From: Flavobacteriaceae bacterium | Lineage (GTDB): Bacteria > Bacteroidota > Bacteroidia > Flavobacteriales > Flavobacteriaceae | DNA: 64,000 nucleotides | Reading direction: 5' to 3' | Assembly (NCBI GenBank): GCA_947457615.1 | Contig: CANGWK010000004.1 | Location: 62,001-126,000, forward strand | Shown here: piece by piece, positions 1 through 64,000 of the stretch | Layout of the letters: each line of letters opens with the position of its first letter | Numbering within the stretch: position 1 is the stretch's first letter | Made by a program: the position numbers and the translations under genes | Notes under the pieces: generated by a model | Told to the model about the DNA's origin: nothing | Databases searched by the model: none | What the model saw: only the letters and a program-made list of their open reading frames with translations

Positions 1-1061
1 GATTTTGCATTAGTTAATTTAGAGATAATAATTTCTAATGGTAGTAGGGTTAACAAGGCTCCAAAAGTACTTTCTAAACCAACAGTTCCATTTTTTGCTC
101 TATCAAATTCCATATTCTTATGCTCAATATCCATCGGATTATGATCAGAAGTAATCAAATCAATAGTATTGTCCTTTACTCCTTCAAGAAGTGCAACTCT
201 ATCTGTATCCGTTCTTAACGGTGGTGCAACTTTATATCGTGTATCAAAACCATCTAGTTTTTCATCGGTTAAAACCAAATTATGAACTGCAACGCTACAA
301 GTAACTTGCAATCCTTTGGCTTTAGCCTCCCGAATTAATTCTACCGATTTAGAAGTAGAAATAGTCGGGATATGTAATTTTCCACCTGTATATTCCAATA
401 AAAATAAGTTTCTAGCTACAATTACTTCTTCGGCAAGATTCGGAATTCCTTTTAATCCCAATCTGGTAGAAACCACTCCTTCATTAATCACTCCACTTCC
501 TTTTATCTTTTCGTCTTGGCAAAAAGTAATTACTAATCCATTAAAATCTTGAACATATTGCAATCCAATTTTTAACAAATTAGCATTTGACAAACTCTTT
601 CCATAATCACCAAAAGCAATTGCTCCCGCATTTTTCATATCGAATAATTCGGCTAAATCGCTACCGTCGCTATTTTTAGTTAATGCTCCAATGGGGAATA
701 AATCGGTTGCTGTAGTTGCAGCTTTTTGTTTTACAAATTGAATCTGCGATTGGTTATCTAATATAGGGAAACTGTTGGGTTGCAAAGCAATTGCTGTAAA
801 ACCACTTTTGGCAGCAACATGTAATCCGTTTTTAATTGTTTCTCGATCTTCGTATCCGGGCTCTCCTAGAGATACACTGCTGTCCATCCATCCTTGTGAA
901 AGGTGTAAATAAGGATGCGCAATTTCTTTGTAATCAGAATCTTTATCTAGATTTTTTCCTATTTTCTCTAATATTCCTTCATTAATTTTTACATCAACTA
1001 CTTGGTTGTGAAAAGGACTTTTTGGGTCAATAATCTTGGCATCTCGAATTATAATTTTCAT
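1..1061 (-). CDS. Dihydroorotase/amidohydrolase-like protein (3' end lies outside the window)
   Basis: Reverse strand is open from ATG at 1061 (MKIIIRDAKIIDPKSPFHNQVVDVKINEGILEKIG...) to the window edge. Contains TSDHNPMDIEHK and GLESTFGALLTLL, typical of dihydroorotase-family proteins. Missing from the ORF track because it has no stop in the window. Confidence 0.85.
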   Translation of the reverse strand, partial: MKIIIRDAKIIDPKSPFHNQVVDVKINEGILEKIGKNLDKDSDYKEIAHPYLHLSQGWMDSSVSLGEPGYEDRETIKNGLHVAAKSGFTAIALQPNSFPILDNQSQIQFVKQKAATTATDLFPIGALTKNSDGSDLAELFDMKNAGAIAFGDYGKSLSNANLLKIGLQYVQDFNGLVITFCQDEKIKGSGVINEGVVSTRLGLKGIPNLAEEVIVARNLFLLEYTGGKLHIPTISTSKSVELIREAKAKGLQVTCSVAVHNLVLTDEKLDGFDTRYKVAPPLRTDTDRVALLEGVKDNTIDLITSDHNPMDIEHKNMEFDRAKNGTVGLESTFGALLTLLPLEIIISKLTNAK

Positions 1062-1104
1062 AACTTTTAATTTTAGTAGTTCCTTAATATATAGGAGTTA
1101 AAAA

Positions 1105-3033
1105 TCATTTTACAAATTTTTGAATTAAAATTTCTAGAGCTACAAATAATAAGGTTAGTAGTAAGAACCATTTCCAAATTTGATTGTCGGCTCGGTTGGC
1201 TTGCAGAGTGTCAAAAATAGAATTCACATTATTTATTTCCTTAAAATCACTAATAGCCCCTGTGTTTATATTTTCTAAATTACTTTCGGTGCGATTATAA
1301 TTAAAACTAATACTTTTAATAAGTTGATTCCTGTTAAACACATTGAAATTACCTGCCATTTTTGGATTATCGTTACAGGTTATTTTCACTTTATTATTTA
1401 GTATTTGTTGCATCGGAATAAAACTTTCTTGGTCGTTTTTCACGTTTACAATTTCGTCTTTCCCAATTTTTGTTTCTATCACAAAAGGTTTGCTTTCGCC
1501 AATGATTAATGCTGTAATTCCTGCTTTTTGAGCATTTTGTCCCATGTTATAAAATGCAGGAACTATCAAAGGGGAATTTTGAAAATTACTGTTACTAATA
1601 TTTATTGGTGCAGCAAAAACATAAACACTTGCAATACCGTTTTGAATTGCACTCAAGAATGCCGATTGATCACTATAACCTAAAACCATGGGTGAAGAAT
1701 TGCTAATTTCAAAAGAAACTTTAGTTTTTGGGTATTGAAAATTAGTTATCTTTTTCTCGAAAACACTGCTGAATAGGGGATGGCTGAAATTTATTTTGGC
1801 AATTAGTTTCTCAGTAGAACCCGTTGCTTTGTATTGTATACCTCCAATAGTTGCTAGAAAAACATTCATATTTGTTAATGAACTTTCGGCACTTGGAATA
1901 ACAACCACATTTCCACCTTTTTCTACAAAGGATTTTAGAGTTGTTTGTAATGCTTGCGGAATTTCCTTTAACTCATTTAAAACAATAGCATCCTGTTTAT
2001 CCAATAAATTGTAATCTAAAGATTGAAGTGAATAATTGGAGTAATTAAATTCGGATGCCGTGTAAATACGTGTTAGAAAATCACTTTTTTCTAGATCTCC
2101 AATACTAATTACGTTACTCTTTTCAGGTTTGGAAAGACTAAAATGATAAGTGTTATCGTATTCCAAACTATTGTCCGAAATGGAAACATATCCGTGGAAA
2201 TCCTCTTTTGGAATGGTGAAATTGACTACTTTACTTTTGGTTTCAAAATTCACTAAAGTTTTAGCAATTAGTTTATTTTTATTATACAAAGCAATTGGAA
2301 TATCCTTAAAATCGTCGCCATAAGCATCTAGCTTCACACCAATTTCATAAAAATTATCCATCGTTTGGTTAATGAAAACACTGTCAATTGCTAAGTTATT
2401 GGTTTTTTCGGCTTCAGGAAGTATGAAATAAAGATTTTCATTTTCATTACTCTTCTTTAAGTCGTTAGCATTCAATCCAACAGCGTCCGTAATGACAACA
2501 ATATCTTTTTGAAATGCTGATTTATGTGCTTTGATTTTGGCTAAAAGTTGCTCTAATTGAAAAGGGCAGGCACTGTATTTTAAATTTTGTAATTCCTTTT
2601 GAATAGATTTAATGTCGGTATTCCAATAATTATCCGAGCAGGTTATTAAAGAAAAATTAGCGTTTTCAGGAGTATGTTCTAATAAATCCTGAACTGCACG
2701 TTTAAGTAATTCACCTTTTTTCCCTTTTGCTTGCATACTAAAGGAATTATCTAGCACGATATACAATTCATTGGTAGCGTCTTTGTGGTCTTTGGCTTTA
2801 AAGAAAGGCTTTGCAAAGGCAAGAATTAAGAATGCCAACAAGAGCATTCGAGTAGCAAGCAATAAATATTTTTTTAATTTGGAACTTTTTCGGGTTTGTA
2901 GTGCAAGTTCTTTTAGGAATTTTACATTAGTGAAATATTCGGTTTTGAATTTTCGCAATTGAAAAAGATGCACCAGAATTGGGATTACCAATAAGAAAAG
3001 AAAATAAAGAATTTCTGGATGTTGGAACTGCAT
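1105..3033 (-). CDS. BatA-domain / VWA-like membrane protein
   Basis: N-terminus MQFQHPEILYFLFLLVIPILVHLFQLRKFKTEYFTNVKFL is typical of the Bacteroidetes BatA N-terminal domain; internal LYIVLDNSFSMQ (VWA-like); C-terminal TM helix. Confidence 0.85.
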   Translation of the reverse strand: MQFQHPEILYFLFLLVIPILVHLFQLRKFKTEYFTNVKFLKELALQTRKSSKLKKYLLLATRMLLLAFLILAFAKPFFKAKDHKDATNELYIVLDNSFSMQAKGKKGELLKRAVQDLLEHTPENANFSLITCSDNYWNTDIKSIQKELQNLKYSACPFQLEQLLAKIKAHKSAFQKDIVVITDAVGLNANDLKKSNENENLYFILPEAEKTNNLAIDSVFINQTMDNFYEIGVKLDAYGDDFKDIPIALYNKNKLIAKTLVNFETKSKVVNFTIPKEDFHGYVSISDNSLEYDNTYHFSLSKPEKSNVISIGDLEKSDFLTRIYTASEFNYSNYSLQSLDYNLLDKQDAIVLNELKEIPQALQTTLKSFVEKGGNVVVIPSAESSLTNMNVFLATIGGIQYKATGSTEKLIAKINFSHPLFSSVFEKKITNFQYPKTKVSFEISNSSPMVLGYSDQSAFLSAIQNGIASVYVFAAPINISNSNFQNSPLIVPAFYNMGQNAQKAGITALIIGESKPFVIETKIGKDEIVNVKNDQESFIPMQQILNNKVKITCNDNPKMAGNFNVFNRNQLIKSISFNYNRTESNLENINTGAISDFKEINNVNSIFDTLQANRADNQIWKWFLLLTLLFVALEILIQKFVK

Positions 3034-3212
3034 TTTTATTTTAATTTGTCAAAAGTAATAAAAAGTTTAAAGGTTTTAAAGTTTAAAGGTTTAAAAATTT
3101 GATAAAAAGCATATTGTATTTACAATTGCCAATAAAAAAACCTTCCAAAAAAAAAGGTTTTATAAATTTATTTAATCAAAAACAGAAAACTAAAAAAACG
3201 GAACACTGAATA

Positions 3213-4559
3213 TTATTTTTTCTTTTTCTTAGCATCTCTTTTTCTTTCAACTCCACGGTTACGAGATTCGGTTTTTCTAGGTTTTGTTTTAGCAGGACCT
3301 CCAAGATTAACCTTCTGATTTTTCTTAGATTTTTCATGAAATGCTTCTCCACCTTCTTTTTTAACTCGTTTTAAAAGCTGTTTTACTTTCTTTTTATCTT
3401 TTTCAAATTCCAATAATCTAACGGCAACTTCTACACCTTCAGGAAATTCTAAAAAGGCGATTTCTTTTTCCATTAAAACTTCCGCTTCAATTTGAATTTC
3501 TTCTTCACTTGGACTAATAAAACTAATTGCTGTCCCTGATTTGTCTGCACGCCCTGTTCTTCCAATTCGGTGAATGTATTGCTCCGGAATTTCGGTAAAC
3601 TCAAAGTTTATTACATGTGTTACATCGGAAATATCCAAACCACGCGCCATTACATCTGTAGTAACAATACCACGCAACTCTCCTGCTTGAAACGAAGCCA
3701 TGGTATTTAATCGGTAATTTTGCGATTTATTAGAATGGATTACTCCAAATTGTTCTGGGTAGGTTTCTTCAATACTACTAGCAATTAAATCGACGGTTTT
3801 TTTATTATTTGCAAAAATCAAAACACGAGAAGTGCTTTCATCGGAAGCTAAAATATGATTTAAAAGATTTATTTTGGTTAAAAAATTGGGAGTGTAGTAA
3901 CCCAATTGCTCAATTTTTTCTAAAGGAGTTCCAGATGGAGCTAAAGTAATTTCTTCGGGAAGTTCAAAATATTCTTCTAAAAGCGCATCCACATCATCGG
4001 TCATGGTTGCCGAGAATAATATATTTTGGCGTTTATTGCTCATCATCGTTAATAACGAAGTCACTTGGTATCGAAAACCTAAATTAAGGATTTCATCAAA
4101 TTCGTCAATTACTAGTTTTTGGAGAGAATCAAATCTAACTACGTTATCCAAGGCTAAGTCCATAGTTCTACCTGGTGTTCCAACTAAAATATCCACTCCT
4201 TGATACACCGCTTTCTTTTGGGTATTGATGTTTACTCCACCATAAATACCTAGAGTTCGCACCGACATGTATTTGGTTAAACTTTCAATTACGTCTACAA
4301 TTTGCACTACTAATTCTCTTGTTGGTACTAAAATCACCAAACGAGCCGAATCGGTATGGACAAATTTCCATTGTTTTAATAATGGTAATAAGTACGCTAA
4401 AGTCTTACCAGTTCCAGTTTGAGCAATTCCCATTACATCTCGCCCCGACATGATGGAAGAAAAGGATTTCTCTTGAATTGGGGTTGGTGTGGTTAAACCT
4501 AAATCGTCGATTGCTTTTTGTAAAGATTTAGGAAGGTTGAATTGCTCAAAAGTATTCAT
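3213..4559 (-). CDS. DEAD-box RNA helicase
   Basis: AQTGTGKTLAYLLP, PTRELVVQI, GTPGR, SAT and HRIGRTGR motifs (DEID in place of DEAD: VIDEFDEIL); basic C-terminal tail. Confidence 0.95.
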   Translation of the reverse strand: MNTFEQFNLPKSLQKAIDDLGLTTPTPIQEKSFSSIMSGRDVMGIAQTGTGKTLAYLLPLLKQWKFVHTDSARLVILVPTRELVVQIVDVIESLTKYMSVRTLGIYGGVNINTQKKAVYQGVDILVGTPGRTMDLALDNVVRFDSLQKLVIDEFDEILNLGFRYQVTSLLTMMSNKRQNILFSATMTDDVDALLEEYFELPEEITLAPSGTPLEKIEQLGYYTPNFLTKINLLNHILASDESTSRVLIFANNKKTVDLIASSIEETYPEQFGVIHSNKSQNYRLNTMASFQAGELRGIVTTDVMARGLDISDVTHVINFEFTEIPEQYIHRIGRTGRADKSGTAISFISPSEEEIQIEAEVLMEKEIAFLEFPEGVEVAVRLLEFEKDKKKVKQLLKRVKKEGGEAFHEKSKKNQKVNLGGPAKTKPRKTESRNRGVERKRDAKKKKK

Positions 4560-4638
4560 TGCGTATTATTTTTTGCAAAGGTAGGGAATTCTTTCTTGGG
4601 TTAGTAGCAGGGTGTATTCCTTGTTATTAGAGTTAAAT

Positions 4639-5394
4639 TTATTTATAGAATTTAGTATTATAATTTTTATTAAACATTTTTATTTTTCGCTTTAGCAATA
4701 TTAGTTTAAGCTTCCAATCATTGTATGCAATACCAATAAGTAAAGTTGTACCCGCAAGGATTAGAACATGTAATTCAAATAATCCATAGAAAATCCCTCC
4801 GATAATCCCTCCCAAGAAGAAAAAACTAATTATAGTTAATCGCAATTTAATTGAAGAGTATAATCTATTTTTTTGTTCAGCTAGTTTGTAAAAAAATAAT
4901 TGGGATAACTCAATTCCTAAATCGGTGAAAAGCCCAGTAAGATGTGTTGTTCTCACTGTGGCTTTAGAAATAGAAGTTACTAAAGAATTTTGAAGTCCCA
5001 TGGCAAAAAGTAAAGATAAAGCAATAGTATTTGGGTTTTCCACGATAAGAAATTTGCCAAATATTCCTAACGAAAACAAGATAAAACTTTCTATAATTGT
5101 GGGAATTATATAGATGTAAATGGCATTTTTTCTGGAAATTAGTTCGACCAAAAAATTAGAAACAAAAGAACCAAGAAAAAAGAAAAAGATAAATAGAAAG
5201 TAAATAACTCCTTCCCGAAAATGCAACTTTAATACTTCGTCTACAAAAAATGCAAAATGGCCGGTAACATTTGTGGTTAATCGGTGTACTGCTATAAATC
5301 CGGCTACATTAACAATTCCTGCAACAAATGATAATAAAGAAGCAATTCTTAAATTGTGTTTTGCAGTTCTTGTTTTACCTATATGTTTAAACAT
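4639..5394 (-). CDS. YoaK/DUF1275 family membrane protein
   Basis: Multi-TM protein with SFVAGIVNVAGFIAVHRLTTNVTGHFA and GLQNSLVTSISKATVRTTHLTGLFTDLG, typical of DUF1275. Confidence 0.85.
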   Translation of the reverse strand: MFKHIGKTRTAKHNLRIASLLSFVAGIVNVAGFIAVHRLTTNVTGHFAFFVDEVLKLHFREGVIYFLFIFFFFLGSFVSNFLVELISRKNAIYIYIIPTIIESFILFSLGIFGKFLIVENPNTIALSLLFAMGLQNSLVTSISKATVRTTHLTGLFTDLGIELSQLFFYKLAEQKNRLYSSIKLRLTIISFFFLGGIIGGIFYGLFELHVLILAGTTLLIGIAYNDWKLKLILLKRKIKMFNKNYNTKFYK

Positions 5395-5402
5395 AATAAA
5401 TT

Positions 5403-7244
5403 TTACTGGTAAGGTACGACATAAGGTTGACCTATATTAAAATCGTGGAATTCAATGTTAGAATTTTGAAAAGTATTGGTCTTAATTATATTACTGCCAT
5501 CAATTGGTAGAGATGGATAATAAGAAAATGAAAACTGAAAACTACTAAACACTAAATAGCTGTTGTTTATTAGTACTCCTAATCCAATTTGGGAGTACAT
5601 TTTATTGCTGAAAAATTTATAATCTCCTTGATCTAGAAATCCGATAGTGAAATTCAAATAAGGACTAAAATTAAATCCATACCAATTTTTTTGGTTGTAG
5701 GATTGGGTTTGAAATGTTGCTAAGAATTTTTTGGTTCCAATTAATGGAGCACTATTAAATCCTGGAATTCCATTAACATCAATTAAATTTAATCGGTCTT
5801 GATTAGTATTTAATCTGTTGGTACCCAAAACCAATACAGGCTTAATAAACTGCCGAAACTTCCAAGAACCAATTGGAAATAAATGAGTGAAATAGTTGGC
5901 TTCAAATTTATAGATGCTTTGTTCGGATTTGCCATTATTGATGAAACTTCCAGCTTCAATATTTGCTTGTAAATAACCAAAATCAAAATAATTGCCATAC
6001 GAAAACCTTCCCCCAAAATAGGCTCGATTTACTTTATTTTTATTTTCAACTCCGCCAGTAATTGAAAATACTTTTCCGTAAGGGATGTCTTCAATTACAC
6101 CAAAACGAAATAGATATTTATCTTGAAAAAACTTTTGACTAGATATTCCTATTGTTCCTAAAACAGATTTTGTAGAATTATTATAAAGAATTGGATCAAA
6201 AGTAATGTCTGGTTTTTCAAGAAATTCCGACTGGTTATATCCCGCTGCAACTATTAAGTTTGTTGTTCTGTCAAATTCCGTTTGACTTCCAAAAACACTA
6301 ATTGCATGAGCACCCCATAATGAATACGTTTTTATCTTATAGTTTTGAGGAGTCTTAACAGCATTGGCATCCGTCATAATTTGGGTGTAAAACTTATAGT
6401 CAAAATACATTCCGCCTGCCCAATGGGTTAGTGTAGAATAAAATGGTCGATCTATTTTTGCTGTTTTATAGTTGTTATTGTTTAAATCGTTTTTAGCAGA
6501 AAAAGAGGTGTTGATAAAAGTGTTTTTGAAATTTGGTATTGTGTATTTAGTATCATAACCATAATTGTTAACCGTACTATTATTAAAGTTCTTCAAATAA
6601 TTGAAACCAAATTCGTGACCAAGTCCGAAAAAATTGCGTTCGGTAAGGTCTAAATTTCCTTTAATGCTTGAAAATGCTCCCGTCACAGTTGAACTCCAAG
6701 TGTCTAAAACCCGCACCGAAACATCTACCGAATCAACACAGTTTGCTATTGGAATGGGTTTGATAAGTACACTTCTAACAAATCTTTGACCTCTTATTAA
6801 ACGTTCCGATTCCTTAATTACTAATGGATCAAATTCTTGATTTTGTTTAAAAAGCAAAAAATTTCTAATGGTCCATTTTTTTGATTTAAGATGTAAGGCG
6901 TTACCAAAACGTTCTAATTTATTTCGAGAAATTTGATGCTCATTATCAGATGAAAATCCAAAAGGGTCGTGGGTTTCAATGATAATATTTCTAATAATTT
7001 TACATTTGTATTGCTCGAAATTTATTGGCAATGAATTACTATTTTTTAGTCTTTTATTATTATTTGAACTTGAAATGCTACTATTTCGAAACATTAGTTT
7101 ATATAAGAATTTTAAAAATTTTTTATCTTCAGAAAACCGATCAATTTTAGTATAAACACTATCCGATTTAGGGGATACAGGTATTTGAGCCGTCATTCTA
7201 GGAAAGCTAAAAAGTAAAATAAGTAATAGTAGATGTAACCGCAA
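5403..7244 (-). CDS. Outer-membrane beta-barrel protein, possibly POTRA/BamA-like
   Basis: Signal peptide; central region RNIIIETHDPFGF and ERLIRGQRFVRSVLI is POTRA-like; C-terminal aromatic-rich beta-strands. Confidence 0.6.
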   Translation of the reverse strand: MRLHLLLLILLFSFPRMTAQIPVSPKSDSVYTKIDRFSEDKKFLKFLYKLMFRNSSISSSNNNKRLKNSNSLPINFEQYKCKIIRNIIIETHDPFGFSSDNEHQISRNKLERFGNALHLKSKKWTIRNFLLFKQNQEFDPLVIKESERLIRGQRFVRSVLIKPIPIANCVDSVDVSVRVLDTWSSTVTGAFSSIKGNLDLTERNFFGLGHEFGFNYLKNFNNSTVNNYGYDTKYTIPNFKNTFINTSFSAKNDLNNNNYKTAKIDRPFYSTLTHWAGGMYFDYKFYTQIMTDANAVKTPQNYKIKTYSLWGAHAISVFGSQTEFDRTTNLIVAAGYNQSEFLEKPDITFDPILYNNSTKSVLGTIGISSQKFFQDKYLFRFGVIEDIPYGKVFSITGGVENKNKVNRAYFGGRFSYGNYFDFGYLQANIEAGSFINNGKSEQSIYKFEANYFTHLFPIGSWKFRQFIKPVLVLGTNRLNTNQDRLNLIDVNGIPGFNSAPLIGTKKFLATFQTQSYNQKNWYGFNFSPYLNFTIGFLDQGDYKFFSNKMYSQIGLGVLINNSYLVFSSFQFSFSYYPSLPIDGSNIIKTNTFQNSNIEFHDFNIGQPYVVPYQ

Positions 7245-7312
7245 TGCAATTAATTTAATTTATAAAGGTATTATTTTCGCTTTCCATAATATTATTCTTT
7301 AACAAAAAAAAA

Positions 7313-7339
7313 TCCCCAATTGTTCTTGCAATTGAGGGA
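7313..7339. terminator. Rho-independent terminator hairpin
   Basis: tccccaattg-ttcttg-caattgaggga next to A/T runs, between two minus-strand genes. Confidence 0.7.
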
Positions 7340-7366
7340 TAATTTAATTTTAACTTATTTCGAACA

Positions 7367-8425
7367 TTACGACTTCTGCTCTTTATTAAAGTATACAAGA
7401 TAATAATACATTTGTTTTTCTTCATCCCAACCTTTTTCTACAAATTTTTCGGCACTTTCAGGGTTAATAAAATCTAATTTAATTTGGATATGTGTATCTA
7501 AATTAATAACATTTTTTATTGATTTTCTAACGTCTGAAACCGCTGCATTAGCAATAGGGAAGGAGGTTACGTCCTCAATACTGTATTTTTCGCCCCGATC
7601 AACTTTGTAACTTTTAAACTCCGGAATCAAATCGGGGTTTTCCATTACATCGTTCAAGAATGCTGTTTCTTCAAAATTGTCGTTTTTAGCAAAATGATTT
7701 ACCGCCCGATTCATGAACATTACTTCTTGCTTTTTATCTTCGGCAGGAAAAACAACTTCTTTAGCAAACTCCTGACAGAATTTTAAGTATTTCTTCGTCA
7801 TGAAGTTTTCATCTTGAAAAGCATCAACAGACAGAAAATGCTCCAACCAATAACGCGCATCGTATCGGTTACTGTCAATAGTGAGAATTTTATAGCCTTC
7901 TTCTTTTTTATGGTTGAAAATTAAACATCCTTTATCTAATTTATTCAAATTTATTCCTTCTTGAAGAACCATTTCTAAGTTGCTTTCTTTTTCTTCAAAT
8001 TGTAGAAAATCTGTGCGTAACTCACTTTTAAAAACTCCAACGGCATCTACCAGATTATTGTCTATGGAAACATTGGTTAAATAGGCTATATAAACCTCAC
8101 CATTTTTAATATGCGGATGATTAGATTGCTCAAAAAGGTGTTGGGTGATTTTTTTAGAAATTTCGTGAACCGAACTAGGATTAGTGAAAATTTCAGTCGC
8201 TAATTTGAACATGTCGTTGTATTCTAAATCTACTTCGTGAGCAAATTGGAAGTAATTTTCTTCTTTTTCACGAAACGATTTAAAGAAATATTCTTTTAAT
8301 ATTGGTACAATTTCATCGTTTAATCCATATTGGTTTTCCGATAAGAAAATAGCCTCATTGCGGCTTTTATTTCCAACTCTATGGATGGATAAAGATTCGA
8401 TGTGCGTATTGAATAGGTTGATCAT
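7367..8425 (-). CDS. Nucleoid-associated protein (NdpA-like)
   Basis: MINLFNTHIESLSIHRVGNKSRNEAIFLSENQY, similar to the 37-kDa nucleoid-associated protein family. The ORF track start at 8452 is probably too early; the internal ATG at 8425 is preferred. Confidence 0.75.
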   Translation of the reverse strand: MINLFNTHIESLSIHRVGNKSRNEAIFLSENQYGLNDEIVPILKEYFFKSFREKEENYFQFAHEVDLEYNDMFKLATEIFTNPSSVHEISKKITQHLFEQSNHPHIKNGEVYIAYLTNVSIDNNLVDAVGVFKSELRTDFLQFEEKESNLEMVLQEGINLNKLDKGCLIFNHKKEEGYKILTIDSNRYDARYWLEHFLSVDAFQDENFMTKKYLKFCQEFAKEVVFPAEDKKQEVMFMNRAVNHFAKNDNFEETAFLNDVMENPDLIPEFKSYKVDRGEKYSIEDVTSFPIANAAVSDVRKSIKNVINLDTHIQIKLDFINPESAEKFVEKGWDEEKQMYYYLVYFNKEQKS

Positions 8426-8548
8426 TTGTTTTTGTTTTAGAACAAAGAGCAAAGAATATAGAACAAAGATTAGTCAATATATTTCTATGCTTCTTTATAT
8501 TTTAGGAAGTCTCTTTTCTTTTTTTCTATTCTCTATATTCTCGTCGAA

Positions 8549-9121
8549 TCAATTCCAATTCTCCTCAAATCCATAATCTTCAAAACTATCATCGCCACTA
8601 AACATGTCCAGATCTTCTTCATCCAAATCATCTTCAAATTCGTTATAATTTTCTTCTTCTTCTAAGTCAGAAACAAAGTGTTTTTCCATTGCATCAGCAG
8701 GCATTTCACCATGAGAAAACATCAAGTTCGGATATATTACCCCAACTTCCTCGGTTTCTTCAATAGCGGCAAGTTCAACAAGAAATGTCCACATATTGAT
8801 GAAATCGTACACATAAATTATCTTGGTATTTTCGGCGTCCACAATTGCATCCAAAGAATAATCACTCATAATTTTGTTTTCTCCAGGGATGTCACCAGAA
8901 TCAAACATAGGAATTTCGTCTTCTTGATTCCATGTATCGTCGCAAGTATAAAACGAGGCAACTTCCAATCCGTCAAAGCCAAATGCATTAACAATTGCGT
9001 TATGCAAATCTTCTAAAGTGTCACTTTCCAGGATGGCGATATCTCTAAACACATCTTCTTCTGCATCTAGAATTACTCTAAATTTATAGACCATAGGTTG
9101 TAATTTTATTTGAGACATCAA
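8549..9121 (-). CDS. Plasmid pRiA4b ORF-3-like (PRiA4_ORF3) family protein
   Basis: VYKFRVILDAEEDVFRDIAILESDTLEDLHNAIVNAFGFDGLEVASFYTCDDTW; acidic C-terminus. Confidence 0.75.
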   Translation of the reverse strand: MMSQIKLQPMVYKFRVILDAEEDVFRDIAILESDTLEDLHNAIVNAFGFDGLEVASFYTCDDTWNQEDEIPMFDSGDIPGENKIMSDYSLDAIVDAENTKIIYVYDFINMWTFLVELAAIEETEEVGVIYPNLMFSHGEMPADAMEKHFVSDLEEEENYNEFEDDLDEEDLDMFSGDDSFEDYGFEENWN

Positions 9122-9248
9122 ATGTAAAATATTAATTAGGAATAACGAATTTTGATTTGCTAATTGTTGATAAGATTTTGTTTTTAAAAAACGGTTGTTG
9201 CATTCTGAAAAAGGAATTTGTATTTTTGAAATTTGAAACTCATTTATT

Positions 9249-10010
9249 ATGAAAATAGTTATATCGCCCGCTAAATCTCTAGATTTTGAAAGTCCGTTGC
9301 CAACTAAATTATATTCGCAATTTGGATTTCAAAAGCAATCTTTAGAAATAGATAAAGTTTTAAAGAAAAAAACACCAAAACAATTATCCGATTTAATGTC
9401 CATTTCCGATAAATTATCCGATTTGAATTGGCAACGAAATCAAGAAAGAAATGTTTCTGAAATTACTGCCGAAAATGGGCGTCCAGCAATTTTTGCTTTC
9501 AGTGGTGAGGTTTATGTAGGTTTGGATGCATATTCTTTATCAGAAAAAAAAATAAATAATTTACAAGATAAATTAAGGATTTTGTCAGGATTGTATGGAT
9601 TATTAAAACCGTTAGATTTAATGCAGCCTTATCGATTGGAGATGGGAACCAAATTGCCTATTGAAAGTCAGAAAAATCTATATGAATTTTGGAAATCTAC
9701 GATAACCAACGAATTGAATTCACAATTGGAAAAAGACGAATTGTTTGTTAATCTTGCTAGCAACGAATATTTTGAGTCTGTGGATGTAAAGAAACTGAAA
9801 GTACCTGTTATCACACCGGAATTTAAAGATTACAAAGATGGTAAACTAAAAACAATAAGTTTTTTCGCTAAAAAGGCTAGGGGAATGATGGTTCGATACA
9901 TAATAGATACAAATGCTCAAACAATTGATGACTTGAAAGGGTTTAATTACGAAGGTTATGCTTTTGATGCTAATTTGAGTAAAGGAGATAGGTTGGTTTT
10001 TACGAGGTAA
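9249..10010 (+). CDS. yaaA: Peroxide stress protein YaaA (DUF328)
   Basis: MKIVISPAKSLDFESPLPTKLYSQ, LSGLYGLLKPLDLMQPYRLEMGTKL, FFAKKARGMMVRY. Confidence 0.95.
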   Translation: MKIVISPAKSLDFESPLPTKLYSQFGFQKQSLEIDKVLKKKTPKQLSDLMSISDKLSDLNWQRNQERNVSEITAENGRPAIFAFSGEVYVGLDAYSLSEKKINNLQDKLRILSGLYGLLKPLDLMQPYRLEMGTKLPIESQKNLYEFWKSTITNELNSQLEKDELFVNLASNEYFESVDVKKLKVPVITPEFKDYKDGKLKTISFFAKKARGMMVRYIIDTNAQTIDDLKGFNYEGYAFDANLSKGDRLVFTR

Positions 10011-10033
10011 ACTTTCTTTAAATTTCTTTAAAT

Positions 10034-10084
10034 TTTAATTACTTGCAGATTAGGAATTCAATTCCTAATCTGCAAGTAATTAAA
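10034..10084. terminator. 51-bp palindrome, putative bidirectional terminator between convergent genes
   Basis: tttaattacttgcagattaggaatt-c-aattcctaatctgcaagtaattaaa: 25-bp perfect arms around one central base. Confidence 0.85.
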
Positions 10085-10105
10085 GAAAAAAGATATAATT
10101 ACCTT

Positions 10106-11683
10106 CTAATGCCCTGCCTCTGCAGGATTTATTTTGTTTTGCCCTTTTTTGATTAAAAATATAATCGGAACACAAAATAAAAACAATACTCCAAGAGACA
10201 TAAATATATCCATGTATGACAAAACAGTGCTTTGTTTTAAAACCGAATAATCTAATACTTGATACGCTTTTTTTAAGGCTTCATTAGCGCTAAATCCTTT
10301 AGACATAAATCCTTTTTGGAGCATTAAAACTCGTTGCTGAACTTCAATACGGCTGCCGTCAAGATGCGCTAGTAAATCTACTCGGTGTTTTTGGGTATAA
10401 CGGGTTATGAATGTTGTGATAATTGCAATTCCAAACGACCCCCCAAGTTGTCGCATCATCCCTGTAAAAGCTGCCCCTTCGCCTATATTTTTCCCTTTTA
10501 GAGTAGAAAGCGATAGCGTAGTTATAGGAACAAAAAGTAATCCCATACCGATTCCTCTTAATATTAAAGGCCAAAAGAAATGTTCCTCGCCAGTATCCGG
10601 TGTCATGGCATCTCGCATCAAGAAGGTGAAGAGAAAGAAAATTACAAAACCCAAACCAACCATATAGCCTTGTGGAATACCTCTTTGTATCATTTTACCA
10701 ATAAATGGCATCATAAAAGCGGTTGTAATTGATCCGGGAATTAATAATAATCCGGCATCGGTTGCTGTCCATCCTAAAATGGATTGTGTGTAAATTGGAA
10801 TTATAAGTGTGGAGCCGTAAAGCCCAAATCCTAAAATGAATGACATGAGGATTCCGATTCTTAAATTTCCATCTTTTAGAACACTTAAATTTACAATTGG
10901 AAATTTATAACTTAATTCCCTCCAAACGAATGCCAACAATCCAAACAAAGAAACAACACTCAAAATTAAAATTAAATTATCATTGAACCAATCGTCTTGC
11001 TGCCCGTGTTCTAAAACAAATTGCAATGAACCAATAAAGGACGCCAAGAAAAATATCCCCCACCAATCTACTTGATTTGCTTTTAGTTTTTCTCCGTATT
11101 TAGGACTTCTAACAAAACTTAAAGTAAGAATTGTTGCTACAATTCCGATAGGAATATTTATGTAAAAAATAAAAGGCCATGAAAAGTGATCCACAATATA
11201 GCCTCCTAATGGCGGTCCTAATGTTGGTCCAACAATAACTCCCATTCCGTAAATAGCTTGCGCCATTCCTCGTTTCGCTGCAGGGTAGCTTTCGGTAATT
11301 ATGGTTTGAGCAGTTACTAACAAAGCACCTCCACCAAGACCTTGTATAAATCTAAAAGCAACTAATTCCCATATATTAGTGGCGTTTCCGCAAAGGAAAG
11401 ACGCTACCGTAAATAAAATGATGGAGAAGGCAAAGTAATTTCGTCTCCCGAATTGTTGTGATAACCAACTCGTCATAGGAATTACGATAACGTTGGCAAT
11501 TGCATAAGCTGTAATTACCCATGCCACATCCGTAAGTGTAGCACCAAGGCTGCCTCGCATGTTGGTAAGTGCCACATTTACAATAGTAGTATCTACAATC
11601 TCCAACAATGCACAAAGCACAGCTGTTATTGTAATAATAACCCTTCTGTAGCCATATTCTACTAAATCGTCTGCTTGTACCAT
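10106..11683 (-). CDS. DHA2-family MFS multidrug efflux transporter (EmrB-like)
   Basis: LCALLEIVDTTIVNVALTNMRGSLGAT, 14 TM-like segments, GPTLGPPLGGYIVD motif. Confidence 0.93.
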   Translation of the reverse strand: MVQADDLVEYGYRRVIITITAVLCALLEIVDTTIVNVALTNMRGSLGATLTDVAWVITAYAIANVIVIPMTSWLSQQFGRRNYFAFSIILFTVASFLCGNATNIWELVAFRFIQGLGGGALLVTAQTIITESYPAAKRGMAQAIYGMGVIVGPTLGPPLGGYIVDHFSWPFIFYINIPIGIVATILTLSFVRSPKYGEKLKANQVDWWGIFFLASFIGSLQFVLEHGQQDDWFNDNLILILSVVSLFGLLAFVWRELSYKFPIVNLSVLKDGNLRIGILMSFILGFGLYGSTLIIPIYTQSILGWTATDAGLLLIPGSITTAFMMPFIGKMIQRGIPQGYMVGLGFVIFFLFTFLMRDAMTPDTGEEHFFWPLILRGIGMGLLFVPITTLSLSTLKGKNIGEGAAFTGMMRQLGGSFGIAIITTFITRYTQKHRVDLLAHLDGSRIEVQQRVLMLQKGFMSKGFSANEALKKAYQVLDYSVLKQSTVLSYMDIFMSLGVLFLFCVPIIFLIKKGQNKINPAEAGH

Positions 11684-11761
11684 TTTTAATATTAGATTTT
11701 AAATTTTAGATAGGATTTACAGATTTTAAAATATTTAATTTCTGATATATAAAATTTAATA

Positions 11762-12841
11762 TTATTTTAAATGTACATCCACATCTACATTCATGCCTGG
11801 TCGAAGCAATTTTACTTTTTCGGCATCATTGTCCGCGTCAATTGCAATTTTAACAGGCAAACGTTGAATGGTTTTTACAAAATTACCCGTTGCATTATCT
11901 GGAGGTAAAATAGAAAATTTAGCACCTGTTGCGGGAGAAAAACTAGTAATAGTTCCTTTAAATTCAGTGTCAGGATAAGCATCTGCTTTAATGATTACTT
12001 TTTGTCCAATCACCATTTTGTTCAATTGGGTTTCCTTAAAATTAGCAGTAACCCACGCTTCCGAATTGTTAATGATGTAAAACAAAGATTGCCCCGGCTG
12101 AATAAACTGTCCTGGTTGAATTGCAATTTTTGAAACTTGCCCGTCAATTGCGGCCGTAACCACGGTATAATCTGAATTTAATTTTGCAGCATCCAGCATT
12201 GCTTGCGCTCTTTTTATATTTGCAGCAGCAACATCAGCTTGCTTGTTAGAAACATTCGTTCTTGCAGCCGCAACATTTTTTTGAAAAGAACTTGCTTTTT
12301 GTTGTTCTTGCAAAATACGCAATTGGCTTTGTGCTTCTAGTTTGGTTGCCTCTGCTTGCTCGTATTGTTGTTTAGTAATGGTATGATTTTTGTAAAGATT
12401 TGCATATCTGTCAAAATCATTAGCTGCACGATTCAATCTAATTTTGGCTGTTTCTATAGTGCCACCAGCCGATTGCATGTTTGCATCCGAAACCGAAACA
12501 TTTGCTTGTGCGGTTCCAATATCTGCTTTAGAAGCCTCGTAACTTCCCTCTGCAGATATTAAAGCTGCCTTAGCGTCTTCTATTTTTACTAAATAATCTT
12601 TGTTGTCAATAGTAAACAAAGTATCCCCTTTTTTAACAAAATCATTATCTTTTACATAAATTTTAGTTACATAACCTGAAACTCTAGGAATAATAGGATT
12701 CATGTTTTTTTCAATTTGAGCATCATCAGTCGTTTCATGCTCTAGAGAATGTAAATACTTATAGGCACCATAAGATCCTCCAACAAGTATTAATGCTGCA
12801 AAAATGAAAATAAATTTAGTATTAGTTTTTTTCTTTTCCAT
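11762..12841 (-). CDS. HlyD/EmrA membrane fusion protein
   Basis: N-terminal TM, TTDDAQIEKNMNPIIPRVSGYVTKIYVKDND, lipoyl-like halves and coiled coil. Confidence 0.93.
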   Translation of the reverse strand: MEKKKTNTKFIFIFAALILVGGSYGAYKYLHSLEHETTDDAQIEKNMNPIIPRVSGYVTKIYVKDNDFVKKGDTLFTIDNKDYLVKIEDAKAALISAEGSYEASKADIGTAQANVSVSDANMQSAGGTIETAKIRLNRAANDFDRYANLYKNHTITKQQYEQAEATKLEAQSQLRILQEQQKASSFQKNVAAARTNVSNKQADVAAANIKRAQAMLDAAKLNSDYTVVTAAIDGQVSKIAIQPGQFIQPGQSLFYIINNSEAWVTANFKETQLNKMVIGQKVIIKADAYPDTEFKGTITSFSPATGAKFSILPPDNATGNFVKTIQRLPVKIAIDADNDAEKVKLLRPGMNVDVDVHLK

Positions 12842-12848
12842 GTTGTTA

Positions 12849-14159
12849 TTATTTAGTAGTAGATAAATTGAATGAATTAATTAATTTTCCAGATGCGAAT
12901 TGTAGTTGGTAGTATTTTAAGGCAATATCTGCTTGACAGAGCGACAAGTTTATCTTGCTTTGTAATTGTTGAACGTCGGCTTCTAATAAATCGTTTGTAT
13001 TAGCTAAACTGTTATCGTATTTGTCTTTTATGATTCTGTAATTTTCACTTGATTGTTCCAATGCCAAGGAGTATACTTTGTTTTGCTTTAAAGAAAGCGC
13101 ATAGTTTTCTTGTGCTTGTTGGGTTTCTTCATTTATTTTGTCCGATAAAATTGCAATTGCCTGTTTGGTTTGTTCGGTTTTACTTTTAGCAAGTTCCACT
13201 TCTTTTCCATTTTTAAAAATAGAAGATAAATCGTAGCTAAAACCAACTCCAAAGTTCATGGCGTTACTAACTGAAATCACATTTTTTAAATCTAAAGCAA
13301 TATATCCGCCAGTTAATGCAAGAGAAGGGTAGTAGCCAGCTTTAGCAATTTTAATTCCTGCTTCGGATGCTTTTTGTTGGAAGGATAAAGCTTCTAAATC
13401 GTTTCGGGTAGCGCTAGTAGTAAGTAATTGGTTTTTAGCCATGTCACTTTTTACAGTTTCAATATCAATATCTATAATAGTATTTTCTGGTAAATGAAGC
13501 AAAGTTGCCAATTGGAAGTTAACCACATTTACGTTTTTCACGGCGGTTGCCATCGAAAGTTCCAAGTTAGATTCTTGTAATTGGGCTTTTAATAAATCGT
13601 TTTTTGCTAATAATCCATTATCTACCATAGCCGAAAAGTCTTTGGTGCGTTGTTGGGCACTTTTTATATTCTCATTCAGCAACTTAACCATCTCCTGCGA
13701 TTTGAATAGATTTGCAAACAATTCAACTACTTCAAGTGCAAGTCTTTCTTTAGTATGGGTTGCTGTAAAACCCTGTGCTTGATACAAATTTTCAGAAGCA
13801 GCAATGCTGTTTTTTAATTTAAATCCACTAAAAATAGGCATCGAAACATTGGCTTGGCCGAGAAGTAATTGACTTACATCAAGTCCGTTTCCAGATCCAC
13901 CCAAATGTGAATTAACTTTGGCTCCTGCCAGTCTCAAGTATTGCCCCGAAACTTTTACGGATGGGTACTGGTTATTTTTCATAGTTTCCATTTCCAGTTT
14001 GGAAGTAGCAACTTTGGTGTTTGCCAAAACCGCTTCATTACTGTTAGTGACAACTATGGAAACCCCCTCTTTTAGCGACATTATTTTTCTATTTTGAGCG
14101 TTTATTAAAGCGCTTCCGAAAAGAGCAAACAGTAATAATGCAATTGATTTAGTCTTCAT
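12849..14159 (-). CDS. TolC-family outer membrane efflux protein
   Basis: Signal peptide plus TolC-type helical repeats; operon position after EmrA/EmrB-like genes. Confidence 0.9.
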   Translation of the reverse strand: MKTKSIALLLFALFGSALINAQNRKIMSLKEGVSIVVTNSNEAVLANTKVATSKLEMETMKNNQYPSVKVSGQYLRLAGAKVNSHLGGSGNGLDVSQLLLGQANVSMPIFSGFKLKNSIAASENLYQAQGFTATHTKERLALEVVELFANLFKSQEMVKLLNENIKSAQQRTKDFSAMVDNGLLAKNDLLKAQLQESNLELSMATAVKNVNVVNFQLATLLHLPENTIIDIDIETVKSDMAKNQLLTTSATRNDLEALSFQQKASEAGIKIAKAGYYPSLALTGGYIALDLKNVISVSNAMNFGVGFSYDLSSIFKNGKEVELAKSKTEQTKQAIAILSDKINEETQQAQENYALSLKQNKVYSLALEQSSENYRIIKDKYDNSLANTNDLLEADVQQLQSKINLSLCQADIALKYYQLQFASGKLINSFNLSTTK

Positions 14160-14769
14160 ATATAAGTAGAGCTTTAATGGTTTTCTGTATGTGTTTTGTT
14201 AATTCGTCTGCAATGTAATTTTCATATTTTTCATCCGAATCTAAATGTAATAAATCTTGAAAATAATGTTTGTTCAAATGAAAATGGGTTGTTGTTCCAA
14301 TTATTATTGGCGGAATTAATGCTATATTTACATTAGGTTGAAAAAGGCCTTGTAATTGTCCCTCAATAATAATATTCTCTAATAATTTTAAGTTATTCTT
14401 TTTTACTTGATTAAAAGGATCTAAGTTGATTTCTCTTTTGGTAGAAGTAACTTCAAAATGTAAAATCTGATAAATACACCGATTGGAATTTATTAATTGT
14501 ATGTAATATTCAATTAACTTATCTATTTTTTCAATAGGGGAGATTTCCTCTATAGAAAGTGATTCTAAATGTAATTGCATTCCTGAAATCCGATACAGCA
14601 CTAAAGCCTCTAAAAGTTTTTCTTTAGAACCAAAATAATAAGAAATCATCGCCACATTTATATGCGCAATTTTAGCAATTTCTCTTACTGAAGTTCCATT
14701 AAAACCTTCTTCGGCAAAGAGATGCTCAGCCACCAAAAGAATCTCAATTTGTTTCTCATTAAATTCCAT
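14149..14769 (-). CDS. TetR/AcrR transcriptional regulator
   Basis: N-terminal HTH LFAEEGFNGTSVREIAKIAHINVAMISYYFGSKEKLLEAL; overlaps the TolC gene by 11 bp. Confidence 0.95.
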   Translation of the reverse strand: MEFNEKQIEILLVAEHLFAEEGFNGTSVREIAKIAHINVAMISYYFGSKEKLLEALVLYRISGMQLHLESLSIEEISPIEKIDKLIEYYIQLINSNRCIYQILHFEVTSTKREINLDPFNQVKKNNLKLLENIIIEGQLQGLFQPNVNIALIPPIIIGTTTHFHLNKHYFQDLLHLDSDEKYENYIADELTKHIQKTIKALLIYED

Positions 14770-14797
14770 AGGAAAATAAATTTTCTAAGTCGCAAAA

Positions 14798-14831
14798 TTA
14801 AACAATTGTTTAAATTAAACAATTGTTTAAA
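14798..14831. promoter_or_regulatory. Two tandem palindromic operators for the TetR gene
   Basis: ttaaacaattgtttaaa is repeated perfectly at 14798-14814 and 14815-14831, 29 bp upstream of the TetR start codon. Confidence 0.75.
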
Positions 14832-15001
14832 TTGAAATTAACGATTTATTAACGTATTTTTTGATATAGACAATATCTATAGTATACGTTTAACTTATTT
14901 AAATTCAGATTTATAAACTAATTTATATAAATAATTAGTTTAATTAATATAAAATTAAAAGTTGTGAAAAAAAATAGTAAAATTTAAAATAATAGAGTAA
15001 A

Positions 15002-15571
15002 TTAATCCTGAATCCAATTAGCTAAAATAGTTTTCCCTAGTGGTGTTAGGATGCTTTCAGGATGAAACTGAACCCCTTTTACATTGAATATTTTGTGTCG
15101 AATTGACATTATTTCATTCTTGTCAGACAGTGAAGTAATTTCTAATTGTTCAGGGAAATTAATAGGGTCTATTGCCCACGAATGGTATCTGCCGACTTCA
15201 ATTTGAAGAGGTAAATTGCTAAACAAAGATTCTGTGGGGCTGGTTATCTTGATTATAGAGCTTACGCCATGAAAAACATTTTCTAAATTCAATAGTTTTG
15301 CTCCAAACGCTTCTCCAATGGCTTGGTGACCTAGGCAAATTCCAAGTATTTTTTTAGTAGAAGCATAGGTTTTGATAACATCTAGTAATAATCCTGATTC
15401 TGAAGGAGTTCCTGGGCCTGGAGAAAGTATTATTGCATCAAAATACTGGAGTTCTTCTATTTCAAATTCATCGTTTCTAAGAACTACAATTTCGCAATTT
15501 AGTTCTTCTAGATAATGAACTAGATTGAAAGTAAAACTATCGTAATTGTCTATGAGAACCATTTTTTTCAT
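15002..15571 (-). CDS. Glutamine amidotransferase, anthranilate/aminodeoxychorismate synthase component II
   Basis: MVLIDNYDSFTFNLVHYLEEL, LSPGPGTP, GICLGHQAI, GVQFHPESI. Start set at ATG 15571 (MKKMVLIDNYD) rather than 15607 because a TATATTTG box sits just upstream. Confidence 0.93.
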   Translation of the reverse strand: MKKMVLIDNYDSFTFNLVHYLEELNCEIVVLRNDEFEIEELQYFDAIILSPGPGTPSESGLLLDVIKTYASTKKILGICLGHQAIGEAFGAKLLNLENVFHGVSSIIKITSPTESLFSNLPLQIEVGRYHSWAIDPINFPEQLEITSLSDKNEIMSIRHKIFNVKGVQFHPESILTPLGKTILANWIQD

Positions 15572-15663
15572 TAGGCAAATATAATATAACTCACAATTGA
15601 ATAACATAAAAAAAACCTTAAAGATTTCTCCTTAAGGTTGTAATAGTAGATAACAGAAAGTCA

Positions 15664-16227
15664 TTAAAACTTTAAGTTCACATTTAATTCAAACTCATCT
15701 GCAATAGCTTTATCTCCTAGGCTGTCAAAAAAGCTTCCAGAACCATATTTGATGCCAAATTTAGTTCGGTCAATTTTCAAGGTAGTATTTGCATTAGCAC
15801 CTTTAACGTTAATTGTAAAATTAATTGGAGCAGTTACATCTTTTAAGGTTAAATCTCCAGTTACATTGTAAATACCATTTCCTTTGTCAGCAATTTTTTT
15901 GAAAACCAATTTAGAAGTTTGGAATTTTTCAGTACCAAAGAAATCTTCTGATTTTAAATGACCATTAAGACTCATTTGAGAATCACCAGTCAAATCAGTA
16001 GCAGTTAAACTTGTCATATCTACTGCAAATGATCCTCCTGTTAATTTTTTTCCTTTAAAAATTAAGTTTCCTTCTTTCAAGTTAATAGTTCCGTTGTGTT
16101 GTCCAGTAACTTTTTTTCCTATCCAAGCGATGTTACTTTTAGCAACGTCTACTTTTTTTAATTGTGCGCTAGCAATGGTAGATACAGTTACTAATAATGC
16201 AATTGCGATTGTCTTTAAATTTTTCAT
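15664..16227 (-). CDS. YceI family protein
   Basis: Signal peptide; VDVAKSNIAWIGKKVTGQHNGTINLKEG...SFAVDMTSL. Confidence 0.92.
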   Translation of the reverse strand: MKNLKTIAIALLVTVSTIASAQLKKVDVAKSNIAWIGKKVTGQHNGTINLKEGNLIFKGKKLTGGSFAVDMTSLTATDLTGDSQMSLNGHLKSEDFFGTEKFQTSKLVFKKIADKGNGIYNVTGDLTLKDVTAPINFTINVKGANANTTLKIDRTKFGIKYGSGSFFDSLGDKAIADEFELNVNLKF

Positions 16228-16246
16228 TTTTCTTAATTATTTGGGG

Positions 16247-16879
16247 TTAAATAGTAATAAATAAATCTTCGTTTGATTTTCTAACTTTTGCATAATGTTG
16301 CGTAGCGTCTTCTTCATGACGGTAACCAATAGGAGCAACCAAAGAAGCATTTAGGTTTAATTTATCTAAACCTAAAATCTCGTTGTATTTAGCAGGAATG
16401 AATCCTTCCATAGGAGTTACATCAATTTTTAATTCGGCAGCAGCATTTAAAAGATTGCTCAAAGCAATATAAGTTTGTTTTGCATTCCAAATTGGTTTAA
16501 CCTCTTCAGGAATGTTACTGATAGCACCTTTCATGTAATCGCCATAACCGTCTAAAGCGCCTTGAGGTAAGTTTCTTGTTACAACTGCATTATCTAAATA
16601 AGCATCAACATCAGCTGCAGTTGCTGTAGTTTGGTTAGCAAAAACCAATAAATGGGAAGCCTCAGTTACTTGAGTTTGACCCCAAGATGCTTCTTGTAAT
16701 TTTGCTCTAACTTCTGGATTTTCTACAATAATTACTTTGTATAATTGCAATCCGAAAGAAGAAGCAGACAAGCTAATTGCTTCTTTTAAAGTGGCTAAAT
16801 CTTCGGCAGATACCTTCTTAGAAGTATCGAATTTTTTAGTAGCATAACGCCATTTGGCATTTTCATTAAATTGACTCAT
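16247..16879 (-). CDS. NAD(P)H-dependent nitroreductase-family oxidoreductase
   Basis: WRYATKKFDTSKKVSAEDLATLKEAISLSASSFGLQLYKVIIVENPEVR, NfsB-like. Confidence 0.9.
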   Translation of the reverse strand: MSQFNENAKWRYATKKFDTSKKVSAEDLATLKEAISLSASSFGLQLYKVIIVENPEVRAKLQEASWGQTQVTEASHLLVFANQTTATAADVDAYLDNAVVTRNLPQGALDGYGDYMKGAISNIPEEVKPIWNAKQTYIALSNLLNAAAELKIDVTPMEGFIPAKYNEILGLDKLNLNASLVAPIGYRHEEDATQHYAKVRKSNEDLFITI

Positions 16880-16886
16880 TTTAAAT

Positions 16887-17345
16887 TTATTTTAAGGTTC
16901 TATATTTTTCTAAAAGCGTAATTAATTGTTCTTTTTCGGAGGAAGATAAGTTTGCTGCAAATAAATCTTCGTGTTCCATTATTTTTGGATCTAAAATAGA
17001 AAGAAGGTCTAAACCTTTTTCGGTGATAAGAACTTCAATTTTTCTTCTATTTTCTGGACAAACTTCTCGGGTTACAAGCCCTTTCAATAAAAGTTTGTCT
17101 ATCAATCTAGTAGTATTACTATTTTTAGACAACATTCGTTCTTGAATGATACACATGTTGGCAGGGCATCCTTTTTGACCTCTTAAAATCCGTAACACAT
17201 TATATTGTTCACTAGATAAATCATAAGGCTTTATGAGCTCGTTAAATTTATCACCAATTACGTTTTGAGTGTAATAAATATTTAAGATGATTTTTTTAGA
17301 ATCTTCTAGGTTACTATTCGTTTTTATTACATCTTCAATTTTCAT
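16887..17345 (-). CDS. MarR family transcriptional regulator
   Basis: Winged-HTH pattern LSSEQYNVLRILRGQKGCPANMCIIQERMLSKNSNTTRLIDKLLLKGLVTREVCPENRRK. Start placed at internal MKIEDV (17345). Confidence 0.9.
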   Translation of the reverse strand: MKIEDVIKTNSNLEDSKKIILNIYYTQNVIGDKFNELIKPYDLSSEQYNVLRILRGQKGCPANMCIIQERMLSKNSNTTRLIDKLLLKGLVTREVCPENRRKIEVLITEKGLDLLSILDPKIMEHEDLFAANLSSSEKEQLITLLEKYRTLK

Positions 17346-17494
17346 GATGGAACGTGAAATAATTTGATTACAAATATAATTCATTTTTATTTGTATATAC
17401 AAATGTTATGTTATTTTTTTGTTAACTTAATTTTGAATAAGGCATTTATACAAGTGAAAAAAATTAGTTAATTTTGAAAAAAAATAAAAAAATC

Positions 17495-17809
17495 ATGAAT
17501 TTATCTCAAGAAGATTGGGCTTCACGTTTAGCAGATGACTCCAATGCAGCAGTATTAGATGTTAGAACAGAAGACGAATGGCAGGACGGAATAATTCCCG
17601 GAGCAATATTAAACGATATTTATAAAGGGCAAGGTTTTATTTACCGTTTAGAAGAATTAGATAAGACCAAAAATTATTATGTTTATTGCAAAGCAGGCGG
17701 AAGAAGTGCTCAAGCTTGCTCAATAATGAATCAAATGGGATTTGAAACTACCTATAATTTAGAAGGGGGTATGATGCACTGGGAAGGCGCTGTGGTTGCT
17801 CCAGAATAA
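17495..17809 (+). CDS. Rhodanese-like domain protein
   Basis: VLDVRTEDEWQDGIIPGA, YCKAGGRSAQACSIM. ATG at 17495 preferred over the TTG at 17474. Confidence 0.92.
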   Translation: MNLSQEDWASRLADDSNAAVLDVRTEDEWQDGIIPGAILNDIYKGQGFIYRLEELDKTKNYYVYCKAGGRSAQACSIMNQMGFETTYNLEGGMMHWEGAVVAPE

Positions 17810-17819
17810 GTACTCAATA

Positions 17820-17860
17820 AAAAACCTCAAGCCTAATAAAATATAAGGTTGAGGTTTTTA
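17820..17860. terminator. Terminator after rhodanese gene
   Basis: aaaaacctcaagcct...aaggttgaggttttta inverted repeat. Confidence 0.7.
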
Positions 17861-17942
17861 TTTGTGGAGCAGAGAGGAGTTATCTCGAACTATTTTGAGT
17901 TAGATTTACGGACTTTATTGAATATTAAACTCTAAATTTAAA

Positions 17943-18893
17943 TTACAATTTTCCGACCCATTTGCTGATTTCATCAAGAATATCATTAAAGTTGGGTTGC
18001 CCTTTATAGTATAATGCAGCTGTCTTTTTAAAGCGTTCCGTAAATCGTTTCCTAAGTTCGGGGTTGTTTAGTAAGAACGCTTCGTTATTAGCAATTGGTA
18101 ACTCATAGTCCTTATTTGGAAAGCGCTCTATTTTGTGTTTCTTATATTCTTCTGTACCAATGAATGTTTTTACTTTTTCCTCTTTGAGTAGCCAATAGAC
18201 ATCATAGTATTGCCTCATTAAATTTTGTTTTTCTACTTTTTCTTCTTGTTCTTGTCTGAATTTGGTGGCAATTGTTTGTAATTTTTCAACAAAAGTGTAG
18301 CCAGGGTGATAACATATTATGTCAATAGCACGATTGTCTATTATGGATACTTTCTGTTGAATGGCTTTGTCATAAGCCCATGATGATATTGTTTTTTTGT
18401 TGTTTGGTGTTACAGTGTCAAATCCTACTTCTAATAAAATACCTTCTTTGACCCCTTCAATAACATCTGTACTATTTTCATAATGTAGTCTTATGCCACC
18501 ACTTCGGTATTGTTTTAAGTCGTCAAATTCTTTATCTCGCGTTACCGATAAGATGCCATTTATGTCAATTTCTTTAGCCAACCCGTCGTAAAAGTTTTTT
18601 CTTTTTTGAATGTTATTTGGGTTATTATTATTTGGATTTTCATTAATTTCCATTTCAGTTGGTTGCTTGATATGGATGTCGATGTCTTCGGAAAATCTAT
18701 GAATTATTCCGTAGCCTTTGGATAGTGATGTGCCTCCTTTGAGTTCGAATTGATATCCTTGTTGTTTTAATCCATACAAAACATGCATAATCCAATAGTC
18801 TTTTTCTATAAGTCCTGGTTCAATATTTAATTCTGCTCCTACAATTCGTAGTAATTTATTAAACTCTTTGTGGTTATGTAAATAGTTAGACAT
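17943..18893 (-). CDS. AbiEii/AbiGii-type nucleotidyltransferase toxin
   Basis: LIEKDYWIMHVLYGL, FELKGGTSLSKGYGIIHRFSEDIDIHI: nucleotidyltransferase motif GGTSLSKG...SEDID as in AbiEii family proteins. Confidence 0.88.
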   Translation of the reverse strand: MSNYLHNHKEFNKLLRIVGAELNIEPGLIEKDYWIMHVLYGLKQQGYQFELKGGTSLSKGYGIIHRFSEDIDIHIKQPTEMEINENPNNNNPNNIQKRKNFYDGLAKEIDINGILSVTRDKEFDDLKQYRSGGIRLHYENSTDVIEGVKEGILLEVGFDTVTPNNKKTISSWAYDKAIQQKVSIIDNRAIDIICYHPGYTFVEKLQTIATKFRQEQEEKVEKQNLMRQYYDVYWLLKEEKVKTFIGTEEYKKHKIERFPNKDYELPIANNEAFLLNNPELRKRFTERFKKTAALYYKGQPNFNDILDEISKWVGKL

Positions 18894-19470
18894 TTTGACC
18901 TGTTAAAAAGGGTTCTAGTGTTTTTTTTGTTTTTATACTTCCGTATTCTTGAAGTGTTTTTTTTAGTTTTTTGTTATCCATAGTTTTTGCTTTGGAGAGT
19001 ACTTTTAAAACTACTTCTTTTGAATCTTCGGCAAGCTGGTCTATGTTGTTTAATAGGTCTACCAGAAGAAATTCTTGTGAGACTTTGTTTGGAAAATGTG
19101 GTTTTACTCTAAATGAAAATGTTTTTCCACCTAGTTTAAAGTCACCATGACGTTTGTGATTGTATACGGTTTTTTGGTTGTAAAGTTGAGTAGTTCCAAC
19201 TCCTAGTGTATTATAAGCATTTAAAGAAGTAACCAAGAAACGATTATCTTTCAGAAAAGAACGCACTAATACTTCTTCTTCCGGAGGTGTTTCTCCAAAA
19301 ACAGATAAATTAGGAAAGTAATACAGCCCTTGTGAAAGCTTCTGTAAAGTGCCATCTTTCACCAATTCATCAAGATGACGGTCAACGGAAGTTGACCACA
19401 TAGACAAATCAGCTCTGCGGTATACTTTTCCTCGTGTTAAATGTTTTTTTAATTCTTGTAACTTGTTCAT
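18886..19470 (-). CDS. AbiEi-like / DUF6088-type antitoxin with winged HTH
   Basis: GKVYRRADLSMWSTSVDRHLDELVKDGTLQKLSQGLYYFPNLSVFGETPPEEEVLVRSFL; overlaps the downstream toxin by 8 bp. Confidence 0.8.
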   Translation of the reverse strand: MNKLQELKKHLTRGKVYRRADLSMWSTSVDRHLDELVKDGTLQKLSQGLYYFPNLSVFGETPPEEEVLVRSFLKDNRFLVTSLNAYNTLGVGTTQLYNQKTVYNHKRHGDFKLGGKTFSFRVKPHFPNKVSQEFLLVDLLNNIDQLAEDSKEVVLKVLSKAKTMDNKKLKKTLQEYGSIKTKKTLEPFLTGQNV

Positions 19471-19592
19471 AAAGCAAATTTAATAAATATAATCAAATTG
19501 CATGTATTTTAATTGAAAAATCATGCATATATTTTAAATTAAATAATTATTAGAAAATATATCAATATTTTTTCAATAGACAAAATAAAAAA

Positions 19593-19628
19593 AGTGGACA
19601 ATTATCGAAAAAAATCGAGTTGTCCACT
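19593..19628. terminator. Terminator downstream of tmRNA
   Basis: agtggacaa...ttgtccact with A/T tract, just beyond the tmRNA 3' end. Confidence 0.75.
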
Positions 19629-19632
19629 CTAG

Positions 19633-20028
19633 TGGAGTCGCCGAGAATCGAACTCGGGTCCAAACAAGCAATCAAAGAGCTTTCTACACGCTTATTTTCT
19701 GATTGAGTTTTCGTCATTTTGCAAGGCCAAAAACAGCCACAAAACACTTATCTCCTTAAATTTTCGTAACAGCTCCGAAGCTTTACTGTTCTTAGGTTCG
19801 TTTTTACGATTCACCTATACCGACCGCCACAAACCAAAGCTTTCGAGGTAAATCCTGCTTTCCTACCTGGTAGGAGCGTGGCTAATCTTACTATGATTCA
19901 GATTATGCAGCAAGAGCGTAGTTTCCTTCGCCGTTTATGTTTTTTGAAAATTGATATTTACGAGCCAAAATTCAATGCTCGACGTGCTTACTGTTCAATT
20001 CCACTCGCTGTCAAAACCAGTCGACCCC
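19633..20028 (-). ncRNA. ssrA: tmRNA (10Sa RNA)
   Basis: Minus strand starts GGGGTCGACTGGTTTTGACAGCGAGTGG and ends GAGTTCGATTCTCGGCGACTCCA. Tag ORF GGC GAA GGA AAC TAC GCT CTT GCT GCA TAA encodes GEGNYALAA. CCA not encoded. Confidence 0.96.
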
Positions 20029-20111
20029 ATTTCACAATCTTCATTACAAATACCGTGCCTGCAAATATACTCACAAATACAGATGCAATCCAATCTAATT
20101 TGTAAACAAAA

Positions 20112-20135
20112 AAAGACGACCGCTAAGTCGTCTTT
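20112..20135. terminator. Terminator of icd
   Basis: aaagacgac-cgctaa-gtcgtcttt. Confidence 0.75.
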
Positions 20136-20154
20136 GATATTAGTAAATAATTGG

Positions 20155-21378
20155 TTATCCCAATTTCACATCTAAATTTTCTTTAATTGCGGCTAAAAAA
20201 CCTTCGGTAGTTAAGTAATCCGATGAAGTTAATCCTTCTGGTTTTACTAACATTGCTAAGTCTTTAGTCATCTTACCGCTTTCAACAGTTTCAACGCATA
20301 CTTGTTCTAATTTCAAACAAAAATCAATTAATTCTTGATTTCCGTCCAATTTACCTCGGTGCTCTAAACCTCTAGTCCAAGCAAATATAGATGCAATTGG
20401 GTTGGTAGAAGTTGCTTTTCCTTGTTGGTGTTGTCTGTAATGACGCGTTACTGTTCCGTGGGCTGCTTCTGCTTCAACAGTTTTTCCATCCGGAGTAACC
20501 AAAACAGAAGTCATTAATCCTAAAGAACCAAATCCTTGTGCTACCGTATCCGATTGAACGTCACCATCGTAGTTTTTACAAGCCCAAACAAATCCACCAT
20601 TCCATTTCATGCAGGAAGCAACCATATCATCTATAAGTCTGTGCTCATAAATCATTCCGTTAGCCTCAAAATCTGTTTTGTAAGTCGATTGGTATACTTC
20701 TTCAAAAATATCTTTGAAGCGTCCATCATAAGCTTTTAATATTGTATTTTTTGTAGAAAGATATAAAGGCCATTTTTTGGTAAGTGCCATTTGAAAAGAA
20801 GAATGTGCAAATCCGTAAATACTTTCATCGGTATTGTACATTGCCATTGCAACGCCATCTCCTTGAAAATCATACACTTCCCAAGATTGTGTTTCTCCCG
20901 TTTCCGATACAAAACTCATTGTTAGTTTTCCTTTTCCTTTAATAACTGTATCGGTTGCTTTGTATTGATCTCCAAAAGCGTGACGACCAATAACAATTGG
21001 TTTAGTCCATCCTTGAACATAACGAGGTACGTTACTCATAATGATAGGTTCTCTAAAAACAGTTCCACCAACTATATTTCGGATAGTTCCGTTTGGAGAT
21101 TTCCACATTTTAGATAAGCTGAATTCTTTTACACGCTCCTCATCTGGAGTGATGGTGGCGCATTTAATTCCAACATTATATTTTTTTATTGCCTCAGCAG
21201 AGTCAATCGTGATTTGATCTTTAGTAGCTTCGCGGCTTTCAATTCCTAAATCGTAGTATTTAATATCTAAATCAAGATACGGAAGGATTAATTGTTCTTT
21301 AATAAAGCTCCAAATAATTCGAGTCATTTCATCGCCATCCAATTCAACTACTGGATTGGCTACTTTAATTTTTGCCAT
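20155..21378 (-). CDS. icd: NADP-dependent isocitrate dehydrogenase
   Basis: [89 protein letters not shown]. Confidence 0.96.
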
Positions 21379-21540
21379 TTTTATAAGATTTAATCTTTGT
21401 TTATTCTAAATTTTTGAGTGTGCAAATATAATAATAAGATACCAATTTCATAACGGTTACATAACGAAATCGATTGAATTATGAATTTAATATTTAAAAG
21501 CAGATTAATTAGGAATTTGATAATTTGAACACACATTTTT

Positions 21541-21589
21541 CAGTTCATAAAAAAAGTCCCAAATAAATTGAGACTTTTTTTATGAACTG
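21541..21589. terminator. Long terminator hairpin after rplS
   Basis: cagttcataaaaaaagtc-ccaaataaattga-gactttttttatgaactg, 18-bp perfect arms. Confidence 0.85.
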
Positions 21590-21600
21590 AAAGTTTAGAA

Positions 21601-21951
21601 TTATCTTCTTCTTTCTTTGATTTTTGCTTTTTTACCAGTAAGTTCTCTAAAGTAGTAGATACGAGCTCTACGAACTTTTCCTCTTTGGTTAACTTCAACT
21701 TTTTGTAAAGCTGGCATGTTTACCGGGAAGATACGCTCTACACCAACTGCACCAGACATTTTACGAATTGTAAAAGTTTCAGTCATTCCTGAACCTTTTC
21801 TTTGAATAACAACTCCTTTGAAAAACTGAGTTCTTGTTTTTTCACCTTCTTTAATTTCGTAGAAAACAGTGATAGTATCACCAGCTCCGAATGCAGGGAA
21901 ATCTTTTTTTGTTGATAATTCGTTATTAACGAAATCTACTAAATTTGCCAT
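21601..21951 (-). CDS. rplS: 50S ribosomal protein L19
   Basis: FPAFGAGDTITVFYEIKEGEKTRTQFFKGVVIQRKGSG...TFTIRKMSGAVGVERIFP. Confidence 0.97.
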   Translation of the reverse strand: MANLVDFVNNELSTKKDFPAFGAGDTITVFYEIKEGEKTRTQFFKGVVIQRKGSGMTETFTIRKMSGAVGVERIFPVNMPALQKVEVNQRGKVRRARIYYFRELTGKKAKIKERRR

Positions 21952-22079
21952 TTTTAATGCTAATTATGGTTTAAAATCTGAGCAACATTCACGGTTTTCG
22001 CCAGAGGTTAGTCAAATGTGGGTGCAAAGATAATTAATAATTGATAATTAACAATTAATAATTGATATTTTTCCAGTTA

Positions 22080-22757
22080 TTAAAGGTCTAATAAATCGGG
22101 TCTTCTATTTTTAGTGTGTTCATACGCCATATCATCCCGCCATTGGTCTATTTTAGCAAAGTGTCCGCTGGTTAAAACCTCGGGTACTTTCCATCCATTA
22201 TAATTTGCAGGTCTTGTATAAATTGGTCCTGAGAGTAATCCGTCTTGAAAACTATCCGTCAATGCCGAAGTTTCATCACTTAAAACCCCAGGAATTAATC
22301 GGATTATAGCATCGCAAAAAACGATAGCGCCAATTTCACCACCACTTAAAACATAATCTCCAACAGAAATTTCTTTAGTAATAAAATGATCGCGAACCCG
22401 CTGATCCACCCCTTTATAATGTCCGCAAAGAATTATAATATTTTCATACATCGAAGCGGTATTTGCCATTTTCTGATTCAAAGTTTCTCCATCCGGCGAC
22501 ATATAAATGACTTCGTCGTATTCTCTTTCGCTTTTTAAATGGCTAATACAAGCATCTATTGGTTGAATCGTCATCACCATTCCTGCGCCACCACCAAACG
22601 GATAATCATCCACCGATTTTTGTTTGTTGGTTGTATAATCCCTCAAATTATGAAAATGAACTTCCACTAATCCTTTTTCAATAGCGCGTTTCATGATTGA
22701 AGCTTCAAAAGGACTGTGTAATAATTCGGGAAGTATAGTAATGATGTCTATTCGCAT
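22080..22757 (-). CDS. trmD: tRNA (guanine-N1)-methyltransferase
   Basis: [48 protein letters not shown]. Confidence 0.97.
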
Positions 22758-22783
22758 TTGGCAAAGATAAATATTTATTTTTT

Positions 22784-22862
22784 AGGAGCTATTCCCGCTA
22801 TTCATTGCAATCTTTTCTTTTTTGAAGAAAAAAAGAAAAGGATTTCCATTTCTATCGGGGCT
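22784..22862 (-). repeat. Dispersed intergenic element, copy A (conserved ends, variable hairpin core)
   Basis: Minus strand AGCCCCGATAGAAATGGAAATCCTTTTC...GAAAAGATTGCAATGAATAGCGGGAAT matches the ends of the element at 30208-30300. Confidence 0.75.
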
Positions 22863-22885
22863 AAAAGAGAAAAATACTTTTGGAT

Positions 22886-23674
22886 TTATTTTTTAGTCCC
22901 TTTTATAGAATAAACCATTGGGATTTTATTTTCAAAGCATTTAATTCGGAATTTATTTGGTTCGAATTCTTCAGTTTCATTAAAACAATTATAAGGCGAA
23001 TAATTATATTCGTTAAAACAATTTATCTCTAAACCACTATTAATTAAACTATTTAAAATATCCGAAATTGGATGATTCCAGCCTATAGATTTCGCATAAA
23101 GGGCAGCATCTCTCTCAGCATAAGTCCCGGTTTCTTCTTCTATTATTGGTTCAACATTAAAATAATTATAAAAAACTTCCTTAAAATGATTGTCGTACAT
23201 CCAAACAACCGGATGAAAATCGGCCATAATAAATTTGCCATCAGGCTTTAAAAAATGCGAAACCACATTTGCCCATTTATCCAAATCAGGAAGCCAACCA
23301 ATAGTTCCGTAACTGGTAAAAACAATGTCAAATTTCTCATCAATAAACTTTGGAGTGTCATAAATATCACAGCAAACAAAAGAAGTATCTAAGTTTAATT
23401 TTGCTGCTATTTCTCTGGCTCTATCAATAGCTTTGTCTGATAAATCAATACCTGTTGCTTTTGCTCCCATTCTGGTAAAGGTCATGGTATCTTGGCCAAA
23501 GTGGCATTGTAGATGTAAAATCTTTTTATTGGATATATCACCCAAAAGTTCTAACTCAATAGAATTCAAAGTGGACTTTCCCTCCAAAAAGCCTTTCATG
23601 TCATAAAATTCGGAAGCAATATGCACGTCGGTTTTGTTATTCCAAGTTTGCTTATTAATGTTTATGTAATCCAT
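22886..23674 (-). CDS. Class I SAM-dependent methyltransferase
   Basis: ISNKKILHLQCHFGQDTMTFTRMGAKATGIDLSDKAIDRAREIA. ATG at 23674 (MDYININKQTWN) preferred over GTG 23686. Confidence 0.9.
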   Translation of the reverse strand: MDYININKQTWNNKTDVHIASEFYDMKGFLEGKSTLNSIELELLGDISNKKILHLQCHFGQDTMTFTRMGAKATGIDLSDKAIDRAREIAAKLNLDTSFVCCDIYDTPKFIDEKFDIVFTSYGTIGWLPDLDKWANVVSHFLKPDGKFIMADFHPVVWMYDNHFKEVFYNYFNVEPIIEEETGTYAERDAALYAKSIGWNHPISDILNSLINSGLEINCFNEYNYSPYNCFNETEEFEPNKFRIKCFENKIPMVYSIKGTKK

Positions 23675-23803
23675 CTTTTCTTTCACTTTTTCTATTTATT
23701 AAACCTAAAACTGCGGTTATTTTAGTTTATTCAAAGGTACAATTTTGAAGTTTATATTCAATAATATATTAAATTTGCATCCTAATAAAAAAAATAATAA
23801 GAA

Positions 23804-24736
23804 ATGGAAAACGGAATATATGCTAAATTCAACACCACTAAAGGTGCAATTATAGTCAAATTAACACACGACTTAACCCCAGGAACTGTTGGAAATTTTG
23901 TAGGTTTGGCCGAAGGGCAACTTGAAAATTCAGCACGACCAATGGGAAAACCTTATTATGACGGACTTAAATTTCATAGAGTAATTCCAGATTTTATGGT
24001 TCAAGGTGGTTGCCCACAAGGAGTTGGAACTGGAGGCCCAGGATATAGTTTTGAAGATGAGTTTCATCCAACTTTAAAGCACGATAAACCAGGAGTTTTA
24101 TCTATGGCAAACTCAGGCCCTGCGAGTAATGGATCGCAGTTTTTTATTACCCACGTACCAACTAATTGGTTAGATAATAAACATACCGTTTTCGGAAATG
24201 TTATTGAAGGTCAAGATGTGGTAGATGCAATTGGTCAAGGCGATAGCATTGATACCATCGAAATCTTAAGAGTAGGAGCAGAGGCTGAAAAATGGAATGC
24301 AATTGAAGCTTTTCGAACATTTGAAGGATCGAGATTAAAAAGAATAGAAGAAGCTAAAAAACTAGCCGAAGAAACGATGGAAAAACTAGCCGCTGGTTTT
24401 GATAAAACAGAAAGTGGTTTACGATATAAAATGATTCAAAAAGGGTCTGGAAAACAAGCAGAAAGCGGTAAAACTGTTTCCGTTCATTATGAAGGTTCTC
24501 TTGAAAGTGGAAAGGTTTTTGATTCTTCTTACCCAAGAAAAAAACCAATTGAATTTCGTCTTGGTCAAGGCCAAGTTATTGAAGGTTGGGATGAAGGTAT
24601 TGCTTTGTTGCAAGTTGGAGATAAAGCACGTTTTGTTATTCCGGCTTATTTAGGATATGGAGAAAGCGGTGCTGGTGGTGTAATTCCTCCTAATGCTACT
24701 TTGATTTTTGACGTTGAGTTAATGGACGTTAAGTAA
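23804..24736 (+). CDS. Cyclophilin-FKBP fusion peptidyl-prolyl isomerase
   Basis: N-terminal cyclophilin ([48 protein letters not shown]) and C-terminal FKBP ([22 protein letters not shown]...[29 protein letters not shown]). Confidence 0.95.
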
Positions 24737-24829
24737 AAGTCTTAATAAATTATGATTACTAAGTTAAAATCAATCCTGATAGATAATTCTATTGGGATTT
24801 TTTTATATTTACTTTATTAAATATAATTT

Positions 24830-25159
24830 ATGATTAATTGGAATGATTTTGAGAAAGTAGAAATGCGAGTAGGGACGATTACTGCAGTTATTGATTTTCC
24901 AAAAGCTATAAAACCAGCTTACCAATTAATTATTGATTTTGGTGAAGAAATCGGAATTAAAAAGGCTTCGGCGCAAATTACCAAGCGCTATTCTAAAGAA
25001 GATTTAATTGGTAAACAGATTATTGCAGTTATAAATTTTCCCAAAAAACAAATAGGCAAATTTAATAGTGAATGTTTGGTTCTTGGTTCTGTAAATGGAG
25101 AAGATGTTGTTTTAATAACTTCCGATTCGAAAGTCAAAAATGGCTCGCGAATAGAATAA
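24830..25159 (+). CDS. CsaA-like tRNA-binding protein
   Basis: WNDFEKVEMRVGTITAVIDFPKAIKPAYQLIIDFGEEIGIKKASAQIT...YSKEDLIGKQIIAVINFPKKQIGKFNSECLVLGS. Confidence 0.9.
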   Translation: MINWNDFEKVEMRVGTITAVIDFPKAIKPAYQLIIDFGEEIGIKKASAQITKRYSKEDLIGKQIIAVINFPKKQIGKFNSECLVLGSVNGEDVVLITSDSKVKNGSRIE

Positions 25160-25212
25160 AAAAAAGTCCAAAACCTTTTGATTCTGAACTTAATTATTTT
25201 TCAAATGATACC

Positions 25213-25626
25213 CTAAATATCATCAAAATTAATATCAGTAAAATTTTTTTCTACTTGTGGGGTTTCCTCCTGATTATCTGAAGTGTAATCTCTTTTAAAA
25301 TCTTTTTGGTGTCTTTCTGAGATTACTTCTTCCCCTTTATTATTTAAAACAAACGATGTCATTTCTTCTAGAATTTCTTTAAAAGCAGTGAAATCTTCTT
25401 TGTACAAATAAATTTTATGCTTTTTAAAATGAAACGAACCATCTTCTTCTGTAAACTTCTTGCTTTCGGTGATAGTGATGTAATAATCTTCGGCTTTGGT
25501 AGCACGAACATCAAAGAAATAAGTTCTTCTTCCTGCTCTTAATACTTTAGAAAAAATCTCTTCGTTTTCTAACATGTCGTTTTCTCTCATAATCGTTCTG
25601 TCAATTAGTAATTTTTCTAATTCCAA
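25213..25626 (-). CDS. DUF3276/PUR-domain family protein
   Basis: KVLRAGRRTYFFDVRATKAEDYYITITESKK...FHFKKHKIYLYKEDFTAFKEIL. Start uncertain; the track start is TTG and internal Met is more plausible. Confidence 0.82.
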   Translation of the reverse strand: MELEKLLIDRTIMRENDMLENEEIFSKVLRAGRRTYFFDVRATKAEDYYITITESKKFTEEDGSFHFKKHKIYLYKEDFTAFKEILEEMTSFVLNNKGEEVISERHQKDFKRDYTSDNQEETPQVEKNFTDINFDDI

Positions 25627-25657
25627 AAATGCTAAAAAAAATAGTACTATGCAAGAA

Positions 25658-27421
25658 TTATATTATTTCTTTTTCAGAAAGTTGTTTATTATACAATTCT
25701 TTATAATAACCTTCTTGTCTTATCAATTGATTATGAGTCCCTTCTTGGATAATTTCTCCCTCTTCCAGTATAATTATTTTGTCGGCATTTTTAGCAGAAG
25801 AAACTCTGTGGCTAACAATTATGGTTGTCTTATCTTTAGAAATTTCAAGTAAATTATTCAGGATAGTCTCTTCGGTTTCAGTATCCACAGCCGAAAGACA
25901 ATCGTCTAAAAGTAAAATTTCAGGATTTTTTATTATTGCTCTTGCAATAGAAACGCGTTGCTTTTGTCCTCCTGAAAGCGTTATGCCACGTTCTCCTAAG
26001 ATGGTTTCGTATTGCTGGTTGAATTGGATAATATTATCGTGAACTGCTGCTTTGGTAGCCGCTTCAATAACTTCTTGGTCACTTGCATTTTCTTTGCCAA
26101 ACTTTATGTTGTTTATAATACTATCTGAAAATAAAAAAGCATCTTGTGGTACTATTCCAATGCTTTCTCTAAGGTCTGTTAAATTAACTTTTGCCAAAGG
26201 AGTTCCGTCCATAGTTATAGAACCCTGTTTCACATCGTGCATTCGAGTTATTAAAGATAGAATACTTGATTTCCCTGAGCCAGTTTTACCTAAAATCGCT
26301 AATGTCTCCCCTTTTTTTACATTAAATGAAATATTTTTTAATGCTATAATGTTGGTGTCTTCATAAATAAAACTAACATTTTTAAATTCAATATCTCCTC
26401 TAATGAAAGTTTTTTCAGAAGTTGTATTTTTAATTTCTGGTTCTGTCTTTAAAAATTCATTAACTCTTTTTTGTGAAGCTTCTGCTTCTTGAATTAGCGA
26501 TGAAACCCAACCAATAGATGCAACTGGCCAGGTTAGCATGTTTACATATAGAATAAATTCGGCAATAATTCCAATGTTTTGAATCTCCGGATCGTGTGCG
26601 ATATACATCATTCCTCCAAAGTAAATAACTATCAAATTACTAATTCCAATTAAAGTAACCATTAAAGGACCAAAAAGCGATTGTATTTTTGCCAATTTCA
26701 AGCTTTTAGCTTTACTCTCTTGGGCTAGTTCGGTAATAATATCTTGATTTTTTTTTTCTAACGAATAGGCTTTTATTACTCGAATTCCAGAAAAAACCTC
26801 TTGGGTGTAACTTGATACTTTTGATAAATATTGCTGAAAAATAGTGCTACGTGTATTGATTTCTTTACTTAATTTATAAATAATATAAGATAAAATTGGT
26901 AACGGTAGTAAGGTGTACAAGGTCAATTTAGGCGAAACATTGTACATATAAATTATTACAACTGTAAAACGAATTACTGTATTAATAGTGTACATAACCG
27001 CAGGACCTACATACATCCTTACTTTGGCAACATCCTCACTAATACGGCTCATTAAATCACCTGTTCGATTGCGTTTGTAAAAATTTTGATCTAAAACTTC
27101 ATAATGTTTAAAAACTTCATTTTTTAAATCGAATTCTACATGTCTTGACATCACAATTAATGTTTGGCGCATAATAAAAGTTAGTAGCCCAGCAATAATT
27201 GTAGTTCCTATTACAAGTAATATATTTTCAATAAGTTGGCTTTTCACGCTATCCAATCCTATAGCGTTTTTTTGAAATTCTTCAATAGCTTTGAAGGATT
27301 TGCTAATTAGTTTTGGAGTGAAAAGAGAAAATATTTGTGCGACAATTGTGATAAAAATACCCAATAAAAAACGGTATTTATATTTGATAAAATATTTATT
27401 TAAATATTGTAATTCCTTCAT
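25658..27421 (-). CDS. ABC transporter, fused permease/ATPase
   Basis: ABC TM domain then GKTGSGKSSIL, LSGGQKQRVSIARAI, LLDDCLSAVD. Confidence 0.93.
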   Translation of the reverse strand: MKELQYLNKYFIKYKYRFLLGIFITIVAQIFSLFTPKLISKSFKAIEEFQKNAIGLDSVKSQLIENILLVIGTTIIAGLLTFIMRQTLIVMSRHVEFDLKNEVFKHYEVLDQNFYKRNRTGDLMSRISEDVAKVRMYVGPAVMYTINTVIRFTVVIIYMYNVSPKLTLYTLLPLPILSYIIYKLSKEINTRSTIFQQYLSKVSSYTQEVFSGIRVIKAYSLEKKNQDIITELAQESKAKSLKLAKIQSLFGPLMVTLIGISNLIVIYFGGMMYIAHDPEIQNIGIIAEFILYVNMLTWPVASIGWVSSLIQEAEASQKRVNEFLKTEPEIKNTTSEKTFIRGDIEFKNVSFIYEDTNIIALKNISFNVKKGETLAILGKTGSGKSSILSLITRMHDVKQGSITMDGTPLAKVNLTDLRESIGIVPQDAFLFSDSIINNIKFGKENASDQEVIEAATKAAVHDNIIQFNQQYETILGERGITLSGGQKQRVSIARAIIKNPEILLLDDCLSAVDTETEETILNNLLEISKDKTTIIVSHRVSSAKNADKIIILEEGEIIQEGTHNQLIRQEGYYKELYNKQLSEKEII

Positions 27422-27613
27422 TTTATTATTTTATCCTAGATAATTATAGTTCTTAATTTGTTAATTACGTAAATATTATGCAATTTGTATTGTTCAATAA
27501 TTATTTAATTGATTTAATAATTTGCTAATTAAAACTAAAATAGGCGAATTATTTTGAATAATAATTTAAATTTACACCGACTTATTGATAAAATCGCAAT
27601 CCAAAAATTTTTT

Positions 27614-28720
27614 ATGACTACAGAAATCACTACAGCTAAAGAACTTCAAAAAATGGATCCTGTATTTGGTCAATTATCTTTTGATAATCATGAACAAATT
27701 GTTTTTTGCAACGACAAAGATACAGGATTAAAAGCAATTATTGGTATTCATAACACTGTTTTAGGACCTGCATTAGGAGGAACAAGAATGTGGGATTATA
27801 CCAACGAATGGGAAGCATTGAATGATGTTTTGCGACTATCTCGAGGAATGACCTACAAAGCTGCAATTACTGGCTTGGATCTTGGCGGTGGAAAAGCAGT
27901 AATTATTGGGGATTCTAAAACCCAAAAAACGCCTGAAATGATGCGTAAATTTGGAGAATTTGTAAACTCACTTTCAGGAAGATACATTACTGCTGAGGAT
28001 GTTGGTATGGAAACTGCCGACATGGATACTGTTAGAGATGTTACACCTTATGTGACTGGAATTTCTGAATCTCGTGGTGGCTCAGGAAACCCATCACCTG
28101 TAACTGCTTACGGCGTTTATATGGGTATGAAAGCAGCAGCAAAATACCAATTTGGATCGGATAATCTTGACGGAAAGAAAATTCTAGTTCAAGGTATTGG
28201 ACACGTTGGAGAAACTTTAGTAGATTATTTAACTAAAGAAGGTGCTATTATTCAAATTGCTGATATTAATAAAGCAAGAATGCAGGAAGTTTGTACAAAA
28301 TACGGGACTACTATTTACTCTGGAAGCGATTTATATACAGCCGATGTTGATATTTATGCACCTTGCGCTCTAGGAGCTACAATTAATGACGAAACAGTAT
28401 TTAAAATTAAGGCTAAAGTGATTGCAGGTGCGGCTAATAATCAGTTAGCAAATGAAAATGTTCATGGTCTAATTCTCCATGAAAGAGGCATTATTTATGC
28501 TCCCGATTTCTTGATTAATGCTGGAGGAATTATTAATGTTTACTCTGAAATCGCTAATTATGATAAAGTAGAAGCAATGCGTAGAACTGAAAATATCTAT
28601 AATACAACTTTAGAAATTTTTGCTTATGCTAAAGAACATAAATTGACTCCTCAAAAAGCTGCTATGGAAATTGCTGAAATTAGAATTGCACAAAGAAAAA
28701 AAGAAAAGGACAATATATAG
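27614..28720 (+). CDS. Glu/Leu/Phe/Val dehydrogenase family protein
   Basis: GIHNTVLGPALGGTRMWDY, RGMTYKAAITGLDLGGGKAVIIGD, AEDVGMETADMDTV. ATG 27614 preferred over TTG 27554. Confidence 0.93.
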   Translation: MTTEITTAKELQKMDPVFGQLSFDNHEQIVFCNDKDTGLKAIIGIHNTVLGPALGGTRMWDYTNEWEALNDVLRLSRGMTYKAAITGLDLGGGKAVIIGDSKTQKTPEMMRKFGEFVNSLSGRYITAEDVGMETADMDTVRDVTPYVTGISESRGGSGNPSPVTAYGVYMGMKAAAKYQFGSDNLDGKKILVQGIGHVGETLVDYLTKEGAIIQIADINKARMQEVCTKYGTTIYSGSDLYTADVDIYAPCALGATINDETVFKIKAKVIAGAANNQLANENVHGLILHERGIIYAPDFLINAGGIINVYSEIANYDKVEAMRRTENIYNTTLEIFAYAKEHKLTPQKAAMEIAEIRIAQRKKEKDNI

Positions 28721-28809
28721 TTTAATGTTTTAAAAATAGTTTTATTTTTGCAAAGCGAAAGAGTAATCTTTCGCTTTGTTTATTTTATACAAATTAAAAG
28801 TTCTTATCC

Positions 28810-29751
28810 GTGCTAAACAGAAGACATATTAGAATTAAAGTCATGCAATCCATTTATGCAATGCACCAAAGTGGATCTGATAATCTTGAAAAACAAGAAA
28901 AGTTTTTACAAGCCAGTATAGAAAACATAGTTGATTTATACTTAATTATGCTGTCTTCTTTAGTAGAAATACGTAAAAAAGAAATGGAATACCAGATTCT
29001 TGCACAGCAAAAACATCTTGCAACTCCAGAAGAACGAAACCCCAATTTGCGGTTTATAAATAATCCAATTTTAGTGGCCTTAGATGCTAATAATTCGTTG
29101 AGTATAGCTCTTGAAAATCGAAAAATAAATAATTGGCAAGCTAATGATGATACTATTTTAATGCTTTTGCAAATAATTAAGCAAAGTGAATTGTATCAAA
29201 AATACATGACTAAAAAGGCGGTAACTTTTGAGGAAGAACGCTTTTTTGTTGCTGATATGTTTTCAGAATTGATTGCGCCAAATGAAAAATTATATTCTTA
29301 CTTAGAAGATTTTAAACTTACTTGGGTAGATGATATTCCGGTAGTGAATACCCAAATATTAAAGCAGTTAAAACAAATTACTCCGGAAGAGCAATCGCTT
29401 AAAGTACCTCCAATTTATAAAGATGCTGAAGATAAAGACTTTGCAGTTGATTTGTTTAGAAAAACAGTTTTAAACGAAACCGAATTGGCTAAAGAATTTA
29501 TTGATAAAACTCCAAATTGGGATATTGATCGTATTGCCGAATTGGATACAATAATTATGAAAATGGCAATCTGCGAGTTCTTGAAATTCCCATCCATTCC
29601 GTTAAAAGTTACAATAAATGAATATTTAGAATTGGCAAAAGAATATTCTACGCCAAAAAGTAGTATTTTTATCAACGGAATTTTAGATAATTTAGTAAAA
29701 GATTTCCAATTAAAAAATAGAATTAATAAAGTCGGAAGAGGCTTAATGTAA
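28810..29751 (+). CDS. nusB: Transcription antitermination protein NusB (GTG start)
   Basis: LNRRHIRIKVMQSIYAMHQSGSDNLE; C-terminal IDRIAELDTIIMKMAICEFLKFPSIPLKVTINEYLELAKEYSTPKSSIFINGILD. Confidence 0.93.
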   Translation: MLNRRHIRIKVMQSIYAMHQSGSDNLEKQEKFLQASIENIVDLYLIMLSSLVEIRKKEMEYQILAQQKHLATPEERNPNLRFINNPILVALDANNSLSIALENRKINNWQANDDTILMLLQIIKQSELYQKYMTKKAVTFEEERFFVADMFSELIAPNEKLYSYLEDFKLTWVDDIPVVNTQILKQLKQITPEEQSLKVPPIYKDAEDKDFAVDLFRKTVLNETELAKEFIDKTPNWDIDRIAELDTIIMKMAICEFLKFPSIPLKVTINEYLELAKEYSTPKSSIFINGILDNLVKDFQLKNRINKVGRGLM

Positions 29752-29781
29752 ATCAAAATTTAAAAACAAAAATTAAAAGTT

Positions 29782-30057
29782 ATGGAACAAATAAGTCAGT
29801 TTTTACCGTTTATTTTAATGTTCGTGGTTATTTATTTCTTTATGATATTACCACAACAAAAGAAGGCTAAGAAAGAAAAAGAGTTTGAAAGCACTTTAAA
29901 AGTAGGAGATAGAATTATCACAAAAAGTGGCATTCACGGGAAAATTTCTGAATTAGCAGAAACTACTGTGGTTCTTGAAACAATGTCTGGAAAATTAAAA
30001 ATGGAACGTTCTGCAATTTCGTTAGAAATGAGTGCTTCGTTGAATAAGAAAGCTTAG
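29782..30057 (+). CDS. yajC: Preprotein translocase subunit YajC
   Basis: LPFILMFVVIYFFMILPQQKKAKKEKEFESTLKVGDRIITKSGIHGKI. Confidence 0.95.
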   Translation: MEQISQFLPFILMFVVIYFFMILPQQKKAKKEKEFESTLKVGDRIITKSGIHGKISELAETTVVLETMSGKLKMERSAISLEMSASLNKKA

Positions 30058-30207
30058 TCAATTAGGAATTAAGAATATCGTAATTCTTAATTTATTATCG
30101 GTAGTTATCATTTAAACCAATGTTTTAAATTCATTGGTTTTATTTTTTCCATTCCTTTGGTTTTCTCTTGTTTGGAATTTTATTTTATTACAATACCATA
30201 ACCGTAT

Positions 30208-30300
30208 AGCCCTGACAGAAGCGGAAATCCTTTTTTAACTCCAACAGAGTTTTAACTCTGTCGGAGTTTAAAAAGATTGAAACGGATGGCAGGAATTGCA
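30208..30300 (+). repeat. Dispersed intergenic element, copy B
   Basis: AGCCCTGACAGAAGCGGAAATCCTTTTTT-[aactccaacagagttttaactctgtcggagttt]-AAAAAGATTGAAACGGATGGCAGGAATTG. Same ends as copy A at 22784-22862, different hairpin core. Confidence 0.8.
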
Positions 30301-30354
30301 ATTACTGATACTGCCCGAAAGTTTCGCTTCTAAAAATTTATTAGTATAAAAAAA

Positions 30355-30385
30355 TCCACAAATTTCAGTTTATGAAATTTGTGGA
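30355..30385. terminator. Terminator downstream of pepT
   Basis: tccacaaatttc-agtttat-gaaatttgtgga. Confidence 0.75.
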
Positions 30386-30407
30386 ATTATTATAAAAATC
30401 TTTCTAC

Positions 30408-31658
30408 TTATTTAGAGAAATCGGTTGTTGCAGTTAATTCGGCAATTTTTACAATTACATCTACTGCTTTTTGCATGCTTTCTACAGGAACATATTCATA
30501 TTTTCCGTGGAAATTATGACCGCCAGCAAAAATATTTGGGCATGGTAATCCCATATACGATAATCTGGATCCGTCGGTTCCGCCACGAATAGGCTTGATG
30601 AGTGGCGTGATGCCTAATTCTTGCATTGCTTTTTCAGCCAAATCTACTATGAACATCATCGGTTTTACCTTTTCGCGCATGTTATAGTATTGGTCTTTAA
30701 TTTCAGCAATACAAATATCTTCTCCGAATTGTGCCGCAAATTGAGCATTGATTTTTGCAACGATTGCAAGAACTAGTTCTTTTCGTTTTTCAAATAATTG
30801 CATGTCGTGATCACGGATAATAAGATCTAATTTGGTTTCTTCTAGGCTCCCAGAAAGACCGGTAACATGGAAAAACCCTTCGTAATCTATAGTCTCTTGT
30901 GGGATTTCATTTTTAGGTAATTGGTTGACAAAATCATTTGCAATGAGCATAGAGTTTATCATTTTGCCTTTGGCATATCCTGGATGCACACTTTTTCCTT
31001 TAAAAATTATTTTGGCACCAGCAGCATTAAAATTCTCATATTCTAATTCGCCAATTTGACTTCCATCCATAGTGTAAGCCCATTGTGCACCGAATTTTTC
31101 GACATCAAAAATATCGGCACCGCGACCAATTTCTTCATCGGGAGTGAAACCAACTCTAATTTTTCCATGTTTAATTTCAGGATGTTGCACTAGGTATTCC
31201 ATTGCAGTAACAATCTCGGTAAGTCCAGCTTTGTCATCGGCACCAAGAAGCGTTAATCCGTTTGTAGTGATTAATGTTTGTCCCTTGTACAACAATAGAT
31301 CTTTGAAATAACTTGGAGAAAGAATAATGTTATGTTCTTTGTTTAAAACGATATCACCACCATCGTAATTCTTGATGATTTGAGGTTTTACGTCTTTTCC
31401 TGTAAAATCAGGAGAGGTATCGTAATGCGAGACAAATCCAATAGTTGGCACCTCATGGTCTACATTGCTTGCTAAAGTTCCCATTACATAACCATTTTCG
31501 TCAATGGTAACTTCGGTTAAACCGATAGTATTTAGTTCTTTCACTAATAAATTAGCAAGAACTAGTTGTTTCGACGTACTAGGAGTTGTTGGAGAATCGG
31601 CATCCGATTCGGTGTCTATAATTACATAACTTATGAAGCGATCAATAATATGTTGCAT
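30408..31658 (-). CDS. pepT: Peptidase T (tripeptide aminopeptidase)
   Basis: [76 protein letters not shown]. Confidence 0.96.
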
Positions 31659-31942
31659 GAAGTTTAATATTAAATTAGTGTTGCAAATATACGAATTGGA
31701 AGTGTTTTAAATCAAAGATTTTGATAAACCAATTCTTTATTTTTTGTGTTTTTTTCTTCCCTGATAAATTTTAGGATTTCCCTGTAATTATAAAGGATAA
31801 GCCTTCTATGTTGTTATTTTTAAAGTAGTAGCCTTATTTCAAGTTTATAAGAATTTTATGTCTTTTTCTAAAACAAAAAATAAAAGTTTGTGCTTTGGGA
31901 ATAGTTTGACTTATATGTAATTCCCCATTAGACTTCCTTATT

Positions 31943-33331
31943 TTATTCAAAACTTATTTCCGGGTTAGAGTCTGAATTATCCGATATAGTTGCCCTGTTT
32001 ATTATATTTTCAGGAAGTGATTTTTTTGCTTTGGCTCCCATTTTTTTTAATTTTTCTACACTAATTACAAGGTTTCCTTTCCCATCTATAAGTTTGTTCA
32101 TAGCCCCTTGGTATTCTATTTTTGCTTCGTCCATTTTTTTTCCAATTTTAACTAAATCGGAAACGAAACCTTCAAATTTATCATATAATGCTCCTGCTTG
32201 TCTTGCAATTTCTAGTGCATTTTCTTGTTGCTTCTGATTAGTCCACATGCTGTCAATAGTTCGAAGTGTAGCCAATAAAGTAGACGGTGTAACAATTATA
32301 ATGTTCTTCTCAAAAGCCTTATTATATAGAGCGGTATCTTCATTTGATGCTATTGCAAATGCCGATTCAATAGGTATAAAAAGCAACACAAAATCTGGGC
32401 TTTCTATTTGATATAATTCGTGGTAATTCTTGTTTCCTAATTGCTCCACATGGCGATTTATAGAAATTACATGGTCTTTTAGATGTTGGGCTTTTAGATT
32501 GTCATTCTCTTCATTAATAAAACGTTCGTAGGCTGTTAAAGTTACTTTCGAATCGACAATCATTTTCTTGCCATCGGGTAAATTAATAACTACATCCGGA
32601 AATACCCGATTGCCATCTTCAGTTACAAAACTTTGTTGTACAAAATATTCTCTGTCTTTTTCTAATCCTGATTTTTCAAGAACGCGCTCCAAAATAAGTT
32701 CCCCCCAATTTCCTTGCATTTTGCTGTCGCCTTTTAATGCTTTGGTTAAATTGACAGTCTCTTTGCTCATTTGCTCGTTCATTTCTTTTAAACCAAGTAT
32801 TTGCTGGCGTAAAGAGGCATGGTGATCGATACTTTCTTTGTGAGTATCTTCGACTTTCTTTTCAAAAAGTTGGATTTTATCTTGTAAAGGAGATAAAATA
32901 TTTTTTAAATTTTCTTTGTTTTGCTCTGTAAATTTTGAAGTTTTTTCTTCCAAAATCTTATTGGCTAAATTCTCAAATTCTTTGGTGAATTTTTCCTGAA
33001 GTTTTTCTACTTCTTGTTTTTGCTCTTTATTACGTTCCCAAAGATTTTCAAAATCAGTTTCTTTTTTAGATAACTGAATGGCCAAAGCTTCTTTTTCCGA
33101 TCGGATTGATTCCTTATCTAAATTGGATGCTGTTACTTGTTTTTCAAAATCAGCACGGTCTATTTGAACCTGATCTTTCATCTGATTTATTTGCGAAAGC
33201 AATCCTTTGTTTTTCTCTTCTAAAGTTGCCTTTTCCGTTTTAGAGTTGGCAGTAAATAATAATTTTCCAAGGAAAATTCCTATAGCTAAGGCGATAATAA
33301 ATACTACTAGAATAGGGATGGTTGCTGTCAT
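31943..33331 (-). CDS. rmuC: DNA recombination protein RmuC
   Basis: N-terminal TM plus coiled coil; MQGNWGELILERVLEKSGLEKDREYFVQ, PDVVINLPDGKKMIVDSKV. Confidence 0.94.
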   Translation of the reverse strand: MTATIPILVVFIIALAIGIFLGKLLFTANSKTEKATLEEKNKGLLSQINQMKDQVQIDRADFEKQVTASNLDKESIRSEKEALAIQLSKKETDFENLWERNKEQKQEVEKLQEKFTKEFENLANKILEEKTSKFTEQNKENLKNILSPLQDKIQLFEKKVEDTHKESIDHHASLRQQILGLKEMNEQMSKETVNLTKALKGDSKMQGNWGELILERVLEKSGLEKDREYFVQQSFVTEDGNRVFPDVVINLPDGKKMIVDSKVTLTAYERFINEENDNLKAQHLKDHVISINRHVEQLGNKNYHELYQIESPDFVLLFIPIESAFAIASNEDTALYNKAFEKNIIIVTPSTLLATLRTIDSMWTNQKQQENALEIARQAGALYDKFEGFVSDLVKIGKKMDEAKIEYQGAMNKLIDGKGNLVISVEKLKKMGAKAKKSLPENIINRATISDNSDSNPEISFE

Positions 33332-33418
33332 AAATGAATAGGTATTGGTAAGTAAATATACTAAAAAATGTAATAGTTCATTAACAGATTAATAGTATTT
33401 TTGTTGCAAATTGATTAA

Positions 33419-34021
33419 ATGTCCATCCAGCATCATTTTATTATTTATAAACCCTATGGCTATTTGTCTCAGTTTATTTACAAACTAAAGCGACCTAAAA
33501 AGTTACTAGGAGAATTGTATGATTTTCCGGATAATACTATGGCCATTGGTAGATTAGATGAAGATTCGGAAGGTTTACTTCTGTTAACTACTGACGGTAT
33601 GATGAGCGAAATAGTTCGAAGTAAAAAAGTAGAAAAAGAATATTACGTTCAGGTAGACGGGATTATAACTCCAGATGCAATTGAGCAATTAAAAAAAGGA
33701 GTGTTAATTGGTTTTGATGGTAAAAAGTATCTAACTAAAGAATGTCAAGCTTCTATTTTAAATGAAATTCCGGATTTCCCGCAGCGCGCTAAGAAAATTC
33801 GTGACGAACGTCATGGTCCAACTTCTTGGTTAACCGTAACAGTAAATGAAGGGAAATTTCGACAGGTTAGAAAAATGACTTCGGCAGTTGGATTTCCTAC
33901 TTTGAGGTTAGTTCGTGTTCGAATTGGTTCAATCCATTTAAATAATTTACAACCCGGAGAAGTTCTTGAAGTAGGTGATTTTTTAAATATCAATGACAAT
34001 AGCAACATCAAAAATCAATAA
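33419..34021 (+). CDS. Pseudouridine synthase (RluE-like)
   Basis: MAIGRLDEDSEGLLLLTTDG, VEKEYYVQVDG, EGKFRQVRKMTSAVGFPTLRLVRVRIG. Confidence 0.93.
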   Translation: MSIQHHFIIYKPYGYLSQFIYKLKRPKKLLGELYDFPDNTMAIGRLDEDSEGLLLLTTDGMMSEIVRSKKVEKEYYVQVDGIITPDAIEQLKKGVLIGFDGKKYLTKECQASILNEIPDFPQRAKKIRDERHGPTSWLTVTVNEGKFRQVRKMTSAVGFPTLRLVRVRIGSIHLNNLQPGEVLEVGDFLNINDNSNIKNQ

Positions 34022-34024
34022 TTA

Positions 34025-34480
34025 ATGTTAAATATCGTTTTAATAGAGCCCGAAATACCAAATAATACAGGAAATATTGGCCGTTTGTGTGTCGGTACTG
34101 AAAGTCGCTTGCATTTAGTACATCCGTTTGGTTTTATTATAAATGATAAGAATTTAAAACGTTCGGGTTTAGACTATTGGGTGCATTTGGATGTTACTGA
34201 ATACCAAAATGTTGCCGAATGGAAGGCTAAAATTTCTGATAAATCTAGAGTTTTCCTTATGAGTTCAAATGCGAATGTTTCTATTTATGATACGAAATTT
34301 CAAGATGGCGATTGGTTGGTTTTTGGTAAAGAAAGTGTCGGGTTGAGTCAAGAAGTTTTGGCACAATTTGAAAATCATTTAACCATTCCAATGTCTAATT
34401 TAATCCGGAGTTTTAATATTGCTAATTCTGTTGCTTTTGTTGTTGGAGAGGCAAAAAGGCAAATAAATTTAATAATTTGA
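34025..34480 (+). CDS. trmL: tRNA (cytidine(34)-2'-O)-methyltransferase
   Basis: LNIVLIEPEIPNNTGNIGRLCVGTESRLHLVHPFGF, LVFGKESVGL, RSFNIANSVAFVVGEA. Confidence 0.93.
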   Translation: MLNIVLIEPEIPNNTGNIGRLCVGTESRLHLVHPFGFIINDKNLKRSGLDYWVHLDVTEYQNVAEWKAKISDKSRVFLMSSNANVSIYDTKFQDGDWLVFGKESVGLSQEVLAQFENHLTIPMSNLIRSFNIANSVAFVVGEAKRQINLII

Positions 34481-35826
34481 AAAAAATAATTTTATTATTA
34501 CTGTTTTTTTCTATCAGATTGAATGCACAATGTTTTACTATTGGTGCTGATTTATCTTACACAAATTCAGTTCTATCAAATGGTGCAGTTTATCGAGATA
34601 CCAACAACGTTGAGGTAAATCCATATTCACTTTTTGCCCAAAAAGGTGCGAATATGGTTAGAATGCGTTTATTTCATACCCCGCAAAATATCTCCAGTAA
34701 TTGTGGAAATACTATTGCAGCAAATGATATTAACGATGTAATTATTGGATTTACAAACGCCAAATCAAATGGAATGAAATTAAATTTAGCCATTCATTAT
34801 GGAGATTATTTTAATGATCCAAATAAACAAAAAATGCCTCAAGCATGGAATGGACTTACGGGAACGGATCTTCTTGATTCAATATACAATTATACTTTTT
34901 CGGTATTACAAATTCTAAAAAACAATAATGTAACTCCAGATATTGTTGCAATTGGTAATGAAACTACTTGGGGATTTATAGATAATACCAATACTACAGA
35001 TGGTTGGAGTTGGCCTGAAGACTCTAATAAATTTAATGTTGCATTAACTGCGGTTGATGATTTCAATTCTTCAAATAGTACCTCAATAAAAAAAGCTGTT
35101 CATTTTACCGATACTACTGCCACTTGGCTTTCGGCATTATTTAGTAACCAAAATATTACCAATTATGATATAATAGGTATTTCCTATTATCCTTTTTGGT
35201 CAAATTTTACTTCTCTAAATCAATTAGGTAATTTAGTAAGTTCTCTAAAAACTACTTATAATAAAGACATAATGATTTTTGAAACAGGCGCTCCATGGAC
35301 AACTGAAAGTTCCGATGGATATTCAAATATTGTAAATTCTTATGGAAATTTAAATTACCCAATCACACCTCTCGGTCAGAAACAATATTTTTCCGACTTA
35401 GTAAATACGGTGTATAATGCAGGAGGTAAGGGAGTTATTTATTGGGAGCCAGCTTGGATAAGTTCCTCTCTGTGTGACCAATGGGGACAGGGATCTTCTT
35501 ATGAAAACATGAGTTTTTTTAATTTTTCAAATGACAATTCTGCTTTGCCAATATTTGATGTTTTTGACTTTTGTAACGGACTTTCTTTAGATAATCAGAA
35601 GGAAAGTAAAATTCAATTATACCCTAATCCTGCTCATGATAAAGTTTTTTTTGATGGAGTTCATGATGATACAAAAGTTGTTGTTTTTGATGTGTTTGGA
35701 AGAATAATATTAAAGAGTGTTATTAAAGAAAATTTTCTTACTATTTCCGAATTAAATTCAGGAGTATATTATTTTGTTTTTTATGATAATGATATTAGGG
35801 TGGTAAAGAAAATAATTGTGGATTGA
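34477..35826 (+). CDS. GH53-like arabinogalactan endo-beta-1,4-galactanase with T9SS C-terminal sorting domain (TTG start)
   Basis: Signal peptide; IGADLSYTNSVLSNGAVYRD...LFAQKGANMVRMRLFHTP, AIGNETTWGF; C-terminal IQLYPNPAHDKVFFDG...VVVFDVFGRIILKS...LNSGVYYFVFYDNDIRVVKKIIVD is a type A T9SS tail. Starts at TTG overlapping trmL TGA. Confidence 0.87.
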   Translation: MKKIILLLLFFSIRLNAQCFTIGADLSYTNSVLSNGAVYRDTNNVEVNPYSLFAQKGANMVRMRLFHTPQNISSNCGNTIAANDINDVIIGFTNAKSNGMKLNLAIHYGDYFNDPNKQKMPQAWNGLTGTDLLDSIYNYTFSVLQILKNNNVTPDIVAIGNETTWGFIDNTNTTDGWSWPEDSNKFNVALTAVDDFNSSNSTSIKKAVHFTDTTATWLSALFSNQNITNYDIIGISYYPFWSNFTSLNQLGNLVSSLKTTYNKDIMIFETGAPWTTESSDGYSNIVNSYGNLNYPITPLGQKQYFSDLVNTVYNAGGKGVIYWEPAWISSSLCDQWGQGSSYENMSFFNFSNDNSALPIFDVFDFCNGLSLDNQKESKIQLYPNPAHDKVFFDGVHDDTKVVVFDVFGRIILKSVIKENFLTISELNSGVYYFVFYDNDIRVVKKIIVD

Positions 35827-35830
35827 TATT

Positions 35831-36616
35831 TTATCCTATCACAAACTTCCCTTTTTCGCTATCAAATTTTATGCTTTCATCCTTGAAAAGTGTATCAAAA
35901 ACTCCTTTTGAAATTAAATTGCATGGTTGGTCCTGAATTAGAAAATCCTCTTTCATAACTATAATTTCGTCAGATAATTGAATTGCTAAATCAATGTCGT
36001 GGGTAGAGAAAAGTATGCACTTATTGGATTCTGCTGCTAGTTTTTTTAATAATTTAAAAAGCGAAACTTTATGAAATAAATCCAAATGTGTTGAAGGTTC
36101 ATCTAAAATTATTAATGGCGTATCTTGTGCTAGAGCCCTTGCAATAAGAACATTCTGGAATTGACCATCGCTTATTTCGTAGTATTTTTTATCTGATAAA
36201 TGCTCAATTTGAGTTAAGGAAATTGCTTCGTTTACTTTTTCTAAATCTTCGGGATTTAATTTTCCAATCCAATTGGTATAGGGATGTCTTCCTAAGGCAA
36301 TTAATTCGAAAACGGTTAAATTACTTGTGGGTAATTTTTCGGTTAAAACCAAACTTAAATTTTGTGCTAAGTCAAGAGGCCTATATTCTTTTAGGTTTTT
36401 ATTGTTTAAATAAACATCGCCAGATAAAGGTTTTTTTAGTCCCGAAAGGGTTCTTAATAGTGTTGATTTTCCAATTCCGTTTTCTCCGATTAAAGCAATT
36501 AATTTCCCAGCTTCTAGTTTAAGATTTATGTTTTTGGCAATAACATTGTCTTTTGATTTGGATTTGTATCCAATCGAAAGGTTTTTGGTAGTTAGTATGT
36601 TTTTGTTATCGCTCAT
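35831..36616 (-). CDS. ABC transporter ATPase (BtuD/FecE-like)
   Basis: GENGIGKSTLLRTLSGL, ISDGQFQNVLIARALAQDTPLIILDEPSTHLD. Confidence 0.93.
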   Translation of the reverse strand: MSDNKNILTTKNLSIGYKSKSKDNVIAKNINLKLEAGKLIALIGENGIGKSTLLRTLSGLKKPLSGDVYLNNKNLKEYRPLDLAQNLSLVLTEKLPTSNLTVFELIALGRHPYTNWIGKLNPEDLEKVNEAISLTQIEHLSDKKYYEISDGQFQNVLIARALAQDTPLIILDEPSTHLDLFHKVSLFKLLKKLAAESNKCILFSTHDIDLAIQLSDEIIVMKEDFLIQDQPCNLISKGVFDTLFKDESIKFDSEKGKFVIG

Positions 36617-36660
36617 AATTTTTTTATAAATCTATTTTGTTATGTTGAAAAACCTTCCGC

Positions 36661-36688
36661 CACAGATTTCACTGATTTTCACAGATTA
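36661..36688. repeat. Short direct repeats of cacagatt type
   Basis: cacagatttcactgattttcacagatta in the intergenic region between the ABC ATPase and permease genes. Confidence 0.5.
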
Positions 36689-36716
36689 TTTAGAAAAATC
36701 CTTTTAATCTTTGCTT

Positions 36717-37742
36717 TTAAACTAATCTATTCTTTCTCACCAATAACCAAATAACCACTGGTGCTCCGACAATAGATGTAATAGCGTTTATTGGTAATGT
36801 AAAATCAAACCCTGGCATTTGGGAAACCATATCGCAAAAGAGCATAATAATCGCGCCTATTAATATGGTACTCCAAAACAAAATTCGATGGCTGCTCGTT
36901 TGAAAAAGTAATTTCGATAAATGCGGAACTGCTAATCCAATAAAAGCAATTGGGCCTGCAAAAGCAGTAATGCTACCCGCTAAAATACTAGTTGCTATTA
37001 TAATTAATCTTCTTGATTTTTTCAATTTTAAACCTAGACTTTTGGCATAATTTTCTCCTAAAAGCAGGGCGTCTAATGATTTTATTGAAAACAAACTTAA
37101 TAGTAATCCGATAGCAACAGTTACTAACAAAATAAGGATATTATGCCAAGATAAATTCCCTATACTTCCCATACTCCAAAAAGTAAATTTTTGTAATTTT
37201 TCCGCGGAGCTAAAAAAAGTTAATACTGAAACTATAGCTCCTGCAAAACTACTAAACATTAATCCTGCAATCAATATGGTCATAGTGTCTCGCAAAAATT
37301 TGGATATCAAAAGCACCAACAGCAATACAGAAAAACTACCCAAACAAGAGGCTAAAATTATTCCATAAGACGACAATAAAAAAGTTGAAACTACAGCAGG
37401 TAATGCTCCAGCTCCTAAAATCACAAAGGCAACTCCTAAACTGGAACCCGAACTCAATCCCAAAACATAGGGTCCTGCTAGAGGGTTTCTGAATAAAGTT
37501 TGCATTAGTAACCCACTAATTGATAGTCCAATACCAACTAAAATAGCGGTAATTGCTTTCGGTAATCTAAAATTAATAATTATATATTCCCAAGTGTCTT
37601 TGCTTGCTGTAGCCCCAAATAAACTTTTTATTACTTCTTTAAATGGAATTGCAACTTGTCCCAAAGAAATATTTAACAACAAAGCCGTAAGCAATAGCAA
37701 GGTTAGTATTGAAAATAGAATAGTATTTCGGGTTTGGAACAT
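36717..37742 (-). CDS. BtuC/FecCD-family ABC permease
   Basis: MQTLFRNPLAGPYVLGLSSGSSLGVAFVIL, GAIVSVLTFFSSAEKLQKFTFWSMGSIGNLSW, AFAGPIAFIGLAVPHLSKLLF. Confidence 0.94.
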   Translation of the reverse strand: MFQTRNTILFSILTLLLLTALLLNISLGQVAIPFKEVIKSLFGATASKDTWEYIIINFRLPKAITAILVGIGLSISGLLMQTLFRNPLAGPYVLGLSSGSSLGVAFVILGAGALPAVVSTFLLSSYGIILASCLGSFSVLLLVLLISKFLRDTMTILIAGLMFSSFAGAIVSVLTFFSSAEKLQKFTFWSMGSIGNLSWHNILILLVTVAIGLLLSLFSIKSLDALLLGENYAKSLGLKLKKSRRLIIIATSILAGSITAFAGPIAFIGLAVPHLSKLLFQTSSHRILFWSTILIGAIIMLFCDMVSQMPGFDFTLPINAITSIVGAPVVIWLLVRKNRLV

Positions 37743-37863
37743 TTTCGATATTTAAAACCAAAAAGAATTAAGATTCTCTAAAGCTGGAATAGTTTGCAAA
37801 GTTAAAAGAAAAATCCGTGTAATTTTAAGTCCTTTTTTTTGTTCAAATTATTGTAACTCGTGT

Positions 37864-39000
37864 CTATTTCAATTTTTCAAAAAAGTAAGGTTTATAATCC
37901 ACTAACAATTCTGGATGCAATATCTTCACAATATCTTTCAATACAATATCTGGTCTGTTAGGTGCCAATTCATAATATAAAACTCCCCCTGTTTTTCCTT
38001 TTCTTCCGCTAAATGAGTATACATTTTTATTTTGGAAGGCTTTAAATTGTGAATAATGAGGGTTGGATTCTAGCATTTCTTTTAACGATCCAAATTGCCC
38101 TGAAGTTATCCAAAAATCGGCATTTTTTCCTTTTTCTAAAACCGTTTCAAAGGATAATGAAAGGCTACCAGTTCCTGTGGTTGTTGCCCATAAATAATTG
38201 CCTTGCGCTTCTTTTAATAACTGACAACCCCAGCTAGTACCTTGCGGCAAATACCATTTATCTTCAAACATGTCTCCCGCTAAAATAGTTGGATGGATAG
38301 TAGCACTTTTGGCAATTCTCAAGGTGTTTAAATAGTCTTTTTCTATTTTAGAAAATAGCTTGTTTGCTTTATCTTGTTTTCCATATAAAGCCCCAAAAAA
38401 CTTAATCCATTCTGCTTTTCCTAACGGAGTTTGTTCATTCCAGTCGCCATTTAATAAAACTTTCAAACCGTTTTTTTGAAGATTATCTAGCGTTGGATTG
38501 TTGTTATCAATGCCATAACCAATGATGACTTGTGGTTGTAAATCGATTACGACTTCAGTGTTTAATGCTTGATTAGAACCTAACTCTTTTAACTTTTTGC
38601 CATCAATTAAAGCACGAACTTTCTCTGAAGAAATGTAATTCAAATTTGGAAATCCAACTAACGTATTTTCAACGCCTAGCATCTCTAGTGAAGGAATATG
38701 GGTGGTTGAAGTCACTACAATAGTTTTTACAGGAACTGAAATTGTTAGAAACTGTTTCAAACTATCTGGAATAATTCCATTTTTTTCTTTCAGAATATAG
38801 GTATATGATTTATCGGCTTTTGGCCAAGGATTGGAAACGGTTACCACAGAATATCCCTTTTGGTTTAGTATAGAAAATCCTTTGGCATAGTGAATTTCGT
38901 TTTTCGTAACTAAAGTTGTTTGGTCTTGGATTTCCTTTTTGCATTGCACAAATGGAAAAACAAGTAGAACTAATAAAAAGGATTTTAAAAATCGCAACAT
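37864..39000 (-). CDS. ABC transporter substrate-binding lipoprotein (BtuF/FecB-like)
   Basis: Lipobox FVQC; ITTHIPSLEMLGVENTLVGFPNLNYISS...EVVIDLQPQVIIGYG...WIKFFGALYGKQDKA. Confidence 0.87.
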   Translation of the reverse strand: MLRFLKSFLLVLLVFPFVQCKKEIQDQTTLVTKNEIHYAKGFSILNQKGYSVVTVSNPWPKADKSYTYILKEKNGIIPDSLKQFLTISVPVKTIVVTSTTHIPSLEMLGVENTLVGFPNLNYISSEKVRALIDGKKLKELGSNQALNTEVVIDLQPQVIIGYGIDNNNPTLDNLQKNGLKVLLNGDWNEQTPLGKAEWIKFFGALYGKQDKANKLFSKIEKDYLNTLRIAKSATIHPTILAGDMFEDKWYLPQGTSWGCQLLKEAQGNYLWATTTGTGSLSLSFETVLEKGKNADFWITSGQFGSLKEMLESNPHYSQFKAFQNKNVYSFSGRKGKTGGVLYYELAPNRPDIVLKDIVKILHPELLVDYKPYFFEKLK

Positions 39001-39138
39001 GGAATTATTTTTTGCAAAAGTAAAACAATGTTTCTATAAATTGTTGCGAATGTAACATTGGATGTTCAATAGTTTCAATTTGTTATATAAACTAATTGTA
39101 TCAATATTCTTATTTAACTAGTTCAACTCATTTTTCTA

Positions 39139-39146
39139 TATATTTG
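39139..39146 (+). promoter_or_regulatory. -7 promoter box TATATTTG, 5 nt from the zeta-like start codon
   Basis: Matches the TAnnTTTG -7 element known for Bacteroidetes. Confidence 0.6.
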
Positions 39147-39151
39147 CATTC

Positions 39152-39727
39152 ATGGAAGAAAAGAATCTATACATTATTGCAGGATGTAATGGCGCTGGTA
39201 AAACTACAGCTTCATTTACAATTTTACCTGAAATTTTGGATTGCAAAGAGTTTGTTAACGCAGATGAAATTGCAAAAGGACTTTCTCCATTTCAGCCTGA
39301 AAAAGTTTCATTTGAGGCAGGAAGGATAATGCTTAATAGAATTTCAGATTTAGTAGCACAAAACGAAAATTTTGCATTTGAAACAACACTTTCAACAAGA
39401 AGTTATAAAAATAGAATACTTGACGCAAAAAAGAAAAATTATAATGTAACGTTGCTTTTCTTTTGGCTAAAAAATCCTGAATTGGCTAAAGAAAGGGTAA
39501 AAACTAGAGTGCTTGAAGGGGGACATAATATTCCAGAAGATGTAATTGAAAGAAGGTATTATAAAGGTATTAATAATCTTTTTGAAATATATCTATCAAT
39601 AGTTGATCAGGCATTGCTATTTGATAATTCGGAAGGAATACCTGATTTAATTGCAGAAATATCTGCAAGTGAAGAATTACATATTCTTAATGAAATGAAA
39701 TTTAACGAATTAAAAAGTTACTTATGA
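39152..39727 (+). CDS. Zeta-toxin-like P-loop kinase
   Basis: NLYIIAGCNGAGKTTASFTILPEILDCKEFVNADEIAKGLSPFQPEKVSFEAGRIML; Walker A GCNGAGKT; NFAFETTLSTRSY. Confidence 0.87.
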   Translation: MEEKNLYIIAGCNGAGKTTASFTILPEILDCKEFVNADEIAKGLSPFQPEKVSFEAGRIMLNRISDLVAQNENFAFETTLSTRSYKNRILDAKKKNYNVTLLFFWLKNPELAKERVKTRVLEGGHNIPEDVIERRYYKGINNLFEIYLSIVDQALLFDNSEGIPDLIAEISASEELHILNEMKFNELKSYL

Positions 39728-39870
39728 CACCAGAAACTAAAATAGAAAAAAGAAATAAAATTGTAAAAGGTCTTGAAAGAGCCTATGAAAAAATGCTTAT
39801 TTTTAAAAAACAGCATAACAGTGACTTGGTCATAATTCAAAACAACAAAATCGTTAAAATTAAACTTTAA
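39724..39870 (+). CDS. 48-aa basic ORF translationally coupled to the zeta-like gene (partner candidate)
   Basis: ATGA overlap with the zeta-like stop; encodes MTPETKIEKRNKIVKGLERAYEKMLIFKKQHNSDLVIIQNNKIVKIKL. Not in the ORF track because of its length. Confidence 0.65.
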   Translation: MTPETKIEKRNKIVKGLERAYEKMLIFKKQHNSDLVIIQNNKIVKIKL

Positions 39871-40032
39871 TTTTTCTATCAAGCTTTTTTTATTAGTGGT
39901 AGTTGTAATCTCTAAATAAACTTAAATCAATATCCTTATAACATTAAATAAAATATTACTTTTATTTTAAATGAAATCTTCTAAAAATAAATTAAATAAG
40001 GATCAATAAATTCCACTACATTTACAAACGTA

Positions 40033-40205
40033 TTTCGGTTGTGACTTTGATTTTTCAGAGGAACATTAAAAGGGAATTAGGTTAAAAACCTAGGCTGTAC
40101 CCGCAACTGTATGCTATTATGCTTGTTGTTATCTACAAAGTCACTTTTCGTTACGGCGAATGGGAAGGCAAACAACAAGACGCAAGCCAGGAGACCTGCC
40201 ATTTT
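40033..40205 (+). promoter_or_regulatory. Cobalamin (AdoCbl/B12) riboswitch
   Basis: aaaagggaattaggt...ctgtacccgcaactgt...acgcaagccaggagacctgcc, carrying the B12-box GCCAGGAGACCTGCC, upstream of a TonB-dependent receptor. Confidence 0.93.
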
Positions 40206-40298
40206 ACATTGAGTATCAAACTTTCGGGAAAAAAGGTTTGGGTATGGGTAATTCTGTGCTTTTCTCCCATGAATAAAAATTAGTAGTAACTAAAAAAA

Positions 40299-42239
40299 AT
40301 GAAGAGAAATTTCATTCGTTTCAGTGCATGTATTGCATTGGCGACCACTTGTGGCTATGCCCAAGTAAAAGATTCTGTAAAGGTAAAACAATTAGATGAA
40401 GTAGTGTTTTCAGACACTAAATTTGCTCAAAGCAAAGAAAAATCAGGAAAAGTAATCACCAAAATTACAGCTGCTGAACTTCAAAAAAAATTAGGGCAAA
40501 CTTTAGCCAGTGTATTAAATTCAGTGGCAGGAGTAGAGATTAACGGAACCCAATCTGCCAATGGAAAAAACCTTGGCTACTACATTAGAGGCGGAAAAAA
40601 CCAACAAGTTTTAATTGTAATTGATGGAAATCCGGTTACTGATGCTTCCGGAATTAGTTTTGAGTACGATTTGCGTTTGCTTCCTATCGATCAAATTGAA
40701 AGTGTTGAAATCATGAAAGGTGCTGCAAGTACACTTTACGGATCTGGCGCTGCAACGGCCGTAATCAATATTACCTTGAAAAAATCGAGTAAAAAACCGC
40801 TTCAGGCTAATGCATACATAAATGTTGGTTCTTATAATACTGCAAACAATCCTAAGTATAATGGACAAGATTTTAATCAAGGGTTTTCGGTTAACGGAAC
40901 GGTTAGTAAAGTGAATTATTTGGCTTCGATAAACAGTACCGAAACCAAAGGAATGTCGCAAGTAGCAGAGCCAAACCCTGATTCGAATTATGATAAAGAC
41001 CGATTTTCAAGAATTAATTATTTGTCAAAATTAGGATTTAAAGTAAACGATAAATTGACTTTAGATTTCTTCGGAAATTACGATAAAGTAAATAACGATT
41101 ACGATTTCCAGTATGATAATACGGGCTTAAATGATACTTATTTCAATAAGTCTAAAACCGAACAATTCCGTTTTGGATTTTCTCCAAAGTATATTTATAC
41201 CAAAGGTGAATTTAGGTTGAACTCTAATTTCACCAAATTGCAACGAGCATATCAGGAATTAAATTCTGGTGCCAATGGCATTGATAATTCTAGCTATGGC
41301 TCGAGAAGTGTAACAATAGATGCTTTTAATAAGAATATTATATCTACTAATTTTTATTTAATAACGGGTACAAATTACCAATTTCATGATATGAAAAGTG
41401 AAACACCCTATAACATAATTACCAAAGAAGTTGCTAAATTTAACATGGTAGACCCCTATTTTACAGGAGTTTTCACTTCTGATTTCGGTCTAAATATCAA
41501 TGCAGGTGCACGATTGAATATGCACAGTCAGTATGGCAATAAAATAGTGTACAATGTAAATCCGTCGTTTAATTTTGGGAAGGAAATTCCGGTTAAGTTG
41601 TTAGCTTCTTACAGCACTGCTTTTGTAACGCCGAGTTTGTACCAATTGTATTCTGAATATGGAAATGCAACTTTAACTCCCGAGAAAAATACTACTATCG
41701 AATCGGGTATTGAGGTTTCTTTAGCTCAAAAAAAACTTACTTTTAATATGGTTGCATTTTATAGAGAACAAAACAATTCTATAGGATTTGATGCTAATTA
41801 CAAATATACCAATGTAGAGGGTTTAAACAAAGCCAAAGGAATTGAAACTATTGTAAATTATGCTCTTTCTGCAAAATTAAATTGTAATGCCAATTATACT
41901 TTTACACAAGTAGATGAAGCCTTGAACCGATTAATTCCAAAGCATAAAGTAAATACTTCTATTGATTTTTCGGCAACCAAAAGATTATTTTTAAATGCTA
42001 ATTATCAATATATTGATGCTAGACAGGACACTTTTTTTGATGGAAATACGTATGCAATTGTCTCCACAAAATTAGGTTCCTACCAGCTTTTAAATGCTCT
42101 AATAAAGTATGAATTAGTAAAAGATCGATTAACTATTTTTGGTAATGTTACTAATATTTTCAATGAAGATTTTGTTGAAAATAGTGGGTATTCTGCAAGA
42201 GGAAGAAATTTTAAATTGGGATTAAATGTTAAACTTTAA
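40299..42239 (+). CDS. btuB: TonB-dependent receptor, BtuB-type vitamin B12 receptor
   Basis: KQLDEVVFSDTKFAQSKEKSGKVITKITAAELQ TonB-box/plug; VLNSVAGVEINGTQSANGKNLGYYIRGGKNQQVLIVIDGNPVTDASG; downstream of a B12 riboswitch. Confidence 0.9.
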   Translation: MKRNFIRFSACIALATTCGYAQVKDSVKVKQLDEVVFSDTKFAQSKEKSGKVITKITAAELQKKLGQTLASVLNSVAGVEINGTQSANGKNLGYYIRGGKNQQVLIVIDGNPVTDASGISFEYDLRLLPIDQIESVEIMKGAASTLYGSGAATAVINITLKKSSKKPLQANAYINVGSYNTANNPKYNGQDFNQGFSVNGTVSKVNYLASINSTETKGMSQVAEPNPDSNYDKDRFSRINYLSKLGFKVNDKLTLDFFGNYDKVNNDYDFQYDNTGLNDTYFNKSKTEQFRFGFSPKYIYTKGEFRLNSNFTKLQRAYQELNSGANGIDNSSYGSRSVTIDAFNKNIISTNFYLITGTNYQFHDMKSETPYNIITKEVAKFNMVDPYFTGVFTSDFGLNINAGARLNMHSQYGNKIVYNVNPSFNFGKEIPVKLLASYSTAFVTPSLYQLYSEYGNATLTPEKNTTIESGIEVSLAQKKLTFNMVAFYREQNNSIGFDANYKYTNVEGLNKAKGIETIVNYALSAKLNCNANYTFTQVDEALNRLIPKHKVNTSIDFSATKRLFLNANYQYIDARQDTFFDGNTYAIVSTKLGSYQLLNALIKYELVKDRLTIFGNVTNIFNEDFVENSGYSARGRNFKLGLNVKL

Positions 42240-42353
42240 CCTTTTTTTATAAAATCCTTTTTTTAGTTTCTGTACTTTTGGATAAGAAATAAGAAGTGTT
42301 ATCTTTTGTATTCATTAAAAAGTAGATCATTTGTTAATTAAATAACAGAAATC

Positions 42354-42872
42354 ATGAACGTAAATAGAATTTTAATTATCGCCTTGGTATTACTTTCTAA
42401 TACTTTTTTTGCACAATCGGTTTTCGATAAATATGAAAATCAGCAAGACATTAATACTATTTTAGTGAATAAAAAAATGTTCTCTATGCTCAGTAAATTA
42501 GATGTAAATGATAAAGAAACCCAGCAATATTTAAATCTGATTAAGAAATTAGACGACCTAAAAGTTTTTGTGACTTCTAGTGTAAAGAAAAGTGAAGACA
42601 TGAAAGCAGTTTCAGAAAAGTACAGTAAAACTGTTGGTCTAGAAGAATTAACGCAATTTAATGAAAAAGGAAAAATTGTAAAAATATATGTAAAACCTGG
42701 TGCTTCCGATTCAGAGGTGAAAGAGCTTTTACTATTTATGGATGGTTTTGGAAAAGAAGAAAGCGTATTGATGTCTTTATCAGGAAGTTTCAACTTAAAT
42801 GAACTCTCTATCCTAACGGATAAAATGAAACTACCTGGTGGTGCCGAATTAAAAAAAGTGTCTAAAAAGTAA
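42354..42872 (+). CDS. DUF4252-domain exported protein
   Basis: Signal peptide; MFSMLSKLDVNDKETQQYLNLIKKLDDLKVFVTSS...VKIYVKPGASDSEVKELLLFMDG. Confidence 0.8.
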   Translation: MNVNRILIIALVLLSNTFFAQSVFDKYENQQDINTILVNKKMFSMLSKLDVNDKETQQYLNLIKKLDDLKVFVTSSVKKSEDMKAVSEKYSKTVGLEELTQFNEKGKIVKIYVKPGASDSEVKELLLFMDGFGKEESVLMSLSGSFNLNELSILTDKMKLPGGAELKKVSKK

Positions 42873-42887
42873 ATTTAGTTTCTAATA

Positions 42888-42915
42888 AAATTCCCGATTT
42901 TAATCGGGAATTTTT
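42888..42915. terminator. Bidirectional terminator between convergent genes
   Basis: aaattcccgatt-tt-aatcgggaattttt. Confidence 0.85.
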
Positions 42916-43357
42916 ATTTTTTATAATATTTAAAGGGAACTACTAGCATCCCAAAACATTCTCCCTGACTTTTTCCTATATTCTTATGGTGCATTTTGTG
43001 TGCTCTTCGCACTGCACGGGAAAATCGGTTATTAGCATTTCTAAAAAGTTTGAAACGTTGGTGAATAAAAATGTCGTGCACCATAAAATAAGCTAATCCG
43101 TATGCAAAAATACCTAGTCCAACAGCTATTCCAAAATTAAAGATTCCTTTTTGCCATAATAAGAAACACCCAATACTTAACACGGCGTAGAATATAAAAA
43201 AAGCATCGTTTCGTTCAAACCAAGAATCGTGGTCTTTTTTATGGTGGTCTTCGTGCAACACCCAAAGAAATCCGTGCATGATGTATTTGTGGCTAAACCA
43301 TGCCATAAATTCCATGGTACAAAAAGTTAATAAAAAAACTAATATTTGTAAACCCAT
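42914..43357 (-). CDS. crtZ: Beta-carotene hydroxylase
   Basis: MEFMAWFSHKYIMHGFLWVLHEDHHKKDHDSWFERNDAFFIFYAVLSIGCF; His boxes HEDHH, HKMHH. Confidence 0.94.
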   Translation of the reverse strand: MGLQILVFLLTFCTMEFMAWFSHKYIMHGFLWVLHEDHHKKDHDSWFERNDAFFIFYAVLSIGCFLLWQKGIFNFGIAVGLGIFAYGLAYFMVHDIFIHQRFKLFRNANNRFSRAVRRAHKMHHKNIGKSQGECFGMLVVPFKYYKK

Positions 43358-43374
43358 AGTAATTTTATTTTTTT

Positions 43375-44214
43375 TTAAATGCTGTTAAATTTATAAGTGA
43401 AATAACATTTAGCAAATAATTGAAATTTTTGATAATCGGACACCCGAATTCGAGTGTTTTTTATTTCTGCGGAAGGGGTACTTTTTAATTTGGAAAGTAA
43501 TTTTTTGTAATAAACATAAGCAGTATAAACTCCAAATTTTGCTTCTATTGGTAGGTTTACAATCCCAAGGTATCCTGCTTCAAAATCAGCTTCTATCTCG
43601 GTAATAATGTTGTTTTTAGAGGCTTCATCTAATTTATTTAAATCGGTATTAGGAAAATAGGTTCTATGCAAATCTTCAAAGTCTGCTTTTAAATCTCTTA
43701 AAAAATTTACTTTCTGAAATGCCGATCCTAATCTCATAGCAGACTGTTCTAATTCTTGGTATTTTGCTTCATTTCCATTAACAAAAACTTTTAAGCACAT
43801 TAATCCAACAACATCTGCCGAACCATAAATGTATTCTTTGTATTCACTATCAGTTGCATAATTGGATTTTACTAAATCCATTTTCATGCTTTTCATGAAG
43901 GCATCGATTAACGAGTTTGGAATTTGGAATTTGTGCACCGTATGTTGGAACGAATTTAAAATAGGATTTAAGCTGATTTTATTTTGTAATGCAGCATCCA
44001 AATCTTTTTCAAACATTTCAAACAAATTTTCTTTGTTGTAATCGTGAAATGAATCTACAATTTCATCAGCAAAACGAACAAAACCGTAAATGTTATAAAT
44101 ATCCTGTCTTATAGTTGGTGCAAGCATTTTTACAGCAGAAGAAAACGACGTGCTATACGTGCTTGTTACATTCTTACTGCATTCAAAAGATATGGTGTCA
44201 AAAAGGGATTTCAT
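43375..44214 (-). CDS. crtB: Phytoene synthase
   Basis: STYSTSFSSAVKMLAPTIRQDIYNIYGFVRFADEIVDSFHDYN; QKVNFLRDLKADFEDLHRTYFP. Confidence 0.95.
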   Translation of the reverse strand: MKSLFDTISFECSKNVTSTYSTSFSSAVKMLAPTIRQDIYNIYGFVRFADEIVDSFHDYNKENLFEMFEKDLDAALQNKISLNPILNSFQHTVHKFQIPNSLIDAFMKSMKMDLVKSNYATDSEYKEYIYGSADVVGLMCLKVFVNGNEAKYQELEQSAMRLGSAFQKVNFLRDLKADFEDLHRTYFPNTDLNKLDEASKNNIITEIEADFEAGYLGIVNLPIEAKFGVYTAYVYYKKLLSKLKSTPSAEIKNTRIRVSDYQKFQLFAKCYFTYKFNSI

Positions 44215-44228
44215 GCTTTTCTTATAAT

Positions 44229-45689
44229 TTAACTATGTTTTTTTATTAAATCGGCAACTAGTTTTCCAGATATTAATGCTGGAGGTACTCCAGGACCAGG
44301 AACGGTTAATTGACCGGTGAAATATAAACTTTTTACTTTACTACTTTTTAATTTAGGCCTTAAAAATGCTGTTTGCAATAATGTATTCGCCATTCCGTAT
44401 GCATTTCCTTTATAGGAGTTATAAACTTCTTCAAAATCAAGTTTGCAAAAAGACTCTTTAAAGATAATATTTTCTTTTATGTTTTGCTTAGTTAATGTCT
44501 CAAATCTTGAAATTATTTTTTCAAAATAGGTTTCTCTTAATTCTGGCGTATCTTCAATTCCTGGCGCAAGTGGTATTAGGAAAAATCCAGATTCCATTCC
44601 TTCTGGCGCTGCAGTCTTGTCTGTAATTGAAGGAAAATTTGCATAGAATAAAGGATTTTCAGGCCATTTTGGATTATCGTAAATGTCTTTCGCATGTTGG
44701 TTGAAATCCACATCAAAAAACAAAGCATGGTGAGAAATATTCTCTATTTTTTTGTTGAAACCTACATAGAAAAGTAGGGAAGAAGGTGCAAAAGTCTTGC
44801 TTTCCCAATATTTTTCAGAATAGGCTCTATGTTCTGTATCTAATAAAGTCTCCGTGTGATGGTAATCAGCTCCGCTAAGAATAATATCTGCATCGATTCT
44901 TTTTCCCTCTATTTGTAAGGCAACAGCCTTTTTATTTTCTACAATGATTTTCTCAATATTGGAATTGGTTTCAAATTTTACGCCTAATTCCAGAGCCAAA
45001 AGTTCCATTCCACGAACCACATCGTACATCCCACTTTTAGGATGCCAAGTTCCCATGCCAAAATCTGCATAATTCATAAAACTATAAAACGAAGGCGTAT
45101 CGGAAGGTTTGGCACCTAGAAATAATACTGGAAATTCTAATATTTGAATTAGTCTTTGGTTTTTAAATTTTTTACGTACGTCTTTACTAATGTTGCTAAA
45201 AAACTGACCTACTTTCAATGCGGTTTCGGTAGTAATTAACTCCAAAGCCGAAACTCCAGGACGGTAAACCAAATCTTTGATAGCAATATCATAATTGCTT
45301 TTGGCTTCAGCCATAAACTTTGCTAAAATTGTACCACTTCCTTCTTCAATTGTTTCAAATGTTTTTATTATTTCTTCTAAATTATCCGCGATACTAATAA
45401 AATCATTAATTCCATAATAAACTCTGTAGGCTGGCGATAATTTTATTAGTTCATAATAATCAGAAGGTTTTTTATTAAAGTCACCAAAAAAACGTTCAAA
45501 AACATCGGGCATCCAGTACCAACTCGGACCCATATCAAAAGTGAATCCGTCTCTTTTTAGTTGACGTGCTCTACCACCAATAGTACTATTTTTTTCATAA
45601 ATTGTTACTGAATTTCCTTGTTGCGCCAAATAACAGCTGGCTGCTAATGCAGAAAATCCAGAACCAATTATTTTGATGTCTTTGTTCAT
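44229..45689 (-). CDS. crtI: Phytoene desaturase
   Basis: IIGSGFSALAASCYLAQQGNSVTIYEKNSTIGGRARQ; FDMGPSWYWMPDVFERFF; GPGVPPALISGKLVADLI. Confidence 0.95.
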   Translation of the reverse strand: MNKDIKIIGSGFSALAASCYLAQQGNSVTIYEKNSTIGGRARQLKRDGFTFDMGPSWYWMPDVFERFFGDFNKKPSDYYELIKLSPAYRVYYGINDFISIADNLEEIIKTFETIEEGSGTILAKFMAEAKSNYDIAIKDLVYRPGVSALELITTETALKVGQFFSNISKDVRKKFKNQRLIQILEFPVLFLGAKPSDTPSFYSFMNYADFGMGTWHPKSGMYDVVRGMELLALELGVKFETNSNIEKIIVENKKAVALQIEGKRIDADIILSGADYHHTETLLDTEHRAYSEKYWESKTFAPSSLLFYVGFNKKIENISHHALFFDVDFNQHAKDIYDNPKWPENPLFYANFPSITDKTAAPEGMESGFFLIPLAPGIEDTPELRETYFEKIISRFETLTKQNIKENIIFKESFCKLDFEEVYNSYKGNAYGMANTLLQTAFLRPKLKSSKVKSLYFTGQLTVPGPGVPPALISGKLVADLIKKHS

Positions 45690-45787
45690 ATATTTATTTA
45701 ATTTACTAAGCTTATTTTATAAAGTCTTTATATGATTTTGTTAGAGATTTTTTTCTCTAAATGAATACGATTTTCTATGTAAAATTA

Positions 45788-46684
45788 TTACAATTCGGTT
45801 ATTAATTCGCTTATAGTATCAAATTTTCTAACAGATTCACTGAGGATTGTAGTATCAATATTTTGAACATTTCTACCAATGATCCAGAGTTGCGAATCTT
45901 CAACTAAAATTTGTTCTTTTAATTCTTGAATATAAGGATTAATCTTATTTTTTATTGGTTCAACTGTAGAATAACACACGTAAACTATGTTGTTGAAGTA
46001 TTTTTTTAAATCTTTCAAACTATCTATAGGAACGCTTTGCCCTAAATAAATACTCTTGTAGCCACTGGATAGAATCTCATAATTAAGGTACATTAATCCC
46101 AGTTCGTGCACTTCATCCATTGGTAAATAAAGCACAAATAATTTATCTTCTCTTGTTGGGCTTTGACTTTGAATTTTTTCGGTTATAACCAATAATTTTA
46201 ACTTGATCAAATAACTAATAAAATGTTCGTGAGAAGGGCTTACAGTTTCTGCTTGCCACAACAAACCAATTTCTTCCATTAACGGAATAAATACCTCAAA
46301 AAACACTTCTCGAAAAGACTTTTCAGACAGTAAAGCCTCGTAAGTATCCAAAAACAATTTCTGATCAAAGTTCATCATCGCCATTTTAAAAGAACTTATG
46401 GCATGACTTTTAGCACTTTTATTTGAAATTATTTCTTGAACTAATTCCGGAATTTTCTCACTTGGTAACTTAGAAATCTTAGAGATTTTATAACCATAAT
46501 CGTGTAACAAGGTGATATTTAGTAATTTTTGAAGAGCATGTAAGTCGTAAAACCGAATGTTGGTATCGGTTCGCATAGGTTCTAAAACATTATAGCGCTT
46601 CTCCCAAATACGAATAGTATGTGCTTTTATTCCCGATAAATTTTCTAAATCCTTAATAGTAAAAGTGTTTTTAACACTACCCAT
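45788..46684 (-). CDS. MerR-family regulator with B12-binding domain (CarH/LitR-like)
   Basis: MerR HTH FTIKDLENLSGIKAHTIRIWEKRYNVLEPMRTDTNIRFYD; Wx9EH motif WQAETVSPSHEH; B12-domain EVHELG (ExHxxG); adjacent to crtIBZ. Confidence 0.88.
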   Translation of the reverse strand: MGSVKNTFTIKDLENLSGIKAHTIRIWEKRYNVLEPMRTDTNIRFYDLHALQKLLNITLLHDYGYKISKISKLPSEKIPELVQEIISNKSAKSHAISSFKMAMMNFDQKLFLDTYEALLSEKSFREVFFEVFIPLMEEIGLLWQAETVSPSHEHFISYLIKLKLLVITEKIQSQSPTREDKLFVLYLPMDEVHELGLMYLNYEILSSGYKSIYLGQSVPIDSLKDLKKYFNNIVYVCYSTVEPIKNKINPYIQELKEQILVEDSQLWIIGRNVQNIDTTILSESVRKFDTISELITEL

Positions 46685-47080
46685 GGCTCTTTGTTTTTGT
46701 TTAACAAAAGTAGTAAAAATATGAACAATAAAATTTAAATGGAGGTAAATAAATGAATTTGGTTTTTTTCATTTATTAAGAAGGAGTTGGTATTGTTTTA
46801 TTCTTTATTTTAAAAGGTATCCTTGTACCATTTTTGAGGGTTAGATCTATATAATTTGAAATAGAGTTGTATGAATTTTCATTTCTTATTATGTGATCAT
46901 GAAATAGAAATGCCAATTAAAATCTTCAAAATTAGGTATATGAATTTTAATAAATTAGGTAGTTAATAAACGCCAACCAGACTTGATAATGTTTTTGTTT
47001 TAACCTCTTTATCTTATACTATTAAACTATCTATTTCATAAAATTAAACCAAAAAATTTTAACTATCAAATAGATTTTGA

Positions 47081-47326
47081 TTAATCGTAATTAACATTTT
47101 CAATTTCTTTGAAAATTTCTTGAACATTAATATCTAAAGCAAACCAAAAACGCAAGAATAGATCTAAGGTCATTCTTTGTTTGGAATCAAATACTCTTCT
47201 TACAGTAGTTTCTGAACATAATGATGCTTTTGCAAATTTTGTTTTATTTACTTCAAACTTAATTAGGAAAATTTTATAAATTTTATTTACAAGTTTTATC
47301 TCTATTTGTTCAAAACGATTCTGCAT
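47081..47326 (-). CDS. Small HTH (XRE-like) protein
   Basis: FEVNKTKFAKASLCSETTVRRVFDSKQRMTLDLFLRFWFALDINVQEIF resembles a lambda-repressor-like HTH. Confidence 0.6.
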   Translation of the reverse strand: MQNRFEQIEIKLVNKIYKIFLIKFEVNKTKFAKASLCSETTVRRVFDSKQRMTLDLFLRFWFALDINVQEIFKEIENVNYD

Positions 47327-47481
47327 TTAACAAAGAAAATAAAGAAAAAATTTAAAAAATTATTTTGGCTTGACTTATAAGTTGAATTATTTTTTATATT
47401 TGCAACAATTAATAGTCACTAATATGAATAAATAGTGTCTTAAATAGAAAATCATCAATAAAAAGAATCGAAATATTAATA

Positions 47482-47512
47482 AACAGGGAAGCCGAAAACT
47501 GTCTAGAGTAAG
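47482..47512 (+). repeat. 31-nt leader motif, copy 1
   Basis: aacagggaagccgaaaactgtctagagtaag, identical at 48170-48200. Confidence 0.9.
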
Positions 47513-47533
47513 CAAAAACAAAAACAAACAAAA

Positions 47534-48103
47534 ATGAAAAAAATTGTATTATTATTTATTAGCTTATTGGCTTTTAGCTCATTAAAAGCGCAAGATTCAA
47601 AAGCTTATTTAGGAGTTTCTGTTGGATATGCTATTCCAGGCGGTGACGGATCTGATAATTTAAATTCTGGCATTAATTTAGGATTTATAAATTTCGGATA
47701 TCGTTTTAGCAAGGCATGGGGTGCAACATTAAATTTAACTTCTTCTGGTTTTGCCTACAAAAATACTGGTGCACTAGGAGTTGCTGTTTTTTCAGTTGGA
47801 CCAATGTATTCTGCCAGCTTAAGTGAAAAACTATCTCTTGATTTAAAACCACAATATGCTATTAGTATTGTAGGAAAAGAGTCAGGGACTGGTTATGATG
47901 ACGCAACATTAAGAGGCTCAGGAATTGTATTAGGGAGTTCTTTAAATTTTGGTGTAACTAAAGGATTTAAATTGTCTTTAAATCTAGATTATACAACTGG
48001 AAAATGGAATGAACTTGAAATGGGTGGTACTACCTATAAAGTGACTTCTAAAAATAGTATAAGTTCACTTGTTATGGGTGCTGGTTTGAGGTATAATTTT
48101 TAA
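47534..48103 (+). CDS. Outer-membrane beta-barrel protein
   Basis: Signal peptide MKKIVLLFISLLAFSSLKAQ; alternating beta-strand pattern; terminal YNF. Confidence 0.8.
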   Translation: MKKIVLLFISLLAFSSLKAQDSKAYLGVSVGYAIPGGDGSDNLNSGINLGFINFGYRFSKAWGATLNLTSSGFAYKNTGALGVAVFSVGPMYSASLSEKLSLDLKPQYAISIVGKESGTGYDDATLRGSGIVLGSSLNFGVTKGFKLSLNLDYTTGKWNELEMGGTTYKVTSKNSISSLVMGAGLRYNF

Positions 48104-48105
48104 AT

Positions 48106-48143
48106 AAGTCCAATAATAAATAATGTTTTATTGAGTTGGACTT
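48106..48143 (+). terminator. Terminator after 47534-48103 gene
   Basis: aagtccaa...ttggactt followed by T-rich tract. Confidence 0.75.
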
Positions 48144-48169
48144 TTCCATTTTTTAGCCTAATAAAATGT

Positions 48170-48200
48170 AACAGGGAAGCCGAAAACTGTCTAGAGTAAG
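48170..48200 (+). repeat. 31-nt leader motif, copy 2
   Basis: Identical to 47482-47512, 26 nt upstream of the next ATG. Confidence 0.9.
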
Positions 48201-48226
48201 AACAAATTATATATTATTTATATCTT

Positions 48227-48679
48227 ATGAAAAAATTAAATTATTTATTTTTATTAATTCCGTTTTTATTATTATCGTGTTCCAAAGATTCAGCAACAGC
48301 CGAAACACCAACACCAACATATAGTGTTCAAGGTCTCTGGAAAACCACATCTGCTGTATTAAATGGAGTTGAAAAATTTGGGGGTACAAATACTGTTAAA
48401 AGTGAATTGAATTATTTTAATGCAGACGGAAGTTTAAGCACTCAATCATTTACTGATACTAACTTCTCCACATTAATTAGCTATTCGTCAGGAACTTATT
48501 CCATACCGAATACTTCAACAATAAATATGTCTGCCAATGCATACAATGCATCTGGGGCTTTTTTAGCTACATATAATGTGTCTTGCCAAGTTCAATTAAT
48601 TAATTCAACCCAACTGCAATTAAAAATTCTTAATTATCCTGCAGCTAATGATGTTTATGTAAAAAAGTTTGTAAGATAA
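48227..48679 (+). CDS. Lipocalin-like lipoprotein
   Basis: Lipobox LLLSCSKDS; YSVQGLWKTTSAVLNGVEKFGG..YFNADGSLSTQSFTDTNFSTLISYSSGTYSI. Confidence 0.7.
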   Translation: MKKLNYLFLLIPFLLLSCSKDSATAETPTPTYSVQGLWKTTSAVLNGVEKFGGTNTVKSELNYFNADGSLSTQSFTDTNFSTLISYSSGTYSIPNTSTINMSANAYNASGAFLATYNVSCQVQLINSTQLQLKILNYPAANDVYVKKFVR

Positions 48680-48710
48680 AATATTCTAAGAACTATAATA
48701 AAAATTAAAA

Positions 48711-48739
48711 AAAAGAGCAACCTCCCAGTTGCTCTTTTT
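48711..48739. terminator. Terminator (gagcaac/gttgctc family)
   Basis: aaaagagcaacctcccagttgctcttttt. Confidence 0.8.
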
Positions 48740-48757
48740 ATTTACAGAAATACAAAT

Positions 48758-49078
48758 TTAATCTGCCATCATTTCTAAATTTTCTCTTTTAATGAAACCT
48801 TTAGTTACTTGCCCTTTTTGATTTCTAAATTCTACATAAACGTATTCTCTATCTGAGTATTTGCATGCAGTCCAAACCATGTCATCCATTACTAGATATC
48901 CTTTACGTTGCACAAATCTTGCTCTAGTGCCAATGTGATCAGCATTATAAAAATAGGCTTTTTCAGTAACAACCATAAACTGGCATCCTGGCAATGGGGT
49001 TCGACTTGGCCTTCTTTGTGCATTCAATGTGTAGCAAATTGCAAATAAAAAACTGAATAGTATAATTGTTTTTTTCAA
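48758..49078 (-). CDS. Exported small protein, SH3-like
   Basis: Signal peptide MKKTIILFSFLFAICYTLNAQ; FMVVTEKAYFYNADHIGTRARFVQRKGYLVMDD resembles bacterial SH3 repeats. Confidence 0.55.
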   Translation of the reverse strand: MKKTIILFSFLFAICYTLNAQRRPSRTPLPGCQFMVVTEKAYFYNADHIGTRARFVQRKGYLVMDDMVWTACKYSDREYVYVEFRNQKGQVTKGFIKRENLEMMAD

Positions 49079-49127
49079 GATTTAAATGTTTTTAGTTTAG
49101 GTAATTAATTTTTTTTAAAGATTGTAA

Positions 49128-49675
49128 TTAATCTAATTCGCAATAGGTGTCATATTTGACTAATTCTGAAGTAACTATTGCTTTAGTTTTATCTTCTATT
49201 AAGTCTATCTTAATATTTGTTTTTGAAGCTGTGCAACTAAAATATTTTTTTTCTAAAGGAAAGAATATATAATAATTTCCATCATACTCTGGCATCCAAA
49301 AATAGCTTTTACTATCAATTATTTTATTTTGAATCGAAACACTTATTTTGATTTTTTTATCCCCTAACTTATATTTTAAGGGAAGTGCTTTAGAGCCAAA
49401 TGATATGAATAGAAAAGTGTTTTTAAACATGGCATTATAACCATTCTCTTCTTTAGTATCAATGTTGCGTACATCTAAATTTCCCCTTCAAATTTTTTTT
49501 GATTTCGAAAGCGAATTTCATTAATTAAAATTACATTCTTTTGATTTACACTATAAAGAGAATCAATAATTTTATTTGAATTTAAGGTAGCGTTCTCTTT
49601 AGCATAAATATTTTGAGTAATAAAATAAAAGGAACATATAAAAGAAGTTATTAATGTGTATGGTTTTATTTTCAT
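49128..49675 (-). pseudogene. Frameshifted exported protein gene (track ORFs 49475-49675 and 49128-49430)
   Basis: 5' ORF has a signal peptide and ends ...KFEGEI*. The -1 frame continues GNLDVRNIDTKEENGYNAMFKNTFLF... without a stop into the second ORF. Adding one G to the GGGG run (cccc at 49483-49486) restores one reading frame. Confidence 0.75.
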
Positions 49676-49799
49676 GATTATTTTATTAATTTACACAAAT
49701 ATATATATATTAAACTATAATTTAAGATTTTTTATTGATATATTATGCAAATTTGGTTTTATTTTTTCTTACATTTGATTTGAATCTAAATTAGAAATT

Positions 49800-50609
49800 A
49801 TGAAAAAAATAGTATTTATTGTTTTAATATTTGTCACCTCACTATCTTATAGTCAAACGGCAGAGGAATATTTCAAAAAAGCTCAAGATAAATTTAGAAT
49901 AAATCAAGGCAGTATAGGTGCTATAGAAGATTTTACCATTGCTATTAATTTAAACCCTAAATATGAAGAAGCTTACTATTGGAGAGGGATAATTAAACAT
50001 GAATTAGGAGACTTTCAAGGGGCCATAGAAGATTTTACTGAAGCAATAGAAATCAATCCAAAAAGTGATGCATATAAAGAAAGAGGAATAACTAAAAATG
50101 ATATACATTACTACCTAGGAGCCATATAAGACTTAACTAAAGCCATTAATTTAAACCCTGAAAATGATTCAAATTATTGTGAAAGAGGATTTTCTAAATT
50201 AAAGTTAAATGACAATTTAGGTGCGGAATTAGATTTTAAAAAAGCTATTGAAATTGGAGAATATTCTTCCAATTCTTATTATGCTAGAGGTCTTTTTTGG
50301 TTTCAAAAAAAAGAATATAGATTAGCTATAGCAGATTATTCTAAAGCGATTGAAATATACCCTGAAGACTTTGTTTCATATTTCGCAAGGGGGTTGACAA
50401 GACAATATCTCAATGACCACAAAGGAGCAATAGCGGATTTCACAAAAGTTATCATTATTGACCCTAAAATGTTGGGTTTTGATGCTTATTATTATAGAGG
50501 AGTTTCTAAAATAAAGTTAAATAATAAAAATGGTGCTTGTTTAGATTTTAAAAAAGGTGGTGACCCTTTAGGAAAAGCTGATGAAATGATTAAAAAATAT
50601 TGTAAATAA
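49800..50609 (+). pseudogene. TPR-repeat exported protein gene with one in-frame TAA
   Basis: 49800-50129 and 50394-50609 are in the same frame. The only interruption is TAA at 50127-50129 in GAI*DLTKAI, where a neighbouring repeat reads GAIEDFTEAI. Confidence 0.82.
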
Positions 50610-50610
50610 A

Positions 50611-50640
50611 AAAAAGAGCAACCACCCAGTTGCTCTTTTT
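50611..50640. terminator. Terminator (gagcaac/gttgctc family)
   Basis: aaaaagagcaaccacccagttgctcttttt. Confidence 0.8.
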
Positions 50641-50687
50641 TTGATTACACAAGGATTGACTTCTTACTTACCAACTAATTATCCATT

Positions 50688-50754
50688 ATAAAAAAAGAAA
50701 TCCAAATAAAACAATTTTAAGCAAGCTTGATTGTTTTATTTGGATTTCTTTTTA
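50688..50754. repeat. Scar repeat unit 1 (imperfect hairpin)
   Basis: aaaaaaagaaatccaaataaaac...gttttatttggatttcttttt, related to units at 51558-51630 and 51675-51746. Confidence 0.75.
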
Positions 50755-50935
50755 ATTTGTGTTAAAGGCACATTGTAATAAACGTTTTGTTCAGTAACAG
50801 TTGAGTAAGTTGTTGTATTTACTTATCTTATGATTTTCAAAGTTTTAGATTTCAATACCAAAGCATTTAATATCTCCTTCAAAGTAAAAGTTCAAATTCT
50901 CAGAGGTCTTTAAAGAACATTAGGAATAACAAAGT

Positions 50936-51124
50936 TTACTTTTCTGTTTCTTCCTCTTTTATGAAAATCTTATCCAAAGTTTTTCCTAATTTGGTTTCTT
51001 CTTTGGGTACGTTAGGATAATTTTCTTCTCTTTGTTTTTTACTTGAGTGTACGATATTCCACAGAGTGAAATACATATAAAATGCAAAGATAACTGCTCC
51101 TACGATAAAAAATCCAACACTCAC
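50936..51124 (-). CDS. Small membrane protein (GTG start)
   Basis: VSVGFFIVGAVIFAFYMYFTLWNIVHSSKKQREENYPNVPKEETKLGKTLDKIFIKEEETEK. The ORF track start at 51178 lies inside the upstream gene; a GTGA overlap suggests GTG at 51124. Confidence 0.65.
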   Translation of the reverse strand: MSVGFFIVGAVIFAFYMYFTLWNIVHSSKKQREENYPNVPKEETKLGKTLDKIFIKEEETEK

Positions 51125-51294
51125 GATGTTCTTCTTTGACGGATTACTAAAGCAAATAATAAAATTGTTCCAGGCCAATGTGCTGAATAAAGCGCTTCTT
51201 CATGTCTTCCGAGAAGGCCTAGCGAAATGGAATACATCATGCAAATAAATGCAAGAATAACAGGGTACCACTTAAAAATAAATAATCTAATCAT
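51121..51294 (-). CDS. 57-aa small membrane protein
   Basis: MIRLFIFKWYPVILAFICMMYSISLGLLGRHEEALYSAHWPGTILLFALVIRQRRTS, overlapping the next gene by GTGA. Absent from the ORF track. Confidence 0.65.
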   Translation of the reverse strand: MIRLFIFKWYPVILAFICMMYSISLGLLGRHEEALYSAHWPGTILLFALVIRQRRTS

Positions 51295-51557
51295 AGTTTT
51301 TTTTTACTTTAAACACAAATATATCGATTTTAAATTTGTAAAAAGTGTAAAATAGGAAGTTTTTATGAAATATTTTATTTTTAATTAAAATCGAATAATG
51401 TAGATATACTCTTGTTAAAATTAGTAAGAATTTTGTTTGCTTTACTTGAGTGCAAAGAGTTTTGTAATGTATGTTAATAATGAAACTGAAAGCTATTTAA
51501 CGGATGATTTTGTTTCTGAATTTTACATGAACTGGTACCTCCCAACAAAGCTAATCT

Positions 51558-51630
51558 TTAAAAAAAGAAATCCAAATAAAACATTTTCAAGTAAGGTTGA
51601 TTGTTTTATTCGGATTTCTTTTTATTCTTA
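51558..51630. repeat. Scar repeat unit 2 (imperfect hairpin)
   Basis: aaaaaaagaaatccaaataaaac...gttttattcggatttctttttattc; preceded by cctcccaacaaagct. Confidence 0.75.
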
Positions 51631-51674
51631 ACCAAGGTAGGATTGATTTCGTACTTCCCAACAAAGCTCCGCTT

Positions 51675-51746
51675 TGAAAAAAGAAAATCCCAAACTAAAT
51701 CAATTCAAGAAAGCTTGATTATTTAGTTTGGAATTTCCTTTTTATT
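51675..51746. repeat. Scar repeat unit 3, terminator-like hairpin next to the left att repeat
   Basis: aaaaaagaaaatcccaaactaaat...atttagtttggaatttccttttt; preceded by cttcccaacaaagct. Confidence 0.75.
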
Positions 51747-51762
51747 CGTGACCACGGTGGGA
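51744..51762. repeat. Left att-like direct repeat (tRNA-Leu 3' end remnant)
   Basis: attcgtgaccacggtggga, identical to 59342-59360 at the tRNA-Leu 3' end. Confidence 0.85.
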
Positions 51763-51942
51763 ACTGAACCCGTGTATTTTGTTGTTTTTAAAAATATCTA
51801 AAAACCATATAAATAAAGGCTTTAAGAGAATTTACTAAAAAAATAGAAACGATTAAATACATTAAAACACACTTTTCGTTAACTAACGGTTAACTAGATT
51901 AAAATTTTTGTTTATCTTTGAAATGTTCAAAAAGCAAAAATT

Positions 51943-53250
51943 ATGGCAACTTCAAAATGTTTACTTCAAAGTAAAAGCGATAACGCAAATATTTATATTC
52001 AATTTTCGATAAACAGAAAACAAGTTTATAAAAGAAAAACAGGTTTTGTAATTAATTCAAAAGATTGGAGCGAAACCAACTCGCAACCAATACAAAAAAA
52101 CACAGAATTAAAAGCGATAAAATCTAAACTAGATAAATTAATCAATTTTATAAACGATGCTTATAATGAATCGGTAAGTTTTGGCGAAACCATTACAGGC
52201 GATTGGTTACAACTTCAAATTGATTTATTCAATAATAAAGTACAGGTTATTGAATTAGACGTATTGACTAACTACATTCAAAAATATATTGACGAAGCAC
52301 CCTATAAACGTAATGCAAAAAGCGGAACGGGTTTAAGTGCTGGTAGAACCCAAAATTTAAAGCTATTTAAAAATACTATTTTACGCTTCGAAGTTGAGGT
52401 TTTGAAAGGTAAAAGCGTTTTGATTAAAAATGTTAATTTGAAATTTGCCGAAGACTACAAAAGCTGGTTGTTTAATCAAAAGTATTCAATAAATTATATC
52501 GGTAAAAACATTGACAACTTGAAAACCATTTGTTTAGATGCTTATAAAAATGATATTGAAATCTCAACACAATTAAAAAATATTAAGTCAATTTCAGAGA
52601 ATAAAGCACCCGAACAAATTATTTATTTAAGTGAAGACGAACAGGAACAAATAAAAAACGCTCCTATAATTCGCGAGGCAATTATAAACGCTCGTAAATG
52701 GCTATTGCTTGGTTGTTTAATTGGGCAACGTGGAGGCGATTTGTTGAATATTACAGATAAAAATATAAAAGAGTTAAACGGAATTAAGATAATTGAACTA
52801 AAGCAACAAAAAACAGGTAAATTGGTTGCAATACCATTACTACCCGAAGCACTTGAAATAATCGAAAGCGGTTTACCTTATAAAATTTCATTAGCACGTT
52901 ATAACGAATATATTAAAGACGTTTGTCAAGAGGCTGGAATAAATGAATTGATAACAGGGCGAATAAAAGAAACAAGCCGAAACGCTACAACCATAGAAAC
53001 AAAACCAAAATATAAGTTTATTACTTCCCACGTTTCTAGGCGTTCGTTTGCTACTAATTTTTACGGACGTATTCCAACACCCGTATTAATGAATATAACG
53101 GCACACGGAACAGAAAAAATGTTTTTATCTTACATAGGGAAAACCACATACGATAACGCTTATCAAATGTTAGAATATTTTAGTAAGTTAGCACCAAAGG
53201 AAAAAACACCGCCACAAATGGAGGTTATACACAACACAGGCACTAAATAA
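51943..53250 (+). CDS. Tyrosine recombinase / integrase
   Basis: Arm-binding N-terminus (KCLLQSKSDNANIYIQFSINRKQVYKRKTGFVI), LGCLIGQRGGDLLNIT, SHVSRRSFATNFYGRIPTPVLMNITAHGTEKMFLSYIGKT. Confidence 0.94.
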   Translation: MATSKCLLQSKSDNANIYIQFSINRKQVYKRKTGFVINSKDWSETNSQPIQKNTELKAIKSKLDKLINFINDAYNESVSFGETITGDWLQLQIDLFNNKVQVIELDVLTNYIQKYIDEAPYKRNAKSGTGLSAGRTQNLKLFKNTILRFEVEVLKGKSVLIKNVNLKFAEDYKSWLFNQKYSINYIGKNIDNLKTICLDAYKNDIEISTQLKNIKSISENKAPEQIIYLSEDEQEQIKNAPIIREAIINARKWLLLGCLIGQRGGDLLNITDKNIKELNGIKIIELKQQKTGKLVAIPLLPEALEIIESGLPYKISLARYNEYIKDVCQEAGINELITGRIKETSRNATTIETKPKYKFITSHVSRRSFATNFYGRIPTPVLMNITAHGTEKMFLSYIGKTTYDNAYQMLEYFSKLAPKEKTPPQMEVIHNTGTK

Positions 53251-53263
53251 ATACTTTGTTCAA

Positions 53264-54205
53264 ATGGCTAATAATTACGAAAATGTAATTGAAATACTGA
53301 AAAAAATTGATTATTCAATTATTGATGACGAACTAAATAATTACTTTGAAAACCTAACAGAAAGTGAAGCAATTGATTTTTTAAAATGGTTTGAATTTGA
53401 TTTGTTAAGCAATTGGAAAATAAATAAAAAATTAAACTCACAACAAACCAATATTGTTACAAATAAATTATTTGCTGGACATAGAGAAAAATTTAATCAA
53501 AAAATTGATTGTTTAGAAAATTGGCTAAAAGACAAAAAAACAAATAAGCCAATTAATTTAAAAAGCGTCAAAATCACAATAAGTAATAATTTAACTTTTA
53601 CTCAATATAAGAATGATTATGTTTTATTGCTTGAAAACTATTTAAAGCAATACGTTGACAATACAGAACAAACATTTATTCAACAACAACTTTTTTGTTT
53701 TAATGAATTTTTATCGTTTGTTGTTAACGGGGCAATGACAAAAGCAAAAAAACAAATGTTGCTGGAGGACTTGGAACAATCTACAACATTAGAAAATTTA
53801 CAACAAAGTACAGAACAAAAAATTGAATTTTTAGAATACAAATTAAAAGACGTTTCAAATAATAAAACACCTCAACAATCACAACCAAAACCAATAAATA
53901 AAACTAAAGATTATAAAAATACTATTTGGTTCAAAACAGGAATTACATTAGCTACGGGCGAAGCATTTAATTTATATTATAAATATAAAGAAGACAAAGG
54001 ACATTTTACAAAATTATGTTTAGAACTTGGATTTGAAAAAAAATATCGTCCTTACTTTTCAGAAACAATAAACAATAACGATAGTGACAAAAATACATTT
54101 GCCAATAAAGATAAACTTCAAAAGTTACATAAATATTTAACAGAAAATCAATTGAATTTTGGAGCTGAATTTTTAAGAAAATACAATCAAATTGAACCCG
54201 AATAA
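53264..54205 (+). CDS. Island protein of unknown function
   Basis: Follows the integrase by 13 bp; C-terminal GEAFNLYYKYKEDKGHFTKLCLELGFEKKYRPYFSETIN resembles tails seen on other Bacteroidetes island proteins. Confidence 0.6.
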   Translation: MANNYENVIEILKKIDYSIIDDELNNYFENLTESEAIDFLKWFEFDLLSNWKINKKLNSQQTNIVTNKLFAGHREKFNQKIDCLENWLKDKKTNKPINLKSVKITISNNLTFTQYKNDYVLLLENYLKQYVDNTEQTFIQQQLFCFNEFLSFVVNGAMTKAKKQMLLEDLEQSTTLENLQQSTEQKIEFLEYKLKDVSNNKTPQQSQPKPINKTKDYKNTIWFKTGITLATGEAFNLYYKYKEDKGHFTKLCLELGFEKKYRPYFSETINNNDSDKNTFANKDKLQKLHKYLTENQLNFGAEFLRKYNQIEPE

Positions 54206-54208
54206 ATG

Positions 54209-54243
54209 CGGTACTAAAACGGTACTAAAACGGTACGGTACTG
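54209..54243. repeat. Iteron-like repeats (cggtactaaaa)n
   Basis: cggtactaaaa-cggtactaaaa-cggta-cggtactg, followed by an inverted tagtacc. Confidence 0.75.
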
Positions 54244-54275
54244 TAAAATAGTACCAAACATTTAGAAACACTTTT

Positions 54276-54301
54276 GCTCTTATTAATCTTATTATAAGAG
54301 C
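54276..54301. promoter_or_regulatory. Inverted repeat immediately upstream of island HTH gene
   Basis: gctcttat-taatcttatt-ataagagc ends 3 nt before the ATG at 54305. Confidence 0.6.
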
Positions 54302-54304
54302 ATT

Positions 54305-54571
54305 ATGAACACACAAATTTTTTTAAACGGCATTACACTACAACAATTAGCCGAAGCACTTGCACCTCTTTTACAACCTCAACAGGTTAAACAAACAGAA
54401 CCCGAAAACGACTTTGTTACACGGGAAGAAGTTTGTAAACTATTATCGTTCAATAAAACGACTTTATACAAACATACCAAAAGCGGTAAACTTTTGAGTT
54501 ATGGCATTGGCAATAGGGTTTTGTATAGTAGAAAACAAGTACTTGAAGCCGTTAAACCTATTAATCATTAA
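54305..54571 (+). CDS. Helix-turn-helix (excisionase-like) protein
   Basis: DFVTREEVCKLLSFNKTTLYKHTKSGKLLSYGIGNRVLYSRKQVLEAV. Confidence 0.88.
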   Translation: MNTQIFLNGITLQQLAEALAPLLQPQQVKQTEPENDFVTREEVCKLLSFNKTTLYKHTKSGKLLSYGIGNRVLYSRKQVLEAVKPINH

Positions 54572-54576
54572 TTGTT

Positions 54577-55887
54577 ATGAGTTCAAATAAAAAACAGGCA
54601 AAAGGTTTAATCGATTTAAGCAACGCAATTGACAAAGCAATACAAAGCGAACCAAAAGAAGTATTAAAAGCTGGTTTTATACTTCCTACTAACTACGGAA
54701 CACCGCCCGACTATCAAAGTAGATTTAATTATTTTCAAACTGAATTTATACAATACAATTCAGATATACCAAAAGAACTAAAGGACGAATTTAATTTTCT
54801 TAAACAACTAATTAAACCCGAAAGTGAATACATAGAAACTAAACTTCAATATTATAAAATCGATGTTAACGAAGCAATACCACCACCACAGATAGCTTGG
54901 AGTTTATACAATACTAAAACAGATATTTTTAATGTTTTAGGAACACTTGGCAACTTTAGTTTGATTATTGGTAAAGCCAAAAGCCGAAAATCGTTTTTTA
55001 TAAATATTGCAGTTTCAACCGCATTAAGTAAAGATTTAATTCTAAAGCGATTTAAAAGCGATTTGCCACAGGAACAAAACCAAGTACTATACTTTGATAC
55101 CGAACAAAGTAAATATCACGTTCAAATAGCATTAAAGCGTATTTGTAAGCAAATTAATGTTGACGAACCACATAATTTGCACGTTTATCATTTAAGAAGT
55201 TTAACACCCTTTGAACGATTAGAAGCTATTGAACATTTGATTTATAACAATGATAAAATAGGATTTGTAATTATTGACGGAATTAAGGATTTAGTCACTT
55301 CAATAAATGACGAAAGTGAAGCCACAATGATTGCAAGTAAATTGCTTAAATGGACTGAAGAACGAAATATTCATATCGTAACCGTATTGCACCAAAACAA
55401 AAGCGATAATAATGCGAGGGGACATATTGGAACGGAATTAATAAATAAAGCTGAAACGGTTTTATCTATTACGAAAGCTGAAAACGATAATAATATTTCA
55501 ATTGTAGAACCACAACAATGTAGGAATATTGAACCCGAAATTTTTGCCTTTGAAATTAACGAATTTGGACTTCCTGTAATAGCTGAAAATTTTGAGTTAA
55601 GAACAGAAACCAATAAAAATAAATTTGATATTACAGATTTAGAAGACTTTAAAAAATATCAATTATTAACGGAGGTTTTCAGTAAAGGCGAAAGTTTTAT
55701 GTATGGCAAATTAATAGAACAACTTCAAATTGCTTTTAAAAATCAATACTCTAAAAAGTTAGCCGACAATAGAACAAAGCTACTTATTACATACTGTTCA
55801 AATAACGGCTGGTTAATTCAATCCAAAGCAAAAGCACCTTACACACTTGGAGCATTTAACGAAGTAGAAAAACAAGTAAATTTTTAA
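54577..55887 (+). CDS. RepA/RecA-like AAA ATPase
   Basis: LGTLGNFSLIIGKAKSRKSFFINIAVSTAL, VLYFDTEQSKYHVQIALKRICKQ, IGFVIIDGIKDLVTSINDESEATMIASKLLKWTEERNIHIVTVLHQNKSDNNARGHIGTELINKAETVLSI. Confidence 0.85.
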   Translation: MSSNKKQAKGLIDLSNAIDKAIQSEPKEVLKAGFILPTNYGTPPDYQSRFNYFQTEFIQYNSDIPKELKDEFNFLKQLIKPESEYIETKLQYYKIDVNEAIPPPQIAWSLYNTKTDIFNVLGTLGNFSLIIGKAKSRKSFFINIAVSTALSKDLILKRFKSDLPQEQNQVLYFDTEQSKYHVQIALKRICKQINVDEPHNLHVYHLRSLTPFERLEAIEHLIYNNDKIGFVIIDGIKDLVTSINDESEATMIASKLLKWTEERNIHIVTVLHQNKSDNNARGHIGTELINKAETVLSITKAENDNNISIVEPQQCRNIEPEIFAFEINEFGLPVIAENFELRTETNKNKFDITDLEDFKKYQLLTEVFSKGESFMYGKLIEQLQIAFKNQYSKKLADNRTKLLITYCSNNGWLIQSKAKAPYTLGAFNEVEKQVNF

Positions 55888-55926
55888 TTCAATCGGTTTA
55901 CTATTCCTTAAATTTCAATTGTTATC

Positions 55927-56002
55927 GGTTTAGTTTAAGCGTATATATACGCTATTAAACTGATAAACCTTTGATATATGGTTTAGTAAACTAGTTTAAA
56001 CC
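55927..56002. repeat. Nested palindromes (candidate replication origin or operator)
   Basis: ggtttagtttaagcgtatatatacgctattaaactgataaacc with perfect core agcgtatatatacgct, then ggtttagtaaactagtttaaacc. Confidence 0.7.
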
Positions 56003-56010
56003 TTAAACCT

Positions 56011-57021
56011 ATGAAACAATATAAATATAGTTTAGATAGAAGTAGTAAAAAGTTTATTTGTCCTAAATGCAATAAAAAAACCTTTGTTAAATACATTGAA
56101 ACTGAAACAGGGAACTACCTAAATGATACGTTCGGACGTTGTGACCGTGAAAGTAGTTGCAGTTATCAATGTACACCCAAGGGCGAATTTAAAAATAGTT
56201 TTGAAGTCGTAAATATTCCACCTAACGAACCAAGTTTTCACAATTACAATTTAGTTAGTCAAAGCGGTCGGAACTATAAACAAAATAATTTTGTTCAATT
56301 CCTTAAAACCATATTTTCAGAAACTGAAGTAAAAAAAGCAATATTAAAATACTTAATAGGAACTTCAAAACATTGGAACGGTGCAAATATATTTTGGCAA
56401 ATTGATAATAATGAGAATGTAAGGCACGGCAAAATAATGTTGGTTAATTCTGAAACAGGAAAACGAATAAAAGATAATAACGGCAAAGGTTTAATTAATA
56501 GTGTGCGAAGTGTTTTGAAATTAAAAAACTTCAATCTTAATCAATGTTTATTCGGTTTACACCTTATTAATGAAACAAACCAAAAGACCATTGCATTAGT
56601 TGAGGGCGAAAAAACAGCCGTTATAATGAGTGTTTTTAAACCTCAATACACTTGGTTAGCAACAGGAGGGAAACACGGCTTAAAATACGAATTTTTACAA
56701 CCTATAAAGCAGTATAAAATTATAGCGTTCCCCGACAAAAGCGAGTATTCTGATTGGTTGCAAAAGTCAATTGAATTAAACGGCTTCGGATTTAATATTG
56801 TTGTTAGTGATTGGCTGGAACAAACGGACTACGAATATGGAACAGATTTAGCCGATGTTTATATAAATGAAATAAAAGAAGCTAAAAAAGTTGAGGTAAT
56901 TTATTCAGAAACCGAACAAGTAATTTACAGAATAGAACAACACACGCCCGAAATTTGGGAACTTATTAAAACATTTGATTTAGTAGATACTAACGGAACA
57001 GAAATTAAAAAAGTAATATAA
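56011..57021 (+). CDS. DUF6371-like primase/toprim-type protein with zinc ribbon
   Basis: KFICPKCNKKTFVKYIETETGNYLNDTFGRCDRESSCSYQCTPKGEF; ALVEGEKTAVIMSVFKPQYTWLATGGKHGL is toprim-like. Confidence 0.8.
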   Translation: MKQYKYSLDRSSKKFICPKCNKKTFVKYIETETGNYLNDTFGRCDRESSCSYQCTPKGEFKNSFEVVNIPPNEPSFHNYNLVSQSGRNYKQNNFVQFLKTIFSETEVKKAILKYLIGTSKHWNGANIFWQIDNNENVRHGKIMLVNSETGKRIKDNNGKGLINSVRSVLKLKNFNLNQCLFGLHLINETNQKTIALVEGEKTAVIMSVFKPQYTWLATGGKHGLKYEFLQPIKQYKIIAFPDKSEYSDWLQKSIELNGFGFNIVVSDWLEQTDYEYGTDLADVYINEIKEAKKVEVIYSETEQVIYRIEQHTPEIWELIKTFDLVDTNGTEIKKVI

Positions 57022-57072
57022 AATAACTACATTTGTTAAATGAAATAAAAAAAATCACAACATATCGACAAA

Positions 57073-57217
57073 CTTATTCTTGCTAGCAAAACCGACCAAG
57101 TTTAAAATTTACACATTGAATAAGAATTGCACACGTCAAAGCGTGGGCTTTCTTATTATGTGTATGCGTTCTTGGTCGGACGTTGCTAGCAAATAAGAAA
57201 TGTCCCACGCTGGTTTT
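57073..57217 (+). ncRNA. Bistable palindromic element with two mutually exclusive stems
   Basis: Stem A 57073-57100/57171-57197 (cttattcttgctagcaaaaccgaccaag / cttggtcggacgttgctagcaaataag); stem B 57140-57157/57192-57211 (agcgtgggctttcttatt / aataagaaatgtcccacgct) followed by a T-run. Confidence 0.55.
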
Positions 57218-57253
57218 TTTGTAGTTAATTATTTAATTTAAAAAAATGTAACA

Positions 57254-57943
57254 ATGAAAAAAAATTTGACAACTGAACAACTAGAAATGAGAGCGAAAAC
57301 AAACAAGAAAATACTAAAATTTGGTTGCCTACCAATTTTTATTTTATGTGTTTTTTTAATAGTCGTTTTTAATTTTACCGATGACAAAAAAGCAAGTTCA
57401 ATAAAGATTAATACTAATATTGATAGTATTGTTTCTGTAGTTAAAAAATCCAAAGATTTTGAAATTAAAGAAGTATATTATAATAAAAAAGATAGTTCTT
57501 TTAACATTGCTATAACTAATAAAGACAACGTAATTAAAGAGCACGACTATTCAATACTTTATTTTGATAATTTATTTCATTTAGATAAAATCGAAGAAAT
57601 TGAGGGTGTTTATTTGTATGAATATAAAAACGGTAAATCTTTTAAAAATGACGACTATAATGAATATCTAACTTGCGAAAGTAAAAATTTAGCAAATCGA
57701 ATTAAGAAATTTGAAGATACAGGTTTTGAATATAGTATAAAATCATATTTAGAAAAGAATGTAGACGATCCAACAGATTTAGAAATTACTAATAAAACTG
57801 TTCTAGGAGAAAATGCAAACGGAACATTTTCAGTTAGAGTTTCATTTCGTTCAAAAAATGCTTTTGGAACTTTAATTATGCACACTGTTACTTGCGATAT
57901 AGACAAAGAGGGTAACGGGAAAAACATTATATTTGATAATTAA
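57254..57943 (+). CDS. Membrane-anchored island cargo protein, unknown function
   Basis: Single N-terminal TM (ILKFGCLPIFILCVFLIVVFNF), hydrophilic C-terminal domain. Confidence 0.65.
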   Translation: MKKNLTTEQLEMRAKTNKKILKFGCLPIFILCVFLIVVFNFTDDKKASSIKINTNIDSIVSVVKKSKDFEIKEVYYNKKDSSFNIAITNKDNVIKEHDYSILYFDNLFHLDKIEEIEGVYLYEYKNGKSFKNDDYNEYLTCESKNLANRIKKFEDTGFEYSIKSYLEKNVDDPTDLEITNKTVLGENANGTFSVRVSFRSKNAFGTLIMHTVTCDIDKEGNGKNIIFDN

Positions 57944-57964
57944 TTAATTTAATAATTTAAAAAA

Positions 57965-58528
57965 GTGAAGATGAGAAAAATAGTATTAGGATTGTTGATG
58001 GTAATAAGTTTTTCAGCATACAGTCAAGAAACAGAATTTACTTTTAATAGTGAAAGAGGTATGTCTGATTTTATAGTTACAACGGTTGAAGGCAAAACTG
58101 CTCCCGAAATTTATAAAAAAATGATTCATTGGATAAAAGTAACTTACAAGAATCCAAACGAAGTTATACTCTCAACTATTGAAAATGAATATTTAAGGTT
58201 TGAGGGGGTATCGGACATATCAACATTTAAATGTAAGTATCAAATAGAAATATCAATAAGAGAGGGAAAATATAAATATGATTTAATTGGTTTTCAAGTT
58301 TATGTTGGACCAAATCAATTGGGAGTACCAGTTGGATGGAATGACTTTAAATCCATTAATTTTATTAAAAATAGTACAAAAGAAAGTTTAGAAAACATGT
58401 ACAAGAAAGATGGAACTTATAGAGCTTGGTGTAAGTATACCCCCGAAATACCAACATATTTTAATAATCTAAACAAATCATTGTTTGAAAGCATAGTTTC
58501 AGCCGTAAAAAAAACAGATGGTTGGTAA
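57965..58528 (+). CDS. Exported DUF4468-like (TBP-like fold) island cargo protein
   Basis: Signal peptide MRKIVLGLLMVISFSAYSQ; GMSDFIVTTVEGKTAPEIYKKMIHWIKVTYKNPNEVILSTIENEYLRFEG. Confidence 0.7.
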   Translation: MKMRKIVLGLLMVISFSAYSQETEFTFNSERGMSDFIVTTVEGKTAPEIYKKMIHWIKVTYKNPNEVILSTIENEYLRFEGVSDISTFKCKYQIEISIREGKYKYDLIGFQVYVGPNQLGVPVGWNDFKSINFIKNSTKESLENMYKKDGTYRAWCKYTPEIPTYFNNLNKSLFESIVSAVKKTDGW

Positions 58529-58544
58529 GAAAACTAATTAAAAT

Positions 58545-58577
58545 AAAAAGAGCAACTTTAATCGGTTGCTCTTTTTT
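58545..58577. terminator. Terminator (gagcaac/gttgctc family)
   Basis: aaaaagagcaactttaatcggttgctctttttt. Confidence 0.75.
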
Positions 58578-58696
58578 TTGTTCAAATAGCAAGACCACAG
58601 GCAAAGCGGTAATGATTAAACAAATATAACTATAATTTTTAGCTATTAAAAATATTTATTACATTTGTTTTATCTATAATAGATTAATTTAGACAA

Positions 58697-58981
58697 ATGG
58701 CAAAAGGTATTAAAACAGGAGGGCGAACCGCTGGAGTAGTAAACAAGACAACTACAGAAATAAGGGAACATTTCCAAAATTTAGTTTCAAGTAATTTAGA
58801 GCAATTAAACGAAGACCTAAAAAGTTTAGAACCACTACAACGACTTAAAATGATTATTGAATTATCAAAATTTGTAGTTCCAACACTAAAAGCAACTGAA
58901 CTAACAACAAGTGAAGACAATGGCTTTAAACCTATTGAAGTCCGTTATATTACTTGGGGCGAAAATACTATTGAAATATGA
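58697..58981 (+). CDS. Small mobile-element-associated protein
   Basis: MAKGIKTGGRTAGVVNKTTTEIREHFQNLVSSNLEQLNEDLKSL resembles GGR-AG-NK-type small proteins common in Bacteroidetes phages and islands. Confidence 0.7.
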   Translation: MAKGIKTGGRTAGVVNKTTTEIREHFQNLVSSNLEQLNEDLKSLEPLQRLKMIIELSKFVVPTLKATELTTSEDNGFKPIEVRYITWGENTIEI

Positions 58982-59256
58982 TAGTAATTAACAACCCTAA
59001 AGACTTGTATAATTTGATTTTAAAAGATAATCTTAATGTTAAGCAAGTAAATACAATTTTAGAAAGTTTCTTAATTAAAAAATCATTTATTGTGTTTGAT
59101 GACTATAAACCTATTCAAATAGTCGAAATATTAAAAGAGTTTTTTTTAAAACATACAGGAACGGGCGAACAACCTATTTTTATTGATTTTCAAAAGAATG
59201 AATTAGACGTTAAAGATTTATTCAATAAAGAAAATAACTTAATTCAATTTGTATAA
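58978..59256 (+). CDS. Island protein of unknown function
   Basis: ATGA overlap with the preceding gene; MIVINNPKDLYNLILKDNLNVKQVNTILESF. Confidence 0.6.
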   Translation: MIVINNPKDLYNLILKDNLNVKQVNTILESFLIKKSFIVFDDYKPIQIVEILKEFFLKHTGTGEQPIFIDFQKNELDVKDLFNKENNLIQFV

Positions 59257-59341
59257 AAAAAAACACCCTAAAAAGAGCGTTTTTTAAAATGGTTAACTAA
59301 ATGTTAACTAAAACCTTTGTAAAACCTTATAAATAGGCTTA

Positions 59342-59360
59342 ATTCGTGACCACGGTGGGA
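59342..59360. repeat. Right att-like direct repeat, overlapping tRNA-Leu 3' end
   Basis: attcgtgaccacggtggga, identical to 51744-51762. Confidence 0.87.
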
Positions 59361-59429
59361 TTTGAACCCACACGCCCTTACGAGCACCACCCCCTCAAGA
59401 TGGCAAGTCTACCGTTTCTCCACGTGGCC
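59347..59429 (-). tRNA. tRNA-Leu(GAG)
   Basis: GGCCACG acceptor pairs with CGTGGTC; anticodon stem CCATC-TTGAGGG-GGTGG gives anticodon GAG; T-arm GTGGGTTCAAATCCCAC; CCA not encoded. Confidence 0.92.
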
Positions 59430-59469
59430 TGAAATAAAAAAAGTCAAGCTACTGCTCGACTTCTTTTTG

Positions 59470-59542
59470 TGACCCGACTGGGGCTCGAACCCAGGACCCC
59501 ATCATTAAAAGTGATGTGCTCTACCAACTGAGCTATCGAGTC
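59470..59542 (-). tRNA. tRNA-Lys(TTT)
   Basis: GACTCGATAGCTCAGTTGGTAGAGCACATCACTTTTAATGATGGGGTCCTGGGTTCGAGCCCCAGTCGGGTCA; anticodon TTT. Confidence 0.95.
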
Positions 59543-59580
59543 ATTGCGTTCAAAATTTTGTTAGACTTAAGCCATTTTAG

Positions 59581-59653
59581 TGACCCGACTGGGGCTCGAA
59601 CCCAGGACCCCATCATTAAAAGTGATGTGCTCTACCAACTGAGCTATCGAGTC
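59581..59653 (-). tRNA. tRNA-Lys(TTT), second identical copy
   Basis: Same sequence as 59470-59542. Confidence 0.95.
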
Positions 59654-59779
59654 ATTTTCATTTCTTGAACGCGGGTGCAAATATAAGGCGATATTATTTA
59701 TTTTTCAAAGCAATTTTGTTTTAAATTTGGCTTTTTTAATTAATATCTCTTAATGCCTTAGTATATAAGGTTTTATTTT

Positions 59780-60301
59780 ATGAAGAAAGTTGTTTTAGTT
59801 GGATATATGGGTAGCGGAAAGTCGGTTATATCGGCTATGTTGGCACAAAAAACGGGAATAGAATTTGTAGAATTAGACGAGCAAATAGAAAAAAAATGCG
59901 GAATGTCAATTGCTACAATCTTTGTTGCCAAAGGGGAATTGTATTTCAGAAAAATAGAAAGAGAACTTTTTTTAGAATTTATTCAAGATACTTCCAGAGA
60001 ATTAATAATTAGCACTGGCGGAGGAACACCTTGTTATTACAATAACTACGAATTGTTGCAGGCAGATGGCGTTGTTTCAATATATTTAAAAGCTTCTATA
60101 GAAACGTTAACACTTCGGTTAGACAAAGAAAAACAAACCCGCCCTTTGATAGCGCATTTAAGTACCGATGAATTGCGTGAATTTATTGCCAAACATCTTT
60201 TTGATAGAAACTATTACTACAATCAAGCTGCTTTTAAAGTTTCGGTAGATTCTAAAAGTTTGGAAGAAATTGTAGAAGAAATTTCTATACTGTTAGTCTA
60301 A
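59780..60301 (+). CDS. aroK: Shikimate kinase
   Basis: VVLVGYMGSGKSVISAMLAQKTGIEFVELDEQIEKKCGMSIATIF; ISTGGGTPCY. Confidence 0.95.
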   Translation: MKKVVLVGYMGSGKSVISAMLAQKTGIEFVELDEQIEKKCGMSIATIFVAKGELYFRKIERELFLEFIQDTSRELIISTGGGTPCYYNNYELLQADGVVSIYLKASIETLTLRLDKEKQTRPLIAHLSTDELREFIAKHLFDRNYYYNQAAFKVSVDSKSLEEIVEEISILLV

Positions 60302-60790
60302 AACTGCATAACTATTATTTTCTTCAAACACCACCGACACGTGTTCTAGTGAGGTAGTTGATAGTGAAATTCCTTTAAAATCCACTTTAATTGGATATTT
60401 TTTATGATTACGATCTACTAAAACGGCAGTTTTAAATTTCTTCAATGGCACTTCTAGAAAATGCTTTACACCATACATTAAGGTAGAACCCGAATTTAGC
60501 ACATCATCCACCAAAACGATTCCTTTGTTTTGATAGATTTCTTTAGAGATAGAAGTTTTAATTTCTGAATTAAGGTTTTGTTTGTTCATTGTTACCTCAC
60601 AAAGAAGTACCTCAATAGTTGAAATAGTCTGCAAAACGGCAGCAATTTTTTCGGCAAAAATATAACCATTAGAAGCAATTCCAGCAATAACGATGCTGTC
60701 TTCTTCTACGAAAGTTTCATAGATTTGATAAGCAATTCGTTTTATCTTATGATCAATTTCGGAGTGGTTTAATATTCTGTTGGCATTCAT
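60293..60790 (-). CDS. Phosphoribosyltransferase (PyrR-like)
   Basis: ILNHSEIDHKIKRIAYQIYETF, IVLVDDVLNSGSTLMYGVKHFL PRPP motif. Confidence 0.9.
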   Translation of the reverse strand: MNANRILNHSEIDHKIKRIAYQIYETFVEEDSIVIAGIASNGYIFAEKIAAVLQTISTIEVLLCEVTMNKQNLNSEIKTSISKEIYQNKGIVLVDDVLNSGSTLMYGVKHFLEVPLKKFKTAVLVDRNHKKYPIKVDFKGISLSTTSLEHVSVVFEENNSYAVLD

Positions 60791-60858
60791 AGTATTATTT
60801 TTTGTAAAGATAAAAAAGAGTTCCTTTTTAAAGGATTGTTTTGTAAATTATTAAAGAT

Positions 60859-61254
60859 CTATTCTGTATCGGTGCTGAGTTCAAGATCGTCTAAATCTCT
60901 ACGATCCTTTTTGGTAGGACGTCCAGTTCCTGTTTTTCTGTAATGTTCTTTAGACAATTTTAAAAGTTCTAAATGAGCAAACGATTCGGCCGGGGTGTCG
61001 TCTTTTCTGTAAATATCAACTAGTTTAGCCCCCACACGATTATCTGGAATATCTAAAACCGAGATAATATGTACGATTTGGTCTTTTCGGAAAGTGATTT
61101 TATCACTCGGAAAAACCTCTCTAGATGCCTTAGCCACTTGGCCATTTACCGTTATGTGGTTTTTCTTGCAAGCCTCAGTGACCATATTCCGGGTTTTGTA
61201 ATACCGCACGCACCATAAATATTTATCTACTCTCATAAAATTATCTAAAATCAA
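60859..61254 (-). CDS. S4-domain RNA-binding protein (Hsp15-like)
   Basis: MRVDKYLWCVRYYKTRNMVTEACKKNHITVNGQVAKASREVFPSDKITFRK. Confidence 0.92.
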   Translation of the reverse strand: MILDNFMRVDKYLWCVRYYKTRNMVTEACKKNHITVNGQVAKASREVFPSDKITFRKDQIVHIISVLDIPDNRVGAKLVDIYRKDDTPAESFAHLELLKLSKEHYRKTGTGRPTKKDRRDLDDLELSTDTE

Positions 61255-61315
61255 CGTTAAATAGTTTACAAAAATAAATCAATATTGTATCTTGCGCACT
61301 TAAATTGGATTAATA

Positions 61316-62284
61316 ATGAATAATATTTTTAAAATACTTTCTGTTTTTGTTATTTGTGTTTTAGTTGCGTCTTGTACAACTAGCGATAGTACCTATAATC
61401 CAGAGCCATTAAGAGATTATGCAACGCAATATACAGCTGATTTGGCTTTAATTAACACCTACATTGACACCCATTATCTTACACACGATGCAGATTACAA
61501 TGTAACTTTTGATACTTTGTTGCCAACGGGAGGCCATTCGTCTATAAGAACCGACCCTGCTTTTCAATTAAAAGACACAACAGTTGCAGAAGATGGTATT
61601 AATTATAAAATTTATTTTATAAAGTTCAGAGAAGGAACCAAAGAAAGACCTACACAAGTTGATTCTGTGCATGTTGCATATAAAGGAATTAATCTTTTAA
61701 AGAGTGCTACATTTGATCAGGCAATTACACCTACATGGTTTAAATTGCAAGAAGTTATTACAGGATGGTCCCATATTTTAACCAACTTTCATACAGGGAC
61801 TTATAGTCCTGGAACAGGTGGTAATGGAACTACATTTGATAATTTTGGGGCAGGTGTAATGTTCTTGCCATCCGGAGTAGCTTACTACAATAGTCCTGCA
61901 GGTACAATCCCTTCGTATTCTCCTATTATTTTTAGTTTTAAATTAATAGAATTGCGATATCGAGATCAAGATGGCGATGGAGTTTTATCAAAAGATGAGA
62001 GAGAATTACCATCGACAGTTTCACCTTTACTACGATGGAAAGAAAACCCATATACTGGAGGATACGACCATAATAACGACGGCGTTATAGATGCTTACGA
62101 TACCGATGGCGATGGCTATGTAAATATGTATGATATTGATGATGATGGAGATCATGTTTTGACTAGAGTAGAGATAAAAAACCCTTTGGGGGGCTTTTTT
62201 CCATATAATTTGATTCCAGATTGTAGTGGTTCTGCTACTAACACTAACAGATTAAGGAAACATTTAGATCCTTCATGTCACTAA
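61316..62284 (+). CDS. FKBP-type PPIase lipoprotein with acidic D-x-D-x-D repeats
   Basis: Lipobox VASCTT; ITGWSHILTNFHTGTY...FGAGVMFLPSGVAYYN resembles an FKBP core; DQDGDGVLSKDE, DHNNDGVIDAYDTDGDGYVNMYDIDDDGD. Confidence 0.85.
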   Translation: MNNIFKILSVFVICVLVASCTTSDSTYNPEPLRDYATQYTADLALINTYIDTHYLTHDADYNVTFDTLLPTGGHSSIRTDPAFQLKDTTVAEDGINYKIYFIKFREGTKERPTQVDSVHVAYKGINLLKSATFDQAITPTWFKLQEVITGWSHILTNFHTGTYSPGTGGNGTTFDNFGAGVMFLPSGVAYYNSPAGTIPSYSPIIFSFKLIELRYRDQDGDGVLSKDERELPSTVSPLLRWKENPYTGGYDHNNDGVIDAYDTDGDGYVNMYDIDDDGDHVLTRVEIKNPLGGFFPYNLIPDCSGSATNTNRLRKHLDPSCH

Positions 62285-62287
62285 AAA

Positions 62288-62323
62288 AAATCCCGTTCTA
62301 GTTTTAGAACGGGAATTTTTTTT
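62288..62323. terminator. Bidirectional terminator
   Basis: aaaaatcccgttctagttttagaacgggaatttttt. Confidence 0.85.
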
Positions 62324-62326
62324 TGA

Positions 62327-63058
62327 CTATTTGGTTTCTAATTTCTTTCTTTCCTGAATTAAAGAGTTTAGCTTTTTTCCATAAAGCGATTTGGCAATTT
62401 TAGGAGTCATTGATTTTTGAATGGTGTCTAAGTACTTTAAGTTAATATCATAAATCTCAGCAACCGCAACATAAGGAGCGACATCATAATCGGCATGGTT
62501 CACTGCAAAGTTAGTAGTGTAAAGATATTTTCCTTTCAAAACATAATCCTGCTCTTCTTGTATTTTAGTTAATTCAGCTGTGTTATTAGCTTTGTAGGCT
62601 ATGAATTTTTTTTGAATTAAATCTAAATTTTGATCTACATAACGAGAAACTACTTTTTTATATTCTTCATATAATTCTTGATTTTTAGATCCTGATATTT
62701 TAGCATCTGCAGTAAAAAAATCCAAAGAAGATTTAATATTTATATTTCCAGGTTCTACAAAAAAAGGCAGGTTATTATCAATAGAATTCGTTACGCCTCT
62801 ATCAATAAACAGATACAACATTTCTGGAGAATCAATCTTTAAATCACTTTTAAAGTTAGAATTCCCATCTATTTTTATAGTGTCAATGGCTACAAGAGTA
62901 GTATCTTGGATGCGCTGTATATATAAAGTTCCTTTTTTAAATCCTTTGATAAATCCAGTAATATGAAGATTTTCATCTGATTTTTTATCAGAACAAGAAT
63001 AAATTAAAGCTAAAGCGAATAAAGATAAAAGTGTTTTTTGCATGGTTTTTAATTTCAA
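62327..63058 (-). CDS. DUF4369-domain lipoprotein
   Basis: Lipobox YSCSDKK; LHITGFIKGFKKGTLYIQRIQDTTLVAIDTIKIDGNSNFKSDLKIDSPEMLYLFID. Confidence 0.85.
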   Translation of the reverse strand: MKLKTMQKTLLSLFALALIYSCSDKKSDENLHITGFIKGFKKGTLYIQRIQDTTLVAIDTIKIDGNSNFKSDLKIDSPEMLYLFIDRGVTNSIDNNLPFFVEPGNINIKSSLDFFTADAKISGSKNQELYEEYKKVVSRYVDQNLDLIQKKFIAYKANNTAELTKIQEEQDYVLKGKYLYTTNFAVNHADYDVAPYVAVAEIYDINLKYLDTIQKSMTPKIAKSLYGKKLNSLIQERKKLETK

Positions 63059-63071
63059 ATAGTGGACGATT

Positions 63072-64000
63072 TTAGATTGATTTTACAAAGGTTGTTAACG
63101 TGTTAATTAGTTCTGGAATAACGGGTAATTTAGGGTCGCTATAGGATTTTAAGTTGTCTTCGTCTACCGTAATTTCCTTAAAAATATGGTTCATGTTTTC
63201 AATTATTTTCAATTCCGATTTTGAGTTTGCAACATGTAATAGTTCGGCATCCGTAGAAGGAACTTGAATATCTTTAGTTCCGTTTATCAGTAAAATAGGA
63301 ATAGTAAGTTTTTTTATTTCAACCTGTGGATTGTATTTTATCCAAGAAATCATATACGGTTGCACGCTTTCTCTGAATATTGAAGCTAACATCGGATTTT
63401 TATTTTCAAAAGTTTTGCCTTCTTTTAAAGAAGTGAAACCTTCTTGAGCAGCGTTTTTCATCTTTGGAGATTGATTACCAAGTTGTTCTAATAAAACTTC
63501 GTCAATGCATCTTCCAGCACCTGCAAGCGATACATAGCCATCAGCAGTATTTAGAGCAGCGACCATCCCAATAAGTGCTCCTTCACTATGCCCAGCAATA
63601 ATAATTTTAGAGTATTTTTTTTGCAATTTGAAATAGGTAATTACATCTTTGGCATCGTTAATGAAATCTTCAAAAGAAAGTGTTTTTTCATCCAGAGTTT
63701 TAGCAATCATTTGCGCAAAAATTCTTTTGTCGTAACTAAAAACTGCAATTCCGTTTCCTGCTAATCCTTCGGCTAAAAATTTTAAGGAATTGTTTATCCC
63801 TCCCATGGTGCTGTTGCCGCTTCTGTTTGTTGGTCCAGAACCTGCAATAAGAATTACCAATTTAGTTTTATTAGTTACTTCTTCAGGAGAAAAAAGGGTC
63901 CCTTTAATTAAGGAATTCACCTCAATTTCTTGGGAATTGGTTTTGATTTTTTGCGAATAAGAAAAAGTAATAATAAATAGTAGAAAAATTTGAAATAGAT
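63072..64000 (-). CDS. Exported alpha/beta hydrolase (5' end outside the window)
   Basis: LVILIAGSGPTNRSGNSTM, IIIAGHSEGALIGMVAAL. The frame stays open upstream of the GTG at 63920 as LFQIFLLFIITFSYSQKIKTNSQEIEV, a signal peptide running to the window edge. Confidence 0.88.
   Translation of the reverse strand, partial: LFQIFLLFIITFSYSQKIKTNSQEIEVNSLIKGTLFSPEEVTNKTKLVILIAGSGPTNRSGNSTMGGINNSLKFLAEGLAGNGIAVFSYDKRIFAQMIAKTLDEKTLSFEDFINDAKDVITYFKLQKKYSKIIIAGHSEGALIGMVAALNTADGYVSLAGAGRCIDEVLLEQLGNQSPKMKNAAQEGFTSLKEGKTFENKNPMLASIFRESVQPYMISWIKYNPQVEIKKLTIPILLINGTKDIQVPSTDAELLHVANSKSELKIIENMNHIFKEITVDEDNLKSYSDPKLPVIPELINTLTTFVKSI

Follow-up and report, generated by a model that had tools for sequence, protein, structure and literature searches.

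The closest described relatives of the element analysed here are two families of Rfam clan CL00115, DUF805b (RF02914) and its longer sibling DUF805 (RF03081). DUF805b has so far been an RNA family without a function; among 5.39 million open-access papers searched in full text, none names it and only one cites its accession. The family is known as such, and what is added here is evidence for a pseudoknot, its occurrence in phages, its operon-internal sites and its spacing to the AUG. Bacteroidetes are, to our knowledge, a phylum without Shine-Dalgarno sequences. The preQ1-I riboswitch is a very small H-type pseudoknot near the start codon. In Escherichia coli, translation of tisB depends on a pseudoknot in its leader (a standby site), which binds the 30S subunit and ribosomal protein S1 (PMC7708055). 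In F. johnsoniae, the region from -20 to +20 matters for initiation (PMC6847099).

The repeated leader and its two genes

The window, a 64,000-nt stretch of a Flavobacteriaceae genome, carries exact copies of the 31-mer aacagggaagccgaaaactgtctagagtaag at 47482-47512 and 48170-48200. The preliminary description of this DNA had reported the pair as a leader motif shared by two adjacent genes for exported proteins, and a search allowing up to three mismatches confirmed both positions. It found no third copy, neither within the window, where shuffling predicts 0.00, nor anywhere in the genome of 2.85 Mb. The 3ˊ end of the repeat lies 21 nt before the ATG at 47534 for copy 1 and 26 nt before the ATG at 48227 for copy 2, as had been stated. 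The sequences flanking the two copies are unrelated, again in agreement with the earlier account. Both a simple gene duplication and a generic repeat scattered through unrelated positions are rejected.

The gene behind copy 1 (47534..48103, plus strand) encodes a 189-aa exported outer-membrane beta-barrel protein that matches Pfam PF13505 OMP_b-brl (E 1e-6). The gene behind copy 2 (48227..48679, plus strand) encodes a 150-aa lipoprotein with the lipobox LLSC and a signal peptide of the lipobox type, for which a Pfam search returned no match, so that the label lipocalin-like in the preliminary description is a tentative one. Between the genes, at about 48106-48143 on the plus strand, a hairpin had been called a terminator. 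The hairpin is real (-12.4 kcal/mol, z -4.43), but a consensus terminator scan of the region did not call it, and from its predicted fold we regard it as putatively either a terminator or the 3ˊ end of the transcript of gene 1. Scans of the region for sigma-70 promoters and terminators gave nothing exceeding chance. A putative Bacteroidetes promoter for gene 1, read by eye against the consensus TANNTTTG (PMC6847099), lies at 47370..47402 on the plus strand (TTG ... TATATTTG, the latter at 47395-47402); transcription from it would reach copy 1 after about 75 nt.

Comparison with Rfam, which the preliminary description had recommended, matched both copies to DUF805b, with element copy 1 at 47482..47513 (plus strand; 31.8 bits, E 6.8e-7) and element copy 2 at 48170..48201 (plus strand; 31.3 bits, E 9.8e-7), both aligning across all 35 model positions. 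These scores fall slightly under the curated gathering score of 35.6. In a relative, L007, the orthologous element in front of the same gene reaches 36.2 bits, above the cut-off, from which homology of the window copies to a family member follows. A short P1 hairpin that closes the loop GGAAgCCGAAAA, seen in the RF02914 alignment and in the covariation of P1, and a position shortly 5ˊ of a coding sequence are common to the family and both copies, and the tail AGAGUAGG resembles that of the family. Within the model tail AGAGUAGGcA, AGAGUA is intact in both copies, whereas GG is replaced by AG in both and the final C is found in copy 1 only. A second helix, P2, is absent from the nested RF02914 structure line of cmscan, a line unable to show pseudoknots. 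DUF805 has the same core as the window copies but is about 33 nt longer at the 5ˊ side, and the Rfam scan did not call either copy as RF03081. By sequence comparison, the two 31-mers are thus assigned as copies of a DUF805b-type RNA, a family already catalogued. The whole genome contains seven RF02914 matches at E <= 0.05. Besides the two copies in the window, these are more diverged relatives of the element: one lies on contig C8, and the other four are the longer DUF805. These four DUF805 elements (L067, L071, L072 and L073; positions C21:29772, C2:84678, C13:55575 and C30:156 of genome G000) score 68-74 bits and lie mostly before genes for exported proteins.

Compensatory changes maintain both helices of a mini-pseudoknot

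By covariation, the element is an H-type mini-pseudoknot of about 32 nt, built in the order P1 (3-5 bp), L1 (GGAA), P2a (NCC), L2 (GAAAA), P1ˊ, a spacer with AGAGUA, and P2b (GGNˊ). The stem acag...ctgt proposed in the preliminary description is real and corresponds to P1, with covariation; the stem-only structure is incomplete, since loop and tail add a second helix and so form the pseudoknot.

Flavobacteriales instances were anchored on C[CT]GAAAA...AGAGTA only, and the 186 with a P1 of at least 3 bp were analysed. In this set the three bases 5ˊ of GAAAA pair with the three bases 3ˊ of AGAGTA: the first pair of P2 is Watson-Crick in 165 of 186 instances (GC 71, UA 65, CG 17, AU 12; shuffle mean 62, maximum 82), the second is C-G in every one, and the third is C-G, U-A or U.G in 182. 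When 59 distinct 31-mers were aligned without gaps, 90.3% of cells were paired in the pseudoknotted structure, whose covariation score is 0.701, compared with 0.245±0.022 for shuffled controls and at most 0.122 for slid structures; P2 alone has 94.4% of cells paired, a value as high being reached in none of 500 shuffles. P1 was tested independently on viral contigs with a pattern in which L1, P2a, L2, the tail and P2b were fixed and P1 was left free, and 29 of 32 distinct arm pairs had at least three contiguous pairs (expected 6.0, maximum 14). Both helices are therefore maintained by compensatory changes, and the loops hardly vary, GAAAA and AGAGUA being conserved and GGAA largely so.

The anatomy of the window copies was assigned from the covariation of the 186 and 59 instances. 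In copy 1, P1 is formed by ACAG (47483-47486) and CUGU (47499-47502), enclosing L1 GGAA (47487-47490), P2a GCC (47491-47493) and L2 GAAAA (47494-47498); the spacer CU (47503-47504) and AGAGUA (47505-47510) lead to P2b AGC (47511-47513), so that P2 has two of its three pairs and one C.A mismatch. The corresponding parts of copy 2 are P1 at 48171-48174 and 48187-48190, L1 at 48175-48178, P2a GCC at 48179-48181, L2 at 48182-48186, the spacer at 48191-48192, AGAGUA at 48193-48198 and P2b AGA at 48199-48201, where a single Watson-Crick pair remains beside C.A and G.A. On contig C8 of this genome, the copy has a fully paired P2 (GCU with AGC). The mismatches of the window copies likely arose via U.G or C.A intermediates, of which the 186-instance set contains 15 and 4, respectively, and with their imperfect P2 the two copies may be weak elements.

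Placement, spread and local copying

Measured from P2b, the element ends 20 nt before the ATG in copy 1 and 25 nt in copy 2. Among the 180 instances with an ORF, 175 have the 3ˊ end of P2 at 17-28 nt before the ATG, with a mode of 21, so the earlier view that this is a 5ˊ-leader element whose distance to the start codon matters is upheld for an RNA element with fixed spacing. Twenty-seven of the 186 cellular elements begin 0-30 nt past the stop of the ORF before them. Among these are atpB, 20 nt, the element and atpE in L062; an exporter gene, the element and a GG-leader peptide gene in L091, L124, L145 and L146; and a caspase gene with a partner gene behind it, where an element precedes each of the two. 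Each gene served has an element of its own even inside operons or phage gene arrays. A general association with atpE was considered and rejected, as the element is present at one of 30 atpE loci of that family and relatives are without it there; in L212-L225, a different conserved block, tattaactagagtgtttaatttaaattaatt, stands just 5ˊ of atpE in this flavobacterial family.

The genes behind cellular elements include those for DUF805, DUF2589, caspase, collar-domain, DUF6520-like and T9SS-sorted proteins, with many of the products exported, and those behind viral elements include ParB-like proteins and a DNA methyltransferase; no common pathway unites the genes served. One form of the element alone is present in 105 viral contigs, where the ATG mostly lies 18-22 nt past the element. 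For 64 of these 105 elements an upstream stop codon is no more than 30 nt away, and in some it falls inside P1. In the viral loci L288, L291, L303, L325, L327 and L356, the upstream TAG stop apparently constitutes bases 1-3 of P1, an overlap that might couple termination to the element.

A relaxed pattern matches 25 of 200 genomes of the genus and its reversed form none. With the covariance model at E <= 0.05, matches occur in 167 of 248 genomes of the order and in three of 14 control genomes; above the curated cut-off these figures are 87 of 248 and 0 of 14, and at E <= 1e-5, for genomes of the class instead of the order, they are 98 of 198 and again 0 of 14. Copy number per genome ranges from none to about 20. 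The exact 31-mer has no match in the genome and viral collections because the helices vary, and a search for named phages with proteins homologous to the downstream gene products gave no match. Each of the two genes in the window does have its own copy, as had been proposed, but the element is not special to them, DUF805b being distributed across Bacteroidia and phages. Outside this range, in two high-GC gammaproteobacterial assemblies (L243 and L253, Lysobacterales and Thermomonas MAGs with GC 0.64-0.66), a DUF2589-like gene is preceded at a distance of 23 nt by a perfect DUF805b element, a possible transfer of gene plus leader beyond the Bacteroidetes.

A search of 200 genomes of the genus with the beta-barrel protein as query recovered this genome and three others, and in all four the beta-barrel gene and the adjacent lipoprotein gene each have their own element; conservation upstream of orthologues, a check suggested in the preliminary description, is thus borne out in every genome found. 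This holds also for the 47%-identical homologue in L210. The gene order is swapped between genomes, indicating that element and gene move together. Elements that neighbour each other have 7.06 of 8 P1 letters in common, also before unrelated genes, compared with 3.59 for random pairs, and distant copies within one genome share 4.5 of 8. An element copied or converted locally would account for the perfect repeat. At L162 (G198:C1:796992-801690), a further perfect pair of 34-nt elements, separated by 1375 bp, precedes unrelated genes, like the pair in the window.

Possible function and rival explanations

The pseudoknot, the AUG spacing and the operon-internal and phage copies narrow the function to a post-transcriptional action on the next ORF, and we are highly confident that the element is a real post-transcriptional cis element. 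Our preferred explanation, with a probability of roughly 0.5, is a DUF805b leader pseudoknot acting in cis on the single ORF about 20 nt downstream. Translation initiation is the most likely step, at about even odds, because the element ends just 5ˊ of the -20 to +20 region (PMC6847099) and because the tisB leader provides a precedent for a pseudoknot binding 30S and S1 (PMC7708055). The pseudoknot would lie in the mRNA leader just outside the footprint of the initiating 30S subunit; 30S/S1, or else an RNA-binding protein of wide distribution, would bind its conserved loops there; and binding would change, most likely raise, translation initiation of the next gene. The tisB standby site is a model for such recruitment and is not homologous to the element; it acts about 100 nt from a sequestered ribosome binding site in an organism with Shine-Dalgarno sequences (PMC7708055).

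We tentatively suggest a positive and largely constitutive effect; its sign is taken from gene pairs whose second product is needed in excess, and the positions between atpB and atpE and between exporter and peptide genes fit a need for more of the second product. More doubtfully, DUF805 and DUF805b might both be portable ribosome-recruiting leaders that replace the Shine-Dalgarno sequence, dock 30S/S1 via the invariant GAAAA and AGAGUA loops and let Bacteroidia and their phages raise the translation of one operon gene. If the element does promote initiation, it would give a phylum without Shine-Dalgarno sequences a signal for translation, and it could also be used as an expression part. An A-rich start-codon context as a sign of strong translation was considered and dropped: its apparent excess over all long ORFs vanished against signal-peptide genes and is a control artefact, A-3, A-6 and A-12 being about equal in element genes and in control genes with well-defined starts.

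Two rivals to the translation reading are serious. The pseudoknot could be the site of a dedicated regulator, an RNA-binding protein or an sRNA, which turns a regulon of exported and antagonistic proteins on or off according to conditions, phages borrowing the host regulator; invariant loops between freely varying helices resemble a recognition code, and secreted peptides, lipoproteins, caspase-like and collar-domain proteins make up many of the targets in cells. However, atpE is a target too, as are ParB-like and methyltransferase genes of phages; no gene for a regulator was found, and a copy number of none to about 20 per genome fits such a regulon poorly, which leaves it rather unlikely. 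Less probable still is a processing or stability element, in which cleavage in A-rich sequence before P1 would leave at the new 5ˊ end a pseudoknot that protects the mRNA of the gene behind it; the elements directly past stop codons inside operons, the A-richness just 5ˊ of P1 (69% A in the last two bases) and the hairpin before copy 2 are consistent with it, but protection of a 5ˊ end needs no tight spacing to the AUG and a helix of 3-4 bp is a weak shield.

The size, the H-type topology and the conserved loops recall preQ1-I and hence a small metabolite riboswitch, but the element differs from preQ1-I in sequence, has no queuosine theme, and carries its P2 about 20 nt from the AUG, where it covers no Shine-Dalgarno sequence. 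The downstream genes have no common pathway, phage DNA-metabolism genes are among them, and the roughly 20 nt before the AUG show no expression platform; a riboswitch is disfavoured for want of a pathway theme, and an attenuator because a terminator has no room there, so that we consider the riboswitch explanation very improbable. The promoter or operator offered as an alternative in the preliminary description is the least likely of all and is nearly discounted: a short conserved sequence 5ˊ of genes and the place of copy 2 after a hairpin would suit it, but two-sided compensatory changes in two helices, a spacing tied to the AUG and not to any promoter, and sites 0-30 nt past stop codons within operons argue against a DNA-level signal. 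No fixed-distance promoter was found 5ˊ of the elements, TAnnTTTG occurring at scattered distances only.

Elsewhere in the window, further Rfam matches at 19630-20028, 21983-22010, 22787-22866, 30204-30300 and 40019-40217 comprise tmRNA, an L19-Flavobacteria leader, two Flavo-1 RNAs and a cobalamin riboswitch. At 43375-46684, translations resemble phytoene synthase and desaturase, followed by a regulator of the MerR/B12-binding type on the minus strand, and this stretch is likely a light-regulated carotenoid cluster.

Follow-up and report, generated by a model that had tools for sequence, protein, structure and literature searches.

A compact island at tRNA-Leu(GAG)

Within the 64,000-nucleotide stretch of DNA analysed here (the window), which by inference comes from a member of the genus Flavobacterium, a perfect 19-bp direct repeat, ATTCGTGACCACGGTGGGA, occurs at 51744-51762 and again at 59342-59360. 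These are the only two copies in the 64 kb with up to 3 mismatches allowed; shuffled sequence gave a mean of 0.01 copies, and two copies were found in no shuffle. The match can be extended to 28 bp with 2 mismatches (26/28 identical), the left copy then reaching 51771. Together the repeats delimit an element of 7,598 bp, from 51744 to 59341. On the right side the repeat overlaps the 3' end of a tRNA-Leu(GAG) gene on the reverse strand (59346-59429), the target of integration, and a tyrosine recombinase gene begins with an ATG at 51943, 180 bp past the left copy. The initial annotation of this DNA had proposed just such an arrangement, with a repeat of 19 bp flanking about 7.6 kb, its right copy being the tRNA-Leu(GAG) end and its left copy preceding the recombinase by 180 bp, and each of these points was confirmed.

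All recognised genes of the island lie on the forward strand. The integrase (435 aa, 51943-53250) matches PF00589, PF13102 and PF17293 over their cut-offs, as well as phrog_216 and phrog_1. It is followed by a 313-aa protein (53264-54205), missing from the initial annotation, that has no family match in Pfam or PHROGs; the ORF that relatives carry between their integrase and HTH genes is usually unrelated to it or has diverged, with a weak homologue present in island L332. An 88-aa excisionase/AlpA-like protein of the HTH_17 type (54305-54571; PF12728 at 2.5e-9, TIGR01764 at 2e-6, phrog_66 at 2.5e-5) is the only one of its kind in the island, and a divergent repressor was not seen among the recognised genes. 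Two further genes make up a replication module whose function is deduced from family membership: a RepA/RecA-like AAA_25 ATPase of 436 aa (54577-55887; PF13481 at 5.7e-12), inferred to be a replicative helicase, and a 336-aa protein combining a zinc ribbon (Zn_ribbon_16) with DUF6371 (56011-57021; PF19898 at 1.4e-59, PF21957 at 1.6e-23), which is by inference Toprim-like and possibly a primase. Used as a query against IMG/VR, the DUF6371 protein returned no relatives.

Downstream of the replication module lies a strongly structured intergenic element (57040-57225, forward strand; z -7.2), a long nested hairpin with a T-run 3' of it, which has no match in Rfam. The element also precedes cargo genes in three further mobile islands, and the idea that it is specific to satellites was rejected, since these include other kinds of island. 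Two cargo genes follow, one for a membrane-anchored protein of 229 aa with a hydrophobic stretch near its N-terminus and no family over cut-off (57254-57943), the other for an exported DUF4468-like protein (57965-58528, the start probably being the ATG at 57971; PF14730 at 2.2e-5, phrog_4002 at 2.3e-6) that recurs in islands L013, L099 and L334. The tRNA-proximal end is occupied by two small ORFs, TS94 (94 aa, 58697-58981) and S92 (92 aa, 58978-59256), which are translationally coupled through an overlapping stop and start (ATGA, 58978-58981) and for which Pfam, PHROGs, PADLOC and NCBIfam gave nothing usable. S92 is kept as the partner of TS94 in islands of Flavobacteriales; its predicted model was too poor to support a fold search.

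Family searches thus bore out the gene list first drawn up from the letters alone, namely an HTH gene, a RecA/RepA-like ATPase, a DUF6371-like protein, two cargo genes and two coupled small ORFs. No island ORF matched a TerL, portal or capsid family in Pfam or PHROGs, the families that would mark a prophage, and Pfam gave no relaxase match within the element. PADLOC found no known defence system in the island; its weak matches (mad1, oMTase) were rejected as HTH or short chance similarities.

Occupied and empty integration sites

The tRNA-Leu/tRNA-Lys region was searched for in 121 genomes of the genus and matched in 121/121. Five relatives (L181, L180, L171, L184 and L179) have an empty attB, in which the DNA found to the left of the island in the window runs straight into the 3' end of tRNA-Leu, and the alignments of these sites place the junction at the left repeat copy. 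Insertion into tRNA-Leu(GAG) is therefore precise, with the 19-bp repeat as its core. In other species the site has different occupants, including a remnant in genome G060 (L004/L012) whose TS94 copy is interrupted by a stop, and two islands (L325, L326) that share the core of the window island and have no TS94. As judged from these assemblies, the comparison with island-free relatives argues against a gene block held in the same syntenic position by all relatives, the outcome that would have told against a mobile island.

TS94 resembles small terminase subunits

In the initial annotation the two small ORFs had remained anonymous, a description that no longer fits the 94-aa ORF, which has relatives preceding TerL. 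A first scan of IMG/VR, in which the N-terminal motif of the query was among the search patterns, gave 73 relatives of TS94. Conservation of this motif (MAKGIKTG) within the set consequently reflects ascertainment; the remainder of the protein also aligns among these relatives. When the genes directly 3' of first-scan relatives were tested, 18/20 matched phrog_2, the terminase large subunit. With a TerL library drawn partly from the same scans, its identities being anchored by PHROGs, a TerL was located within 1.4 kb downstream of the TS94 relative at 65/68 loci of the first scan, at 47/76 loci of a second IMG/VR scan made with Bacteroidales relatives, and at 3/73 loci in cellular genomes. In the circular phage MW202462.1 the TS94 homologue overlaps an annotated phage terminase, which is followed by a head-to-tail connecting protein, and profiles built from island and phage versions of TS94 match one another (99% probability in a profile-profile comparison, E 3e-18, 70 columns).

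Other lines of evidence were less specific. The predicted model of TS94, a flexible basic N-terminus followed by a helical hairpin, is of moderate confidence and would be compatible with a TerS fold, of which it is not diagnostic; a fold search with it returned no PDB match, and comparison of the sequence with solved structures gave chance matches only. Most members of the family are unnamed in PHROGs, 1/54 matching a terminase-small-subunit family, and there is a class of temperate phages of Bacteroidota whose TS94 stands beside the integrase and not before TerL. Taken together, homology and gene neighbourhood suggest that TS94 is a small-terminase homologue and so a putative packaging-redirection gene of the kind found in PICIs. 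The earlier statement that the island has no relaxase, conjugation or virion gene accordingly stands for transfer and capsid genes and needs amending for virion functions, given this apparent TerS homologue.

Islands with TS94 across Bacteroidota

From a set of 75 loci in genomes, together with a few relatives, we counted as islands those in which an integrase and TS94 lie on one strand within 14 kb. All 25 such islands are devoid of TerL, and they usually share one gene order: integrase, a variable ORF of 160-500 aa, HTH gene, replication module, optional cargo, TS94 and a small ORF. Many, across Bacteroidota, sit at a tRNA gene (for Leu, Arg, Asn, Gln, Cys or Met) or at tmRNA, and most of those with a tRNA or tmRNA gene nearby have direct repeats exceeding the shuffled control; examples are repeats of 47 bp in L096, of 46 bp in L129 and of 32 bp in L111. 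Their replication modules vary from the AAA ATPase and DUF6371 protein of the window island to a D5/DUF5906 primase (L094) or a Phage_CRI initiator (L114), and across orders TS94 stays at the end away from the integrase despite these exchanges. Small terminases of the Pfam Terminase_2 family were found near TS94 in two Pseudoalteromonas islands and one Rudanella island. Prevalence is low, at 8/300 genomes of the phylum by profile search and 8/100 relatives.

Five larger TS94 islands (L211, L119, L322, L323 and L135) encode tape-measure proteins, and L211 and L119 share a tail-gene cassette; over the part examined, neither TerL nor head genes were recognised in these islands. We tentatively suggest, as a possibility for which the odds are somewhat unfavourable, that the window island belongs to an undescribed, phylum-wide satellite lineage of Bacteroidota that would hijack packaging through an unannotated TerS family and has interchangeable replication modules, some members of which might supply or remodel a tail through their tail genes.

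DUF6371 itself is present in 14/100 relatives, and most of the DUF6371-core islands examined have no TS94; minimal islands consisting of HTH gene, AAA ATPase or primase, and DUF6371 gene also exist without it (L326, L335). We therefore rejected the notion that every member of the island family carries the TS94/S92 pair. Since same-core islands without TS94 exist even at the same tRNA, the pair appears to be an added module in the DUF6371-core lineage, and the core would then move by other means or be packaged without a TerS of its own. Among PICIs, too, terS is carried by only some members.

An integrative phage satellite as the favoured reading

Because relatives of TS94 directly precede the packaging-motor gene in viruses, the island probably parasitises bacteriophages by having itself packed into their particles, and we regard an integrative phage satellite with a PICI-like plan as the likely identity of the 7,598-bp element. 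The HTH_17 protein would act as excisionase or regulator, the integrase would excise the element, and the AAA ATPase and DUF6371 protein would replicate the excised circle. TS94, perhaps with the coupled S92, may then divert the large terminase of a helper phage onto satellite DNA, which would leave in helper particles and reintegrate at tRNA-Leu(GAG). Both cargo proteins, one exported and one membrane-anchored, could act on the host or on phage at the envelope, the most speculative part of this scheme. Searching the genome of the island's own host for a helper prophage yielded no convincing candidate, phrog_2, the sole prophage test, giving weak matches only.

Like PICIs, of both the SaPI and Gram-negative types, the element is a compact, att-flanked island with a site-specific integrase at one end, a putative HTH regulator, replication-type genes of its own, a terS-like gene at the end opposite the integrase, and neither TerL nor capsid genes. 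It differs from them in its occurrence in Bacteroidota, in its presumed replication by AAA_25 and DUF6371 proteins, in a TerS-like family outside Pfam Terminase_2, and in that neither a divergent repressor nor a gene for capsid remodelling was recognised. With the PICMIs, minimalist satellites of Vibrionaceae (PMC10803314), it shares a reduced gene content, a core of excision and replication genes and the lack of capsid remodelling, whereas PICMIs have no terS homologue (PMC10803314). The Bacteroides temperate phages BF1-TP2 and BKO1-TP3 also carry a TS94 homologue, located beside the integrase, yet are phages of 65-68 kb with structural genes; phages of this type are candidate helpers for the Bacteroidales relatives only.

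The initial annotation had left open whether a helper-dependent satellite or a mobilizable element was present; TS94 and the lack of a PF03432 relaxase favour the former. An integrative mobilizable element, equipped with no more than an oriT or with a relaxase that escaped recognition (e.g. the 313-aa ORF), moved by an ICE and using TS94 as a relaxosome-type DNA-binding accessory protein, is in our judgement unlikely. The model matched by the N-terminus of the DUF6371 protein takes its name from PG0870, which lies near mobilization genes in Porphyromonas, relaxases occur in 28/100 genomes of the genus, and the hairpin at 57040-57225 could be a cis-acting site. However, a genome-wide search for the PF03432 relaxase family found none in the element or in its own assembly and, across 100 relatives, none near a DUF6371 locus; unrelated islands, too, have the hairpin ahead of their cargo, and the relatives of TS94 adjoin TerL in viral contigs. 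Mobilizable transposons of Bacteroides (NBU type), from the same phylum, are likewise small integrated islands with a tyrosine integrase, but in the window island no relaxase was detected.

Slightly less probable again is a cargo island without a transfer route of its own, spread passively through transformation or through transduction of the generalised or lateral kind, in which TS94 would have a non-terminase role such as phage interference or regulation. The TS94-less and minimal islands of the same core (L326, L335) are consistent with this, as is the lateral transduction reported for a Bacteroides prophage (Nat Commun 2026, PMC12946183); against it stand the retention of TS94 at the integrase-distal end, across orders, alongside quite different replication modules, and its main phage context directly before TerL. 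A decayed prophage, stripped of its structural genes and left with integrase, replication genes and TerS, seems most improbable despite the phage-like order of the core genes and the tail tape-measure genes still found in some relatives, for all island genes are intact and 25 islands of different families and sites follow one compact plan of about 5-10 kb; decay at random would not arrive time after time at the same set of genes with the replication modules exchanged.

According to a 2024 review, what is known of such helper-dependent elements comes mainly from a few species, E. coli in particular, and satellite types have recently been described from Cyanobacteria and Actinobacteria (PMC11389934). 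Our literature search, with most subscription journals and preprints outside its coverage, found no description of phage satellites of Flavobacterium, Bacteroidota, Bacteroides or Bacteroidetes. If the reading of the island as an integrative phage satellite is right, the TerS family and the fixed island plan would provide a sequence handle for finding satellites in Flavobacteria as well as in gut Bacteroidales, and would make the mode of transfer of these islands directly testable.

Genomic context of the tRNA-Leu(GAG) site

The ~4.9 kb of DNA to the left of the island (46735-51640), which has a low G+C content of 27%, is likewise missing in relatives L171, L175, L177 and L184; in these four, the gene homologous to 45788-46684 adjoins the tRNA-Leu site. 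This segment is read as a second insertion in tandem with the island, and is probably the older. The same tRNA-Leu(GAG) site is occupied in a relative's genome (G060) by a remnant (L012, 14037-15643), which holds a copy of the small-terminase-like TS94 containing a stop, an ORF resembling its coupled partner S92, and a 338-aa protein that, judged by eye, resembles a restriction-enzyme N-terminal domain. Within the island, a nested hairpin of very high stability with a T-run after it (57040-57225; z -7.2) has no Rfam entry, and copies with 73-77% identity sit upstream of cargo genes in L205, L206 and L207, three further mobile islands from this genus.

Distribution of the TS94 family

In those Bacteroidota temperate phages that carry a giant gene of 2,700-5,500 aa (L011, L202, L118, L132, L221 and similar), the TS94 homologue is convergent with the integrase and away from the large terminase (TerL). 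Tail tape-measure genes were found in TS94 islands L211 (9368-15350), L119 (10001-15382), L322, L323 and L135, the first two having a phrog_5377 and tape-measure cassette in common; neither TerL nor head genes were recognised in the analysed stretches of these five islands, which are possibly tail-carrying satellites. Pseudoalteromonas islands at tRNA-Pro (L109 and L110, 9488-10192) encode an integrase, a VapE-like primase and a Terminase_2 protein with an adjoining TS94-like ORF, and represent a gammaproteobacterial PICI-like element with the TS94 family in common.
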